DNA from: Buchnera aphidicola (Cinara cf. splendens/pseudotsugae 3390)
GTDB taxonomy: Bacteria; Pseudomonadota; Gammaproteobacteria; Enterobacterales; Enterobacteriaceae
DNA: 64,000 bases
Direction of reading: 5' to 3'
Assembly: GCF_900698845.1 (NCBI RefSeq)
Contig: NZ_LR217692.1
Span: forward strand, 248,001-312,000
Shown here in pieces: positions 1 to 64,000 of the stretch. Numbering within the stretch: position 1 is the first letter of the stretch; every line of letters begins with the position of its first letter. The position numbers were made by a program, and so were the translations under genes. The notes under the pieces are model-generated. The model did not search any database, had not been told where the DNA came from, and saw nothing but the letters and a program-made list of their open reading frames with translations.

Positions 1-413
1 TCAATAATAGAGAAGTTGTATTTTTTTTTTTTTCCCCATGAATAAATTTTTTTATTATTTTTTTCTCCTGTACCTATAGGTACATCATGATACGGTATAT
101 TAGGAACAAAAATCAGTATTTTATATATTTTTTTTTTTATTTTTTCTAATTTTTTTTTCAGATTTTTAATAGCTAAACGAGAGGTAATAATTTGATTTTT
201 AAAAACATCACACTCGTTAAAAAGTTTTTTTCTATACATTAAATGTTGTGACATTCTTTTGTGTTCTGATGTTTTTTTTTCACTGTGGATCTGTAATTTT
301 TTTCTTTTTTTTTCTAAATTTTTTAATCTATCTATATCTAGAATATAATTTTTTTTCTTTAATAAATCTTGATAAAAAGAATAATTATTTTTAATTGCAT
401 TAAAATTTAACAT
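1..413 (-). CDS. serS: Seryl-tRNA synthetase, N-terminal part (gene runs off the window)
   Basis: Charges tRNA-Ser with serine in the cytoplasm. Only the first 137 codons lie in the window, from ATG at 413; the gene continues past base 1. The translation begins MLNFNAIKNN and matches the long antiparallel coiled-coil arm of bacterial SerRS that grips the extra arm of tRNA-Ser, with the family signatures LDIDRLKNLEKKRK near residue 25 and VPNIPYHDVPIG near residue 108, then a conserved SWG. The catalytic domain is outside the window. The reading frame crosses a run of 13 A on the coding strand (33 to 21) without a shift. It is divergent from trxB. Identification is from family motifs and is firm despite truncation by the window edge. 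Confidence 0.93.
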   Translation of the reverse strand, partial: MLNFNAIKNNYSFYQDLLKKKNYILDIDRLKNLEKKRKKLQIHSEKKTSEHKRMSQHLMYRKKLFNECDVFKNQIITSRLAIKNLKKKLEKIKKKIYKILIFVPNIPYHDVPIGTGEKNNKKIYSWGKKKKYNFSII

Positions 414-747
414 AGTACTTATAATTTTCCAGTATACAAACTTTTAATAAATCTATAATATGTATAAAATACATATGTATATATTTATTATATACATGAT
501 GTTTAATAAAATAAATTCATAAATACTGCATATTTCTTGTATTATTAAAATATTTAATAATTTTATTATTAAAATCTTTATTTTATATAAATATATATTT
601 TGATTATTAGTGCAACACAAAAAAACAAACAAAATTATATTTAAGACAATAATCTTATTATTATACACAAATCTTACTTTTATTATATTAACTATTTTTA
701 TTTAAAAATTTTAAAATAGACATTTATTTTTAGGAAAGAAAAATGGT
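414..747. other. serS-trxB divergent intergenic region
   Basis: A 334-base AT-rich spacer between divergently transcribed serS and trxB. It must hold promoters for both genes, but I see no convincing -35/-10 pair. A minus-strand frame across 453-668 gives only a low-complexity Ile/Leu/Asn peptide and is not a gene. The trxB Shine-Dalgarno (AGGAAAG, 732-738) is the only clear signal. Confidence 0.6.
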
Positions 748-1713
748 ATGAATAAAATAAAACAAAAACATGCACAATTAATTATTATTGGATCAGGACC
801 AGCTGGATACACGGCAGCAATTTATTCTGCTCGATCCAATATTGATACTATATTAATAACTGGATCTCAGCCAGGAGGACAATTAGTACAAACTAATGAA
901 ATAGAAAATTGGCCGGGAGATTATAATCATATTAATGGAATTACATTAATGGATCGTATGCTACTTCATGTAAAAAAATTTTCTGTTAATATCATTCATG
1001 ACGTAATTAAATCTGTAAATTTTAAAGAAAATCCTTTTAAGTTACTTGGAGAAGAGTATTCATATACTAGTTACGCTATTATTATAGCAACCGGATCTCA
1101 TACAAAATTGTTAAACATTAATTCAGAAAATCTATATATGGGAAAAGGAGTATCTACCTGTGCTGTTTGTGATGGATTTTTTTATAAAAACCAACTTGTA
1201 GCTGTAGTAGGAGGAGGAAATTCAGCTTTAGAAGAAGCTATATATTTATCTAACATAGCTAAAACAGTATATTTAATTCATCGTCGTAATCAATTCCGAG
1301 CAGATAAAATATTAATTAATCGATTATATGATAAAATAAAAAAAAGAAATAACATTACTATTTTTTTTGATTCTATTGTTACAGACATCTTAGGAAATGA
1401 TATATCAATAAATAAAATTAAAATTTGTTCTACTATAGATAGTACGGTTAAATATTTAAACGTATCAGGATTATTTATTGCAATTGGACACATTCCAAAT
1501 TCTCAAATATTTTCTAAATATATTGACATTCAAAATAATTATGTAAAAATCGATTATAATCAAAATTATATGAAAACACAAACCAATATACCAGGAATAT
1601 TTTCTGCTGGAGATGTATCTGATTCAATCTATAAACAAGCTATAACAGCTGCGGCAAGTGGATGTATGGCTGCTATAGATGCTGAAAAATACTTAAATAA
1701 TAATTTAAAATAA
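748..1713 (+). CDS. trxB: Thioredoxin reductase
   Basis: FAD-dependent disulfide reductase that uses NADPH to regenerate reduced thioredoxin in the cytoplasm. The 321-residue product has the same length as E. coli TrxB. It shows an FAD-binding GSGPAG at residues 15-20, the redox-active CAVC at 138-141 (E. coli CATC), the NADP-binding GGGNSA at 155-160 and the C-terminal SAGDV FAD motif near 290. The start is chosen at 748 because AGGAAAG lies 9 bases upstream; an ATG at 743 is in another frame. infA follows 37 bases downstream on the same strand, so the two may be co-transcribed. The gene is intact and ordinary. Confidence 0.97.
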   Translation: MNKIKQKHAQLIIIGSGPAGYTAAIYSARSNIDTILITGSQPGGQLVQTNEIENWPGDYNHINGITLMDRMLLHVKKFSVNIIHDVIKSVNFKENPFKLLGEEYSYTSYAIIIATGSHTKLLNINSENLYMGKGVSTCAVCDGFFYKNQLVAVVGGGNSALEEAIYLSNIAKTVYLIHRRNQFRADKILINRLYDKIKKRNNITIFFDSIVTDILGNDISINKIKICSTIDSTVKYLNVSGLFIAIGHIPNSQIFSKYIDIQNNYVKIDYNQNYMKTQTNIPGIFSAGDVSDSIYKQAITAAASGCMAAIDAEKYLNNNLK

Positions 1714-1750
1714 TATAAAAATTTATATAAACTAGTTAAGGATTTATCTA

Positions 1751-1966
1751 ATGAAAGAAAAAAGTATAGAAATGCAAGGCATAGTAATAGACACTCTTCC
1801 TAATACTATGTTTAAAGTTGAATTAGAAAACAAACACATAATCATAGCTCACATATCTGGAAAAATGAGGAAAAATTATATAAGAATCTTAACAGGTGAT
1901 AAAGTTACACTAGAAATGACACCTTATGATCTTAGTAAAGGAAGAATTATTTTTAGAAGTAGATAA
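1751..1966 (+). CDS. infA: Translation initiation factor IF-1
   Basis: Binds the 30S A-site during initiation and works with IF2 and IF3. The 71-residue product is one residue shorter than E. coli IF1 and is a single S1-like OB fold: [21 protein letters not shown] opens strands 1-3, then [20 protein letters not shown] and a C-terminal KGRIIFRSR. Conservation is high, as expected of an essential factor. It follows trxB after 37 bases. Identification is secure. Confidence 0.97.
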
Positions 1967-2133
1967 ATTTTTAATAAATATTGTATTTTTAAAGAATAAA
2001 TTAACTATTTTATGAAAAAGTTATAATTATATAAAAATATTTGTAACAATTAATATTATCTATTTTTATAATGTTCAAAAAATTATCAAATAAGTAAATT
2101 AATTTTTATAAATTAAAAAATATTAGGATAAAT

Positions 2134-3849
2134 ATGCGTACTAAATATTGCGGAGAAATTACACCAATTGATATAAACACAATAATTACTGTATGCGGTT
2201 GGGTTAATAAAATACGAATTTTAAAAAAATTAATTTTTGTTGAAGTACAGGATACTACAGGAATTATACAAGTTATTTTTAATAAAAAAAACAATACATA
2301 TATTTCTTCAGTACCACATTTGCGTAATGGTTTTTGTATACAAATTCAAGGATTAGTTACTATAAAAAAATCATTTAATTTTCTAAAAAACATCTTAAAA
2401 GAAAAAATAATAGAAATCATAGGATTTACCTGTATTATATTTAATAAAACACTTCCTATACCATTAGACTATAAAAAAAAAAACAAGAAAGATATAAGAT
2501 TTAAATTTCGTTATTTAGATTTACGCCGTACTGTAATGTTTAAAAACATTAAAACACGTAGTAAAATAACTACTATAATCAGAAAATTCTTTATAAAAAA
2601 TAAATTTTTAGAAATTGAAACTCCTATTTTAACTAAATCTACTCCAGAAGGAGCATCAGATTATTTAGTTAATAGCCGATTATATCCGGGTAAATATTAT
2701 GCCTTACCTCAATCCCCACAATTGTTTAAACAATTATTAATGATTTCAGGAATAGATCGATATTATCAAATTGCTAAATGCTTTAGAGATGAAGATTTGC
2801 GATCTGATCGACAACCAGAATTTACGCAAATAGATGTAGAAGTAGCTTTTTTAAAAATACATTATATACAAAAATTGATAAGTCATTTGATACAAAATTT
2901 ATGGTTATCAATTAAAAAAATAACATTAAAAAAAATAAAAAAAATAAGCTATCATGATAGCATATTAAAGTATGGAACAGATAAACCGGACTTAAGAAAT
3001 CCTATTCAATTTATTAATTTAGATAATTTTTTTAAAAATGATTTCCAATTTTTTTTCCCTTGGTTATCAAAAAAAAAATCTAATCGTATTATTTCTATTA
3101 GAATTCCTAATGGAACAAACTTGATTTCAGAAAAAAAAATACAAATTTATGAAAAATTTTTAAAAAAAATAAAATTAAATCAATTTATGTATACAAAAAT
3201 TATTGATATAGATAGTTTTAATATACATACAGATCCATATTTAAACAAAAAAATCAAAAAAAAACAAATATGTCAAATATTTTCTCAAAATATTATCTGT
3301 AATGGAGATATGTTTTTTATAGTAGCAGAAGAAACAAATTTAGCTAATAAAATACTAAGTGATTTAAGATTAAAAATTGGAATTGATTTGAAAATAACAA
3401 ATTTAGAAAAAGTATGTCCTATTTGGATTACAAATTTTCCGTTATTTAAAAAAGATAAACATGAAAATTTAAAATCTATGCATCATCCGTTTACTTCTCC
3501 GCAATATGAGATACCAGACATAATTTCTACAGATCCGTGCAAAATATTGTCTAGTGCATTTGATTTAGTAATTAACGGTTACGAAATAGGTGGAGGATCT
3601 CAAAGAATTCATGATTATAAACTTCAAAAGAAAATTTTTAATATACTTCAAATTAATAAAATTAAACAAAAAGAAAAGTTTGGTTTTTTTCTAAATGCTT
3701 TAAAATATGGTGCACCACCTCATGCAGGATTAGCATTAGGTTTAGATCGTTTAACTATGTTATTAACAGATAGTAGCACCATTTCTGACGTAATTGCTTT
3801 TCCAAAAACTACTTCAGCAACTTGTTTGATGACAGGTGCTCCATGCTAA
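2134..3849 (+). CDS. aspS: Aspartyl-tRNA synthetase
   Basis: Class II synthetase charging tRNA-Asp. The product has 571 residues against about 590 in E. coli. An N-terminal OB-fold anticodon-binding domain (residues about 1-105, with CGWVNKIR) is followed by the catalytic core: FRYLDLRR near 125, ATP-binding motif 2 FRDEDLRSDRQPEFTQID at 217-234, a bacterial-type GAD insertion, GYEIGGGSQR near 485 and motif 3 GLALGLDRLTMLL near 535. The insertion domain is rich in Lys and Ile, reflecting AT pressure. It is flanked by short spacers and reads the same way as infA and yebC. Confidence 0.97.
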   Translation: MRTKYCGEITPIDINTIITVCGWVNKIRILKKLIFVEVQDTTGIIQVIFNKKNNTYISSVPHLRNGFCIQIQGLVTIKKSFNFLKNILKEKIIEIIGFTCIIFNKTLPIPLDYKKKNKKDIRFKFRYLDLRRTVMFKNIKTRSKITTIIRKFFIKNKFLEIETPILTKSTPEGASDYLVNSRLYPGKYYALPQSPQLFKQLLMISGIDRYYQIAKCFRDEDLRSDRQPEFTQIDVEVAFLKIHYIQKLISHLIQNLWLSIKKITLKKIKKISYHDSILKYGTDKPDLRNPIQFINLDNFFKNDFQFFFPWLSKKKSNRIISIRIPNGTNLISEKKIQIYEKFLKKIKLNQFMYTKIIDIDSFNIHTDPYLNKKIKKKQICQIFSQNIICNGDMFFIVAEETNLANKILSDLRLKIGIDLKITNLEKVCPIWITNFPLFKKDKHENLKSMHHPFTSPQYEIPDIISTDPCKILSSAFDLVINGYEIGGGSQRIHDYKLQKKIFNILQINKIKQKEKFGFFLNALKYGAPPHAGLALGLDRLTMLLTDSSTISDVIAFPKTTSATCLMTGAPC

Positions 3850-3962
3850 TAAATAGTCTTAAAATCAATATTATTGTATGGTCTACTTTATATTAAAATA
3901 AATAATAATAAATTATATCATAAATGTTTTAAAAAACTATTTCATAATATGAATGAGGAACT

Positions 3963-4685
3963 ATGGCAGGACATAGCAAGTGGGCAAATACGAAACACAG
4001 AAAAAACGCCCAAGATATAAAACGCAGTAAAATATTTACTAAAATCATCAAAGAAATTTCTACTTCTAGTATGAAATATGGTTCAGACGTAAGTAAAAAT
4101 TTTCAATTAAGAAATCTTTTAGAAAAAGCTAACACCTATAACTTAAAAAAAAAATCAATCAATAAAGCTATACACGGTAACGTTCTAGGTAGTAAAAAAG
4201 ATATATTTAATTCTATGAAATATGCAGGATACAGTTCATTTGGAATTGCTGTTATTGTTTATTGTAATACTGATAACAGTAACAGAACAGTATCTAGCAT
4301 CAGAAATATTTTTTCAAAATTCAATACTCATTTAATAAACTTCAATAATATTAAATATTTATTTGATTATTTTTATACAATAAAAATTGATTTTATGCTA
4401 CATGAAAAAAAAAATTTATTAAATATAGTAAATACAAATAATCTAATTATTTCAAAAAAAATAAATAAAAATTTTTTAGAAATAAAAATTTTAACAAAAC
4501 ATTTAACTAAAATAAAAAAATATTTTTTATCTTATTCCATTATTTTTAAAAACGTTATTACAAAAATTATTCCTAAGAACATATTAAAAATTAATGAAGA
4601 AGATCATAAAAAATTAATGAATATGATTCATTTATTAGAAAAATTAAAAGAAACAACATACATAATTCATAATGGAAATAGATAA
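3963..4685 (+). CDS. yebC: YebC/PmpR-family protein
   Basis: A member of the conserved YebC/TACO1 family. Family members have been described as DNA-binding regulators and as factors helping ribosomes through proline-rich stretches; the role here is not visible from sequence. The 240 residues open with the family hallmark MAGHSKWANTKHRKNAQD, then KIFTKIIKEI. The middle (GYSSFGIAVIVYCNTDNSNRTVSSIRNIFSK) keeps the domain 2 signature, but the C-terminal half has drifted strongly to Ile/Lys/Asn. In E. coli yebC precedes ruvC; here ruvC is absent and a gap follows. The family assignment is firm; the C-terminal part may be weakly constrained. Confidence 0.92.
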   Translation: MAGHSKWANTKHRKNAQDIKRSKIFTKIIKEISTSSMKYGSDVSKNFQLRNLLEKANTYNLKKKSINKAIHGNVLGSKKDIFNSMKYAGYSSFGIAVIVYCNTDNSNRTVSSIRNIFSKFNTHLINFNNIKYLFDYFYTIKIDFMLHEKKNLLNIVNTNNLIISKKINKNFLEIKILTKHLTKIKKYFLSYSIIFKNVITKIIPKNILKINEEDHKKLMNMIHLLEKLKETTYIIHNGNR

Positions 4686-5103
4686 ATTAATTGAAATAAT
4701 AATATATAAATACTATTATAATACAATAACAATCAAAATATTTTTATGTTAAATATAATATATCTATTATATTTAACACTTAAATTATAACAATTTATAT
4801 TATTATATTAAAAAATATATATACGCGATTTTAAAAATAGACTAAGTTTCTGAATTGACTATATATGATAAACAATTAAACATTATATTTATATTTACAT
4901 GACAGTCATACATGATTTTTTAAAATGATGTTTTAGAAAAAATAACTATTTATCGTAAATCATTATTTCGTACCAATAAAAATTTTTAAAAAATTTATCC
5001 ATATATAATTACATATATTTTTACATAGAACATATTCTATATGTTTACTCATATTAGTCAATACAGAATTTTTCTATTAATTAAAAAAATTCAAATAATA
5101 CTG
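4686..5103. other. Gene-free region between yebC and pykA
   Basis: A 418-base stretch between convergent yebC and pykA. It is extremely AT-rich and contains no credible frame, tRNA or strong hairpin. It is probably eroded coding DNA, but no relic is recognisable by eye. Confidence 0.6.
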
Positions 5104-6546
5104 TTATATTATCGGCATAATTTTTAACATATTGACGATTTTTGTATTATTTTCTTTACCAGAATCTATAATTACTATATTTGTATTAACAGATAGTGAA
5201 TATTTTTTTTTTAACAATAAAATAATTGAATTAATAAAACCGCTCTTAGTAGAATAATTTTCTAAATATATCGGAACAACGCCTCTGTATAAAGAAGACA
5301 ATCTAAGATTTTTTGTGTGGTTAGATACGTAAAAAATTGGTAATCCAGATGTAATTCTTGATGTTAATAGAGCAATTTTACTGGACGTAAACATAATAAT
5401 AACCGCAGAAACATTTATTAAGTGGTTAGCCGCATACATAACAGACATCGAAATTGTTTCAGAAATACTATTAAATTTTTCATTTAGTCTATGTTTTGAA
5501 ATATTCACATCAGGTAATTTTTCAGCTCCTAAACATATTTTTGACATAGTCTGTACTGTAATATTAGGAAAATTACCAGAAGCTGTTTCTGCTGATAACA
5601 TAACTGCATCTGTTCCATCTAAAACAGAATTAGCAACGTCCATAACTTCTGCTCGTGTAGGAAAAGGATTTACAATCATAGATTCCATCATTTGCGTAGC
5701 AGTAATAACTACCCGATTTAGCTTTCTTGCAATTTTAATTAATTTTTTTTGTATCCCTATTAATTTATCATCACCAATTTCAACACCTAAATCTCCTCTA
5801 GCAATCATAATTACATCTGATGCTGATACAATATCTTTTATTATTTTATCAGAAAATACAGCTTCTGCTCGTTCAATTTTAGCAATAATTTTTGCTTTGC
5901 TACCAGATTTTTGTAATAATAATCGAGCTTTGCGTAAATCTTCGGGAGATCTCGGAAAAGAAACAGCTAAGTAGTCCACATCAATTAAAGCTGCTAATTT
6001 TATATCATCTTTATCTTTTTGTGTTAAAACAGAAGCCGATAAACCCCCTCCTAATTTATTTAAACCTTTGTTATCCGATAAATATCCACCAACAATCACT
6101 TTAGTAAAAATTTTTGTATGATTTTTTTTTATAACCTGTAATTGTATTTTTCCATCATCTAGGAGTAGTATGTCATTATAGGACACTTCATTTGGTAGAT
6201 TAGTATAATTTATTCCTACGGAATTTGTATTTCCTTCATGTTCTAAAACTTCTAAATCTAAAACGAAATCATCTCCGTTTTTTAAAAAAATTTTATTTTT
6301 TTTAAAACTAGAAATACGTATTTTTGGTCCTTGCAAATCACCAATCAAAGCTACAAAACAATTTAACTCTTTTTCTATTGATCTTATTTTTTTAGCTCGA
6401 TTAATATGATCTATTGCTGTACCATGAGAAAAATTTAATCTTAATACATTAACTCCAGACTGTATTATTTTTCTTAAAATTTTTTTATCATCTGTTGCAG
6501 GTCCTAAAGTAGAAACAATTTTTGTTCTTCTTATAGAATTTTTCAT
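5104..6546 (-). CDS. pykA: Pyruvate kinase
   Basis: Last step of glycolysis: phosphoenolpyruvate plus ADP to pyruvate and ATP. The 480-residue protein has E. coli PykA length. It opens with RRTKIVSTLGPATDD, the substrate/K+ site NVLRLNFSHG lies near residue 35, the active-site signature around IAKIERAEAV (Lys) near 220, MIARGDLGVEIG near 245, and ITATQMMESM plus GTDAVMLSAETASG near 280-320. PykA is preferred over PykF from gene order (next to zwf, as in E. coli). The gene reads away from zwf, with a divergent intergenic region of about 0.4 kb. Confidence 0.95.
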   Translation of the reverse strand: MKNSIRRTKIVSTLGPATDDKKILRKIIQSGVNVLRLNFSHGTAIDHINRAKKIRSIEKELNCFVALIGDLQGPKIRISSFKKNKIFLKNGDDFVLDLEVLEHEGNTNSVGINYTNLPNEVSYNDILLLDDGKIQLQVIKKNHTKIFTKVIVGGYLSDNKGLNKLGGGLSASVLTQKDKDDIKLAALIDVDYLAVSFPRSPEDLRKARLLLQKSGSKAKIIAKIERAEAVFSDKIIKDIVSASDVIMIARGDLGVEIGDDKLIGIQKKLIKIARKLNRVVITATQMMESMIVNPFPTRAEVMDVANSVLDGTDAVMLSAETASGNFPNITVQTMSKICLGAEKLPDVNISKHRLNEKFNSISETISMSVMYAANHLINVSAVIIMFTSSKIALLTSRITSGLPIFYVSNHTKNLRLSSLYRGVVPIYLENYSTKSGFINSIILLLKKKYSLSVNTNIVIIDSGKENNTKIVNMLKIMPII

Positions 6547-6962
6547 ATGCTAATTCCTTAAATATACATGTAAATATATAAAATAGTTAATTATTAATAA
6601 ACAGTTTTTTTAAAAGAAAAATCTATACTATTTAATTTATCAAATATTTTAATTATATTAGTATAAACATTATTTATATAATTTAATTCATATTTGTGTA
6701 AAAAAAATCATTAATTTTTATATATATCAAATACTATATTATACATATTGTTATACAACATACATTACATATATAAATAATTTTTAAATAAAAAATCAAT
6801 TATTGATGAATAATAGAGAAAAATTTAAATATATATCTATACTTTAAAAAATTAACGTTTATCATGAGTAATAATATAAATTAATATCATTATTTTAAAT
6901 GAAATAAGCATTAATATTATTTAAAATATACATTAATAATTTTCAATACATAAGGTGTAATA
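6547..6962. other. pykA-zwf divergent intergenic region
   Basis: A 416-base AT-rich spacer from which pykA (minus) and zwf (plus) are transcribed outward, so it should contain both promoters. I see no unambiguous promoter pair or operator. A weak ribosome site (AAGGTG) precedes zwf at about 6951-6956. Confidence 0.55.
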
Positions 6963-8426
6963 ATGTTACTTAAAAAAAATTATGATTTAATTATCTTTGG
7001 AGCTACAGGTGATTTAGCTCAAAGAAAATTATTTCCAGCTTTATATCAATTAGAAAAGAAAAAATATCTTGTTAGTAGTATTAGAATTGTTGGAGTAAGT
7101 AGAACTGATTACACAATAAAAGAATATCTTGATATTATTTATAACTCTTTAAAAAAATTTTTAAATGAAAATATACAATCATCCGTGTGGAAATCATTTA
7201 AAAAACGTCTTATATTTATTACCATAGATATTAATCAAATTCAAGATTTTGCAAAATTAATACCTTATTTTAAAAAAAAAAACTCAACGATAATTAACTA
7301 TTTAGCTGTATCATCAGATATATTTGAAAAAATTTTCGAAGGGTTATCTTCAGTTAAACTGAATACATTAAATTCTAAAATTGTAGTGGAAAAACCAATT
7401 GGTAAATCTTTAAGTACATTTTCAATTATTGAAAAATCCATCAAAAAATATTTTTTTAAAAAAAATATATTTCGTATCGATCATTATTTAGGAAAAAAAA
7501 CAATACTTAACTTAATTAGATTAAAATTTTTCAATCCCATATTCAATAAATATTTAAATAAAAGATACATTGATCATGTACAAATTACATTATCTGAAAG
7601 TATTGGAATAGAAAATAGGTGGAATTATTTTAATAATACTGGACAAATAATAGATATGGTTCAAAATCATATGCTACAAATAATTTCTATCTTTGCTATG
7701 AAAAAACCAAAATTATTTAATCGAAAAAATATTTGTAATGAAAAGATCAAAATTTTAAAATCATTACGAATAATTAACCAAAAAAACATTCATGATTACG
7801 TATCACTCGGACAATATTCTTCAGGTAATATTAATAATCATATTGTAAAAGCATATATCAATGAAAAAACAGCACAAAAAAATAGTTCTACTGAAACATT
7901 TGTAGCCATAAAATTATACATAGACACTAAAAAATGGAAAAATATTCCTTTTTATATTCGTACAGGAAAAAGATTATTTAAAAAATCTTCTAAAATTGTT
8001 ATCTTTTTTAAAAATCAACAAAATATTTTATTTAAGAACAAGTACATACATACTACGTTAAATCGTATGAAAATTGATTTACAACCTATACTTGATATTT
8101 TTTCAAAAAACAAAACCAAAGAACTGCAGTTAAACTCAAATACTACTTATAAAAAAAATAAATTATTTGGTGAGGATAAACAATTATTTTTAAAAAACCA
8201 TAGTTTAGAAGAGTACGAAAGATTATTTATAGAAATAATGCAAGATCGTCAATTTTTATTTGTTCAACAAAAAGAAGTTATTTATGCTTGGAAATGGATC
8301 GATCCAATAATACAAGCATATAAAAATTGTCCTACATTATTACAATACTATAATTCTGGTACATGGGGTCCTCAATCAGCTTTCAATTTAATAAAAAAAG
8401 ATAAAAAAAAATGGGATAATACTTAA
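6963..8426 (+). CDS. zwf: Glucose-6-phosphate 1-dehydrogenase
   Basis: Oxidises glucose-6-phosphate to 6-phosphogluconolactone, the NADPH-producing entry to the oxidative pentose phosphate pathway. The product has 487 residues (E. coli 491). The Rossmann motif IFGATGDLAQRKLFPAL is at residues 11-27, VVEKPIG near 142 and the catalytic signature RIDHYLGKK near 172-180; IRTGKRL occurs near 335. The C-terminal part is Lys/Asn-rich but open throughout. It is preceded by AAGGTG and followed by a gene-free kilobase, so it is probably monocistronic. Confidence 0.96.
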   Translation: MLLKKNYDLIIFGATGDLAQRKLFPALYQLEKKKYLVSSIRIVGVSRTDYTIKEYLDIIYNSLKKFLNENIQSSVWKSFKKRLIFITIDINQIQDFAKLIPYFKKKNSTIINYLAVSSDIFEKIFEGLSSVKLNTLNSKIVVEKPIGKSLSTFSIIEKSIKKYFFKKNIFRIDHYLGKKTILNLIRLKFFNPIFNKYLNKRYIDHVQITLSESIGIENRWNYFNNTGQIIDMVQNHMLQIISIFAMKKPKLFNRKNICNEKIKILKSLRIINQKNIHDYVSLGQYSSGNINNHIVKAYINEKTAQKNSSTETFVAIKLYIDTKKWKNIPFYIRTGKRLFKKSSKIVIFFKNQQNILFKNKYIHTTLNRMKIDLQPILDIFSKNKTKELQLNSNTTYKKNKLFGEDKQLFLKNHSLEEYERLFIEIMQDRQFLFVQQKEVIYAWKWIDPIIQAYKNCPTLLQYYNSGTWGPQSAFNLIKKDKKKWDNT

Positions 8427-9510
8427 TTATTGTATGTATACAAAAAATATAAATATTTTTAATGAAATTTATAGAAATTTTTAAAATATGTAATCATTGC
8501 TTAAATATAAAATAAAAAAATATATTTAAAATTTTTACTGTATTAAATATTATCAACATTTTTATAAAAATCAATTCAAAAAATTATTACTATATTCATA
8601 GAAATAATCAAAAAAAAACAAAAAAATAAAATAAATTACACTATAAGTACACAAAAAATAATTAAAAATATATAATTATATTAAATTAATTATAAAAATA
8701 TTGATAAATTTCTATATTAAAAAATATCTTTAAATATCATTATTATAATGAATTAAAATGTTAGTATTTTTTGATTGTTATTTTAATTTTTAAATAATTA
8801 TAATATATGTACATATATACAATGTAGTATGTAATTATATTTTTTGTATTATATAAATTTTTTGATATTTGAAAAATTTATATACATCTAGACAGTATCT
8901 AACAAATATAATCCTGTTTAATAAAAATTAACAAGAATATTTTATTTAAAAAACATGTGATAACATAAATTTACTAAAAATTTTTATCTTTATTAAAAAT
9001 AATAATTTTAAAAAATTAATATATATTTTTTAAAAAAATAACCAATTGCAATAATAAACAATACTTAAAAATAGATACTTGTGTAATATAATACACAATC
9101 ATTTTAATTTTGATATACTAATATTTTACATATATTAATAATCATTATATTTTACATAAAAGAATTAAAGTATAAATACATTTATATCCTAAAAATAACA
9201 ACAAGATATATACGTGAATAATGTAAAAATTTGTTTTTTATCTTTAACATATTGAAGTTTTTTATTAATATTATATAAAAAATTCATTTATAAAATATCG
9301 AATTTATAAAATTTTTTATCAGAATTATAAATTTTATGAAAAATATTTATATATATAAATAAAAAAAATAATATAATTTTAAAAAAAATAATACAAAATT
9401 TACATTATAAAAAAAACAATTATAAAACGAATAATGTCGTATACTAAGTACAATATTCTTTTAATTCATCTTAAATAACACAAAGTGTCTTTGTTTGGAG
9501 TAATTTTTCT
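8427..9510. other. 1.1 kb gene-free region between zwf and the TerC gene
   Basis: A 1084-base stretch of very AT-rich DNA with stops in all frames and no tRNA. A weak 7-base inverted repeat (TTGTGTA/TACACAA) lies near 9080-9100. In other Buchnera this interval carries genes such as htpX, so it is most simply read as the remains of lost genes. That is inference; no relic can be aligned by eye. The end of the region contains the TTTGGAGT ribosome site of the next gene. Confidence 0.6.
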
Positions 9511-11088
9511 ATGCACGTTTTTTTGGATCCATCCGCTTGGGCGGGTCTCTTTGTATTAATATTTTTGGAAACAGTATTAAGTATTGATAACATAATATTT
9601 ATTGCTATTTTATCTAAACAATTACCACATCACCAACGTAATCGAGCAAGATGCACTGGTTTAATGTTAGCATTACTAATGCGTTTTGGGTTATTAATTA
9701 TTGCGTCTAGTTTAGTGAATTTAACTAAACCTATTATAATAAATAAATTTTTTATTTTTTCTACAAAAGAAATTATACTATTAATTGGAGGATCATTTTT
9801 ATTTTTTAAAACAATATTCGAATTATATAACCATATAACAAACATTACCTATCAATCCCACAAAAAAAATAAAAAATCGAGTTTCTGGTACGTAGTAATT
9901 CAAATTGTAATATTAGATGCAATATTTTCACTTGATTCTGTTATGACTGCTATAGGAATGATGCAAAATATAGTAATTATAATATCTGCAGTAACTATAT
10001 CAACTATTATAATGATATTTATATCTGAAGTATTTATTAATTTTATTAATTCACAAAAAACAGCAATAATCTTATGTTTAAGTTTGTTATTAATGATTAG
10101 TATAAATTTAATAATAGAGTCACTAGGTTTTTGTTTTCCGAAAGAATATTTATATATATCTATTGGATTTGCTTTATTTGTTGAGATTATGAATCAAATT
10201 AGAATCAAAAATATAATTTTAAAAAAATCTAATCAACCTTTTAGAACAATAATTTTACATTCAGTAAAAAAAATAGTTCAAAAAACTTTAGAAAACAGAA
10301 CTAATACAATCAAAAATTCAGAAATATCATATTTGACTAATAAAAATAGTCATAACTATTTAAATAATACAAGTTCTACTAATACAATGCAACACGAAGA
10401 AATTAATATTATTAATAATGTATTAAAAATAGGTGATACATCTATAAACAATATTATGGTTAATAAAGATAAAATTGTATGGATAGATATTACTAATAAT
10501 TATAAGCAAATAAAAAAGATAATATTAAACACTTCACATAATATACTTCCAGTATGTTATAAGCAATTAAATGAAATAATTGGTGTAGTACCTAAATATA
10601 AACTTCTTCATGCAATAAATACAAATCAAGATATACATAATTTTATAATGCAATATCCACCTATCATTATTCCAAATACAATCAGTACGATTAACATATT
10701 GAAGTTATTACGTTATTCAGAAAATAACATAATTATGATCAATGATGATTTAGGTTCAATTCAAGGAATGATAAAATATACTGATATATTTAACATAATT
10801 ATAGGAAAATTTTTAAATTCAAAAAAAATGCCTAAAATAATAATTAATAATAATAACTGGATTGTGCAAGGATCAATACCTTTAAATGATCTAAAAAAAT
10901 TATTAAATATAAGAATTGTTAAACCTAATAATCATTGTTATTCAATTTCTGATTTCTTACTCAATAAGTACAAAAAAATTTCTAGAAATGGACAAATTCT
11001 TCACCATGGATCTTACTCTTTTTCTATACTACAGTCTAATTTATATAAAATACATTTAGTTAAAATTATTAAAAATCAAAAAAAATAA
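9511..11088 (+). CDS. yoaE: TerC-family membrane protein with CBS and CorC domains (YoaE-like)
   Basis: A 525-residue inner-membrane protein (E. coli YoaE is about 518). Residues 1 to about 230 form a TerC-type domain: it opens with DPSAWAGLFVLIFLETVLSIDN, where the acidic LSIDN motif inside helix 1 is diagnostic, and a second acidic copy IFSLDSVMTAIG appears near 145. A low-complexity Asn/Thr linker (about 265-300) leads to paired CBS domains (about 315-425) and a C-terminal CorC/HlyC transporter-associated domain (about 440-520). TerC relatives are implicated in metal ion export, often of manganese, but the substrate here is unknown. GGAGT lies upstream of the ATG. tsaB follows after 63 bases. 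Confidence 0.9.
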   Translation: MHVFLDPSAWAGLFVLIFLETVLSIDNIIFIAILSKQLPHHQRNRARCTGLMLALLMRFGLLIIASSLVNLTKPIIINKFFIFSTKEIILLIGGSFLFFKTIFELYNHITNITYQSHKKNKKSSFWYVVIQIVILDAIFSLDSVMTAIGMMQNIVIIISAVTISTIIMIFISEVFINFINSQKTAIILCLSLLLMISINLIIESLGFCFPKEYLYISIGFALFVEIMNQIRIKNIILKKSNQPFRTIILHSVKKIVQKTLENRTNTIKNSEISYLTNKNSHNYLNNTSSTNTMQHEEINIINNVLKIGDTSINNIMVNKDKIVWIDITNNYKQIKKIILNTSHNILPVCYKQLNEIIGVVPKYKLLHAINTNQDIHNFIMQYPPIIIPNTISTINILKLLRYSENNIIMINDDLGSIQGMIKYTDIFNIIIGKFLNSKKMPKIIINNNNWIVQGSIPLNDLKKLLNIRIVKPNNHCYSISDFLLNKYKKISRNGQILHHGSYSFSILQSNLYKIHLVKIIKNQKK

Positions 11089-11151
11089 TTATCATAAGTA
11101 AAATACACAATAAAATTTATATATAGTATATACAAAGGAATAATTTTAAAC

Positions 11152-11826
11152 ATGATATTTACAAAAACCATATTAGCTTTAGATACAACATTATTTTCTT
11201 GCTCTGTATCTTTATTACATAAAGGCATAATATATAGCTTATTTAAACAGTGTTCTAAAAACCACGAGAAAAATGTTCTTTCTATGATTACCCAACTTTT
11301 AAATAATGCAAATATTGCTTTAATAAATGTTGATTTAATCGCCTGTACTATAGGACCTGGAAGTTTTACAGGAATTAGAATATCCATAGGAGTATCACGA
11401 ACTATTTCCATAGTCTATAGAATTCCTGTTATTGGTTTTTCTACTTTACAGATTTTATCAGAACAAAGTTGGAACATTAACAAAATTAATCGTGTATTAC
11501 TTACTATTCAAATATCAAAAAACCAAATTCTATGGGCTAAATATTTAAAAAAAAAAACAGGTTTATGGACAGGACATCATACAGAAAAATTATTTCAAAA
11601 TATTTATAAAATAAAAAAAACAATAAAATGTTATTCAGGAATTTGGTCTACAGTAGGATTAAAAATGCATATGAATAATTTCAAAAAAAATATTAAATTA
11701 TTTTACACAAATATTACTACCCCTCATGCTAAATATATTATTATGTGTACTGTGACATACTTAAAATATAATTTAAAATATAAAACAACACAACTATATC
11801 CAAGGTATTTACATACAATATTCTAA
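11152..11826 (+). CDS. tsaB: tRNA threonylcarbamoyladenosine biosynthesis protein TsaB
   Basis: Partner of TsaD and TsaE in making the t6A37 modification of ANN-decoding tRNAs; TsaB itself is a catalytically silent ASKHA-fold scaffold. The 224 residues (E. coli 231) open with TILALDTTLFSCSVSLL and carry the family signature CTIGPGSFTGIRIS near residues 65-78. An AGGA ribosome site lies about 10 bases before the ATG. It is downstream of the TerC gene on the same strand and convergent with minE. tsaD and tsaE are not in this window. Confidence 0.92.
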   Translation: MIFTKTILALDTTLFSCSVSLLHKGIIYSLFKQCSKNHEKNVLSMITQLLNNANIALINVDLIACTIGPGSFTGIRISIGVSRTISIVYRIPVIGFSTLQILSEQSWNINKINRVLLTIQISKNQILWAKYLKKKTGLWTGHHTEKLFQNIYKIKKTIKCYSGIWSTVGLKMHMNNFKKNIKLFYTNITTPHAKYIIMCTVTYLKYNLKYKTTQLYPRYLHTIF

Positions 11827-11855
11827 ACTACGTTTATTGACTAATTATTTTTGCA

Positions 11856-12101
11856 CTAAACAGGAATGTTAAATTCTAATGTAAATACATTTTTTTTATT
11901 TCTTTCTATTTGAATATATATTTCATTGGGTGAAACTTTTATATATTTCGCAATTACTAATAATAAATCATTTTTTAATTGCGGAAAATAATCTGGATTA
12001 TAAATATTTTGTTTTTTTTTTTTAATAATGATTTGTAATCTTTTTTTAGCTAAATTAGCTGTATAATTTTTTTTTGATAAAAATAAATCTAATAAAATCA
12101 T
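11856..12101 (-). CDS. minE: Cell division topological specificity factor MinE
   Basis: Stimulates MinD ATPase at the membrane and drives the pole-to-pole Min oscillation that places the division septum. It has 81 residues (E. coli 88). The amphipathic N-terminal segment MILLDLFLSKKNYTANLAKKRLQIII, which binds MinD and membrane, is recognisable; the C-terminal topological domain (LLLVIAKYIKVSPNEIYIQIER, ending LEFNIPV) is present. It is the last gene of the minC-minD-minE operon, two bases after the minD stop. Confidence 0.94.
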   Translation of the reverse strand: MILLDLFLSKKNYTANLAKKRLQIIIKKKKQNIYNPDYFPQLKNDLLLVIAKYIKVSPNEIYIQIERNKKNVFTLEFNIPV

Positions 12102-12103
12102 AC

Positions 12104-12916
12104 TTATCTCCTAAATAACCACTGTAAAAAACTTTTTTTTTCTTCTCGTAAAAATCGTAATGGTTTATTATTTCCAAGTAAACGTTGAGCTGTATCAGAA
12201 TATGCTTGTCCAGCTATGGATGTAGTATCTAATACAATTGGTAATCCTTGATTCGAAGACTTTAAAACAGAAGAATCTTCTGGAATGACACCGATTAAAG
12301 AAATTTGAAGTATATCGATTACATCTTCTACACTTAACATATCTCCTTGTCGTACTTTTTTAGGATTATATCGTGTTAAAAGTAAATACTCTTTGATTGG
12401 TATATCATTATTTTCAGCTCTTCTGGATTTAGATGATATAATTCCTAAAATTCGATCAGAATCTCGAATAGACGCAATTTCTGGATTTGTTACTACAATT
12501 ACTTCATCAGAAAAATAAAAAGAAAGAATAGCTCCATTTTCTATTCCTGCCGGAGAATCACAAATAATAAAATCAAAATCCATTTTTATAAGAATTTGTA
12601 AAATTTTTTCTACTCCTACTTTCGTTAAAGAATCTTTATCTCGAGTTTGAGAAGCAGGTAATAAAAATAAATTTTTTATACGTCTATCACGTATAAGAGC
12701 TTGATTAATAGTAGCTTCTTGATTAATAACATTTATAAAATCATAGACTACTCTACGTTCACAACCCATAATTAAATCTAAATTTCTCAATCCTATATCA
12801 AAATCAATAACCACAGTTTTTTTTCCATACAAAGCTAAACCAGTAGCAATAGAAGCGCTAGAAGTTGTTTTTCCAACACCACCTTTACCAGAGGTAACAG
12901 TTATAATTCTAGACAT
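12104..12916 (-). CDS. minD: Septum site-determining ATPase MinD
   Basis: ParA/MinD-type ATPase that binds membrane and recruits MinC to inhibit FtsZ. The start is set at ATG 12916, not an upstream in-frame ATG at 12952, because MSRIITVTSGKGGVGKTTSS then aligns with the first residue of E. coli MinD and gives exactly its 270 residues. It shows the deviant Walker A GKGGVGKTT at residues 10-18, switch I GLRNLDLIMGCERRVVYDF, switch II CDSPAGIE near 120, and the C-terminal amphipathic membrane helix KSFLQWLFRR. It lies between minC and minE, nearly contiguous with both. Confidence 0.97.
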   Translation of the reverse strand: MSRIITVTSGKGGVGKTTSSASIATGLALYGKKTVVIDFDIGLRNLDLIMGCERRVVYDFINVINQEATINQALIRDRRIKNLFLLPASQTRDKDSLTKVGVEKILQILIKMDFDFIICDSPAGIENGAILSFYFSDEVIVVTNPEIASIRDSDRILGIISSKSRRAENNDIPIKEYLLLTRYNPKKVRQGDMLSVEDVIDILQISLIGVIPEDSSVLKSSNQGLPIVLDTTSIAGQAYSDTAQRLLGNNKPLRFLREEKKSFLQWLFRR

Positions 12917-12955
12917 ATTCTTTATACCTTTTCGCATTATGTTATATATCAAGAT

Positions 12956-13681
12956 TTATTTTAAATATTTTATATATAAAATTCGATTTATTAAACTAAT
13001 TTCTACACTTTGACCTAAAAATTTAACAGGTATTTGTTCAATAGTTAAATATTCTCCAGCAATTGATACTAACTCTGCAAATAAACATGTACAAAAAATT
13101 TTTCTAGTAACGTCTCCATTCATACCAGCTAAAACTCTTCCTCGCATATTTCCATATATATGTATATTACCCCCTGAAATTAATTCAGCTCCAGAACTAA
13201 CATTATTAGTAATAATTAAATCATTATATGGAGAATAAATTTTTTGACCAGAACGTATTAAATGATTAACGATATAACTTCTACAAGAAATAGAGGTAGA
13301 TGAGCGTGATTTTTGAAATATTTCATATTTATAATAACTATTAATATTATTATTACATCTTTTTAATGCAGTAGAATATTGATCAGACAAAATGGGTAAA
13401 CCAGAACATAAAATTTTTTTTTTTAAACATTTATCCTTACAATCCATAATTCCAATTAAAAATAAACCAATTGATAAAATAAAATTTTTAATATTAATCC
13501 AATTAAATTTATGTGATATATTTTCCACATTCAATACGATTAATTTATTTTGAAAAAAAGAAGGAGATTCTTGAATTTTTTCACGTAAAAAACTTTCAAA
13601 ATAATCAGGTTTTATATTTTTTAAATAAATAACTAAAATAGAAAAATTTTTATTTTTAAAAGTAATAGACTGATTTTTCAT
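12956..13681 (-). CDS. minC: Septum site-determining protein MinC
   Basis: Inhibits FtsZ polymerisation away from mid-cell when recruited by MinD. It has 241 residues (E. coli 231). The N-terminal FtsZ-binding domain (about 1-100) is divergent but keeps SFFQNKLIVLNVENI and SIGLFLIGIMDCKD. The C-terminal beta-helix is well kept: VRSGQKIYSPYNDLI-type sequence, then SSGAELISGGNIHIYGNMRGRVLAG near 165-190 and the MinD-binding ELVSIAGEYLTIEQIP near 205-220. It is the first gene of the min operon. Confidence 0.94.
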   Translation of the reverse strand: MKNQSITFKNKNFSILVIYLKNIKPDYFESFLREKIQESPSFFQNKLIVLNVENISHKFNWINIKNFILSIGLFLIGIMDCKDKCLKKKILCSGLPILSDQYSTALKRCNNNINSYYKYEIFQKSRSSTSISCRSYIVNHLIRSGQKIYSPYNDLIITNNVSSGAELISGGNIHIYGNMRGRVLAGMNGDVTRKIFCTCLFAELVSIAGEYLTIEQIPVKFLGQSVEISLINRILYIKYLK

Positions 13682-13934
13682 ATATTTTAACCTAATACAC
13701 TATAATTATAGTATAACAACAATTTTTATATATAAAATAAATTTTATATATAAAATAAAATATAATATTTTAAACTAAATAAAACATTTTTTAAAAAAAA
13801 ACAACAAAACATTAATACTTATTTAAAGTAAATTATTATATAATATTTTTATTTAAAAAAAATAATTATAATAGAATTATTATAAATATAATTTTAAATA
13901 TCACTAATATTTTTATAATTATATAGTTAAAATC

Positions 13935-14972
13935 ATGAATAATAAATATACTAAATCTTCAAAAAAATCTAAAGAATATCAAATATTAAAAAAAAATTTT
14001 CAAATATTTATAAAAAAAAATACGATTTTATCGGGAATCATACCAATAGATTTATGTTATAAAAATTTTTTTAAAAAATCTATTATGTACGTTCAATATT
14101 ATAATTTGTATGAAATAATTTCTAAAAAAAAACATAGTACTGTAATTTTTAATAATTTTTACAATCCATATTACTTTTATTTATCAAAACAATTAATCTA
14201 TTTTTGTACTAAAAACAAAGAAGAAGTACGTCTACAATTTACATATTTATTATCATGTATATCAAAAAATTGTATTATCTATGTAATTGGAAAAAAAAAT
14301 AGTGGAATTAATAGTATAATTAATATATTCAATAAATATATTATATTTAATAAAGTAGATTATGCAAGAAATTGTTGTTTATATCAAGGATATATGCAAA
14401 AAAAACCAATATTTCATTTTCCAAATTTTATAAAAAAGTACGTCTGGAATAATATTATTATTTATAGCTTACCTGGAGTATTTGGATATAATAAAATAGA
14501 TCAAGGAAGTAAATTACTAATCTCAACTTTTACTAAAAATATAAAAGGAAAGATATTGGATTTAGGTTCCGGAACAGGAATTATCGGTATTTCTTTAGCA
14601 AAAAAAAATCCTTTAATTGATTTAACGTTAACAGATATTTATGATACAGCAATTTGGTGTAGTAAAAAAAATCTAAAAAAAAATGATTGTATCGGAAAAG
14701 TATTATTTAGTAATATTTACTCTAAAATAAATACAAAGTATAATTTAATTGTCTCAAATCCTCCTTTTCATAATAATTTAAATATTACAGTAAGTTTAAT
14801 CCATAAAATTATAAAAAATTCAACTAAATTTTTAAAAAAAAGAGGAGAATTAAGAATAGTTATTAGTTCTTTTATATCATATAAAACTATTTTTAAAAAT
14901 AAAAACATCAATTTTAATATAATATTAAAAAAAAATCGTTATACAATATATAAAATAGTTAAACAATCATAA
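13935..14972 (+). CDS. rsmC: 16S rRNA m2G1207 methyltransferase RsmC
   Basis: SAM-dependent methyltransferase modifying G1207 of 16S rRNA. The 345 residues match E. coli RsmC (343). It has the tandem-domain layout of the family: a degenerate N-terminal methyltransferase-like half and a catalytic C-terminal half with the SAM-binding ILDLGSGTGIIGISLAKK near 207-224, TDIYDTAIWCSKKNL near 235-250 and the base-flipping catalytic motif SNPPFH near 280. The N-terminal half is very Lys/Ile/Asn-rich and probably under weak constraint. It is convergent with the tRNA cluster that ends 12 bases downstream. Confidence 0.9.
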   Translation: MNNKYTKSSKKSKEYQILKKNFQIFIKKNTILSGIIPIDLCYKNFFKKSIMYVQYYNLYEIISKKKHSTVIFNNFYNPYYFYLSKQLIYFCTKNKEEVRLQFTYLLSCISKNCIIYVIGKKNSGINSIINIFNKYIIFNKVDYARNCCLYQGYMQKKPIFHFPNFIKKYVWNNIIIYSLPGVFGYNKIDQGSKLLISTFTKNIKGKILDLGSGTGIIGISLAKKNPLIDLTLTDIYDTAIWCSKKNLKKNDCIGKVLFSNIYSKINTKYNLIVSNPPFHNNLNITVSLIHKIIKNSTKFLKKRGELRIVISSFISYKTIFKNKNINFNIILKKNRYTIYKIVKQS

Positions 14973-14983
14973 ATGCAAATATA

Positions 14984-15068
14984 TACCCGGAGCGGGACTT
15001 GAACCCGCAAAGCCATAACAGCCGAGGGATTTTAAGTCCCTTGTGTCTACCGATTTCACCATCCGGGC
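14984..15068 (-). tRNA. leuZ: tRNA-Leu(UAA)
   Basis: An 85-base class II tRNA. Acceptor GCCCGGA pairs with TCCGGGT (G1-U72 wobble as in E. coli) with discriminator A73, the form expected of tRNA-Leu. The anticodon loop contains TAA, the T arm GCGGG-TTCAAGT-CCCGC is perfect, and the long variable arm is present. The 3' CCA is not encoded. It is last of three tRNA genes; in E. coli cysT and leuZ are also neighbours. Confidence 0.96.
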
Positions 15069-15097
15069 ATGCAATTTATTAATATTTAGAAATTAAA

Positions 15098-15168
15098 AGG
15101 CGCGTCCTGGAATTGAACCAGGTTTCACGGATTTGCAATCCGTTACATTACCAATCTGCCAACGCGCC
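15098..15168 (-). tRNA. cysT: tRNA-Cys(GCA)
   Basis: A 71-base tRNA with acceptor GGCGCGT/ACGCGCC, discriminator U73 (a cysteine identity element), anticodon GCA and a standard T arm. CCA is not encoded. It lies between the Ser and Leu tRNA genes and is probably cut from a shared transcript. Confidence 0.96.
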
Positions 15169-15199
15169 ACGTAATTATATCTATTTATATTAAGTAAAC

Positions 15200-15284
15200 T
15201 GGAGGAAGAGGGATTCGAACTCTCGGATAATTTCTCATCGGCGGTTTTCAAGACCGCTGCCTTAAACCACTCAGCCATTCCTCC
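15200..15284 (-). tRNA. serT: tRNA-Ser(UGA)
   Basis: An 85-base class II tRNA with acceptor GGAGGAA/TTCCTCC, anticodon stem GCGGT/ACCGC enclosing TGA, and the long serine-type variable arm. The base after the acceptor stem is A rather than the usual G73, and the T stem GAGAG/CCCTC contains one A-C mismatch. CCA is not encoded. It is first of the three-gene tRNA cluster. Confidence 0.95.
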
Positions 15285-15686
15285 TAACATGGACATATAA
15301 GTATATTATAATAAAAAAAAAAACAAAAGTAAAGTACTTCGAAAAACGTTTTAAAAATTAAATCTATTAATCTTATATACAAATTATGTATAATAAAAAA
15401 TTATTAAAGTTAATAATACAATTATTTTGTATTAAAAAATAATTATATTTACATACAATATCTAAACTAAATGCTTTAAAAAATTCTTTAATAATAAGTT
15501 TTTTACTTAAAAAATCACAAAAATCATTGTTTTTTCTTATAAAATTAGAATTTATTCCTTAAATAAAAGTATTTTTTTTTAAAAAATTGTTTTTAACAAA
15601 AAAATTAGATGCTTCTAAGGAACGTTTAAGAGGAAGTTTTATACTTGTACTCTTATTTTCTAAAGAATCTTTGTCCCTAGGAGGAG
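15285..15686. other. Intergenic region with decaying 3' end of ompA
   Basis: A 402-base stretch between the tRNA-Ser gene and the ompA stop. It holds the tRNA promoter and, from about 15590 to 15686, out-of-frame remains of the OmpA C-terminal domain on the minus strand (VFLTPPRDKDSLENK, then LKRSLEASNFF). A plus-strand frame at 15587-15769 is only the antisense of this relic. Confidence 0.55.
15305..15333 (-). promoter_or_regulatory. Candidate sigma70 promoter of the Ser-Cys-Leu tRNA cluster
   Basis: On the minus strand TTTACT (15333-15328), a 17-base spacer and a perfect TATAAT (15310-15305) lie about 20 bases upstream of the tRNA-Ser 5' end. Spacing and position fit a stable-RNA promoter, but AT-rich DNA gives many chance TATAAT matches. 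Confidence 0.5.
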
Positions 15687-16505
15687 TTAAGAAAACATTT
15701 TTTTACCTATATGTAATATTCTATTTTTTAAATTATTTAAGATACGATAAGCTGAAGGCTTTAATTTAGAACTATTAAAAAAATAAGAAACATTTTTACA
15801 TTCATGTATAATATTTTTCTTATTTTGTAAAAATAATTGTCCTTTAATTTTTTTAAAAATATTATACTTTGGGTTAATTTTAGGACATACATCACAATGT
15901 ATTCCTACACGTATACTATTTAACAAACTAAACAGATTATTTAAGTCTATTTTGTTAATAGATTTATTTAAATCAATATTCATATTAAAATTCAAGTATT
16001 GACTAAACAAATATTCTAATCCGACAGCACAAGTAGTTTGAATCTGTTTTTTTTCTTTTAAAATTAAAATATCATCAAATCTATTATCATTAATTGCAGT
16101 GGTTAATGTTGTACCTAGTTTAGTATAAAAATTAATATTTTTTTTAATTGGATAATTAGCACGAGCAGCATACTCTGTAGTAGAGAAATACAGACTAGAC
16201 ATTTTATTTTTAATATCTTTTACAATGTGTTCGAATATATTAGATGTTACTTCTATATTAAAACGAGAATTAAACTGATATTTTGAAAAAATTCCTGGAT
16301 GCAATGCAAAAATACCTCTTATTATATCGCTATAATTTCCGCAATATAAACTTTTATATTTTTTGAATATTTTCGTTGGATGTAAAGAATTACTGTGAAC
16401 TCCAAAATGCCACTTTCTTGCATGAGATATAGATTTCGCATACGCTGTTGGAAAAAAACTAGATACAAATAAAATACATACAATAGTAATTTTGTTCATA
16501 TACAT
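15687..16505 (-). CDS. ompA: Outer membrane protein A, C-terminally truncated
   Basis: Outer-membrane beta-barrel protein. The product has 272 residues against about 346 in E. coli. A signal peptide ends SFFPTAYA near residue 23. The barrel (about 24-210) is recognisable by KWHFGVHSNSLH and CAVGLEYLFSQYLNFNMNIDL. The linker leads into NVSYFFNSSKLKPSAYRILNNLKNRI, the first part of the OmpA peptidoglycan-binding domain, and then a stop. The rest of that domain is out of frame downstream: one extra A in the A7 run (15704-15698) would extend it by about 30 residues to another stop. The barrel is probably still made; the cell-wall-anchoring domain is lost. Confidence 0.85.
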   Translation of the reverse strand: MYMNKITIVCILFVSSFFPTAYAKSISHARKWHFGVHSNSLHPTKIFKKYKSLYCGNYSDIIRGIFALHPGIFSKYQFNSRFNIEVTSNIFEHIVKDIKNKMSSLYFSTTEYAARANYPIKKNINFYTKLGTTLTTAINDNRFDDILILKEKKQIQTTCAVGLEYLFSQYLNFNMNIDLNKSINKIDLNNLFSLLNSIRVGIHCDVCPKINPKYNIFKKIKGQLFLQNKKNIIHECKNVSYFFNSSKLKPSAYRILNNLKNRILHIGKKMFS

Positions 16506-18636
16506 TCCATTTATTAATGTTTAAAACACAATAATCATCATCTTTTTTAAAAAATTTTTTTAAAAAAATATCAATAAAATTAATATTATCTAAATAAATA
16601 TAATTTATAGAAATTATTTTAATTTTTTAAAATATATCAAGATATATAATAAGATGTAATGAAAAGCACATTATTCATATATTTAATAATAAGAATTACA
16701 TATTAATATCTTTATAAAAAATATTATAAATTTTTTAAATGCATATTATTTAAATTTATTTTTTAATTTTAAAATTAACTTATTCGTAACATCAAAACTA
16801 ACAAATCAATAATACAATTTGTTTACTATAATATCAAGTCACCATATAAATTTTTATATTAATAATCAATCTTTAAAATAAATTCCAAGTATAATAGCTA
16901 ATATAGCTTATATAGAATATTATTTATGTAAAAACTATATATTTAAATAAAATATCAATAATGCTAAAACAACTACTAATAAAATTTTTATACGTTAAAC
17001 TATAGTAATAGTTATATTTTTCGCAAATGCTATTCAACTATTTTTATACAATAATTAATTAAAAATTTTTATCAATAAATACAAAAAAACAAAAAAAAAG
17101 TATTGATGTTTATGATTTAAAATTTAAAAAACATATAATAAATGTTTTTATTGCAAAAATTACTAAAAAATATATAAAATATTAAATTATTATTTTATTA
17201 ATTTTAAATTTTTAAACTAGATTATTTTATTTAGATTAAAAATATCAGTATTTTTTTAAATAATTATTTTTAAAAAAATCAGGAAATAAAGAATAGACTA
17301 TGTATAACAAATATTTGTAATAAAATTATTTTTCATATATTTATACATATTTAACAGGATAAATGCTTTAATAATAATATTTTTAATAAAAATATTTTAT
17401 TTATGGTAATATATTCTATATATTTTCATATATAATAAGAATTATATCAATAATATATTATCGAAATAAAAAATATATATTTATGAATTTCATTTTCATG
17501 AAAAATCAAAAATCTTAAAAAATAAATTCTTTTATATTTACATAATAATTACATTAATTTCCTCTATCTAGTATATAAAAACTAATCTTTGACTTAATCA
17601 ATTAAAAAAATATAATTAATGTTATTAAAAATATAAAAAATACTAAAATACATATTAATCAATAATAACTTATTATATTATATTTTAATCTTATCGCAAT
17701 ATACATACCAAAAAATTTCAATAAAAACGACATTATATTAAAATAAAATATTATATATGGATGTTTTACAATAAAAAAATTGATTTATAAAATTATTAGT
17801 ATATTTGTATCATACATTAACTTTTAAAGCTATTGAACATAAAACACCAAGATGTTTATTATGTAATTAATAAATTTTATATGCACTTACGTAGTTATTT
17901 AATAATTAAAAATATTTAAATTTTTCATTTATATAAATGTATTATATATCAATAATATTAACATTACTAAAACATAAAAAAATATAAAAATATTTTTTAA
18001 TGTTTTAGTAATATTTTTCGTATATAAAAAATTTATTTATATTAATAAATATCTCTAATATTATTATGACTGTATTTATATAAAACATGTGCGTTTAATA
18101 CTATAATTATAAAACAATAATATTTATGTGCGTGCATAACTATATTTATAACAATGTATAGATAATAAAAATTGTTTATGACAATAAAAATATACACAAA
18201 AAAAAGTGATCTTAATTGTATTATTGTATAAAATAAAAAATTACTATTTGTAAAAGATAATTTTGTGATGTATTATATGAAAAATAAAATTTGTTAATTT
18301 TTATTATAAATATATTTATAATATATAAATTATATTTAAAGAAGATTAAAAATAACAAATAATAACATAAAAAATAAATTTGTATTAACAAAATTGTTTA
18401 TATATGATAGAATTATTTATTCTATATATTAAATAGACATTAATAAATTTTCTTAAATTATAAAAATAATGTTTCTTTTGTATAAAAAGAAAACAATTAA
18501 TTAAAATTAAATACTTATTAATTTTAATTAAAAATATTATTATGTATACATAAAAACTAAGATATTTAATTAGAAATTTTTAAATCATAAACTATAATTT
18601 AAAAATATTAAACATTTAAAAAAAATGGAAATGTAA
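16506..18636. other. 2.1 kb gene-free region upstream of flgF
   Basis: The longest gap in the window (2131 bases), between ompA and flgF. In other Buchnera this place carries flgA-flgE, so it is most simply the remains of those genes (inference from gene order). No frame resembles a flagellar protein. One long hairpin (17963-18012) stands out; otherwise I see only AT-rich DNA. Confidence 0.65.
17963..18012. repeat. Inverted repeat, 23-base arms with one mismatch
   Basis: Arms 17963-17985 and 17990-18012 are complementary over 23 bases with a single mismatch, around a 4-base AAAA loop. The arms contain the non-trivial core ATTACTAAAACAT. T-rich sequence follows on the plus strand, so a terminator is possible, but no gene ends nearby. 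Confidence 0.75.
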
Positions 18637-19353
18637 ATGAACAATACAATATATTCAACAATTATTTTAGATGACAAAAATGTAGTAAAAAATGACTCTA
18701 TAAATAACAAGAAAACTGAAAATATAGAAAATAATTTTCAAAAACAATATGTATACAACATAAAAATTACGTCTGACCATAGAAAAATAATAAACAAACA
18801 AAATATGGATTTTGATGATATTCATACACAAACATCAGATATTACTAATGAATCCTCTAAAAATTTAGACGATACAGAAATTGGATGGTTTTCTGTTTTA
18901 GATGATCAAGGTTATGAAAGATTCATACGTGATGGCCATGTTACAATAAATGAAAATAGAGAAGTAGCTATGGATAATTATACTGCTTTAGATAATAACG
19001 ATAGACCGATAGTAGTTCCTGTAGGAACAAAAATACTGATAAAAAACGCTGGAATAATTGTAATTAAAGAAGATAATCATCAAAAAGGTCAGGATCCAAT
19101 TTTTTTAGGACAATTAAAATCTACTTTATTAAATGATAATGATGTCATAGCTCATAAAAATAGTAAAATGCATGACTTAAATACCTCAGGATTAGAAAAA
19201 TACAAAAAAAATGATTTAAAACTTAAATCTAAATTGATGTCACCAGAAACAATGATGAAAAACTATGAGCAAGAAACGATCAATTTAATGAATACACTCA
19301 AGTTAGTTCGATTGATTGAATCGGATATGACGGCACAACAAGAAGATTATTAA
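18637..19353 (+). CDS. flgF: Flagellar basal-body rod protein FlgF, degenerate
   Basis: A proximal-rod protein of the flagellar basal body. The 238 residues (E. coli FlgF 251) align at the start (MNNTIYSTI) and through the middle: GWFSVLDDQGYERFIRDGHVTIN corresponds to the E. coli GWLVVQAADGAEGYTRNG region, then IVVPVGTKILIKNAGIIVI. The C-terminal coiled helix, LMSPETMMKNYEQETINLMNTLKLVRLIESD, is retained. The N-terminal ANxxTPGF signature shared by rod proteins is not present. flgG, the usual next gene, is missing; flgH follows after 254 bases. Buchnera keeps non-motile hook-basal bodies thought to serve export, which may explain retention. Confidence 0.82.
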   Translation: MNNTIYSTIILDDKNVVKNDSINNKKTENIENNFQKQYVYNIKITSDHRKIINKQNMDFDDIHTQTSDITNESSKNLDDTEIGWFSVLDDQGYERFIRDGHVTINENREVAMDNYTALDNNDRPIVVPVGTKILIKNAGIIVIKEDNHQKGQDPIFLGQLKSTLLNDNDVIAHKNSKMHDLNTSGLEKYKKNDLKLKSKLMSPETMMKNYEQETINLMNTLKLVRLIESDMTAQQEDY

Positions 19354-19419
19354 TTTGTTAAAATATCGAAAAAATATAGTTTTTTTACTGTAAAATACAA
19401 ATAAATTGAAATAATGTTC

Positions 19420-19456
19420 TATAATAGAAACTATAGTTATCTTGGTTTCTATTATA
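19420..19456. repeat. Perfect 12-base inverted repeat between flgF and flgH
   Basis: TATAATAGAAAC (19420-19431) and GTTTCTATTATA (19445-19456) are perfectly complementary with a 13-base loop. It lies where flgG would be expected. It could be a terminator for flgF, although no T run follows. Confidence 0.65.
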
Positions 19457-19607
19457 TAATTCTAATCTATAATTAAAAAAAATCTAAAAAAAGATTCAGT
19501 ATCTATATACGAAATTTATAAAAATATATTTAATAATTTAAAAAAATCTATTAATTTTCATAAAAATATACATAAAAAAATATTATTACTAGGCGTGATA
19601 TGAAATA

Positions 19608-20234
19608 ATGAAGTCTTTTTTTTTAATTTGTAAAAATATCTTATATTGTATATTATTAACATGTCATATACATAATCAGCCAATATCTTGTAGTACTATC
19701 AAAAACAAACCTTCTGTTTTACAACCATTGTCTTTAGTTACTAATATTAAAAATAAAAAATCTATCCAGAATGATTTATCATGGTTTACTACATATAAAC
19801 ATTACAAAGTCGGTGATCTTATAACCGTAATATGCAATGAAAATAATACTGTAAGAACTACTGTTAAAAATACCTATAATTATAAATTATATAATAAATT
19901 ATATTCTTGTTTATTTTTAATAAAAAAACACATTTCATATTATTCCAAACAAGAAAAAACGAGAAAACCGCTCACTCTAAAAAAAATATATTTAAATAAT
20001 CAAATAAATTCACATTTTTCCGTTAGGATAGTGTCTATTCTAAAAGACAAATATTTAAACGTATTTGGAGAAAAAAAAATATTAATTAATAATCATCGTC
20101 AAATAATACAATTTTACGGAATAATCAACCCAAAAAAAATAAATTTAAGTGATTCTATTGAATCTTATAAGATATCTAATTTTGTTATAAAATATATACA
20201 AAAAAATAAAAAAAAAGTATTTTTTTTATTTTAA
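19608..20234 (+). CDS. flgH: Flagellar L-ring protein FlgH, divergent
   Basis: Outer-membrane L-ring subunit of the flagellar basal body. The 208 residues (E. coli 232) keep the order of FlgH motifs: HYKVGDLITVICNENNTVRTTVKNT near 65-85, then FSVRIVSILKDKYLNVFGEKKILINN and FYGIINPKKINLSDSIESYKISNFVIKYI to near the end. The N-terminus is hydrophobic with a Cys near residue 19 preceded by LLT, a poor match to a lipobox, so lipid attachment is uncertain. The last residues of normal FlgH are replaced by KKKVFFLF. It precedes flgI by 84 bases. Confidence 0.85.
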   Translation: MKSFFLICKNILYCILLTCHIHNQPISCSTIKNKPSVLQPLSLVTNIKNKKSIQNDLSWFTTYKHYKVGDLITVICNENNTVRTTVKNTYNYKLYNKLYSCLFLIKKHISYYSKQEKTRKPLTLKKIYLNNQINSHFSVRIVSILKDKYLNVFGEKKILINNHRQIIQFYGIINPKKINLSDSIESYKISNFVIKYIQKNKKKVFFLF

Positions 20235-20318
20235 AAGATTTTTATATATTTTTTTATAATTTAATAAAAATTTTTAATTAAAAATATACATAATGTACTG
20301 AATAAATAATTTAATTAC

Positions 20319-21098
20319 ATGAAAAAAATATCAACATTAAAAAATATAATAATCATGTTTTTTTTACTATTAAATATATCAAACGTATCAGCAAAAAAAA
20401 TTCACAGTTTAATAAATATTTCTGGTATTAAAAATATTCAGATTATAGGATATGGATTAGTAGTAGGATTACCTGGAACTGGAGATAATACATTACATAT
20501 TCCATTTACACGTCAATCTTTGAATAATATGCTAATAAAACTTGGAATATATACAACATGTAATAATAATATACAAACAAAAAACGTAGCAGCTGTAATA
20601 GTAACAGCAATAATTTCTCCTTGGAATTATATTGGAAAAAAAATTGATATCACAGTCTCTTCTATTGGAAACGCTAGCAGTTTAAATGGTGGAACTTTAT
20701 TAATGACACCTTTACAAGGTATAGATAAAAAAATCTATGCTATTGCTCAAGGCAATATATCCATGAATTGGAGAAAAATCAAAATAAATTATACAGAAAA
20801 AATTTCTATAAATAATCCAACACGAAAAAAAATAATTCATGGAGCAATCATAGAAAAATCTATATCAAATATTCTTGATGAACATAAAAATGGAATTTTT
20901 TTATTAAAAATAAAACATAAAAATTGGCACTTGTTACAAAAAATTTATAATACAATTAATATACATTATTTTGATATAGCTACTATTATAGACAGTAATA
21001 CTATACAAATAATAATACCCAAGAACAGAAAATTACAAAACCAAGTTTTGATGAATATTATGAATATAAATATATCTATAAAAAATTATAAAAAATAA
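20319..21098 (+). CDS. flgI: Flagellar P-ring protein FlgI, C-terminally truncated
   Basis: Periplasmic P-ring subunit. The product has 259 residues where E. coli FlgI has 365. A signal peptide ends SNVSA near residue 25. The N-terminal two thirds are well conserved: QIIGYGLVVGLPGTGDNTLHIPFTRQSLNNML near 40-70, KNVAAVIVTAI near 87, SSIGNASSLNGGTLLMTPLQGID near 113-137 and AIAQGNI. Translation ends after MNINISIKNYKK, so the last 100 or so residues of the family are absent and I see no relic after the stop. flgJ is also missing. Whether a P-ring can form is doubtful. Confidence 0.87.
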   Translation: MKKISTLKNIIIMFFLLLNISNVSAKKIHSLINISGIKNIQIIGYGLVVGLPGTGDNTLHIPFTRQSLNNMLIKLGIYTTCNNNIQTKNVAAVIVTAIISPWNYIGKKIDITVSSIGNASSLNGGTLLMTPLQGIDKKIYAIAQGNISMNWRKIKINYTEKISINNPTRKKIIHGAIIEKSISNILDEHKNGIFLLKIKHKNWHLLQKIYNTINIHYFDIATIIDSNTIQIIIPKNRKLQNQVLMNIMNINISIKNYKK

Positions 21099-21439
21099 TT
21101 TATTAAAATTAAAAAAATCAAAAAAACTATTATAAAATATATATTAAAATATATATTTTAAGATACATACAAATATATACCTTAAAATATACATTGAACT
21201 TAATATACATTAAAATATAAAAAATGTAACATTAAATACATGGTAACTTAAATAAAAAATTTTTATATAATTCTAATATTTTATTTAATATTGCAAATAT
21301 ATTAACTATAAATATAAAAATATTATTAATATAAAACTATAAAAATATTAGTATGTTATGAAAAATTTTTATATGTAATACAAGTTATACATAATTAAAT
21401 ACATATTTTTAATAAACCTTAATTTTATAGAATCAATAT
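21099..21439. other. Gene-free region between flgI and rluC
   Basis: A 341-base stretch that begins with tandem-like imperfect copies of TTAAAATATATAT between about 21120 and 21220 and is otherwise featureless. flgJ/flgK and rne occupy this interval in other Buchnera; no relic is recognisable. Confidence 0.5.
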
Positions 21440-22404
21440 ATGAATACTATTCATGCTAAACCAATATCCATTATCATTACGAAACATATGTCAGAGCAAA
21501 GAATCGATAATTTTTTATTCAAAACTTTTAAAAAATTACCTAAAAGAATGATATACCGTAGTATACGAATAGGAAAAATAAAAATTAATAAAAAAAAAGT
21601 ACAACCATTTTATAAATTAAAAATACATGATAATCTTACTCTATACTCAATAAAAATTGAGATAAAAAAAAAAAAATTAATTTAAAATCATCAACAGTGC
21701 ATTTATTTTTAAAAAATATATTATTTGAAGATAAATATTTAATTATTTTTAATAAACCATATGGAATTGCAGTACACGGAGGAAGCGGTATAAATTATGG
21801 TGTAATAGAAATATTTAGAAAAATTCGTCAAGAACTAAAATTTCTAGAATTAGTTCATCGCATTGACAAAGAAACGTCTGGAATATTAATGCTTGCAAAA
21901 AAACGTTCTATTTTAAAAAAAATGCATGAAAATTTAAGAAATAAATTAATATATAAAGAATATTTAGCATTATTGCATGGTCGTTGGTCCGAAAAAAATA
22001 CTACGGTTAATCTTCCTTTGCTCAAAAAAAAAAATGATCATCAAAAAAAAAAAGTATGCGTTCACAAAAACGGAAAGCCGTCAACTACTTGTTTTAAAAT
22101 TTTTCAATACTTCCATAATACCACTCTTATGTCCGTAATTCCAATAACAGGACGTACACATCAAATTCGAGTACATGCTGCACAATTTGGACATCCTGTT
22201 GTTTTTGATCAAAAATACGGAAACATTAAAAAAGAAAAAAAAATCATCCATAAAAAGAATGGCAGACTGTTATTACACGCTTACAAAATCTTTTTTTATC
22301 ATCCACTAAGTAATAAAAAAATTTTTATAACTGCTAAATTAGATGAACAATTTAAAAAATTATTGAAAATATTTTCAAAAAAAAATATATTTAATAACTT
22401 TTAA
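21440..22404 (+). pseudogene. rluC: 23S rRNA pseudouridine synthase RluC, split at an A13 tract
   Basis: RluC makes three pseudouridines in 23S rRNA. The gene lies in two frames. Frame 1 (21440-21685, 81 codons) is the S4 RNA-binding domain with QRIDNFLFKTFKKLPKRMIYRSIRIGKIKINKKKV. Frame 2 (open from about 21670 to 22404) is the catalytic domain with VHGGSGINYGVIE, the catalytic-Asp motif ELVHRIDKETSGILMLAKK and TGRTHQIRVHAAQFGHPV. The break is a run of 13 A at 21664-21676. One added A joins the frames into a 321-residue protein (E. coli 319). The downstream frame also has a GTG at 21697. The catalytic domain is well preserved, so rescue by slippage is plausible; a homopolymer sequencing error is the alternative. 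Confidence 0.88.
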
Positions 22405-22417
22405 ATTGATATAATAA

Positions 22418-22446
22418 TTGTAGTTTTTAAGAATGTTTAATATACT
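22418..22446 (+). promoter_or_regulatory. Candidate promoter upstream of rpmF
   Basis: TTGTAG (22418-22423), a 17-base spacer and TATACT (22441-22446) lie about 57 bases before the rpmF start. The -10 matches consensus at 5 of 6 positions and the -35 only at TTG, so this is a modest candidate. Confidence 0.4.
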
Positions 22447-22502
22447 TAAATATTACTCTAAAATTAATAAAAATAATTATTGATTATTATAAAGGAAAAA
22501 AA

Positions 22503-22700
22503 ATGGCCGTACAAAAAAGTAAACCTAGTCGTTCAAAAAGAGGAATGAGACGATCTCATGATCATGTATTAGAGAAAAAAATATCCATAGATAATACTTC
22601 TAAAGAAATACATATTCGTCATCATATTACTGAAAAAGGTTATTATAAAGGAAAAAAAACATTTTTATTCCATAAAAAATCTGCAAAAATAATTAAATAA
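22503..22700 (+). CDS. rpmF: 50S ribosomal protein L32
   Basis: Small basic component of the large ribosomal subunit. The 65 residues (E. coli 57) start with the family signature [20 protein letters not shown] and contain [13 protein letters not shown]. No cysteines are present, as in the enterobacterial zinc-free form. AAGG precedes the ATG. rpmF heads the fatty-acid gene cluster as in E. coli (rpmF-plsX-fabH-fabD-fabG-acpP); plsX and fabH are absent here. Confidence 0.95.
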
Positions 22701-22929
22701 AACATCAATAATTTTATATAAATACAAATTATACGGTAATTATAATAAAATTATATTTATATAAGATATAAAATTTAATAATTTGTTTTTAAATGGAATA
22801 AATTGTTATATTTTATTTTAATATTTTTTAATATATGTTAATAATTTTGATAAAAAATTAATAAATAATTTTTATTATCATTAATTATTATTAATATTAT
22901 TTATATCATAGTTATACAACAAAATATTT

Positions 22930-22958
22930 TTCTATATACTATATAGTAGTATATAGAA
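22930..22958. repeat. Hairpin (11-base stem) just upstream of fabD
   Basis: TTCTATATACT (22930-22940) pairs perfectly with AGTATATAGAA (22948-22958) around a 7-base loop. The hairpin ends a few bases before the fabD ribosome site (AAGG, about 22963) and 20 bases before its start codon, so it could affect fab expression or mark the end of an upstream transcript. Confidence 0.55.
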
Positions 22959-22977
22959 TAAAAAGGTAATTCAATTT

Positions 22978-23916
22978 ATGAAAAAAATTTCATTAATTTT
23001 TCCAGGATATGGATTATCTAATATAGATTGCTTAAAATTATTTTTTAAAAAACATATTATAATAAGAAAAACGTTTGAAGAAGCATCTGATATCTTGCAT
23101 AAGAATATATACAATAACTGTTTTAAAAAAAAAAATAATCCTTTGTATCTAAAAAAAAACATGCATTTATTAATATTTATATCATCTATTGCAATATATA
23201 AATTATTAAATCAAAAAATATACATTAAACCATCTATTTTTGCTGGACATAGCTTAGGTCAATATTCAGCATTAGTATGTAATAATAATATCTTGTTTCA
23301 AGAAGCTTTAAAAATTGTAAATATACGTCATAAAATAATGTTGTTAGCCGTAAAAGATACCCGAGTATTAACATTAGTTATAATTGGACTAAATTATATT
23401 TTGATTGAAAAAATTTGTTCATTAATTTCAAATAAAAAAAAAGTATTTATTTCTATTATTAATTCTAAAACACAAGTAGTGATAACTGGACATTACTCAG
23501 CAGTATATACAGCCGGTCAAATATTTAAAAAACAATTACATGTAAAAGTAATACGTTTACCTATACCATTTACATCACACTGTTTTCTCATGAAAAATTA
23601 TAAAAAAAAATTTTCTAGATCTTTAAGAAAGATAAAGATATCAAAAGGAAAATATCCTATCATTGGCAATTATCGTTCAAAAATTTTAACTTCTAAACAA
23701 GACATATATATTTCATTACTAAAACAAATATATAAAAAAGTACATTGGAAACAATGTATTATGAAAATAATTTCTATGGGTATCAGTATTTTTATTGAAG
23801 TAGGATTGGGAAAAGTTTTAACAAATTTAAATAAAGAATATCGTAAAATTTCATCATACTCGACTAATAATAACCAAAAACTATCATTAATTATTGATAT
23901 AATAAAAAAATTATGA
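22978..23916 (+). CDS. fabD: Malonyl-CoA:ACP transacylase
   Basis: Transfers malonyl from CoA to acyl carrier protein, supplying chain-extension units for fatty acid synthesis. The 312 residues (E. coli 309) contain the nucleophile motif AGHSLGQYSALV with Ser92, the conserved Arg in VNIRHKIM near 117 and the catalytic His in PFTSHCFLM near 200. The N-terminal FPGQG motif reads FPGYG here (Tyr at residue 11). EVGLGKVL near 280 is also conserved. The stop overlaps the start of fabG by four bases (ATGA), indicating translational coupling. Confidence 0.95.
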   Translation: MKKISLIFPGYGLSNIDCLKLFFKKHIIIRKTFEEASDILHKNIYNNCFKKKNNPLYLKKNMHLLIFISSIAIYKLLNQKIYIKPSIFAGHSLGQYSALVCNNNILFQEALKIVNIRHKIMLLAVKDTRVLTLVIIGLNYILIEKICSLISNKKKVFISIINSKTQVVITGHYSAVYTAGQIFKKQLHVKVIRLPIPFTSHCFLMKNYKKKFSRSLRKIKISKGKYPIIGNYRSKILTSKQDIYISLLKQIYKKVHWKQCIMKIISMGISIFIEVGLGKVLTNLNKEYRKISSYSTNNNQKLSLIIDIIKKL

Positions 23917-24650
23917 AAAAAAATATAGCATTAGTAACAGGAGCTAATAAAGGTATTGGAAAAAAAATTTCAACAGAGTTAATAAGCAAAGGAATATATG
24001 TAATAGGTACTTCTACAACTCTACAAGGAGTAGATAAAATAAAAAAAACATTTAAAGGTCATGGAATTGGTGTATTAATAAATTTTTTAAAAATTATAGA
24101 AACTAAAAAAAAAATTCAAAAATTAATTAAAAAATTTAAAATAATTGATATATTTGTACATAATGCAGGTGTTATACAAGATAGTATCTTACTTAAAATG
24201 CATGATTCCTATTGGAATAATGTAATTAACATTAATTTATCTGCAATATTTCATATTACAAAAATTATTTTGTTACCTATGATTAGACAAAGATATGGGA
24301 GAATAATAGTTCTTAGTTCAATATCAGGTTATACGGGACAAATTGGACAAACTAACTATGCTGCTTCAAAATCTGGACTTGTTGGATTTTCAAAATCTTT
24401 AGCTTTAGAAGTAGCATCAAAAGGAATTACTGTTAACGTAATTTCTCCTGGATATATATATACTGATATGACTAAAAAAATATTATCTTTAAAAAAGGAA
24501 GAAATTTTAAAAAAAATACCTGTAGGTCGTTTTGGAAATACCCAAGATGTTGCTTACGTTGTATCTTTTTTATCATCAAAAAAATCTTCGTATATAACTG
24601 GTCAAAATATTCATGTAAATGGAGGTATGTACGTTGACTTTAATGTATAA
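23913..24650 (+). CDS. fabG: 3-oxoacyl-ACP reductase
   Basis: NADPH-dependent short-chain dehydrogenase reducing beta-ketoacyl-ACP during fatty acid elongation. It has 245 residues (E. coli 244). The cofactor loop TGANKGIG is at residues 9-16, the NAG motif reads HNAG near 83-86, and the catalytic triad is Ser136 (SSISG), Tyr149 and Lys153 (YAASK). The C-terminal FLSSKKSSYITGQNIHVNGGMYVD is typical. It overlaps fabD by four bases and precedes acpP by 76 bases. Confidence 0.97.
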   Translation: MKKNIALVTGANKGIGKKISTELISKGIYVIGTSTTLQGVDKIKKTFKGHGIGVLINFLKIIETKKKIQKLIKKFKIIDIFVHNAGVIQDSILLKMHDSYWNNVININLSAIFHITKIILLPMIRQRYGRIIVLSSISGYTGQIGQTNYAASKSGLVGFSKSLALEVASKGITVNVISPGYIYTDMTKKILSLKKEEILKKIPVGRFGNTQDVAYVVSFLSSKKSSYITGQNIHVNGGMYVDFNV

Positions 24651-24726
24651 ATTATTATTTATATAAATAAAATTTTCATTTCACGGATTTATTTTAATAA
24701 TTGTTAAATATATAGGAAACTATTAT

Positions 24727-24990
24727 ATGAAAAATATTTTTAGCAGAATAGAAAAAATTTTAGCAAAACAATTCCAAATAGATAATAAAGATATTTCTTT
24801 ATCCAGTAATCTGAAAAAAGATTTAAAAGCAGATTCATTAGATTTTATTGAATTAATCATGTTATTGGAAGAAGAATTCAATATTGAATTATTTGATATG
24901 AATCCAGAAAAAATACAGTCTATACAAAATCTTGTTACGTATATTAGTAATAAACTTAAAAAAAAAAATAAAATACATAAACATGAATAA
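24727..24990 (+). CDS. acpP: Acyl carrier protein
   Basis: Carries growing acyl chains on a 4'-phosphopantetheine arm. The attachment motif ADSLDFIEL contains the modified Ser near residue 37. The product has 87 residues (E. coli 78); the extra length is a basic C-terminal tail ([13 protein letters not shown]), unusual for a protein that is normally strongly acidic. Its last eight bases overlap the start of holB. In larger Buchnera genomes tmk lies between these genes; it is absent here. Confidence 0.96.
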
Positions 24991-25966
24991 ATATCCTTGG
25001 CTAATTACTCAGTATTTAAATATAATTAACAAATACCGTAAAAATTCATTACATCCTGTAAATTTAATTCAAGCTCCTACTGGTGTAGGAATTTCAAAAT
25101 TAATCTTTAATATTTCTAAATGGATTCTATGCTCATATAGAAATAAATTTACTAATTGTAAAAAATGCATATCGTGTTTTTTAATAAAAAAAAAAAATCA
25201 TCCTGATTTTTACAATATAAATTATATTTCCCAATATAAAAATATTGGAATTGATATAATCCGAGATATAATTAAGAATTTATATAAAACATCGCAACAA
25301 GGTGGGTGTAAGATAGTCTATTTTTCAAATATCAATTCTTGTACTTTAGAAGCTAGTAATGCTTTATTAAAAACATTAGAAGAACCTCCAAAAAATACTA
25401 TTTTTTTTTTACATACAAGAAATATCACTCAAGTAATTAATACTATTAAAAGTAGATCAATTATATATTATATACACGCACCACAAGAAAATATCGCTAT
25501 TTCATGGCTAAAAAAAAAAAACAAACAACATAATTTTTTACAATTATTAACTGCACTACGAATAAATAATAATGCTCCTATATCTACTCAAAAATTTTTA
25601 AAAAGTAATGCATTTAAACAGAGAAATATATTTATGCGCGCAATACATACATATATCAATGAAAAAAATGACAGTGATTTATGGAGTGTAATACTAGATT
25701 ATGATGAAAAGATTATAACTACTTTAATTTGTTATTTTTTATTAGATATTATTAAATATAATATATGTAAAAATAATACAATCAAAAATGTAGATCAATT
25801 AAGGTTAATCAAAAAAATTGCACATATAAATAAATTTAATGTATTAAAAAATAATTTGATATCCTGGATTCAATTCCAACAAATACTATCTACTTCTTAT
25901 AAAATAGATAAAAAATTAATATTCATAGAACAAATTTTTTTATGGATGAAAACATTGCATACATAA
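24983..25966 (+). CDS. holB: DNA polymerase III subunit delta'
   Basis: Delta' is the rigid stator of the clamp loader that opens the beta sliding clamp. The start is set at ATG 24983, since [11 protein letters not shown] matches E. coli MRWYPWL; an upstream in-frame ATG at 24932 lies inside acpP. The 327 residues (E. coli 334) include the zinc-module cysteines in [17 protein letters not shown] near 50-65 and [21 protein letters not shown] near 130-150. There is no functional Walker A, as expected of delta'. It overlaps acpP by eight bases, so translation may be coupled. tatD follows after 34 bases. Confidence 0.92.
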
Positions 25967-26000
25967 TATTTTAATTAAAAAAAACACAAGGATTTTAGAC

Positions 26001-26806
26001 ATGTTTCTAATAGATACTCATTGTCACATTAACCGTATAGACGATACCAATAAGCCTGAAAAATTAGATTGTATTTTAAAAAAAGCATATACAAATAATA
26101 TAAAATTATTCTTATCTGTATCTACTTCTATTGAAGATTTTTATAATTTATACCAATATACTTATACCCATAAAAATATTTTACTATCATGTGGTTTACA
26201 TCCTAATGATCAACATACAAATAATGATTTACAGACAATACTATCATTATCTAAAAAAAAAAAGTTATTGCAATTGGAGAAACAGGATTAGATTTTTATA
26301 GATCTATAAAAAATAAAAATAAGCAAATTGAATTATTCAGACATCATTTACATATATCTGATATAACTAAAAAACCTCTAATTATTCATAATAGATGTGC
26401 TGATTACGAAATATTTCAATCTCTAAATTCAAATAAAAATAAATCATATTCCGGAGTTATACATTCTTTTACAGGAACGATAGATATAGCAAGAAAATTT
26501 TTAGATGCTGGATTCTATATATCATTTTCTGGAATTATTACGTTTAAAAAATCTAATGATTTAAGAAAAGTATTAAATTTTATACCATTGAATAGATTAT
26601 GTATAGAAACAGATGCACCTTATTTATCTCCAGAGCCGTATAGAGGAATAATTAATCAACCATATTTTTTATATTATATAGCAAAAACTATTCAAGAATA
26701 TTTAAAAATTGACTTTTTTGAATTTACTAAAATTTTAAACAATAATTTTTTTAAATTGTTTAATGTTGAAAAAAAAAATATAGCTAATCTTATCGATACT
26801 AAATAA
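26001..26806 (+). pseudogene. tatD: TatD-family metal-dependent hydrolase (YcfH), split at an A11 tract
   Basis: YcfH/TatD proteins are TIM-barrel metallo-hydrolases with reported nuclease activity. Frame 1 (26001-26291) starts MFLIDTHCHINRID with the metal-binding HxH and ends out of frame. Frame 2 continues VIAIGETGLDFYRS, KPLIIHNRCAD, GVIHSFTG and LCIETDAPYLSPEPYRG to the stop at 26806, covering all later metal ligands. The break is a run of 11 A (26253-26263). One added A gives TCT AAA x4 GTT and a 268-residue protein (E. coli YcfH 265). All catalytic residues survive, so the gene may still work through slippage. Usual position after holB. Confidence 0.88.
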
Positions 26807-27321
26807 AAAATTACAAAAAATATCATGTAAATCAATATAATCAATATTATTAACTATATATATTATATCAATTTAAGAAATCATTATATAAAATATTAAT
26901 ATAAATAAAATATATACTTAAAAAATCAAATATTATAAATATTTTTTAAAACTATAAATTAAAAAAAATATTAAAATAATAAACTTTATTTTTATAAATA
27001 TACATTAATAGTTTATTATGTAAAATGTATATTAAGTTATCACAACGTGTAAAATTATATTGAAAATTTTATTACTTATAAAAATAAATAATTAACAGTA
27101 TTTATTATTAATAATAAACAGGAATGTACATCAATACATGTTCTCTGTTTTACATACAAAATATATTTTTATATTTTGTATATATAACATAAAAATAAAC
27201 ATAACTAATTTTACACATAAAATATATATATATATTAAATAAGTTAATTATATATAAATATAATTTATGTTTATTTATATAAAAACATAAAATTATTTAT
27301 AATTTATCTTTAATAAATAAT
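26807..27321. other. Gene-free region between tatD and asnS
   Basis: A 515-base AT-rich interval between convergent genes. ptsG or other genes occupy it in larger Buchnera genomes. I see no relic and no clear terminator. Confidence 0.55.
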
Positions 27322-28719
27322 TCAAAAATCCGCATGTCCTACCGTTCTAGGAAAAGGAATAACTTCCCTAATATTATTAATTCCAGTAATAAATAATACT
27401 AATCTTTCTAATCCTAAACCAAAACCAGCATGCGGAACTGTTCCATATCTTCTTAAATCTTTATACCAGTCATAATTTTTATTATTTAATCCTATTTCTT
27501 GCATTCTATAATCCAAATAATCAATTCTATCTTCTCGTTCAGAACCTCCAATAATTTCACCTACTTGTGGAATTATCACATCAAAAGCAGCAACCGTGTT
27601 ATTATCATCATTTACTCGCATATAAAATGCTTTTAATTTCTTCGGATAATTTTGTATTATTACTGAAGATTTGAAATGATTATTTACTAAATATTTTTCT
27701 TGTTTAGAAGATAAATCTTTTCCCCACAATATATCTTCATCAAAAATATTTTTATTTTTTAACAAAATATCTATAATTTCAGTATATTCTACATGTATAA
27801 AATTAATTTCTAAGAATTTATTTAATCGATGAATAATAGTATTATCAATTTTTTTTTGTAAAAAAAGTAATTCTGACATACAATTATTTAACACATCCGC
27901 AACAGAATTTTTCAATAACTGTTCAGCAAAAACTGATATATCATTAATATCTGAAAAAGATTTTTCTACTTCTAACATCCAGAATTCAGTTAAATGTTTT
28001 TTTGTATTAGAATTTTCAGCTCTAAATGTAGGACCAAAAGAATATACTTTAGATAAAGCGCAAGCGTAAGATTCTAAAGTTAATTGACCGGAAACAGTTA
28101 AAAAAACCTTTTTTTTAAAAAATTCATTGTTTTTTCTTATGTAATTGATTTTACTATTAACATTATTATCATCTAGCATAGATACCCTAAACATAGATCC
28201 AGAACCTTCAGTATCAATACTAGTAATAATAGGAGTAGATACCCATAGATATCCAAAGTTATTTAAAAATTGATTTAATGACTGAAATACTGTATTTCTG
28301 ATTCTAGAAATTACTCCAATTAAGTTAGTTCGTGGACGTAAATGACAATAACTTCTAATATATTCAATACTGTGTTGTTTAGCAGACATAGGATATATAT
28401 CTGGATTATTTATCCATCCCAAAACTTTTATATGAAGAGCATAAATCTCATATATTTGCAAATTTCCTTTAGATAATTTCAAATGACCAGAAATTAAAAC
28501 TGAACAACCAATAGTTAACTTAACGATTTCTGTAAAATAATTACATAAAATTTTTTTTGCTATTACCTGTATTGTGGATGTAGAAGATCCGTCAGATACA
28601 GTTAAAAAAGATATTCCTATCTTAGAAAATCTATTATTGCGTATCCAACCATTAATAGTAATTAATTTATTTAAATGATTATTTTGTTTATAAATATCTA
28701 ATATAGAGATTTTGTTCAT
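27322..28719 (-). CDS. asnS: Asparaginyl-tRNA synthetase
   Basis: Class II synthetase charging tRNA-Asn. The start is set at ATG 28719: AGGA lies 7 bases upstream of it but only one base before the alternative ATG at 28725. This gives 465 residues (E. coli 466). The OB-fold domain contains INGWIRNNRFSKIGISFLTVSDGS near 20-40; the catalytic core has HLRPRTNLIG, TEGSGSMFRVS, motif 2 FRAENSNTKKHLTEFWMLE near 235-255, GEIIGGSEREDR and motif 3 GFGLGLERLV near 440. Intact and typical. Confidence 0.97.
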   Translation of the reverse strand: MNKISILDIYKQNNHLNKLITINGWIRNNRFSKIGISFLTVSDGSSTSTIQVIAKKILCNYFTEIVKLTIGCSVLISGHLKLSKGNLQIYEIYALHIKVLGWINNPDIYPMSAKQHSIEYIRSYCHLRPRTNLIGVISRIRNTVFQSLNQFLNNFGYLWVSTPIITSIDTEGSGSMFRVSMLDDNNVNSKINYIRKNNEFFKKKVFLTVSGQLTLESYACALSKVYSFGPTFRAENSNTKKHLTEFWMLEVEKSFSDINDISVFAEQLLKNSVADVLNNCMSELLFLQKKIDNTIIHRLNKFLEINFIHVEYTEIIDILLKNKNIFDEDILWGKDLSSKQEKYLVNNHFKSSVIIQNYPKKLKAFYMRVNDDNNTVAAFDVIIPQVGEIIGGSEREDRIDYLDYRMQEIGLNNKNYDWYKDLRRYGTVPHAGFGLGLERLVLFITGINNIREVIPFPRTVGHADF

Positions 28720-29356
28720 AATCATGTCCTATTTTATGGTATATATATTTTAATGATATATATACAATTTAATATGATGATGTTACACACATTTTTATAT
28801 ATATCAATCTTTATCAACTCCATATTAATATCATGAATCTAGGCTTACATATATTAATACAAAAAATCAAAATAATAAAATCAAATATCTATCAGAATAA
28901 TTCAAAATTTAAAAAAATCATGTATTTTATATTAAAAGTAACACTTTATTATTAATAAATATTTATCTAATTTTCTATTCAATTAAAATATTAACTTATT
29001 AAACTTATTAATATTTAACTGTAAAATATAAAATATTTATTTTTAATAAAAAAATTTATATAAAATAAATTGTATTTATTTTACAATAAACTTTGTATTA
29101 ATTTAAATAACAAAACTAAATAAAAAAACTATAAAACTTTTAATAAAAAATAAAAACTATATTATTATGCAATTATATAATAAAAACTATTTTTTTACGT
29201 CAATTTTGTACACTTTTGATAACAAGACAACTATTATACATATAATAAAAACAATTTAAACATAGATCATATTAGTATATATTTAATATAATAATGAAAA
29301 TTACATAAAAATAGTGTAATCTTTTAAGAATCTATTTAAAAATGATTTAAAAAATA
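28720..29356. other. Gene-free region between asnS and trhO
   Basis: A 637-base AT-rich interval upstream of asnS. It should contain the asnS promoter. I see no relic of a gene and no strong structure. Confidence 0.55.
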
Positions 29357-30322
29357 CTACATAATGTTATGCAATTGATTTTTACAATCTACACAACAAC
29401 ACGAATTTAATTTAACCGAACATCTTTTACATTGAATAAATAAATGATGACAAGAATCATTGAAACAATTTATATGATTACGATTAGTATATTTTTGACA
29501 ATTTATACATATAGAAAAAACATCATTAGTAATTTTTTTTGATAAACGCGCATCAAAAACAAAAATTTTTCCTTTAAAATAATTAGGTAAATTATATTTT
29601 TTAACTTGTTTAATATAACTTAAAATTCCCCCATATATATGATATACATGAGAAAAACCATAATGTTTTAATAAAGCAGTGGATTTTTCACAACGTACAC
29701 CGCCTGTACAATACATTACAATTTTTTTATTTCTATACGGTTCTATATACTTAGGTAATTTTTTCAATTGATCACGAAAAGTTCGTGCAGGTACAGTTAA
29801 TGCATTACTAAAATGCCCAATTTCATATTCATAATCATTGCGCATATCAAAAAAAATATAGTCTTTATCAAGAAAACATTTATTTACTAAAAATGCATTT
29901 AAATATGTACTTTTTTTACATTTAAAAAAATAAAAATTTTTAATATTACTAAATACAATTTGTTTTTTAATTTTTATTCTTAAATCCCAAAAAGCCATTT
30001 GTTTGTTTTCAAAAGTATAATTTATATACATTTTTTTAGTTTTTATATCAATTTTTTTAAAAAATCGAGCAATATATTTATATTTTGCAAAAGGAATACT
30101 AATTGTAGCGTTTATTCCTTCTTTAGCAATATAAATTCTACCTAAAATACTTTTATTTTCTAAATGTAATTTTAGAAAAAAAAACAATTTTAAAGGATCA
30201 ACAACATAAAAATATTTATAAAAAGATAAAATAACCCGTTTATTATTAATAGAATGCAAATAAATATTTTTTAAATACATATCTGAAGAAAATTTTATAA
30301 TTTTACACACAGTAACAACCAA
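29357..30322 (-). CDS. trhO: tRNA uridine-34 hydroxylase TrhO (YceA)
   Basis: Rhodanese-fold enzyme that hydroxylates U34 of certain tRNAs. About 320 residues (E. coli 350). The N-terminal domain has SFYKYF and GRIYIAKEGINATISIP; the rhodanese domain has FFDMRNDYEYEIGHF and the active-site loop MYCTGGVRCEKS; a Cys-rich C-terminal module (CINCQKY, CHHLFIQCKRC, CCCVDC) is kept. The final charged tail of E. coli is missing. The start is uncertain: homology extends upstream of the first ATG (30280), so a GTG at 30310 or a TTG at 30322 is likely; no clear ribosome site decides. It follows valS on the same strand after 86 bases. Confidence 0.9.
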   Translation of the reverse strand: MVVTVCKIIKFSSDMYLKNIYLHSINNKRVILSFYKYFYVVDPLKLFFFLKLHLENKSILGRIYIAKEGINATISIPFAKYKYIARFFKKIDIKTKKMYINYTFENKQMAFWDLRIKIKKQIVFSNIKNFYFFKCKKSTYLNAFLVNKCFLDKDYIFFDMRNDYEYEIGHFSNALTVPARTFRDQLKKLPKYIEPYRNKKIVMYCTGGVRCEKSTALLKHYGFSHVYHIYGGILSYIKQVKKYNLPNYFKGKIFVFDARLSKKITNDVFSICINCQKYTNRNHINCFNDSCHHLFIQCKRCSVKLNSCCCVDCKNQLHNIM

Positions 30323-30408
30323 TTTATTTTAAAAACTCAATTAGTATAATATATACATATAAAAAATACCATAATTTAATATAATATGTATATATCATAA
30401 AAAAATAT

Positions 30409-33276
30409 TCATACTAATATTTGTTGTAATAAAATTTTTTTTTGATTATTAATTTTATACAACGAATTTTGAAGATTCAATAACAAGTGTCGTTTTTTTA
30501 ATATGAAAGATGTAGGTGCATTTTTTAAAAATTTTTTATTTACCAATAAATTTTCAGTCGTGTTAACTTTAACCTCAATAGATTGAATTTTTTTGTTTAA
30601 CCTATTAACTTCTATATTTATATTTAATTTAGCATCCAGTATAATAAATATTTCTACATCATCAATAATTCGTATTATAGCAGGAGGTAGTTTGTCAGTT
30701 AATTCAATTTCCATTAAACAATCTAGATAAGCAATTTTTTTTAACAGACTATTATGTTCTAATAAAAAAATTTTTTTTTGTAAAGGAACATTTTTAAAAT
30801 ATACTTTTAATAATGTAGTATGTTTAACTTTTGTATCAATTCGAATAAATCGTAAAACAGAAATAATCTTTTTAAACCAAGATATAAATTTAACAACAAT
30901 TCTATTATTTAGTGAAATGTCATATTGAGGAATAGGATTCAAAATAATAGATGCATCAAATATTGTATTTAGCTTATCTAAAATATTCCAAATATATATT
31001 GTAATAAACGGTATTATAGGATGCATTAAAAGAATTAAAGAACTTAAAATTTGAAATAAAGTATTTTTAATTAATTTCTTTTCATATTTTGAACCATTAT
31101 ACAAAATAGGTTTAATCATTTCTAAATATTGATCACAAAAAGTATGCCATACAAATTTATACAATAATGATGATAAATGATCAAATCTAAATGATTTCAA
31201 AAAAAAATGATATTTTTTAATAACATTGTTAAATTTTGAATAAATCCACTTATCTAACAATACAGTAGAAAAAATTTTTTTTGTAAATACATTATTTTTA
31301 ATATTGTTAATAACAAAACGACTAGCATTCCAAAGTTTATTACAAAAATTTTGATATCCTTTTAATCTATTCATATCCCAATGAATATTTCTACTCGTAG
31401 AAGCTAAAGATAAAAAAGTATATCGTAAAGCATCAATACTGTGTGAAGAAATACCTTGTGGGAAATTTTTTATAGTATTTTTTTTAATAAAATCAAATTT
31501 TTTCGAATGAATTAAATTATTTGTTCTTTTTTTAATTAATTTTTTTAAGCTAATTCCATCAATAATGTCTAAGGGGTCTAAAACATTACCGTAGGATTTA
31601 GACATTTTTCTGCCATGTTCATCTCGTATTAATCCAGTTATATATACTTTTTTAAAAGGAATTTGAGGTTTTCCATATTTATCCTTAATGATATGTACAG
31701 TTAACATAATCATACGAGCAATCCAAAAAAAAATAATATCAAAACCACAAACTAAAACATCAGTTGGATGAAACATCTCTAATTTCTTTTTATCTTTTGG
31801 CCAACCTAAACCAGCAAACGTCCATAAGCTAGAAGAAAACCAAGTGTCTAGTACATCAGGATCTTGTATTAAAAGTACTTTTTTATCTAAAGAATATTTT
31901 TTTCTAATAGATTTTTCATTTTTTCCTACATAAACATTGTCTTTTTTATCATACCATATCGGAATTCTATGTCCCCACCATAATTGACGTGAAATACACC
32001 AATCTTGAATATTATTCATCCAGGATAAAAACATATTTTTATATTGTTTCGGTACAAAAATAATTTTTTTTTCTTCTACAGACCTAATAGCTTCCTTGGA
32101 TAAAAATTTAGTACTCAAATACCACTGGTTGGTTAATCTAGGTTCTAAAATTACTTCGCTTCTATCACCATATGGCATAGTACCTATCCGGGTACTAGAT
32201 TTTTTTAATAAATTTAGTTGATTTAATAATAATAAAATTTTTTCTCGTGCAATAAAACGATCTAAATTTCGCAAATTTTTAGGAACAAAATTATCAATTA
32301 TATTAATATATTTCCCTTTATAATTAAAAATATTTAATTTTTTTAATACTTTTCCGCTTTTTGAAAAAATATCAATCATAGGTAACTTATTACGTATACC
32401 AATTTCATAATCATTAAAATCATGAGCAGGTGTTACTTTCATACATCCAGTACCTTTAGTCATATCAATTGAATCATCACTGATTACTGGAATAATGCGA
32501 TTTACGATAGGAACTATAACGTGACTACCGATATATTTTTTATATCTTACATCTTGTGAATGAACAGCTAAAGCTGTATCTCCTAATAATGTTTCTGGTC
32601 GTGTAGTAGCAACAGTTAGACTCTTTTTATCAAATGAATCTATATTATCACATTCAGATGTTAAAAAATATTTTATATACCACATTGTGTTATTACTAAC
32701 ACGATTTTCGACTTCTAAATCAGAAACTACAGTTTTAAATTTTGGATCCCAATATACTAATTTCTTATGCCTATAAATCAATCCTTCTTTATACAACATA
32801 ATAAAAACTTTATTAATAGCTTTTGAAAAATCAGAATCTAACGTAAAACGAATAGTGTTCCAATCAATCAAATGACCTAATCTTTTTATTTGGTTAAACA
32901 TAATCAATTCTGATTTTTTTTTCCAAGTATAAACTTTATTTATAAATTCTTCTCTAGAATATGCATTCTTATTCTTTCCTTCTTGAATTAATAAATTTCT
33001 TTCTACTACCATTTGTGTTGCAATGCCGGCATGATCTGTTCCTAATTGTAGTAGTGTATTTTTTCCAGACATGCGTTGATATCGCGTTATTACGTCCATG
33101 ATAGTCTGCTGAAATGCATGACCCATATGTAAATAACCAGTTATATTTGGTGGAGGGACCATAATACAAAAATTTTTATTTTTTATATTGTTATAGTTAT
33201 AATTAATACACTGATTTGTATTCCAGTATTTTTGTATTTTTTTTTCTATTAAGTTAAAATTATAATTTTTATCCAT
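30409..33276 (-). CDS. valS: Valyl-tRNA synthetase
   Basis: Class I synthetase charging tRNA-Val, with an editing domain that removes mischarged threonine. The product has 955 residues (E. coli 951). The HIGH-type motif is PPPNITGYLHMGHAF near residue 40-54; the editing domain has TTRPETLLGDTALAVH near 225 and GTGCMKVTPAHDFNDYEIG near 275; WWGHRIPIWY near 425; the KMSKS loop is DEHGRKMSKSYGNVLDP near 555. A C-terminal coiled coil (about 890-955) binds the tRNA corner. Intact, with Lys/Ile enrichment in the anticodon-binding domain. Confidence 0.97.
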   Translation of the reverse strand: MDKNYNFNLIEKKIQKYWNTNQCINYNYNNIKNKNFCIMVPPPNITGYLHMGHAFQQTIMDVITRYQRMSGKNTLLQLGTDHAGIATQMVVERNLLIQEGKNKNAYSREEFINKVYTWKKKSELIMFNQIKRLGHLIDWNTIRFTLDSDFSKAINKVFIMLYKEGLIYRHKKLVYWDPKFKTVVSDLEVENRVSNNTMWYIKYFLTSECDNIDSFDKKSLTVATTRPETLLGDTALAVHSQDVRYKKYIGSHVIVPIVNRIIPVISDDSIDMTKGTGCMKVTPAHDFNDYEIGIRNKLPMIDIFSKSGKVLKKLNIFNYKGKYINIIDNFVPKNLRNLDRFIAREKILLLLNQLNLLKKSSTRIGTMPYGDRSEVILEPRLTNQWYLSTKFLSKEAIRSVEEKKIIFVPKQYKNMFLSWMNNIQDWCISRQLWWGHRIPIWYDKKDNVYVGKNEKSIRKKYSLDKKVLLIQDPDVLDTWFSSSLWTFAGLGWPKDKKKLEMFHPTDVLVCGFDIIFFWIARMIMLTVHIIKDKYGKPQIPFKKVYITGLIRDEHGRKMSKSYGNVLDPLDIIDGISLKKLIKKRTNNLIHSKKFDFIKKNTIKNFPQGISSHSIDALRYTFLSLASTSRNIHWDMNRLKGYQNFCNKLWNASRFVINNIKNNVFTKKIFSTVLLDKWIYSKFNNVIKKYHFFLKSFRFDHLSSLLYKFVWHTFCDQYLEMIKPILYNGSKYEKKLIKNTLFQILSSLILLMHPIIPFITIYIWNILDKLNTIFDASIILNPIPQYDISLNNRIVVKFISWFKKIISVLRFIRIDTKVKHTTLLKVYFKNVPLQKKIFLLEHNSLLKKIAYLDCLMEIELTDKLPPAIIRIIDDVEIFIILDAKLNINIEVNRLNKKIQSIEVKVNTTENLLVNKKFLKNAPTSFILKKRHLLLNLQNSLYKINNQKKILLQQILV

Positions 33277-34241
33277 AGTCTTACTACATCTATTCAGTTA
33301 TTTAAAATTACACAATATATTATATTAACAGTCAAAAATCAGAAAATATTCTTTATTTTATACATTATATGTTAAACAATACATTTAATAAATATTAATA
33401 AAAATTTTTCAAAATAGTTATTTATAAAAACATAAATTTTATAAAATAAAAGTTTCTAATATTTAAACTTTATATTTAATAAATATCTTATTTTAAAAAA
33501 AAGTTTAATTGTTATTTTTATAAAAATCTGATTATAGTTGTTATATATATTTTATTTAAAATTATAAATACCAAATTAATATTTAACCACATAAAGTTAT
33601 ATTCAAAAAAATTATTTAATTTAAAACTATGTTATTTTATTTTTAAAAAAAATAAAAGTATTATTTGATAATTTTAAGACATAATATTTATATTTTTAAT
33701 TTATATAGTTAACTATTTTGTAAATTAAAAAATTATTTTATTAATATTATATTAATATTTAAAAAAACCATAATTTATATATATAATGACATTAATAATA
33801 CTTTATTTTATATATAAAAGTGTATTGTAAAACATAACGATTTTATTATCAATTAATTAAAAAAATAGATGCATGAAAATATATTCAAGTTTAAAAATAT
33901 TTTTGAGATATAAATAATCAAAAAAATAATTACATAGGTAAAAATATATCAAAAATATTCTGTATACTGTATGCTGTATATATATAAAAAATATTAATAA
34001 AAAATTTTAATAATAGTATCTTTAATATTTAAAAATTATTAATATTTTATATTAAAATGTTTAATATTATATAAATACCAAAAGTACTCTAAAATTTAAA
34101 ATTTTTATAAATATAAATCAATATATAATCTAAAAAGCATATTTTTTAAGTGCATAAAAACAATCACCGTTTATAAAGCATAAAATAACATATAATTTAC
34201 TTGTTTATTAACAAAAAAGTTGTATACATACAGGATGTATA
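33277..34241. other. Gene-free region between valS and argF
   Basis: A 965-base divergent interval. pepA and holC lie beside valS in other enterobacteria, so this is probably their remains plus promoters for valS and argF (inference). No frame, tRNA or strong hairpin was found. Confidence 0.6.
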
Positions 34242-35267
34242 ATGAAAACACTATATAAAAAAAGTTTTTTACAATTTTCAGATTTTACACAAGAAGAAAT
34301 TTTATATTTAATTAAATTATCTGGATTTGTAAAAAACCAAAAAAATAAAAAAAAAGAAAAAAAATACTTAAAAGGAAAAAAAATAGTATTAATTTTTGAA
34401 AAACAATCTACTAGAACTAGATGTGCTTTCGAAATAGCTGCTAATGATCAAGGTGCCTATACTACATATATTGGTCCTCATGATACTCATATTGGATATA
34501 AAGAATCTATTCAGGATTCTGCAAAAATACTAGGTACAATATATGATGGAATACAGTACAGAGGTTATGATGATAAAGTTCTTCATGACTTTAAAAAATA
34601 TTCCAATAAACCGGTTTGGAACGGTTTGACTAATACTTTCCATCCTACTCAAATTTTAGCAGATTTATTTACCATGAAAGAAATCTATCCTAATAAAAAA
34701 TTACAAAAAATAAGATGTGCATATATAGGAGACGCTCAAAATAATATAGCAAATACACTTTTAGACGCAGCTACTTTTATGAATTTAAAAATAAATATTG
34801 TATCTCCTAAAATATATCAACCTAAAAAAAATTTTTTATTAAATTTGAATAAAAAAAGAAAAAAAAATACCAATATTTTGTATACTGATAATATTGAGAA
34901 AGGTGTAAAAAACGTTGATTTTATTTATACTGATGTATGGGTTTCTATGGGAGAAAAAAAAAGTGCTTGGGAAAAAAAAATAAAAACACTATATCCTTAC
35001 CAAGTTAATCAAAAAATATTAGATATGACAGAAAACCCTAATATTAAGATACTGCATTGTTTACCAGCGTTACACGATAAACAATCTTCTTTAGGATTAG
35101 AAATTCATAATATATTCAATATCAAAAATGGATTAGAAATTAGTAATGACGTTTTTAATTCTAATTTTAATATCAGTTTTCAACAATCAGACAATCGATT
35201 GCATACAATTAAAGCTCTATTAATATCATGCTTATCAAAAAAAATTTTTTTTAAAAGTAAAAACTAA
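34242..35267 (+). CDS. argF: Ornithine carbamoyltransferase
   Basis: Joins ornithine and carbamoyl phosphate to citrulline in arginine synthesis. The 341 residues (E. coli ArgF/ArgI 334) carry the carbamoyl-phosphate site KQSTRTRCAFE near 52-62, the HPTQ loop in TFHPTQILADL near 132-142, YTDVWVSMGE near 230 and the ornithine loop HCLPALHD near 272-279. Whether it descends from argF or argI cannot be told here. A ribosome site (AGGA) lies upstream of the ATG. ridA follows after about 75 bases, the neighbourhood known for argI-yjgF in enterobacteria. Confidence 0.95.
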   Translation: MKTLYKKSFLQFSDFTQEEILYLIKLSGFVKNQKNKKKEKKYLKGKKIVLIFEKQSTRTRCAFEIAANDQGAYTTYIGPHDTHIGYKESIQDSAKILGTIYDGIQYRGYDDKVLHDFKKYSNKPVWNGLTNTFHPTQILADLFTMKEIYPNKKLQKIRCAYIGDAQNNIANTLLDAATFMNLKINIVSPKIYQPKKNFLLNLNKKRKKNTNILYTDNIEKGVKNVDFIYTDVWVSMGEKKSAWEKKIKTLYPYQVNQKILDMTENPNIKILHCLPALHDKQSSLGLEIHNIFNIKNGLEISNDVFNSNFNISFQQSDNRLHTIKALLISCLSKKIFFKSKN

Positions 35268-35343
35268 AAGACATATTTTTATACTCTATGTTCAAAATAT
35301 AACTTACATAAAACAAATCACTACAAAAATAATGGAGAAGTTT

Positions 35344-35733
35344 GTGTCAAAAAAAAAATATGTTTTAAATACTGTATTTGGACCATATTCTTCTGTTATA
35401 CGAACAAAAGATTTATTTTTCATTTCAGGTCAAATTCCAGTAAACAAAAAAACAGGAATAATACCTAAGTATATATCAGATCAAACTACTTTAGCTTTAC
35501 AAAATATAAATTTAATATTACACGAAAATTATTTAAGTATACAAAATATTGTTAAAATCACTATTTTTACAACCCAAATGGATAAATTAAAAGAAATTAA
35601 TTTATCCTATCAAAAATTTTTCAACAAATATACTAACCAATATCCTGCACGATCATGTATAGGAATATCAGAACTACCTCAAAAAGTATCTATAGAAATT
35701 GAAGCAATAGCATCTGTATTATATAAAAAATAA
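35344..35733 (+). CDS. ridA: Enamine/imine deaminase RidA
   Basis: Hydrolyses reactive enamines and imines such as 2-aminoacrylate released by PLP enzymes, protecting branched-chain amino acid synthesis. It has 129 residues from GTG 35344 (E. coli 128). Motifs are LFFISGQIPVN near 25-35 and ARSCIGISELPQKVSIEIEAIA near 100-120, including the catalytic Arg. An in-frame ATG at 35332 is possible, but GGAG lies inside that frame six bases before the GTG, and the GTG also gives the family length. It follows argF on the same strand and converges on deaD. Confidence 0.92.
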   Translation: MSKKKYVLNTVFGPYSSVIRTKDLFFISGQIPVNKKTGIIPKYISDQTTLALQNINLILHENYLSIQNIVKITIFTTQMDKLKEINLSYQKFFNKYTNQYPARSCIGISELPQKVSIEIEAIASVLYKK

Positions 35734-35734
35734 A

Positions 35735-35753
35735 TATGCCACTACGTGGCATA
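35735..35753. terminator. Hairpin between convergent ridA and deaD
   Basis: TATGCCAC (35735-35742) pairs with GTGGCATA (35746-35753) around a 3-base loop. It is GC-richer than its surroundings and sits between two convergent genes, so a bidirectional terminator is likely, although the flanking T run is weak. Confidence 0.65.
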
Positions 35754-35802
35754 AAATTAATAAATTAATTAGTTTTATAATCACTTACATTATACAAAAA
35801 AA

Positions 35803-37548
35803 TTAAAAAGTACGTTTAATATAATTTTTACGATTTCCGAAAGATAAAGATTTTTTATTTTCTCGTAATGATGAATATGCTATGAGCTTAATATTAATAG
35901 GTTTATTTAAAATACGTGTACGCAATAAACAAGCGAGTAACCTTTTAGAATGATTTTTAGGTAATTCAACAGTAGAATAAGTCGAAAATAATTTAATTGC
36001 TCCTATTAATCGACTACTAATATCTCCTTCATTAGCAATTGCTCCAACAATGTGACGTACTTCTATACCATCATTTTTACCAACTTCAATACGATATAAT
36101 GTCATATTTTCTGATTTCTTACGATCATGAATAAAACGAGAATTTGGATTTATTTTATTATTATTAAACTTACGTATATTATACGTACTCGTTGAAAAAC
36201 TATTATTAAAAGATAAAGATGAATAACGTTTATCTGGAGGAATAATTAAAGGTCGTTCACCTTGAACTAATTTTAATAAAGCTGCTGATAAATTTTCAAA
36301 ATTCCAACCATCTTTTAAATTTAATTTTGATAAAAGTAATTTATATGATTTTAAATCAGCACTATTTAATTGTTTTTGTATTTTTTCTGAAATAATTTGT
36401 AGTCTTTTCTGTATAACAAGTTCAGATTTTGGTAATTCTATCTCTTTAATAGGATGTTTAATAGTTCTTTCGATATTATTTAATAATCTGCGTTCACGAT
36501 ATTCAACAAATAATAAAGCCCTTCCCGTTCTTCCTGCTCGACCAGTACGACCAATACGATGAACATATGATTCGGAATCCATAGGTATATCATAGTTAAT
36601 AACAAAACTAATACGATCTACATCTAAACCACGCGCAGCAACATCTGTAGCAATCAATATATCTAGTTTTCCAGTCTTTAATCTTTCTAATGTTTGTTCC
36701 CGCAATGATTGATTCATATCACCGTTTAATGCCGCGCTATTATATCCATGCTTTTCTAACGCTTCTGAAACTTCTAAAGTAGCATTTTTAGTACGAACAA
36801 AAATAATGGTAGCAGAAAAATCTTCAACTTCTAAAAATCTAATTAAAGCATCAGTTTTTTTTCCACGTACAATCCAATAACTCTGTTGTATATCTGGACG
36901 TGTAATACCAGTAGATTGTATTTTTATTTCTTGTGGACTATTCATAAAACGCTTTGATATTCTACGAATTATATTAGGCATAGTAGCAGAAAATAAAGCT
37001 GTTTGATGTTTTTTAGGTATTTTAGACATAATATTTTCTACATCTTCTATGAAACCCATACGCAACATTTCATCAGCTTCATCCAAAACTAAACTATTTA
37101 AATTGACTAAATTTAATGTTCCACGTTTTAAATGATCTAACAAACGACCAGGTGTTCCTACAATAATTTGCGGTCCTTGTCTAAGAATTTGTAATTGAAT
37201 GTCATATCTTTGACCACCATACAATGCTAATACTTTAACGCCAAAAATATATCTAGAAAAATCAGAAAAAGCTTTTGCTACCTGTATGGCAAGTTCTCTA
37301 GTGGGGACTAGAACCAAGATTTGAGGATGTTTTAAAGAAACATCGATATTATTTAACAAAGGTAATGCGAAAGCAGCTGTTTTGCCGCTACCCGTTTGGG
37401 CCATCCCAAGTACATCCTTTCCTAATAATAGGTGAGGCATGCAAGCTAACTGAATTGGTGAAGGCTTTACATATCCTAATTGTTCTAAAGATTTAAGTAA
37501 ATGAGAATTAAGCCCAAAAATAGAAAAAGAATGATGAATTTGAGTCAT
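35803..37548 (-). CDS. deaD: DEAD-box RNA helicase DeaD (CsdA)
   Basis: ATP-dependent RNA helicase for ribosome assembly and mRNA turnover. The 581 residues (E. coli 629) contain the Q motif near 25-35, motif [12 protein letters not shown] near 47-57, Ia PTRELAIQ, Ib TPGRLLDHL, motif [13 protein letters not shown] near 155-165, [28 protein letters not shown] and [17 protein letters not shown] near 325-340. The C-terminal DbpA-like RNA-binding domain ([17 protein letters not shown] near 500) is kept, but the basic tail is short. It lies next to pnp, as in E. coli apart from the lost nlpI. Confidence 0.96.
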
Positions 37549-37768
37549 GCAGAGTATAAGCCTCTTTATGTTACAATCACGACCAGTATACTACATCACT
37601 CATGATGAAAATTTTTATGTATTTTCATTAAAAATGTATGAACCGGCTAAATTGAATGTATATAAATTTTTTAAAAATAAAAGATATATTTAATACAATT
37701 AAAATACAAAAATACTGAACATAAAAAATAAACTAATAAAATTTATTATACAATAAATATTAGTAATA

Positions 37769-37785
37769 AGATAGTCCGTCTATCT
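37769..37785 (-). terminator. Weak hairpin after pnp
   Basis: AGATAG (37769-37774) pairs with CTATCT (37780-37785) around TCCGT, about 30 bases past the pnp stop on the minus strand, followed by a partial T tract. A weak candidate terminator. Confidence 0.35.
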
Positions 37786-37815
37786 GATAAAATCTATCAT
37801 ACATAATATATGAAT

Positions 37816-39918
37816 TTAAATTTTATTTAATACATTAATATTTTTCATACTTAAACGAATTCTTCCTTGTCGATCTATCTCTAAAACTTTAACGGAAACG
37901 ATCTGATCTATTTTTAAATAATCAGCTACTTTATCTATTCTTTTATGTGAAATTTGTGAAATATGTATTAATCCTTCTTTTCCAAAACCAAAAGAAACAA
38001 ATGCTCCAAAATCTAAAATACGTGTTACCTTACCAGTATAAATTTTTCCAATTATAATATCTTCCGTAATTTCCTTAATTCTACGAATAGCATGTTTAGC
38101 TTTTTCGTCTACAGTAGCTGATATTTTTACTATTCCGTCATCTTTAATTTCAATAACAGTACCAGTTTCTTCAGTCAACATTCTAATAGTAGATCCTCCT
38201 TTTCCAATAACATCTTTTATTTTTTCTGGATTAATTTTCATTGTATATATTCTTGGTGCAAATTTCGATATATCGCTTCTAGGTATTTGTAAAGTAGCTT
38301 CCATAATATCTAAAATTTTCAATCTAGCAATTTTTGCTTGATATAAAGCATCTTTAATAATATTACTAGTAATGCCAGAAATTTTTATATCCATTTGTAA
38401 TGCAGTAATCCCAGATCTGCTTCCAGCTACCTTAAAATCCATATCACCTAAATAATCTTCATCTCCTAAAATATCTGACAAAATAATATAAGTATCTTTT
38501 TCTTTTATTAACCCCATAGCAATTCCTGCTATAGCTGATTTGATAGGAACTCCTGCATCCATTAAAGCTAAAGATGCACCACATACAGAAGCCATAGAAG
38601 ATGATCCGTTAGATTCTGTAATTTCGGAAACCAAACGAATTGTATATGGAAATTCTTCAATATTTGGCATAACCGCTACAAAACTACGTTTAGCTAATTT
38701 TCCGTGACCTATTTCTCTTCTTTTAGGTGATCCTACTATTCCTATTTCGCCTACAGAGTAAGGAGGAAAATTATAATGAAATATAAAATTATCAGTTCTA
38801 TCTCCCAAAAGATCATCTAGATTTTGCGCATCTCTAGACGTTCCTAGCGTTGCAGATACTAGCGCTTGTGTTTCTCCTCTAGTAAATAGAGCAGATCCGT
38901 GGACACGAGGAAGAACACCTGTTCTTACATCAATTGGTCTAATTACATGATTTGTGCGACCATCAATTCTTATATTTTCTTTTAAAACACGTTGACGAAC
39001 TATATTACGTTCTAAAGCATAAATATTTTCTTCAATTTTAAAATTCGTTAAAGTATTATCATCGTTAAGCAAATCTATAACTATTTTTTGCTTAATATCA
39101 CTTAATTTACTCAATCGATCTTGTTTTATAAAAATACGATATGCTAACTCAATATCTTTACTAAATTTTTTAGATACTAAATCATAAAAAATTTTATCAG
39201 GTGTATTTTTAATAAAATCAAAATTAGGACGTTTATTAGCTTTTTTAGAAAAAGCAAAAATATTATCAATTAGTAATTTTTGTTTGTTATGACCAAACAG
39301 AATAGCTTGTAAAATATTTTCTTCAGGTAATATACTAGCTTCTGCTTCAACCATTAAAATATTTTTTTTTGTTCCAGAAACTACTAAATCTAGGCAACTA
39401 TTTTTAATGATTTCTACTGATGGATTTAAAATATATTCATTATCTATTAATCCAACACGAGCTGCTCCTATAGGGCCTAAAAACGGTAGGCCAGATATAC
39501 ATAAAGCAGCAGATACACCAATAATAGAAATTATGTCTGGATTAATTTGAGGATTTACTGAAATAACTGTTACAATAATTTGTACCTCATTAAAGAAATC
39601 TTTAGGAAACAAAGGACGAATAGGTCTGTCAATTAATCTAGAGATTAAAATTTCATTTTCACTGGGTCTTCCTTCACGACGAAAAAATCCACCAGGAATT
39701 CTACCTGCAGCATACGTACGTTCTTGATAATTTACAATTAACGGAAAAAACTTTTGTCCAGATAAAATAGGAGTTGCCCCACTTACTACAGTAATCAAGG
39801 CAGTAGTATCATCCATACTAGCTAAAACTGAAGCGGTAGCTTGTCGAGCTATCATACCAGTTTCTAAGCTAACAGAATGTTTACCATATTTAAATGTATG
39901 TATAATTGGTTTTAACAA
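37816..39918 (-). CDS. pnp: Polyribonucleotide nucleotidyltransferase (PNPase)
   Basis: Phosphorolytic 3'-5' exoribonuclease, a trimer in mRNA decay. It has 700 residues (E. coli 711). The first RNase PH domain begins with [44 protein letters not shown] lies near 80-107. The catalytic second PH domain has [19 protein letters not shown] near 345, [17 protein letters not shown] near 395, and the conserved aspartates in [18 protein letters not shown] near 485. The KH domain ([25 protein letters not shown] near 555-580) and the S1 domain ([15 protein letters not shown] near 625) are complete. It follows rpsO with a strong hairpin between. Confidence 0.97.
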
Positions 39919-40037
39919 AATCTACATCCTTAAATAAAGATAAATTAATTTAAAAAATATTTTAAAAATACAAAAATCATATTTTTGATAAAAATTGTTG
40001 AAAAATAAAACTATAGTTTTAATAATATTTATATACA

Positions 40038-40070
40038 TAAAGAAAAGAGCTGCAACAGCTCTTTTCTTTA
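40038..40070 (-). terminator. Strong terminator between rpsO and pnp
   Basis: A perfect 15-base stem (arms 40038-40052 and 40056-40070, core AAGAGCTG/CAGCTCTT) with a 3-base CAA loop lies downstream of rpsO and upstream of pnp. It corresponds in place to the E. coli rpsO terminator, which also separates S15 from PNPase expression; the distal arm supplies the U-rich end in either direction. Confidence 0.8.
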
Positions 40071-40130
40071 CACAAATTATACTCTATTTTTAATAAATTT
40101 TAATATTATAAATAAATATTTTGTAGTACG

Positions 40131-40400
40131 TTAATAACGTAAACCAAGATCTTTAATTAAAAAAAGATAAACTGAATGGTTTTTTGATTTTATATAATCT
40201 AATAATTTTCTACGCCGAGAAACCATTTTCAACAATCCTCTTCGACCACAGTGATCTTCTCTATGTTCAGCAAAATGTTTTTGTAAATAATTTATTTTTC
40301 TAGTCAATAAAGCAATTTGTACTGATGTACTACCACTATTAGTATGCAATTTACCATATTTTGAAATTAAATTTTGCGTTTCTAGTATATTTTTTAACAT
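40131..40400 (-). CDS. rpsO: 30S ribosomal protein S15
   Basis: Primary 16S rRNA binding protein of the small-subunit platform. The start is set at ATG 40400, with GGAG eight bases upstream; the product is then 89 residues, exactly E. coli length. The signature [48 protein letters not shown] spans residues about 23-70. It lies between truB and pnp as in E. coli. Confidence 0.97.
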
Positions 40401-40472
40401 ATGCAAAACTCCATAAAAAACTTTATTCTAAATAATAATTACATAAATCTTTAAATAATTCGTAAAAAGAAT

Positions 40473-41408
40473 TTAATTCATTAAAATACATTTTGGAATC
40501 AAAATACTAAATTCATTTATTATTCCTATCCCTAAAAATATACTATTTATTCCTGTAATTACTCGCACTAAACCTGTTTTATACATCTTTAATAAAGATA
40601 TATTCATTTTTTTTTGAAAATTTTTTACATCTTCATGAAATAATTTTACTGAAGGATATTTTAAAAATATAGAACTTACAGGTAACAAAAAAGTGCGCAA
40701 CATACTACGTGAATAAAAACGATATATTTGATTCACGTTTTTATTTTCAACAAAATATAAATCAGGTAATTTTACTAATTGAGATGAACAATAAGGTCCT
40801 ACTTGTATTCGACGCAAAAAAACAACATGCGCGCCACATTTTAATCGCTTACCAATATCTTGAGCTAAACTACGTATATACGTTCCTTTAGAACAAGATA
40901 CCGTAAACTCTAAAAAACTGTCAATATATTGAATAAAATTTAATTTATAAATTATTACCTCTCTCTTTTTAAGAGGAAGAAATATACCTAATCGAGCATA
41001 CTTATATAATGGAACTCCAGAATATTTAATTGCTGAAAACATAGGTGGAACTTGTTCTATTTTTCCAATAAAACTATTTAAAATAGAACTAATTTGAGAT
41101 TCCGTTACGTGCACCAATCGATTTTGTAAAATAGCTCCAGATAAATCTCCGGTAGTAGTAATTACTCCTAATTTTGCTATTACATGATATTTTTTTATTG
41201 AATTTGTTAAATATTCAGAAAACTTTGTTGCCGAACCAAATAAAATCGGTAAAATTCCCGTAGCAAAAGGATCTAAAGATCCAGTATACCCTGCTTTTCT
41301 AGCATAAAAAATTTTTTTAACATGTTGTAGTGTACAATTAGATGAAATTCCTTTTGGTTTATCTAACAACAATATTCCAGAATTATCTTTATTACTTTGA
41401 TAATTCAT
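40473..41408 (-). CDS. truB: tRNA pseudouridine-55 synthase TruB
   Basis: Makes pseudouridine 55 in the T loop of tRNAs. The start ATG 41408, with GGGT upstream, gives 311 residues (E. coli 314); an upstream TTG at 41432 is less likely. Motifs: GILLLDKPKGISSN near 12-25, the catalytic-Asp motif GYTGSLDPFATGILPI near 40-55, PPMFSAIKYSGVPLYKYARLG near 120-140 and CSKGTYIRSLAQDIG near 175. A C-terminal PUA-like part is present but divergent. It lies between rbfA and rpsO. Confidence 0.95.
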   Translation of the reverse strand: MNYQSNKDNSGILLLDKPKGISSNCTLQHVKKIFYARKAGYTGSLDPFATGILPILFGSATKFSEYLTNSIKKYHVIAKLGVITTTGDLSGAILQNRLVHVTESQISSILNSFIGKIEQVPPMFSAIKYSGVPLYKYARLGIFLPLKKREVIIYKLNFIQYIDSFLEFTVSCSKGTYIRSLAQDIGKRLKCGAHVVFLRRIQVGPYCSSQLVKLPDLYFVENKNVNQIYRFYSRSMLRTFLLPVSSIFLKYPSVKLFHEDVKNFQKKMNISLLKMYKTGLVRVITGINSIFLGIGIINEFSILIPKCILMN

Positions 41409-41449
41409 ATTTTTAACCCATATACATATCAATTCAACATTTTTATATA

Positions 41450-41809
41450 CTAATAAAACTTACTTTTTTCAATAAGCTGAGAAATTAATATTCCCTTAGA
41501 AAAAGAAATGTCATGAATAAAGCACAAGTTAGGAACAATCCGTAAATATATATTCTTATTTATCAGTGAACGAATAAAACCTGTAGCTTTTTGTAAAATA
41601 CCTAATATTAATTGTATTCTGCGTTTATCTTGATCATATAAACATGTAAAAAATATTTTAGCATAACTCAAATCTGTAGATAATTTTACTTCCACTATTG
41701 TTATCAAAGAATTTAATCTAGGATCTCTTATTTTTTGTTGAATAATTGCAGCAATTTCTTTATGTAAACTACGTTCTAACCTCATAGATCGACTAAAATC
41801 TTTTAACAT
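41450..41809 (-). CDS. rbfA: Ribosome-binding factor A
   Basis: Binds the immature 30S subunit and aids 5' end maturation of 16S rRNA. The start ATG 41809, with TAGGA upstream, gives 119 residues; E. coli has 133. The KH-like fold is shown by RSLHKEIAAIIQQKIRDPRL near 13-32, TDLSYAKIFFT near 48 and IRSLINKNIYLRIVPNLCFIHD near 80-100. The acidic C-terminal tail of E. coli is missing. It is next to infB as usual. Confidence 0.93.
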   Translation of the reverse strand: MLKDFSRSMRLERSLHKEIAAIIQQKIRDPRLNSLITIVEVKLSTDLSYAKIFFTCLYDQDKRRIQLILGILQKATGFIRSLINKNIYLRIVPNLCFIHDISFSKGILISQLIEKSKFY

Positions 41810-41887
41810 ATTATTTCCTACATAAAACAAATATATTTATATAAAATCACAAAAATAATTCAAAAATTTAATATAAAAAGATATCAA

Positions 41888-44098
41888 TCATTTTTTAACC
41901 ATTTGAAAAACTTCAACAATATCACCTATGCAAATATCATTATAATTTTTTACTCCTATACCACATTCCACTCCATGTCGCACTTCTAAAACATCTTCTT
42001 TGAATCTACGTAAAGATTCTAATTCCCCTTCATAAACAACAATATTATTCCGCAGTACTCGTATAGGGTTTGTTTTTTTAATAATTCCTTCTTTTACCAT
42101 ACATCCAGCTATTAAACCAAATTTAGGCGCTTTAAATATACTTCTAACTTCTGCTAATCCAATCACTATCTGTTTATCAGAAGGTACGGACAAACCTGAA
42201 ATAAATGCTTTAATATCATTAATTAAATCATATATTATTGAATAATACCTGACATTTAAATTCTCTAATTCTATAATCTTTTTTGCGGAAATATCAGCTC
42301 TAACATTAAATCCCACTAACATTGCTGTTGTTGTCAAACTTAAACATACATCAGTTTCTGTAATTGCTCCCACTCCAGAAGTAATGATATTAACCTTAAT
42401 AATGTTGTTAGACATTAAATTCAAAGAATCTGATATTGCTTCTAAAGAACCCTGAGTATCTGTTTTTAGTATAATATTTAAATTTGAATTTTTTTTCATA
42501 CTAATTTTTTCAAATAAATTCTCTAGATCAATTTTTTTTTTATATGAAAATTTATTTTCTCTATATTTTAATTTACGCAATAATGATAATTTTCTAGCCT
42601 TTTTTTCATCACGAACAACAAATAGTGTATCTCCTGTTTTCGGTAATCCTGATAAACCAAAAACTTCTACTGGAATAGATGGACCGGAAGATAATATAGT
42701 TTTATGAAATTCATCTCTAAGTAATTTTATTTTTCCATACTCTAAACCACAAATAATTATGTCGTTTACTTTTAGAATACCTGTATGTACTAATATGGTA
42801 GCTACTGGACCACATTTAGAATCTAAATAGGATTCAATTACTACTCCCGTAGCCATTCCAGAATATACCGCTGTTAACTCTAACATTTCTGCTTGTAATA
42901 AAATTGCAGATAACAAATTATCAACACCTAAACCGGTTTTAGCTGAAACCAAAACAAATATATTATCTCCCCCTAATTCTTCAGAAATAATTGAATATTT
43001 CATTAACTCTTTTTTAATTTTATCTACATTAGATAGTGTTTTATCAACTTTATTAATAGCAACTATTATCGGTACCTGTGCAACATTTGCGTGTTGAATC
43101 GCTTCTATTGTTTGAGGCATAACACCATCATCTGCAGCAATTACCAGAATAACTATGTCAGTAATTTTAGTACCTCTAGCTCGCATAGCCGTAAAAGCAG
43201 CATGACCAGGAGTATCTAAAAACGTAATAATGCCTTGAGATGTTTTAACATGATAAGCCCCAATACACTGTGTAATTCCACCCGCTTCTTGAGAAGAAAC
43301 CGTAGTTGATCGAATATAATCCAACAAAGAAGTTTTTCCATGATCTACATGTCCAATCATAGTTACTATTGGTGGACGAGATTTTTTCTTAGCATCTCCT
43401 AAATAACGATCTTGCATTACAGAATTTTCTAAATCGTTATCTTGATGCATATATACTGTATAACCCATTTCTTCAGCAACTAATTGAGCTGTACTTGGAT
43501 CCAATATATTATTAATAGTTGATGAAATTCCTAATTTTAGTAATATTTTAGTTAAATAAGAGTGCTTTACTGCCATTTTATTAGATAATTCTAATACAGA
43601 AACAGCATTTCTAATAATTATCTTTTTGTACACAGTTCCTGCAGGTTTATTAAATTTTTGCTGTAAAATAGAGTTCTTAACTGTATATAATTTATTTTTT
43701 TTAGAATAATTTGAAAAACGTCTATCAGATCCTTTCAATGAATAAATATTATTATTTATTTTGTTTTTACGAATATTAATAATCGGAACAAATCTTTTTT
43801 TATCAACAAAATTATTTTTTTTATTTATATCCATAGTAAGAACAGAATTAATTTGTTTACTTTTTAATACATTTTTTTTGTTAAATTGATTATGATCTAA
43901 TATTTTTTTATTCGTAAACTTTTTAAACGAATCACTGTTATTTTTTTTATTTAGTACTTTAGAAGAAAAATTTGACTTAACAGATTTTGAGTTTATTGGC
44001 TGTGTAAGTTTTTTTTTTAAATTTATTGATAATTTTTTTTTATCTTTCTTTAACAATCTATTATTATCATACTTATCTCTTGATTTTTTCAATTTCAC
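41888..44098 (-). CDS. infB: Translation initiation factor IF-2, lacking the N1 subdomain
   Basis: GTPase that brings fMet-tRNA to the 30S subunit and promotes subunit joining. It has 736 residues (E. coli 890). After a Lys/Asn-rich leader of about 155 residues comes the IF2-N domain ([24 protein letters not shown]), the G domain with [20 protein letters not shown] near 245, [15 protein letters not shown] and NKVDK, then domains II-IV ending [23 protein letters not shown]. The start is a GTG at 44098; no ATG occurs before about residue 94, and the N-terminal subdomain found in E. coli is absent. It follows nusA; rimP is lost from this operon. Confidence 0.93.
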
Positions 44099-44420
44099 CG
44101 GTAAAATTATCTCTTTATTTAAAAGTAAATTTAACTCATAATTAATATTATAAAAATTTTATTAAAAATAATATTTTAATGAATATCCAAATAAAACGAT
44201 ATATATAAAATTATTAATATACAAAAATTGCTTACCATAATAATATTTTTTAAAATTATCTTTTATACAAATAAAAAATTATTATTTATATATAATAAAT
44301 ACCTATGCAGATTAGGTATTAATCAGTAAAACTAATTACATAAATTTTATATAAAAATATAATGATTATTTTTTAAATTCATAATACGTATATAATTAAT
44401 TATTTTATTTAAAATTTAGA
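44099..44420. other. nusA-infB intergenic region
   Basis: A 322-base gap where E. coli has only a short spacer. The infB frame stays open for about 20 codons upstream of its GTG but without ATG. A hairpin (44298-44320) is described separately. Nothing else is visible. Confidence 0.5.
44298..44320 (-). terminator. Hairpin between nusA and infB
   Basis: AATACCTA (44298-44305) pairs with TAGGTATT (44313-44320) around a 7-base loop, about 100 bases after the nusA stop on the minus strand and followed by a T/A-rich tract. It may end or attenuate the nusA transcript. Confidence 0.45.
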
Positions 44421-45908
44421 TTATTTATGTTCATTAAACCAACAAATATTACGAGCTTCCATAATTAATTGTCCAGCTTGAGCAGAAGTCAATACTGAAA
44501 TATCATTTAAGTCATCAATACTTTGTTCAGCTAAGTGCTCTAAAGTATATATTTTTTTTTCTGTTAATTTTTGAATTATACACTCATCAATATTTTTTAA
44601 ACGTAATAATTCTGAATTTAAAAAATTTTTTTTAAGTTTATTTGCAAATTTTTCTTGATTTTTTTTTAAAATAAATATTACTTTTCTCTGTACTCGTAGA
44701 ATGATATCACTCTTGATACCTTTAACCGATAATAATGTATTTGTGGAAGCATTAGCAATATCTTGTATTGAAGAAAATCCTGAACGTAATAATAGTAAAA
44801 CATCATTTTTATTCAAATTTAATTGATTTTTACAAAAACAAAAAAAATCTTTTTTCTCTATTTCATTCTGTTCATGTAAGTTACTAGAAGTCATGATGTT
44901 TAATTCCCATCCAGTTAACTGCGACGCTAATCGTACATTTTGTCCGTTTCTTCCAATAGCCTGCGCTAAATTACATGCTTCAACAGATACATTAATAGTA
45001 TGAGTATAATCATCTAAGGTAATCGATGAAACATCAGCAGGAGACATTGAATTAATAACAAATTTTTCTGGATTTTTATCCCATAAAATTATATCAATTC
45101 TTTCTCCGCATAATTCATTAGATACTGCTTGTACTCTAGCTCCTCTAATACCAACGCAAGCACCTACTGGATCAATCCTATTGTCGCAAGTTGTAACAGC
45201 TATCTTAGATCTTGATCCAGGATCACGTGCAATAGCCTTAATTTCTATCAATTGATCGCTAATTTCTGGAACTTCAATTCTAAATAATTCAACTAACATC
45301 TCTGATTTAGATCGACTAATGAGCAAATATGTTCCACGTGGTTCATGCGAGATATCATATAATAAACCACGAACTCTATCATTAATTCTAAAATTTTCTC
45401 TAGGTAACATGTCTTCACGCATAACAATGCCTTCAATCTTATTACCAACATCCAAAATAATATAATCTCTATTAATTTTTTTAACTATTCCGATAATAAT
45501 TCGACCTTTTTGTTTATAAAAACGATTTACTAAAATCTCATGTTCCGCTTCTCTAACTTTTTGTATAATAACTTGTTTAGCTATTTGAGTAGCGATACGA
45601 TCAAAGATTACAGAATTAATACAATCTTCAACATAATCATGTAACTGTATAGTTTGATTTTCAAGACGTGCTGCATCTAGTGTGATTTCTTTAGTTGGAT
45701 TAGATACGATATTTACCACTAACCATCTTCGATATGTATTATAGCTACCATCTTTACGATTTATATACACTCTAAGATTAATATCTTGACCATATTTTTT
45801 TTTAGTAGCAATTGCTAAAGCACTTTCTAAAGCTTCAAAAATTTTTTCTCTTGGAATAGATTTTTCGTGTGAAACAGCATCTACTACAGATAATATTTCT
45901 TTATTCAT
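44421..45908 (-). CDS. nusA: Transcription termination/antitermination factor NusA
   Basis: Binds RNA polymerase and modulates pausing, termination and antitermination. The 495 residues equal E. coli. Order of domains: N-terminal polymerase-binding domain ([32 protein letters not shown]), S1 domain near 135-200 ([28 protein letters not shown]), KH1/KH2 ([29 protein letters not shown] near 230-260; [24 protein letters not shown] near 315-340) and two acidic repeats at the C-terminus. AAAGGAAAGGAT precedes the ATG. The upstream rimP of E. coli is absent. Confidence 0.97.
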
Positions 45909-46094
45909 ATCCTTTCCTTTATTCTTAAATTAAAGTGGATGTATTCAACTAAATAAAAAATTCAAAGAAAAAGAACTTTTGTCTACCTAAGTAGGTATTA
46001 GCATTTATTATTGGGAAATTTGAATATGCACTAAATGCAATAATTCTTATAATAAACAGTACTAACTAACATTTTTCATATAAAAAATTGTAAC

Positions 46095-46119
46095 AAAAAA
46101 CCCCGATTTTTTCGGGGTT
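46095..46119 (-). terminator. Intrinsic terminator of tRNA-Leu(GAG)
   Basis: An 8-base stem (AACCCCGA 46099-46106 with TCGGGGTT 46112-46119), read on the minus strand, ends in GGGG followed by TTTTTT. It lies about 80 bases after the tRNA-Leu gene and is the most classical rho-independent terminator in the window. Confidence 0.8.
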
Positions 46120-46196
46120 AAAATATTAAATAACTGTTATAATGTAAATAATTATAATATAAAATTAAGAAAGAAAGAAAAAAGAAACACAATTCA

Positions 46197-46286
46197 TACC
46201 GAAGGTGGGAATTGAACCCACACACCTATTTAAAATTAAGTACTATCTCCTCAAGATAGCGTGTCTACCAGTTTCACCACTTCGGT
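46197..46286 (-). tRNA. leuU: tRNA-Leu(GAG)
   Basis: A 90-base class II tRNA with anticodon GAG in stem CTATC/GATAG, T arm GTGGG-TTCAATT-CCCAC, a long variable arm and discriminator A73. The acceptor is ACCGAAG/CTTCGGT, so the first pair is A1-U72 rather than the usual G1. CCA is not encoded. It sits between secG and nusA, as leuU does in E. coli; argG, metY and rimP have gone from this interval. Confidence 0.95.
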
Positions 46287-46438
46287 TAAAATATCATATA
46301 TCAACAAAATATATAAATATATAATCATCTAAAAAAAAATAATCTTGAAAACAAACATTTTTATTATGAATAAATAATTACTATTGAAAAATAATGATAT
46401 AATATAAATTAACATGATAAATTAATTTTATATAAAAA

Positions 46439-46687
46439 TTATATCTTTAAATGATTAATGGTCCATATACTATATCTACATAATAATAAATTGACTATAA
46501 AAAATAAAGTCAACAAAAATAAAACCGTGTATGTCATAACATAACTTTTTGAATTCTCAGTAAATAATTGAGAAGAATAATCACTTGTATTAGTAGATAA
46601 ATTATTTCCAGAACTAAATTGAAACATAATAATGGAAATCAAAAAAAAAGAAACAAAAATAAATGTAATCAATAAAAAAAGATGCAT
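46439..46687 (-). CDS. secG: Preprotein translocase subunit SecG, degenerate
   Basis: Small accessory subunit of the SecYEG channel. The 82 residues (E. coli 110) form two transmembrane helices: about 3-22 (LFLLITFIFVSFFLISIIMF) and about 50-70 (VMTYTVLFLLTLFFIVNLLL). The loop between them, normally rich in Gly/Ala, is here SSGNNLSTNTSDYSSQLFTENSKS; QLF aligns with the E. coli TLFG segment. The hydrophilic tail is lost. Identification rests on topology and on position before leuU, as in E. coli. Confidence 0.82.
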   Translation of the reverse strand: MHLFLLITFIFVSFFLISIIMFQFSSGNNLSTNTSDYSSQLFTENSKSYVMTYTVLFLLTLFFIVNLLLCRYSIWTINHLKI

Positions 46688-47605
46688 ATAAACACCATAT
46701 ATATATATACTATTTAATAATTTTATATTTTATTTTATAATAAAATAACAAACTGACTTTATCATGTATACACTTAAAAATAATAAACATAGTTCTTTTA
46801 TTTATATATATTATACAATTATATATAAATAAAAGCACTATGTGAAATATTTTTTATATATCTACTAAACAAACGTAATATATTAAATATATATCATAAT
46901 AATAATAATTATATTATTAATATAACAAATATATATTGCTATATAAAATCCTTAAATAATAAATTTTTTCAAATAAAACATGTTAAAACATAACTTATAA
47001 TAAAAAACCAAATATAATTATACATCTGTAAATTTCTAAAATAAAATTCATATACAAAATATATTCGCATATACATATTTTAATATGTATTATTAATAAA
47101 ATTAAATATCACTTTTCATACAAAATACAATTTTTTTTATTTATAAAAATATTTAAAGTATAGATAAAATTTTGTTAATGATATACAGATTAAAATATCT
47201 GTTTTAAATTATAACTACAATAAAATTTACATTTATAATTATTAACTATTTACAAAAAATATAAAAAAATCAAATCTAATACAAAATCAATATTAATTAT
47301 ATTTATTAAAAAATCATTATACTTGATTAAACATTATCAAAATATTTTCTAAAAAATTTAATAAATAATATCTATTAAATACATATATAAAAAAATAATA
47401 CAACGTGTATTACTACTACAACATATCAATGATATCTATTTGATAAAATAGATATCATTGAATTATTATCATAATAGTTGCCAATACTTAAAAATATATA
47501 TAATACTTATTATAATAGTGTCTATATAAACATCTAAATTATTATTCCTGTACAAAATTTCTATTGCTTAAAAAAAAATATTAATTAAGATTAATTAAAT
47601 AAAAT
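46688..47605. other. Gene-free region between secG and ftsH
   Basis: A 918-base interval that in E. coli holds glmM and folP. No frame is credible. A perfect 16-base hairpin (47426-47461) is the only structure that stands out. Confidence 0.6.
47426..47461. repeat. Perfect 16-base inverted repeat after ftsH
   Basis: Arms 47426-47441 and 47446-47461 (core CAATGATATCTATTT) are perfectly complementary around a GATA loop, about 145 bases past the ftsH stop. No T run follows on the minus strand, so it is not a classical terminator. It may be an RNA 3'-end stabiliser or a binding site. Confidence 0.7.
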
Positions 47606-49255
47606 TTAACGTAAATTCCAACCATCAGGTTCACGAACTAATTTTCTAGACATTAAATCATCAATTTGTGAAGCATTAATAGTCTCATATTTCATTAGAG
47701 CATCTTTCATGGCATGCAAAATATCTATATTTTCATGTAAAATTTTTTCTGCGCGTCGATAATTTTCTTTAACTAACAATTGTATTTCTTTATCAATAAT
47801 ACGAATTGTTTTATCAGAAAAATGTTTTAAATTAGACATGGATTTATCTAAAGAAAATTCTTGATTCTCTTCCGCATATAAAATAGGCCCTAATTTATCT
47901 GAAAAACCCCATTTAGTGATCATTTTTCGCGCTAAATTAGTAGCTACTTTAATGTCATGACATGCTCCAGTAGAAATTTTATTAGATCCATAAATAATTT
48001 CTTCTGCTATTCGCCCGCCATATAAAGTGGAGATCTGACTTTCTAATGTTTGACGATTGACGCTAAATACATCACCTTTCGGTAAAAATACGGTTACTCC
48101 CAAAGATTTTTCACGTGGAATAATAGTAACTTTATGAACAGGATCATGATCAGGAACTAATCTACCTACAATAGCATGTCCAGATTCGTGATAAGCAATA
48201 GATTCTTTGTGACTTTCTGTCATAATCATAGATCTTCTTTCAGAACCCATCATTATTTTATCTTTAGATTTTTCTAGATCTATCATAGAAATTATAGTCT
48301 TGTTACAACGAGCTGCTAGTAAAGCTGATTCATTTACTAAATTGGCTAAATCAGCCCCAGAAAAACCAGGAGTACCTCTCGCAATAACCATTGGAACAAC
48401 ATCATTCGCAATAGCTACCCTACGCATATGAATTTTTAAAATTTCTTCCCTACCAATAACATCAGGTAATGGAATTACAATTCGACGATCAAATCTACCT
48501 GGTCTTAACAAAGCTGGATCTAAGACATCTTGTCTATTAGTAGCTGCAAGTATAATAACTCCTTCATTACCTTCAAAACCATCCATTTCTACTAATATTT
48601 GATTTAATGTTTGCTCACGTTCTTCATTACCCCCGCCAACTCCTATCCCTCTTTTTCTTCCAACAGCATCAATTTCATCTATAAAAATTATACAAGGAGA
48701 ATGTTGTCTAGAATTTTTAAACATGTCCCTGACACGAGCAGCCCCTACGCCGACAAACATTTCTACAAAATCAGAACCTGAAATTGTAAAAAAGGGAACA
48801 TTAGCTTCCCCAGCGACTGCTTTAGCTAATAGTGTTTTTCCGGTTCCGGGAGGACCAACCAGTAGAATTCCTTTAGGAATTTTACCTCCTAATTTTTTAA
48901 ACTTTTGAGGTTCTTTTAAATATTCTACTAATTCAGAAACATCTTCTTTTGCTTCATTGCAGCCTGCTACATCCAAAAAAGTAATTTTAATGGTATTATT
49001 GGATAACATTTTAGCTTTACTTTTACCAAAGAACAAAGATCCTATTCCATTACTAATTTGTGAATATTTTAAAAAACAAAAAAACAGCACTATTAATAAA
49101 AAAAAAGGAAGCCAAGATAAAAAAATAGATACCAAAAAACTTTGTTTAGCTGGAATTGTATTGGTAATTATAATATCTTTTGTAAATAAAATATCTAACG
49201 ATTTGACGTTATAAACAAACATATTGGTGATATATTGATTCATATCTTTTCTCAT
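47606..49255 (-). CDS. ftsH: ATP-dependent zinc metalloprotease FtsH with shortened N-terminus
   Basis: Membrane AAA+ protease that degrades misassembled membrane and regulatory proteins. The product has 549 residues (E. coli 644). The first membrane helix and most of the periplasmic domain are missing; homology starts at [17 protein letters not shown] and continues with the second helix ([22 protein letters not shown], about 40-62). The AAA domain is complete: Walker A GPPGTGKT near 134, Walker B IIFIDEID near 190, [24 protein letters not shown]. The zinc site [10 protein letters not shown] is near 365. The C-terminal tail is short. No frame upstream of 49255 encodes the missing part. Confidence 0.95.
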
Positions 49256-49470
49256 AACTACAATTTTATTTATTAATGTATATATTAAAAATTTTATTTG
49301 TACTAATTTTAATTAAGAAAAATACCTAATTAAATTGAGCATTATATACAGTATATCTGTATAAATTTTAAAATAAAGATACCTATACAACTAAAAAAAT
49401 CAAGAAAATTACATTTTAATTATATCAGTAAACAACAAACTACTTTAAATAAATATTAAAAAATCACAAA

Positions 49471-50100
49471 TTATTTTTTAAATCTGCGAGCTATGACAAA
49501 AACTTCCCGAGAATTAAAACGAGAAGAACATGGCTTGTAAATTTTTACGAATTTAAAAACATCACAAATTTTTTTCATATACATGTTAAATCCATAACCT
49601 TGAAATAACTTCATTATCAAACATCCGTTTTTTAATAATACATGTATAGAAATTTTTAAAGCAACATCATTTAATTTAAACATATTAGCATTATCTATGA
49701 TAGAAATACCGCTAATATTAGGAGACATGTCAGACATAACAACATTCCAAGAATTTTTTTTTAGATTAAAAAAAATTTTTTTTTGCATACAAATATCAGT
49801 AACATCTTCATGAAAAAAAGTAACATTTTTTAATGGGCGCATTGGTAAAATATCATATGCAAAAATAATTCCTGAATTTCCAATTTTTTGAAGAGCATAT
49901 TCTGACCAACCTCCAGGATTAGATCCTAAATCTATCACTTTCATTCCAACATTAAAAATTTTTTCTGATTCATTAATTTCTTTTAATTTAAACCATGCTC
50001 TAGATCTTAAATTTTTTTTATTTCTTGCTCGTATATATGGATCTGTAAAATGTTTTCTCAACCAATTATTAGAGTTTTTTAATTTTTTTTTTACAATCAT
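49471..50100 (-). CDS. rlmE: 23S rRNA 2'-O-methyltransferase RlmE (RrmJ/FtsJ)
   Basis: Methylates the 2'-O of U2552 in the 23S rRNA A loop. The 209 residues equal E. coli. The SAM-binding motif VIDLGSNPGGWSEYALQ is near 55-72, the catalytic Asp in VVMSDMSPNISG near 121-132 (DMSPN), Lys in GCLIMKLFQGYG near 160 and Glu in FNSREVFVIARRFK near the C-terminus complete the K-D-K-E set. It precedes ftsH on the same strand, as in E. coli. Confidence 0.96.
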   Translation of the reverse strand: MIVKKKLKNSNNWLRKHFTDPYIRARNKKNLRSRAWFKLKEINESEKIFNVGMKVIDLGSNPGGWSEYALQKIGNSGIIFAYDILPMRPLKNVTFFHEDVTDICMQKKIFFNLKKNSWNVVMSDMSPNISGISIIDNANMFKLNDVALKISIHVLLKNGCLIMKLFQGYGFNMYMKKICDVFKFVKIYKPCSSRFNSREVFVIARRFKK

Positions 50101-50387
50101 AACATTTTTTCAAAATACACAACATCAACATGTAAAAAATTACATATATTGATTTAATTTAAAATTTTTAAAATAATTTATAAATGTTTTACAAATATAA
50201 ATTTTATTAAAAATATCAACATATATACCATTTATAAAAATTTTCATATAAAATATATTCATAAGAAATATAAATTTTGTGTATATAAAAAATTATTTAA
50301 ATTATTAAAATATACTTTACTGTAAAAATAAATATTCAAAAAAAAAAATAACAAAAATTATATATTTTAGGATTAAAATTATATATT

Positions 50388-50873
50388 TTAAATATATTCA
50401 ATTTTTTTAATTAAATATTCTACTGAACCTGTAGGGGTACTTACTGTAATTGTATCGTTCTTTTTTCTTCCAATTAATGCTCGAGACATAGGCGAGTAAA
50501 CAGAAATTGAATATTCTTTGCAATTCGCTTCGTCATCACCAACAATAGTATACATGAAAATGTTATTGGTACATATTTGTAATACAGTTACTGTAGCTCC
50601 AAAAATAACAATACCTCGAAAAGGTATTTTGGTAACATCAATAATTTCTGAACACAATAACTTATTTTCAATTTCACAAATTTTATTTTCACAAAAACTC
50701 TGTTCTTCACGAGCTGCATGATACTCTGCATTTTCTTTTAGATCACCTAACTGTCGAGCATTAGAAATTGCTTCTACAATTGACGGTCGTGTAATATATT
50801 TTAATTTATTTAATTCAGATTTAAGTTTATTAAAACCCCGTAATGTCATTGGAACTTTTTTAAACAAGCCCAT
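50388..50873 (-). CDS. greA: Transcription elongation factor GreA
   Basis: Rescues backtracked RNA polymerase by stimulating transcript cleavage. It has 161 residues from ATG 50873 (E. coli 158). The N-terminal coiled coil with the tip acidic residues is in ARQLGDLKENAEYHAAREEQSFCE near 40-63, and the C-terminal FKBP-like domain has VIFGATVTVL, IVGDDEA and SPMSRALIGRK. AAGGAG lies only about two bases before this ATG; a TTG two codons later (50867) has better spacing and gives 159 residues, so the true start may be there. Confidence 0.95.
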   Translation of the reverse strand: MGLFKKVPMTLRGFNKLKSELNKLKYITRPSIVEAISNARQLGDLKENAEYHAAREEQSFCENKICEIENKLLCSEIIDVTKIPFRGIVIFGATVTVLQICTNNIFMYTIVGDDEANCKEYSISVYSPMSRALIGRKKNDTITVSTPTGSVEYLIKKIEYI

Positions 50874-51307
50874 TACTCCTTTACATTAAAATAAAAAATG
50901 AAATCTAATTTATACATATAATTTGCATATTATAATGTCATTATAAAAAAACTATATAAAATGTTATAAATCATATTTAGTATATGATATTATGTTAGTA
51001 TTATATAATATAATAAATAATTATATATATATTTATTCCAAATAGATTATTTTATAACATAAAAAATTATTTTTATAAAAAATACAGCATAGAAAATATA
51101 AAAAAATAATTTTTTATAAAAACAAGAATTTTTAAAAACATTTTTTCAAAAATTAAATTTATCAATAAAAATATTTTTCATAAAATATTATATATAAAAA
51201 AAGTTTTTATCAATAAAACTGAGTTAACAGTACAATAAAAAAAAGTTATAAAAATCAATAAAAATTAATTTTTATATCAACTAATATATAACTATAGAGT
51301 AATAAAA
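50874..51307. other. greA-ibaG divergent intergenic region
   Basis: A 434-base AT-rich interval between divergent genes, expected to contain both promoters. No clear promoter pair or relic gene was seen. Confidence 0.5.
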
Positions 51308-51547
51308 ATGCATTTAGATAAAATTCAATGCGCTATTAAAAATCAATTAAATCTAAAAAAAGTATTAATATCAAACAATAATAATCATATTTTAATTACC
51401 GCTATAGGAGATTCATTTATAGGAATGAATTCGTTAAAAAGACAAAAATCTATATATAAAATATTAATGCCATATTTTTTAACTAAAGAAATCCATGCGA
51501 TACAAATTCAAACATATACTATATCTGAGTGGAATAAAAAAAAATAA
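51308..51547 (+). CDS. ibaG: BolA-family protein IbaG (YrbA)
   Basis: Small BolA-fold protein; relatives bind monothiol glutaredoxins and take part in iron-sulfur trafficking. It has 79 residues (E. coli 84). The family helix-turn region is seen in HILITAIGDSFIGMNSLKRQKSIYKILMPYF, and the C-terminal EIHAIQIQTYTISEWNK is typical, though the motif has drifted. In E. coli ibaG precedes murA; murA is absent here and a 638-base gap follows. Confidence 0.88.
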   Translation: MHLDKIQCAIKNQLNLKKVLISNNNNHILITAIGDSFIGMNSLKRQKSIYKILMPYFLTKEIHAIQIQTYTISEWNKKK

Positions 51548-52185
51548 ATCATATATATATAAAAATTTTTACAAAAAATTAATTAAAAAATAAAATTTTA
51601 TATATAACATTATGTAATAAATTAAAATATTTATATAAAATATATTTTAAAAATATATGCTATGATTTATTTAAAATATAAAAAAATTTTTTTAGTAAAA
51701 TATTTAATTTTGTTCAAGAAAAATAGAACATAAAAAGTTTTATGAAAAATTATGTTTATATGTTTAATGTTAAAACTATATATATAGTAATTATATTATG
51801 TGTAGAAATCAATGTGTTATCATATAATAATATAAATCATATACTTACATATATTTACATATTAAATATACATTTAAATAATAAACGCTTAAAATCATAG
51901 TAAAATATTCCTATTAATTAATTTTAACAAAAAATATTTTAACAAAAATAATTTTTATACACATTAAATTCATATCTTATATACACATAATTAACTCTAT
52001 AATATAGATTTTTATAAAAATCTATATAATTTTTGTACAATTATAGTATCATTTAATTTTTAAAAATACATTTTAATTTTTATATTTTATAAAAAAAAAG
52101 ATAAAAAATATTAAATACTTGAAAAGTATATCTTAATAAATAAAATTTTTCATTATTAACCTATAATATATCTAGAGAAAAAATT
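51548..52185. other. Gene-free region between ibaG and rplU
   Basis: A 638-base interval that holds murA and ispB in relatives. No relic is recognisable. It should include the promoter for rplU-rpmA-obgE. Confidence 0.55.
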
Positions 52186-52512
52186 ATGTATGTTATATTT
52201 TTAGACCGTAATACACAATATAAAGCAAAATCTGGTGACATAATTAGATTAGAAAAAATAAATATAAACATTGGAAAGACAATAATATTTGAAAAAATAA
52301 TATTATTATCAGATAATGCAAAAATATCTATTGGACAACCTATACTTAATAATATTTATGTAGAGGGATTAATTCATCAACATGGAAGAGACAAAAAAAT
52401 AAAAATTATAAAATTTAATCGCCGTAAACATTATAAAAAAAATCAAGGACATAGACAATATTACACAGATGTTAAAATAAAAAATATAACATATAAAAAT
52501 TCTACACTATAA
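52186..52512 (+). CDS. rplU: 50S ribosomal protein L21
   Basis: Large-subunit protein. The 108 residues (E. coli 103) open [26 protein letters not shown], include [50 protein letters not shown] and end shortly after. It is first in the rplU-rpmA-obgE operon, nine bases before rpmA. Confidence 0.96.
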
Positions 52513-52521
52513 GGTATAAAA

Positions 52522-53866
<1,345 letters not shown>

Positions 53867-53964
53867 CATACACAAATATTTTTTAAAAATTTATTTTCTG
53901 TAAAAAGAAATAATAGAATCGCATAAAAAAATATATTTTTATGTATGTTTTGATTTTAACTATA

Positions 53965-53997
53965 AAGAAACCCGGATTAAAAACACCGGGATTTCTT
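53965..53997. terminator. Bidirectional terminator between obgE and rpsI
   Basis: AAGAAACCCGG (53965-53975) pairs with CCGGGATTTCTT (53986-53997) apart from one bulged A. It sits between convergent obgE and rpsI and is far GC-richer than its surroundings, with a T-rich tract on either side. Confidence 0.7.
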
Positions 53998-54013
53998 CAC
54001 TATACAAAAATCA

Positions 54014-54406
54014 CTATCTTTTTGAAAATTGAGTCTTTTTTCTAGATTTGCGAAGACCATATTTTTTACGTTCAACTTGTCTTGAATCACGAGTTACAAA
54101 ACCTTCTTTACGTAGTACTCCTCGCAATGTATTATCATACTGTATCAATGCACGAGTAATACCCTGACGAATTGCTCCTGCCTGACCAGATATTCCACCA
54201 CCTTTAACAGTAATATAAAAATCAAATATATTCAACATATTTACCAAATCTAAAGGCTGTTGAACAACCATACACGCCGTTTTTCTACCAAAATATTCTT
54301 TTAAAGAACGTTTATTAATACAAATTTTTCCTGTTCCTTTACGCAAAAAAACACGTGCAGAAGAAGACTTACGACGACCTGTGCCATAATTTATATATTC
54401 AGACAT
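54014..54406 (-). CDS. rpsI: 30S ribosomal protein S9
   Basis: Small-subunit protein whose C-terminal tail contacts P-site tRNA. The 130 residues equal E. coli. Motifs: [25 protein letters not shown] near 7-31, [25 protein letters not shown] near 68-92 and the basic tail [22 protein letters not shown]. Second gene of the rplM-rpsI operon, 27 bases after rplM. Confidence 0.97.
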
Positions 54407-54433
54407 TGCATATATCCTAATATTTTATGTATA

Positions 54434-54862
54434 TTAAATATTTAAAAAAATTGGTTTTTGTGCACTTAAATTATGTTCGTGCAATGGAAATACCTTTAAT
54501 TTTTTAAAAATTGATCTGCCAAGAGAACCTTTTGGTAACATTCCTTTAACAGCTCTTTCAAGTATTCTTTCTGGATGATGTAGTAACATATACTGAAAAG
54601 TATATTTCTTAATTCCACCTACATATCCAGTATGGTGATAATAAAATTTATTAATTGATTTTTTTCCCGTAACAATTATTTTTGATGCATTTATAACTAT
54701 GATATAATCACCAATATCTACATGAGGAGTATACTCGGGTTTATGTTTTCCCCGCAAGACAGTAGATATTTTAGCTGCGAAGCGACCTAATATTTTGTTT
54801 GTCCCATCAACGTAATACCAAGATTTTGTAATTTTATCCGAATTAGCTGAAAAACTTTTCAT
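54434..54862 (-). CDS. rplM: 50S ribosomal protein L13
   Basis: Early-assembling large-subunit protein. The start ATG 54862 follows AAGGTGA at good spacing and gives 142 residues, identical to E. coli; an in-frame GTG at 54874 overlaps the ribosome site. It includes [55 protein letters not shown] and [21 protein letters not shown]. Confidence 0.97.
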
Positions 54863-55019
54863 AATAAATTTCACCTTAAATATATAATTTAAAAATTAAA
54901 AAATTTATTTATTTGGTATACAAAAAAAAACCATAAATATTATTTATATATATAATAAATATTTATATAATTTTATTTATAATTAAATATTTTAAACCAA
55001 TTAAACGAGAGTTAATAGA

Positions 55020-56174
55020 ATGGACAAGAAAAAGACGCTAGAATTATTAAGAAATCAAATTAACAATGTTGATCATAAAATAATCAAATTATTGTCATTT
55101 CGAGAATCTCTCTCGATAGATATTTTGCAAAATAAAATACATAACAAACTTGATATTCGAGACAAAAATCGTGAAATAGAACTATTTAATAATTTACATC
55201 AACTAAGCAAAAAAAACAAAATAAATCCAGAATTCATACAAAAAATATTTGAAATAATTGTTAATAATTCAATTCTTATTCAAAAAAAACATAAAAAAAA
55301 AATAAAAAACAATTCCAAAAAACGTTTTTGTGCCTACTTAGGTCCAATTGGTTCATATTCATCTGAAGTTTTTAATAATTTATCTAAAAACAACAAAAAT
55401 TTCTTTTTTGCGCATGAACATACTAATTTTGATTCTATAATTAAATCTTTAAACGATCATTGTTGTTACGTAGCACTATTACCTTTTGAAAATAGAATAT
55501 CAGGAATTATTCCAGAAGTATATGAGATACTAAAAAAACAAAATGAAATATATATAGTTAAAGAAATTTATGCGACAATTCAACATCACTTGTTTACAGC
55601 AAAAAATTGTTTTTTTTATAATATTAAAAAAGTATATAGCCATGTACAACCATTTAAACAATGTAGTATTTTTTTAGAAAAATTTCCAGAATGGAAAAAA
55701 AAATATTTTAATAGTACTTCTGAAGGTATGAAAAAACTCTCTTTAGAAAATAAAAAAAACTCCGCTGTAATTGGAAGTTCTGTAGGTGGTTCTTATTATA
55801 ATTTACAAAAAATAGCAGCTAATATTTCTAATGTAAAAAATAATATTACTAGATTTATATTAATTTCTAAAAAAAAAAACAAAATAAAAAAAAAAATTTC
55901 AGTAAAAACTACCATCCTTATAACCTTAAATAATAATCAAGAAAACATCACAAAAATAAAAAAAATATTTAAAAAAAGAAAAATTAAAATTACTAATATA
56001 ATTTTAGAAAAAAATATAATTAATAAAACAACAAAAACATATCTAATAGAAATAATAGAAAATTTTTTTTCTAACGTCACACAAGAAACTTTACAAATCA
56101 TCAAAAAGTATGTAAAAAATATAAAAATTTTAGGCTGTTATCCTGTTGAAAAAAATATAACTAAACTATTTTAA
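55020..56174 (+). CDS. pheA: Bifunctional chorismate mutase/prephenate dehydratase (P-protein)
   Basis: Converts chorismate to prephenate and then phenylpyruvate, committing carbon to phenylalanine. It has 384 residues (E. coli 386). The mutase domain (1 to about 95) keeps the E. coli active-site Arg11, Arg28, Lys39, Asp48, Arg51, Glu52 and Gln88 counterparts. The dehydratase domain runs from YLGPIGSYSS near 104 through VYSHVQPFKQC near 205 to NNITRFILI near 280 with the TRF motif. The ACT domain (about 295-375) ends ILGCYPVE, but both Phe-binding motifs known from E. coli (GALV and ESRP) are altered. No leader peptide or attenuator is evident upstream. Confidence 0.96.
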   Translation: MDKKKTLELLRNQINNVDHKIIKLLSFRESLSIDILQNKIHNKLDIRDKNREIELFNNLHQLSKKNKINPEFIQKIFEIIVNNSILIQKKHKKKIKNNSKKRFCAYLGPIGSYSSEVFNNLSKNNKNFFFAHEHTNFDSIIKSLNDHCCYVALLPFENRISGIIPEVYEILKKQNEIYIVKEIYATIQHHLFTAKNCFFYNIKKVYSHVQPFKQCSIFLEKFPEWKKKYFNSTSEGMKKLSLENKKNSAVIGSSVGGSYYNLQKIAANISNVKNNITRFILISKKKNKIKKKISVKTTILITLNNNQENITKIKKIFKKRKIKITNIILEKNIINKTTKTYLIEIIENFFSNVTQETLQIIKKYVKNIKILGCYPVEKNITKLF

Positions 56175-56257
56175 TCAATTTTAATATTTTTTTATAACTA
56201 TAAATTTTGATATTATTACATTCAAATACCACTAATACAAGGATATTTACTATCATT

Positions 56258-57604
56258 ATGTTTAATAGCCTAACAAAAAAAATAACTGATATTTTTGAAA
56301 ATATTTCACATCGAAGCCACCTAAAAGAAAAAAAAATTAAGGAAACTTTGCGTAGGATAAAATCAGCATTATTAGATGCTGACGTATCATTAATAATTGT
56401 GAACGTATTTTTGAAAAAAATAAAATCAAAAATATCTGAAGCATATATAAACAAAAACTTTAGTCCTAGTCAAAATTTAATAAAAATAGTGTTATATGAA
56501 TTAACTAAAATAATGGGAAGTAAAAGTTACTTATTTAATTTTTTGTTAAACCAACTAACTATTTGTACTATTATTGGTCAACCAGGATCTGGAAAAACAA
56601 CAAGCACTGCCAAGTTAGCTCATTTATTATCGAAAAAATATAAAAAAAAAATATTAGTAGTTTCTATCGATATATATAGACCTGCAGCTATTCTACAGTT
56701 GAAAAGATTAATACAAAAAACTAAAGCTAATTTTTTTCAGTCTAACTGTAATCAAAAAATTATAGAAATAATTAAGTTAGCAATAATAACAGCAAAGAAA
56801 AAAAAATATGACGTGCTATTAATAGATACGGCTGGACAAATACATACCAACCACTCAAAAATAAAAGAAATGGAAAAAGTACAAAATTATATCAAACCAC
56901 ATGAAACATTATTCGTAATAGATTCTATGACCGGACAAGATTCTGTTAATACGATTAAAAAATTTAATAAAATCTTTACATTATCAGGAATTATATTAAC
57001 AAAACTAGATAGTGATACACGAGGAGGAGTGGCATTATCAGTAAGATCTTTAACAAAAATTCCAATTAAATATATTGGTGTTGGAGAAAAGATTTATGAT
57101 TTACAAATTTTTCATCCCAAAAGAATTGCTAAAAGAATTTTAGGTATGGGAGATGTACTATCTTTAATAGATGATATTAAAAATAAAATTAAAAATAAAG
57201 AACTAGATTTAATGAAAGAAACTACTAAAAAAGGAAATACTTTCAATCTAAATGATTTCCTGATACAAATTAAACAAATCAAAAAAATAGGAGGCGTTGA
57301 ATCATTAATACATAAGTTACCTATTAATATTATTAACAGTAACTCTATGTTAAATAATATTGATAAAGAATCTTTCATAAAAATTGAAGCTATGATTCAA
57401 TCCATGACTGAAAAAGAAAGAAAAATACCATCTATTATAAAATATTCTAGAAAAAAAAGAATTGCCAAAGGCTCTGGAATTACTATACAGGAAATTAATA
57501 TTTATTTAAAAAAATTCGAAAATATGAAAAATATCATAAAAAACCTTAACAAAAACAAAAAAAACAAAATATTTGAAAAAATTAAAAATTATCTGATAAA
57601 ATAA
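56258..57604 (+). CDS. ffh: Signal recognition particle protein Ffh
   Basis: SRP GTPase that binds signal sequences and 4.5S RNA and docks with FtsY. The start ATG 56258 aligns MFNSLTKKITDIF with E. coli MFDNLTDRL and gives 448 residues (E. coli 453); an ATG at 56207 is too early. G-domain motifs: GQPGSGKTTSTAKLAHLL near 106, SIDIYRPAAILQL, DTAGQ (usually DTAGR) near 188, TKLDSDTRGG near 246. The M domain (about 325-448) keeps the RNA-binding SRKKRIAKGSGITIQEIN but has only about four methionines. It lies just downstream of pheA and upstream of rpsP. Confidence 0.95.
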   Translation: MFNSLTKKITDIFENISHRSHLKEKKIKETLRRIKSALLDADVSLIIVNVFLKKIKSKISEAYINKNFSPSQNLIKIVLYELTKIMGSKSYLFNFLLNQLTICTIIGQPGSGKTTSTAKLAHLLSKKYKKKILVVSIDIYRPAAILQLKRLIQKTKANFFQSNCNQKIIEIIKLAIITAKKKKYDVLLIDTAGQIHTNHSKIKEMEKVQNYIKPHETLFVIDSMTGQDSVNTIKKFNKIFTLSGIILTKLDSDTRGGVALSVRSLTKIPIKYIGVGEKIYDLQIFHPKRIAKRILGMGDVLSLIDDIKNKIKNKELDLMKETTKKGNTFNLNDFLIQIKQIKKIGGVESLIHKLPINIINSNSMLNNIDKESFIKIEAMIQSMTEKERKIPSIIKYSRKKRIAKGSGITIQEINIYLKKFENMKNIIKNLNKNKKNKIFEKIKNYLIK

Positions 57605-57681
57605 TATAAATTATATTTGTTAAACTTTAAAAACAAATTGAATATTTAAAATAAATTTTTTTAATATAAGAGAAAAATTGT

Positions 57682-57954
57682 ATGATAAAAATCAGACTAG
57701 CAAGACATGGAGCCAAAAAAAAACCATTTTATCAAATTATAGTATCTGATGTAAGATCTGCTCGAAATGGAAAATTTATTGAACGTATCGGATATTTTAA
57801 TCCCTTTGCTAAAAAAAATGAAAAAAAAATACATTTATCTACTGATAGGGTTGATTTTTGGATAAAAAAAGGAGCTCAAAAATCATCACGATTTGATAAA
57901 TTATTAATAGAACATGTAAAAAATGTATATCATACACAGAATGATTATAAATAA
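57682..57954 (+). CDS. rpsP: 30S ribosomal protein S16
   Basis: Small-subunit protein. The 90 residues (E. coli 82) begin [43 protein letters not shown] and include [13 protein letters not shown]. Its stop codon shares one base with the rimM start (TAATG), indicating translational coupling in the rpsP-rimM-trmD-rplS operon. Confidence 0.97.
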
Positions 57955-58457
57955 TGATTATCATTGGAAAAATAGGAAATCCATATGGAATTTTAGGATG
58001 GGTACATATCCTTTCATATACAGAAAAAAAAGAAAATATTTTTTGTTACTTTCCGTGGAAATTAGAAAAATTGAATATGTATATTTATAAAAAAAATATT
58101 ATTACATATAAAAACCATACAAATCATTTTTTAGTAAAAATAGATAACTTACACAACAGAACGCAGGCTTCTTCTATAGCTAACCAGAATATATTAATGA
58201 AATCTACTAAATTACCTAAATTACAAAAACATGAATACTATTGGAATAACATTTTATTATGTAAAATTTTTAACGTAGAAAAAGAAATAATAGGGTTAGT
58301 AAAACAAATATTAGATAATAAGATTTATAATATCTTAAAAATATTTAATTTTAAAAAAAAAAAAAATATATATGTTCCATTTATACAACCCAATATTATT
58401 AAAAAAATAGATATAAAAAATAAAATTATTATTATTAATTGGAATTTATGTGAATAA
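57954..58457 (+). CDS. rimM: Ribosome maturation factor RimM
   Basis: Binds S19 and assists 30S head assembly. The 167 residues (E. coli 182) start directly with [30 protein letters not shown], so the short E. coli N-terminal extension is absent. LPKLQKHEYYWNNILLCKIF near 80-100 marks the start of the PRC-barrel domain. The C-terminal part is Lys/Ile/Asn-rich. It overlaps the rpsP stop by one base and precedes trmD by 29 bases. Confidence 0.93.
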   Translation: MIIIGKIGNPYGILGWVHILSYTEKKENIFCYFPWKLEKLNMYIYKKNIITYKNHTNHFLVKIDNLHNRTQASSIANQNILMKSTKLPKLQKHEYYWNNILLCKIFNVEKEIIGLVKQILDNKIYNILKIFNFKKKKNIYVPFIQPNIIKKIDIKNKIIIINWNLCE

Positions 58458-58486
58458 ACATAGATTTTTTTAAGAAGATAAAAATT

Positions 58487-59167
58487 ATGCAATTTAGTAT
58501 TGTCACAATTTTTCCTAAAATGTTTGATAACATATTTCAATACGGAATCATTAGTCGAGCTATTAAAAATAAAATAATTAACATTAATATTTTTAATCTA
58601 AGAAAATTTAGTACAAATAAAAGAAGAAAAGTAGATGATAAAATTTATGGTGGAGGTCCTGGCATGTTAATTATGTTTTCACCATTATTTAAAGCGGTTA
58701 CAAAAATAAAAAAAACGCATAAAACAGATAGTATAGTAATATACTTATCTCCGCAAGGAAAATTATTGAATCACAAAAACATTCAACATTTTCTTAACAT
58801 AAAACACCTAATATTTATTTGTGGTCGTTATCAAGGTATTGATGAACGATTTATACGAAATCAAGTAGATGAAGAATGGTCTGTGGGTGATTATATTCTC
58901 ACTGGAGGAGAGTTACCGTCTATGATATTTATTGATACCATTACACGATTACTTCCAGGAGTATTAAACAATAAAAATTCCTTATTAAATGAAACTTTTT
59001 CCAAAAATTTATTAGATTGTCCTCATTATACACGACCAAAAAAAATAAACAATATTAGTGTACCTAAAATTTTACTATCAGGAAATCATAAAAAAATAAA
59101 AAAATGGAGATTGCAAAAATCATTAAAAAATACTTTAATAAAAAAACCAAATCTTATAGATAAATAA
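58487..59167 (+). CDS. trmD: tRNA (guanine-37-N1)-methyltransferase TrmD
   Basis: SPOUT methyltransferase making m1G37 to prevent +1 frameshifting. It has 226 residues (E. coli 255), with the C-terminal helical domain shortened. Motifs: QFSIVTIFPKMFDNIFQYGIISRAI at the start, YGGGPGMLIMFSPL near 55, LSPQGKLL near 87, the trefoil-knot SAM loop CGRYQGIDERFIRN near 112-125 and EWSVGDYILTGGELPSMIFID near 130-150. The catalytic Asp (LLDCPHYTRP near 173) is present. Confidence 0.96.
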   Translation: MQFSIVTIFPKMFDNIFQYGIISRAIKNKIININIFNLRKFSTNKRRKVDDKIYGGGPGMLIMFSPLFKAVTKIKKTHKTDSIVIYLSPQGKLLNHKNIQHFLNIKHLIFICGRYQGIDERFIRNQVDEEWSVGDYILTGGELPSMIFIDTITRLLPGVLNNKNSLLNETFSKNLLDCPHYTRPKKINNISVPKILLSGNHKKIKKWRLQKSLKNTLIKKPNLIDK

Positions 59168-59259
59168 ATTTACTTTAATATTAGTGTAATAAAAATAAAA
59201 ATCACTATAATCTAACTAAATAAAAATTTTACATACCAATTACATGAGATATTCAAAAT

Positions 59260-59607
59260 ATGAATAGTTATATTCACACCCTGGAAAATAAATATAAAAA
59301 AAAAAACGTTCCATATTTCAATTCAGGTGATTCTATTGTTATCAAAACATGGATATTAGAAGGTAATAAAAAACGCCTTCAGTCATTTGAAGGTATTGTA
59401 ATCGCAAAAAGAAATAGAAATCTCAATTCCTCATTTACAGTTCGAAAAATATCTAATGGTGAAGGTGTAGAAAGAAAATTCTTAATACATTCACCAAATA
59501 TACACGAAATAAAAGTTGTAAAAAAAGGATTAGTGAAAAAATCAAAATTATATTATTTACGATATCGAAAAGGAAAATCTGCACGAATCAAAGAGCGCTT
59601 GAATTAA
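59260..59607 (+). CDS. rplS: 50S ribosomal protein L19
   Basis: Large-subunit protein at the 30S interface. The 115 residues equal E. coli. [55 protein letters not shown] is the family core, ending with [23 protein letters not shown]. Last gene of the rpsP-rimM-trmD-rplS operon; a hairpin follows. Confidence 0.97.
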
Positions 59608-59674
59608 AAATAATTCTATATACATATAAACTATATATTACATATGTAAAAATAATTTACTTTCATATAAATCA

Positions 59675-59702
59675 TGCAGTCAGCATACAAAAATTGACTG
59701 CA
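59675..59702. terminator. Hairpin between convergent rplS and tldD
   Basis: TGCAGTCA (59675-59682) pairs perfectly with TGACTGCA (59695-59702) around a 12-base loop. It lies between the converging rplS and tldD genes and probably ends both transcripts. Confidence 0.6.
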
Positions 59703-59725
59703 CAATATATATGTATTATATATAT

Positions 59726-61162
59726 TTAATACGTTCCACCAATTGTTAACCGATCTATTTTAATGGTTGGTTGACCAACATTTACTGGAATATTCTGTCC
59801 ATTTTTTACACAACTCCCTATTCCGTCGTCTATACATAAATTATTTCCTACCATGGATATGGATTGCATTACTTCCGTTCCTGATCCAATTAATGTAGCA
59901 TCTTTGATAGGATGAATAATTTTACCATTTTTAATAAGATATGCTTCGGAAGTAGTAAAAACAAAATTTCCTGATGTGATATCTACCTGACCTCCGCTAA
60001 AATTAACAGCATAAATACCATAATCAACACTGTTTATAATATCGGTAGGAGTATCTATACCAGCTAATAAATATGTATTAGTCATACGAGGCATAGGTAA
60101 ATGCGCATATGATTCTCTTCGACCATTACCTGTGCTTTTTTTATTCATAATATGTGCATTTAATTTATCTTGTAAAAATGATTTTAAAATTCCATCTTTA
60201 ATTAAAACATTATATTGACTAGGCACTCCTTCATCATCTATATTTATAGAACCTCGTTTACTATTAAGTGTTCCATTATCTACGATAGTACATAAAGTAG
60301 AAGCAACTCTATGTCCTTTTTTTTTAGAAAATACAGAGGTTTTTTTTCGAATAAAATCTCCTTCTAATCCATGTCCTACTGCTTCATGAAATAAAATTCC
60401 TGGCCATCCAGGACCTAAGATAACTGGAAATAAACCAGATGGTGATGGTTTCGCAAATAAGGAAAGAAGTGCTATACGAACCGCTTCTTTAGTCCAAGTA
60501 TCTATTAATGTTCCTTTATTAGTATTTTTTTTAAAAAATTCATTAATTCTAAATCTACCTCCTCCTCCGCTAGTTCCTATTTCTCTACTATTATTTTGCT
60601 CTACTGTTACTTGTATAGTAATGTGAATTAATGGTCGAATATCACTTAATACTGATCTGTCATCAGTAGATCCAATTATAATTTCTTCATATTCACATGT
60701 TAATACAGCATAAACATCAGTAACTCGACTATCTTGTTGTCTAGCTAATCGATCGATATAATTTAAAATATAAATTTTTTTTTCAATATAATCATTATTA
60801 ATGGGATTAAATTGTGGATACATACTTTTAAAATCTGAATATAATTGTTTTTTTATAATGTTATTTTTAACATTGACAATCATATTACAAACCATATTAG
60901 TAAAATAAATTAAATTTTTTAACGTAATAGAGTTAGTATAAGAAAAACTAGTAGAAATATCTTTTACTGCTCGTATTCCAACACCTTTATCATAAAAATA
61001 AGATCCTTGTTTAATAATTTTGTTATCTAAAATCCATGCTTCTTGTTCTTTTAATTGAAAATATATATCTCCAAAATCAACTTTATTTTCTAACATATTA
61101 TCTAACAACAAAAAAATGTCATGTTTTTTAAGATTATATTTATTTAATAAAATATTTATCAT
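59726..61162 (-). CDS. tldD: Metalloprotease TldD
   Basis: TldD works with TldE (PmbA) as a zinc protease that degrades unfolded peptides and processes some peptides. The 478 residues (E. coli 481) contain the zinc-binding HEAVGHGLEGD near 262-272 within GPGWPGILFHEAVGHGLEGDFIR, plus YAHLPMPRMTNTYLLAG near 345 and the C-terminal GIGSCVKNGQNIPVNVGQPTIKIDRLTIGGTY. The partner gene is not in this window. It is divergent from aroQ. Confidence 0.95.
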   Translation of the reverse strand: MINILLNKYNLKKHDIFLLLDNMLENKVDFGDIYFQLKEQEAWILDNKIIKQGSYFYDKGVGIRAVKDISTSFSYTNSITLKNLIYFTNMVCNMIVNVKNNIIKKQLYSDFKSMYPQFNPINNDYIEKKIYILNYIDRLARQQDSRVTDVYAVLTCEYEEIIIGSTDDRSVLSDIRPLIHITIQVTVEQNNSREIGTSGGGGRFRINEFFKKNTNKGTLIDTWTKEAVRIALLSLFAKPSPSGLFPVILGPGWPGILFHEAVGHGLEGDFIRKKTSVFSKKKGHRVASTLCTIVDNGTLNSKRGSINIDDEGVPSQYNVLIKDGILKSFLQDKLNAHIMNKKSTGNGRRESYAHLPMPRMTNTYLLAGIDTPTDIINSVDYGIYAVNFSGGQVDITSGNFVFTTSEAYLIKNGKIIHPIKDATLIGSGTEVMQSISMVGNNLCIDDGIGSCVKNGQNIPVNVGQPTIKIDRLTIGGTY

Positions 61163-61364
61163 TATCAGAAATCTCTTAATATTTATATCAATTTAATGTT
61201 ATGAAAATATTTTGATGATAATCTTTTAAATATATTTATAAATACATTATTTATATTTTGATTTAAAATATGATAATAATTATTATAAATAATTATTATT
61301 AAATGTTATTATATTATAAATATTATTGTTATTTTTACTAAATTTATATAAAATGAGATTAAAT

Positions 61365-61823
61365 ATGAATCAAAAATTCAAAATATTATTAATAAATGGA
61401 CCTAATTTAAATTTATTAGGAACTCGAGAACCAAAAATATATGGTTCAGATACATTACCTGAAATTATAAAGAAAATAAAAAGCACAGCTAACATTTTAA
61501 ATGTTAAATTATATGATTTTCAATCTAATGCAGAACATAAAATAGTAGAAAAAATACATGAAAGCAAATTGCTGAAAATACAATTTATTTTAATTAATCC
61601 AGGTGCATTTGCGCATACTAGCATCTCTATTCGGGATGCTTTATTAGCAGTACAAATTCCATTTTTTGAAATTCATATTTCCAATATTTTCTCTAGAGAA
61701 AACTTTCGTTCACATTCCTGGATATCAGATATATCATGTGGAATTATATCCGGATTTGGAACTGACGGATACATATGTGCATTAAATAAATCTGTAAATA
61801 TGTTAATAAAAAAAAGTTTGTAA
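61365..61823 (+). CDS. aroQ: Type II 3-dehydroquinate dehydratase
   Basis: Third step of the shikimate pathway. The start ATG 61365, with GAG eight bases upstream, gives 152 residues, the usual type II size; earlier in-frame ATGs at 61326 and 61353 add non-homologous residues. Motifs: LLINGPNLNLLGTREPKIYG with the catalytic Tyr near 20-27, LINPGAFAHTSISIRDALL near 75-93 with active-site His, and EIHISNIFSRENFRSHSWIS near 102-121. This is the dodecameric type II family, unrelated to E. coli AroD. Convergent with fis. Confidence 0.96.
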   Translation: MNQKFKILLINGPNLNLLGTREPKIYGSDTLPEIIKKIKSTANILNVKLYDFQSNAEHKIVEKIHESKLLKIQFILINPGAFAHTSISIRDALLAVQIPFFEIHISNIFSRENFRSHSWISDISCGIISGFGTDGYICALNKSVNMLIKKSL

Positions 61824-61843
61824 GAAAAAATTATAAATATATA

Positions 61844-61861
61844 AGATAAAATTTTTTATCT
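61844..61861. terminator. AT-only hairpin at the aroQ-fis junction
   Basis: AGATAAAA (61844-61851) pairs with TTTTATCT (61854-61861) around two bases. It overlaps the fis stop codon and lies 20 bases past aroQ. Its low GC content makes this a weak candidate. Confidence 0.3.
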
Positions 61862-62164
61862 GTTACATTTTTTATTTTTATAATATAAATTAAGTTTTTT
61901 TCTTAAAGTTCCACGATTAATTCCTAAAATTAAAGCAGCTTGTGTTTGATTACCTCGAGTATATTGCATTATATTATCAAATAACGGTTTTTCTATTTCA
62001 GATAAAAATCGTTGATATAAATTATTATCATTTTTTTTAATAACCACTGAAAAATAGTTTTTTAAAGCAATCGTAATATAATTAATTAAAGGAGTATTAA
62101 ATACTTCTTTATTAATAATATTTAATACAAAAAAACAACCAGAATTTCTTTTATTATTTAACAT
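61856..62164 (-). CDS. fis: DNA-binding protein Fis
   Basis: Nucleoid-associated factor that bends DNA and in relatives activates rRNA promoters. The 102 residues (E. coli 98) have a diverged N-terminal arm, while the dimer core and helix-turn-helix are nearly unchanged: EIEKPLFDNIMQYTRGNQTQAALILGINRGTLRKKLNLY at about 57-95. It is one of few DNA-binding regulators expected in so reduced a genome. Its usual upstream partner dusB is absent here. Confidence 0.95.
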   Translation of the reverse strand: MLNNKRNSGCFFVLNIINKEVFNTPLINYITIALKNYFSVVIKKNDNNLYQRFLSEIEKPLFDNIMQYTRGNQTQAALILGINRGTLRKKLNLYYKNKKCNR

Positions 62165-62326
62165 ATATTTACTTAATTAATTTTATAAAAAATATTCTTA
62201 ATATGATCAAAGATCAGGAATATTAACATTAAACTGTTTTATTTTAGTGATAAATGTATTTTGTAATACATAAAGTATATCACTGTAAATTATATTTGTA
62301 TAATTATGTGACAAAATATATATTTA

Positions 62327-63294
62327 TTATACCATATCTTCACAATATAATAATGTAAGCAGATGCACCATGTCTAGAGGAGGACTGGTTATCCAAGTTT
62401 TTAATTCATCGGTTACAGGGTGTACAAAGCTTAACATTCTAGAATGTAGAGACGGTCTGGAAAATCTACACAAAAAAATACATGTTTTTTTAGAATATCC
62501 CAGTGAATTATATCTTATTCCTTTAGAATATGTACTATCTCCAAATATAGGGTGAGCAATGGAAGAAAAATGTACTCTAATTTGATGCATTCTCCCTGTT
62601 TTTATTTGTACACGAACATATGTATAATTTTTGAATCTAGTAATAACTTTGTAGTGAGTAATTGCTTTTTTTCCTCCGCTACCAATTGTCATAATAGTTC
62701 GACGATAAATGTTTCTTTTAATTGGATAATTGATACTTCCATTTCGTCCAATTCTTCCAACAACAATAGCGTCGTATTCTTTAATTATTTTACGGTTTTT
62801 AAACAAACCAATTAAATAATTATATGCTAAAATTGTTTTAGCCACGACTAACAAACCTGATGTATTTTTATCTAATCTATGAACTATACCCGCTCTAGGT
62901 AAACTGGAATTACTTTTATAATGAAAAATTAAAGCGTTTAATAATGTTCCAGATATATTTCCATAACCTAAATGAACAACAAAATTAGATGGTTTATTAA
63001 TTATCAATATCTCAGAATCTTCAAAAATAATATCTAATGGTATATTTTCTTTTTTTATTTTGGTGAGATTGAATTCATTATTGACGCACACAATAATTAA
63101 ATCATTAAAAAAAATTTTTTTTTTGGAACAGTAACAATAACATCATTTACAGATATACATCCTGATAAAATCCATTTTTTTATACACGAACGAGATATTG
63201 GAAAAAACTTTTGAACTAAAATTTTATCCAATCTACAAGACTTTAATTTTGACACAGTAGATATAAATTTTAATTTTATTGTATTAGAAGACAT
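62327..63294 (-). pseudogene. rluD: 23S rRNA pseudouridine synthase RluD, split at an A10-T8 tract
   Basis: RluD makes pseudouridines 1911, 1915 and 1917 in helix 69 of 23S rRNA. Frame 1 (63294-63097) is the S4 domain (CRLDKILVQKFFPISRSCIKKWILSGCISVND). Frame 2 (from about 63115 down to 62327) is the catalytic domain with IPLDIIFEDSEILIINKP, AGIVHRLDKNTSGLLVVAKT (catalytic Asp) and TGRMHQIRVHFSSIAHPIFGD. The switch is at 10 A followed by 8 T on the minus strand (63124-63107). One added A yields VPKKKIFFNDLIIV and a 322-residue protein (E. coli 326). All catalytic motifs are intact, so slippage rescue is plausible. Confidence 0.88.
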
Positions 63295-63511
63295 ATTATA
63301 CTCATTAAATTTTGTATTTTTAAAAATAAAAAATAAATATTATATTTTAACATAAAAAATATTAAATTTAGATATTTTTGTATTCAAAAAATAATTAAAA
63401 ATTAATTTTACACATAAAATATTATCTTAATACATTAAAAAATCAAATATTTTATCTGTATAAGATAACTATATTTTTTATTTTAATAAACATTTTTAGG
63501 GAAAAAATTAT

Positions 63512-64000
63512 ATGAAAACTGATAAAATCCGATCTTTGTTTTTACAATTTTTTAAAGAAAAAAACCATACTATTGTTAAAAGTAGTTCTTTAATACCTGC
63601 AAACGATAACACTTTATTATTTACAAATGCAGGAATGAATCAATTTAAAGAAATATACTTAGGATATAAAAGAAACCAAACATCATCATATACTAGTTCT
63701 CAATATTGTATTCGAACAGGAGGAAAGCATAATGATTTCAATAAAGTGGGATATGAACCATACCACCATACATTATTTGAAATGCTCGGAAATTTTAGTT
63801 TTGGAGAATATTTTAAAGAAACGTCTATTATATATGCATGGGAATTTTTAACTCATAAAAAATGGTTAAAAATATCAAGAAAAAAAATATGGATCACATA
63901 TTATTATAAAGATATTGAAACAAAAAATATTTGGTTAAATAAAATAAAAATTCAACCTAATCACTTAATTACAATATATGACAAAAATAACATAAAATAT
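63512..64000 (+). CDS. alaS: Alanyl-tRNA synthetase, N-terminal part (gene runs off the window)
   Basis: Class II synthetase charging tRNA-Ala. Only the first 163 codons are present, from ATG 63512 with AGGGA upstream. The translation KIRSLFLQFFKEKNHTIVKSSSLIPANDNTLLFTNAGMNQFKEIYLGYKR covers motif 1, followed by IRTGGKHNDFNKVGYEPYHHTLFEMLGNFSFGEYFK, both diagnostic for AlaRS. The rest lies beyond base 64000. Confidence 0.96.
   Translation, partial: MKTDKIRSLFLQFFKEKNHTIVKSSSLIPANDNTLLFTNAGMNQFKEIYLGYKRNQTSSYTSSQYCIRTGGKHNDFNKVGYEPYHHTLFEMLGNFSFGEYFKETSIIYAWEFLTHKKWLKISRKKIWITYYYKDIETKNIWLNKIKIQPNHLITIYDKNNIKY

Follow-up and report, generated by a model that had tools for sequence, protein, structure and literature searches.

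Poly(A) frameshifts in genes of Buchnera and Blochmannia are reportedly rescued by polymerase slippage, and Tamas et al. (2008) are said to have measured the transcripts, in mur and his genes (cited in PMC5009743, PMC3164680 and PMC3017870). In Blochmannia, ancient homopolymer frameshifts are also said to be maintained by selection, as reported by Wernegreen, Kauppinen and Degnan in 2010 (cited in PMC4389277). A third system is dnaX, which is recoded at an A tract through slippage in Thermus and through a -1 ribosomal frameshift in E. coli. The rluC locus described here resembles the cases of Tamas et al. in being a one-base error at a long A tract, in the AT-rich genome of an obligate symbiont, in an otherwise intact gene whose product is almost certainly needed; it differs in that transcripts were measured there, whereas rluC is known from genome comparison only. 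With the Blochmannia frameshifts it shares a break that is conserved between species in a gene that has not decayed. Unlike them, our cases concern rluC and rluD, in a Buchnera genus and, several times over, outside it, with counts of the sense of the break and of the tract length. Like dnaX, rluC would involve recoding at an A tract, but dnaX gives two functional products per gene, while the short S4 peptide of rluC has no apparent use. Regarding the literature, excerpts of two papers (PMC4389277, PMC3017870) present the slippage phenomenon, ancient breaks kept by selection included, as already established. A split rluD has also been described in another insect symbiont, Blochmanniella BSEQ; the excerpted paper reads this break, which may or may not be of the A-tract type, as a loss (PMC12779916). 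We found no earlier description, in the open-access literature searched, of the rluC break in this genus, of its recurrence in other genera or of the shared rluD site. We present rluC as a new and well-supported instance of a rescue trick already known.

The window analyzed here is a stretch of 64,000 nucleotides of Buchnera aphidicola, whose genome measures 453 kb; it covers positions 248001-312000 of the main contig. Its rluC locus has the following layout:

21440..21685, plus strand: 5' part of rluC, an ORF of 81 aa for the S4 RNA-binding domain, with a TAA three codons past the A tract (Pfam PF01479, 28.8 bits; NCBIfam RluC model positions 11-78)
21664..21676, plus strand: A13 tract, the proposed slippage site of rluC; the downstream frame is short by one nucleotide, and 15 of the 96 loci surveyed have a break of the same sense, at A10-A15
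21661..22404, plus strand: 3' part of rluC, encoding the pseudouridine synthase catalytic domain; this -1 frame is open from position 21661 on, with GTG at 21697 as the first NTG start (PF00849, 100.7 bits)

The original prediction placed an A13 at 21664-21676 with a stop three codons further on, and the letters that follow the tract, TTA ATT TAA, are as it described. It also held that the catalytic domain continues in the -1 frame, where the second ORF (listed from GTG 21697 to 22404, 235 aa) matches Pfam PseudoU_synth_2 over its residues 14-163, with 100.7 bits against a cut-off of 26.8. The first ORF carries the Pfam S4 domain (residues 20-64), with 28.8 bits and a cut-off of 22.8, and the two pieces jointly hold the S4 domain and an RluA-type catalytic domain. 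As had been proposed, the break falls between both Pfam domains, in a lysine-rich linker. Translation with one added A gives a read-through protein of 321 aa, the length that had been announced. E. coli RluC has 319 aa and the NCBIfam RluC model 317 positions. That model (NF008249, described in NCBIfam as 23S pseudouridine 955/2504/2580 synthase) is by a wide margin the top model for both pieces, with 56 and 262 bits. Neither of them reaches its curated cut-off of 378 bits, and nor do the naturally intact rluC genes of genomes G009 and G004, with 324 and 325 bits; the cut-off is thus too high for this AT-rich genus. The best structure match of the catalytic part is E. coli RluC (1xpi, 1.5e-60). 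By its best model and this PDB match, the predicted product is filed as RluC-like. A short hairpin lies at 21650-21663 on the plus strand, directly 5' of the A13; several relatives have one too, with different letters.

We then surveyed the rluC frame in 96 loci, 16 from the genus and 80 from the same family, in genomes chosen at no more than about 1 Mb with the exception of L060, which belongs to a 1.6-Mb genome. The gene is present in all 16 genus genomes. The S4 part was located with a profile built from those 16 genomes, which could favour the genus, yet all three frames were scored alike. The frame is intact in 76 loci, 15 loci lack one base, the third frame does not occur, and in 5 loci an S4 could not be recognised. 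The broken genes come from 11 of the 16 genus genomes (G000, G003, G011, G015, G001, G002, G007, G005, G006, G012 and G008) and from G271, G138, G022 and G063, each belonging to another genus. Each of the 15 breaks coincides with a run of A in the linker, 10 to 15 long; in G003 and G011 this is an A11 followed by a base other than A. On a tree of 84 genomes, built from two catalytic domains and leaving G063 out, nine genus breaks group as one clade (support 84, not starred). The break state of rluC changes at least 6 times on this tree, a minimum that does not distinguish gain from reversal and comes from a 'quick' method with many weak forks. The rluC frameshift appears to be old and common to related species. 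In addition, the rluC match of G224 (L112) is broken within the catalytic domain, with two frames.

Regarding selection, nine pairs of broken species gave dN/dS values of 0.00-0.36 for the S4 part, where the estimates use only about 40-47 synonymous sites, and of 0.12-0.21 for the catalytic part. The corresponding values were 0.26 and 0.30 for an intact pair (G010, G013), and 0.47 and 0.33 for a mixed pair (G014, G008). Both halves of rluC seem to be under purifying selection, in a gene that appears otherwise intact. A break that is shared among species and lies in a gene under purifying selection is unlikely to be a sequencing error or a fresh pseudogene. Among the 16 genus loci, all 19 runs of A11 or longer within the catalytic domain keep the frame, and 11 of the 14 such runs in the linker are out of frame. 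The catalytic-domain runs show that long runs alone do not break rluC; breaks persist at sites able to bear them.

Beyond the original prediction, rluD and a tatD-family gene of the same window are broken likewise, which makes the pattern a general one. Their parts are:

63097..63294, minus strand: 5' part of rluD, an ORF of 65 aa with an incomplete S4 domain (NCBIfam RluD model positions 9-59)
63115..63124, minus strand: A10 tract in the S4 domain of rluD, of the same sense as in rluC; the gene is split in 14 of the 16 genus genomes
62327..63142, minus strand: 3' part of rluD, the remaining S4 and the catalytic domain in another frame; the coordinates are the extent of the open frame (NCBIfam RluD, 266.8 bits; TIGR00005 above its cut-off)
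26001..26291, plus strand: 5' part of the tatD-family (YcfH-like) gene (NF008075 positions 1-91)
26253..26263, plus strand: A11 tract breaking tatD, of the same sense; the same break is found in G003 and G011, and G005 is in frame
26255..26806, plus strand: 3' part of the tatD-family gene in another frame (TIGR00010, 194 bits)

The rluD break falls inside the S4 domain and that of tatD inside the enzyme. In the stretch examined from G015, the second tatD motif was not seen. Of 95 rluD loci, 24 are broken, 66 are in frame, none is of the other sense and 5 were unplaced. The broken genes correspond to the 14 genus genomes and to 10 others from seven genera, 23 of them at the same A9-A10 site within the S4 domain, and on the tree the break state of rluD changes at least 10 times. 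G009 likewise has the rluD break.

We compared the ORFs of the window with those of the corresponding regions in seven other genomes and obtained 19 frame-changing rows. In 14 of them the change is at a run of at least nine, and each of these would be put right by one added base: rluC, tatD and rluD in the window; rluC and rluD in G002; rluD in G004 and in G009; rluC, fabD and rluD in G012; uup in G010; holB, at a T9, in G013; and fabD and trmD in G207, with fabD named from its position and its identity to the fabD of the window. The other five rows lack a run of nine, and two of these have a run of seven and were counted as weak candidates. Outside the window, the fatty-acid gene fabZ is split at a T12 in the sampled stretch of G000 (L233 13509-13520) and needs one extra base as well.

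As a control, we chose fabD, for being the neighbour of rluC, and searched for it in 91 genomes. It was found in 85, and in 13 of these it is split at a run of nine or more. Ten of the 13 breaks need one extra base and three are of the opposite sense; the latter, at an A10, belong to G124, G230 and G301 (L053, L055 and L093), all three sampled genomes of genus g110, the break of G124 being recognised only by eye. The statement that all breaks need an added base is hence true for rluC and rluD and false for fabD in these three genomes. According to this control, fabD is broken as often, which leaves rluC and rluD without special standing and weakens the idea of a special role for either of them. 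A count by hand over the sampled loci gives 28 of 29 lineages in which an insertion is needed, a descriptive figure given that the loci were partly picked because breaks were seen there.

To put tract length into numbers, we counted the runs on the coding strands of the compared stretches in seven genus genomes, which hold 545 runs of A9 or longer and 1394 runs of A7-A8. Breaks counted gene by genome were 11 at the longer runs; at the A7-A8 runs there were none that were clear and two weak candidates (Fisher 3.5e-5). When each gene is counted once, the comparison is 5 vs 2, with a value of 0.02. Related genomes are not independent in these statistics, and long runs also mutate more. rluC itself, with its A13, shows the single break in an A/T homopolymer of about nine or more.

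Taking these results together, we think it likely that rluC is a working gene and that insertional transcriptional slippage at the A13 makes some full-length RluC. Its one-base frameshift, an old one, sits in the lysine-rich linker that joins the S4 and the catalytic domains. As RNA polymerase crosses the A13, the RNA would slip on the DNA and some transcripts would gain one A; these A14 transcripts would give a full-length RluC of about 321 residues, and the remaining ones the 81-residue S4 peptide. The linker presumably bears a variable number of lysines, a tolerance that would explain why the break has persisted. Rescue by slippage at poly(A), which the original prediction had put forward, comes out as the best-supported reading given the same-sense break in 11 of the 16 genus genomes and the conserved halves, and it is from such sequence comparison that we infer both the slippage at the A13 and the production of the full-length enzyme.

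The sense of the breaks, their length threshold and their persistence fit slippage, a process known in Buchnera. In the excerpted RNA sequencing study of Buchnera, 151 of 157 transcription insertions were in homopolymers, vs 16 deletions, and the insertions were mostly of single bases and rose with run length (PMC5574713). Corrected transcripts of such endosymbiont genes amount to 12-50% according to a review (PMC5009743). On the other hand, another review reports for E. coli polymerase a predominance of deletions on A11 in vitro and more slippage on T than on A in vivo (PMC6260861), which counts against a universal insertion bias. One could also argue that DNA contraction of A tracts could by itself yield the sense bias, and that tract instability alone could yield the length threshold; besides, one fabD lineage (g110, three genomes) has the opposite sense at A10. 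A contraction bias without selection could indeed set the sense, but the purifying selection on the breaks that persist means that some rescue would still be required.

That rescue could in principle take place at the ribosome. In -1 ribosomal frameshifting, ribosomes would move backwards by one base at the A AAA AAA codons of the tract and go on in the catalytic frame, and the same protein would be made from an mRNA identical to the DNA. By inspection, every tract consists of lysine codons with A AAA AAA in register, and the direction needed is the -1 direction. However, tracts of A7-A8 would suffice for a ribosomal slip, yet the breaks are found at A9 or more, and the poly(T) breaks in fabZ and holB obey the same rule, though U runs can slip too. 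No stimulator was detected in the 100 nt downstream, which fold no better than shuffles (z 0.05 for rluC and 1.08 for rluD). A segment spanning the rluC tract did give a folding z of -2.25 (4/200), derived from the hairpin just upstream and largely dictated by the protein sequence. A hairpin 5' of the tract in G000, G003, G011, G015, G006, G007 and G012 was considered as a possible stimulatory RNA structure; it is mostly set by Ser-Ile-x-Ile-Asp/Glu codons. Overall, we regard ribosomal frameshifting as unlikely.

We also weighed gene fission, with the S4 peptide and the catalytic domain made and working as separate proteins. The rluC break lies between two domains, both halves are conserved, the PDB entries for E. 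coli RluC cover just the catalytic part, and the GTG at 21697 is 12 bases past the stop of the S4 ORF. Nevertheless, between the tract and the conserved ED motif, in the catalytic frame, none of the 15 broken rluC genes has an ATG and 8 of the 15 have no ATG, GTG or TTG; among the 24 broken rluD genes, none has an ATG and 18 lack any start. The rluD and tatD breaks lie within the S4 domain and the enzyme, respectively, and fission leaves the sense bias unexplained. Since no starts are conserved and the rluD break is inside a domain, fission with reinitiation was rejected, and we hold fission to be very improbable.

We give equally little credence to rluC being a pseudogene on its way out. In published Buchnera work, many frameshifts at homopolymers are classed as recent inactivations (PMC3164680), and a 2025 paper reads the broken Blochmanniella rluD as lost (PMC12779916). 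In the case of rluC, though, the break is common to nine species of one clade, and dN/dS is well below 1 on both sides of it.

A more elaborate possibility is a feedback, modelled on release factor 2, which controls itself: the RluC and RluD breaks would recur because ribosomes without their pseudouridines would change frame more often and thereby raise the output of the enzyme. According to the excerpted source, mutations in helix 69 raise both -1 and +1 frameshifting (PMC1190176). The support for the feedback comes down to this effect and to the recurrence in both genes; fabD, a gene unrelated to ribosomes, shows breaks just as frequently (13 of 85), and tatD, fabZ, trmD, holB and uup are broken too, so we find it extremely unlikely. 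Finally, a sequencing or assembly error, the objection that the original prediction had itself raised, is almost certainly not the explanation: homopolymers are error-prone and undercalling would yield this sense, but 11 of the 16 genus genomes agree on a break of the same sense, their tracts ranging from 11 to 15 A; no such error is seen at the 19 tracts of like length within the catalytic domain, and G009 also has the rluD break.

If the rescue of rluC by transcriptional slippage holds true, many 'pseudogenes' of tiny symbiont genomes, including those of rRNA-modifying and fatty-acid enzymes, are live, and gene-loss counts are mistaken where they score a split rluC, rluD or fabD as absent. 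The 28 of 29 lineages that need one extra base agree with the share of insertions in transcription (151 vs 16), suggesting that genome comparison records the polymerase errors able to save a gene. From this follows a testable rule, by which breaks that need an insertion persist and those that need a deletion decay.

Elsewhere in the window, positions 23916 and 24958 were considered as break candidates and rejected, being boundaries between neighbouring ORFs (fabD/fabG, and acpP with the next ORF, respectively). A further break candidate is an A8T8 sequence at 35237-35252 on the plus strand, at an ORF junction.
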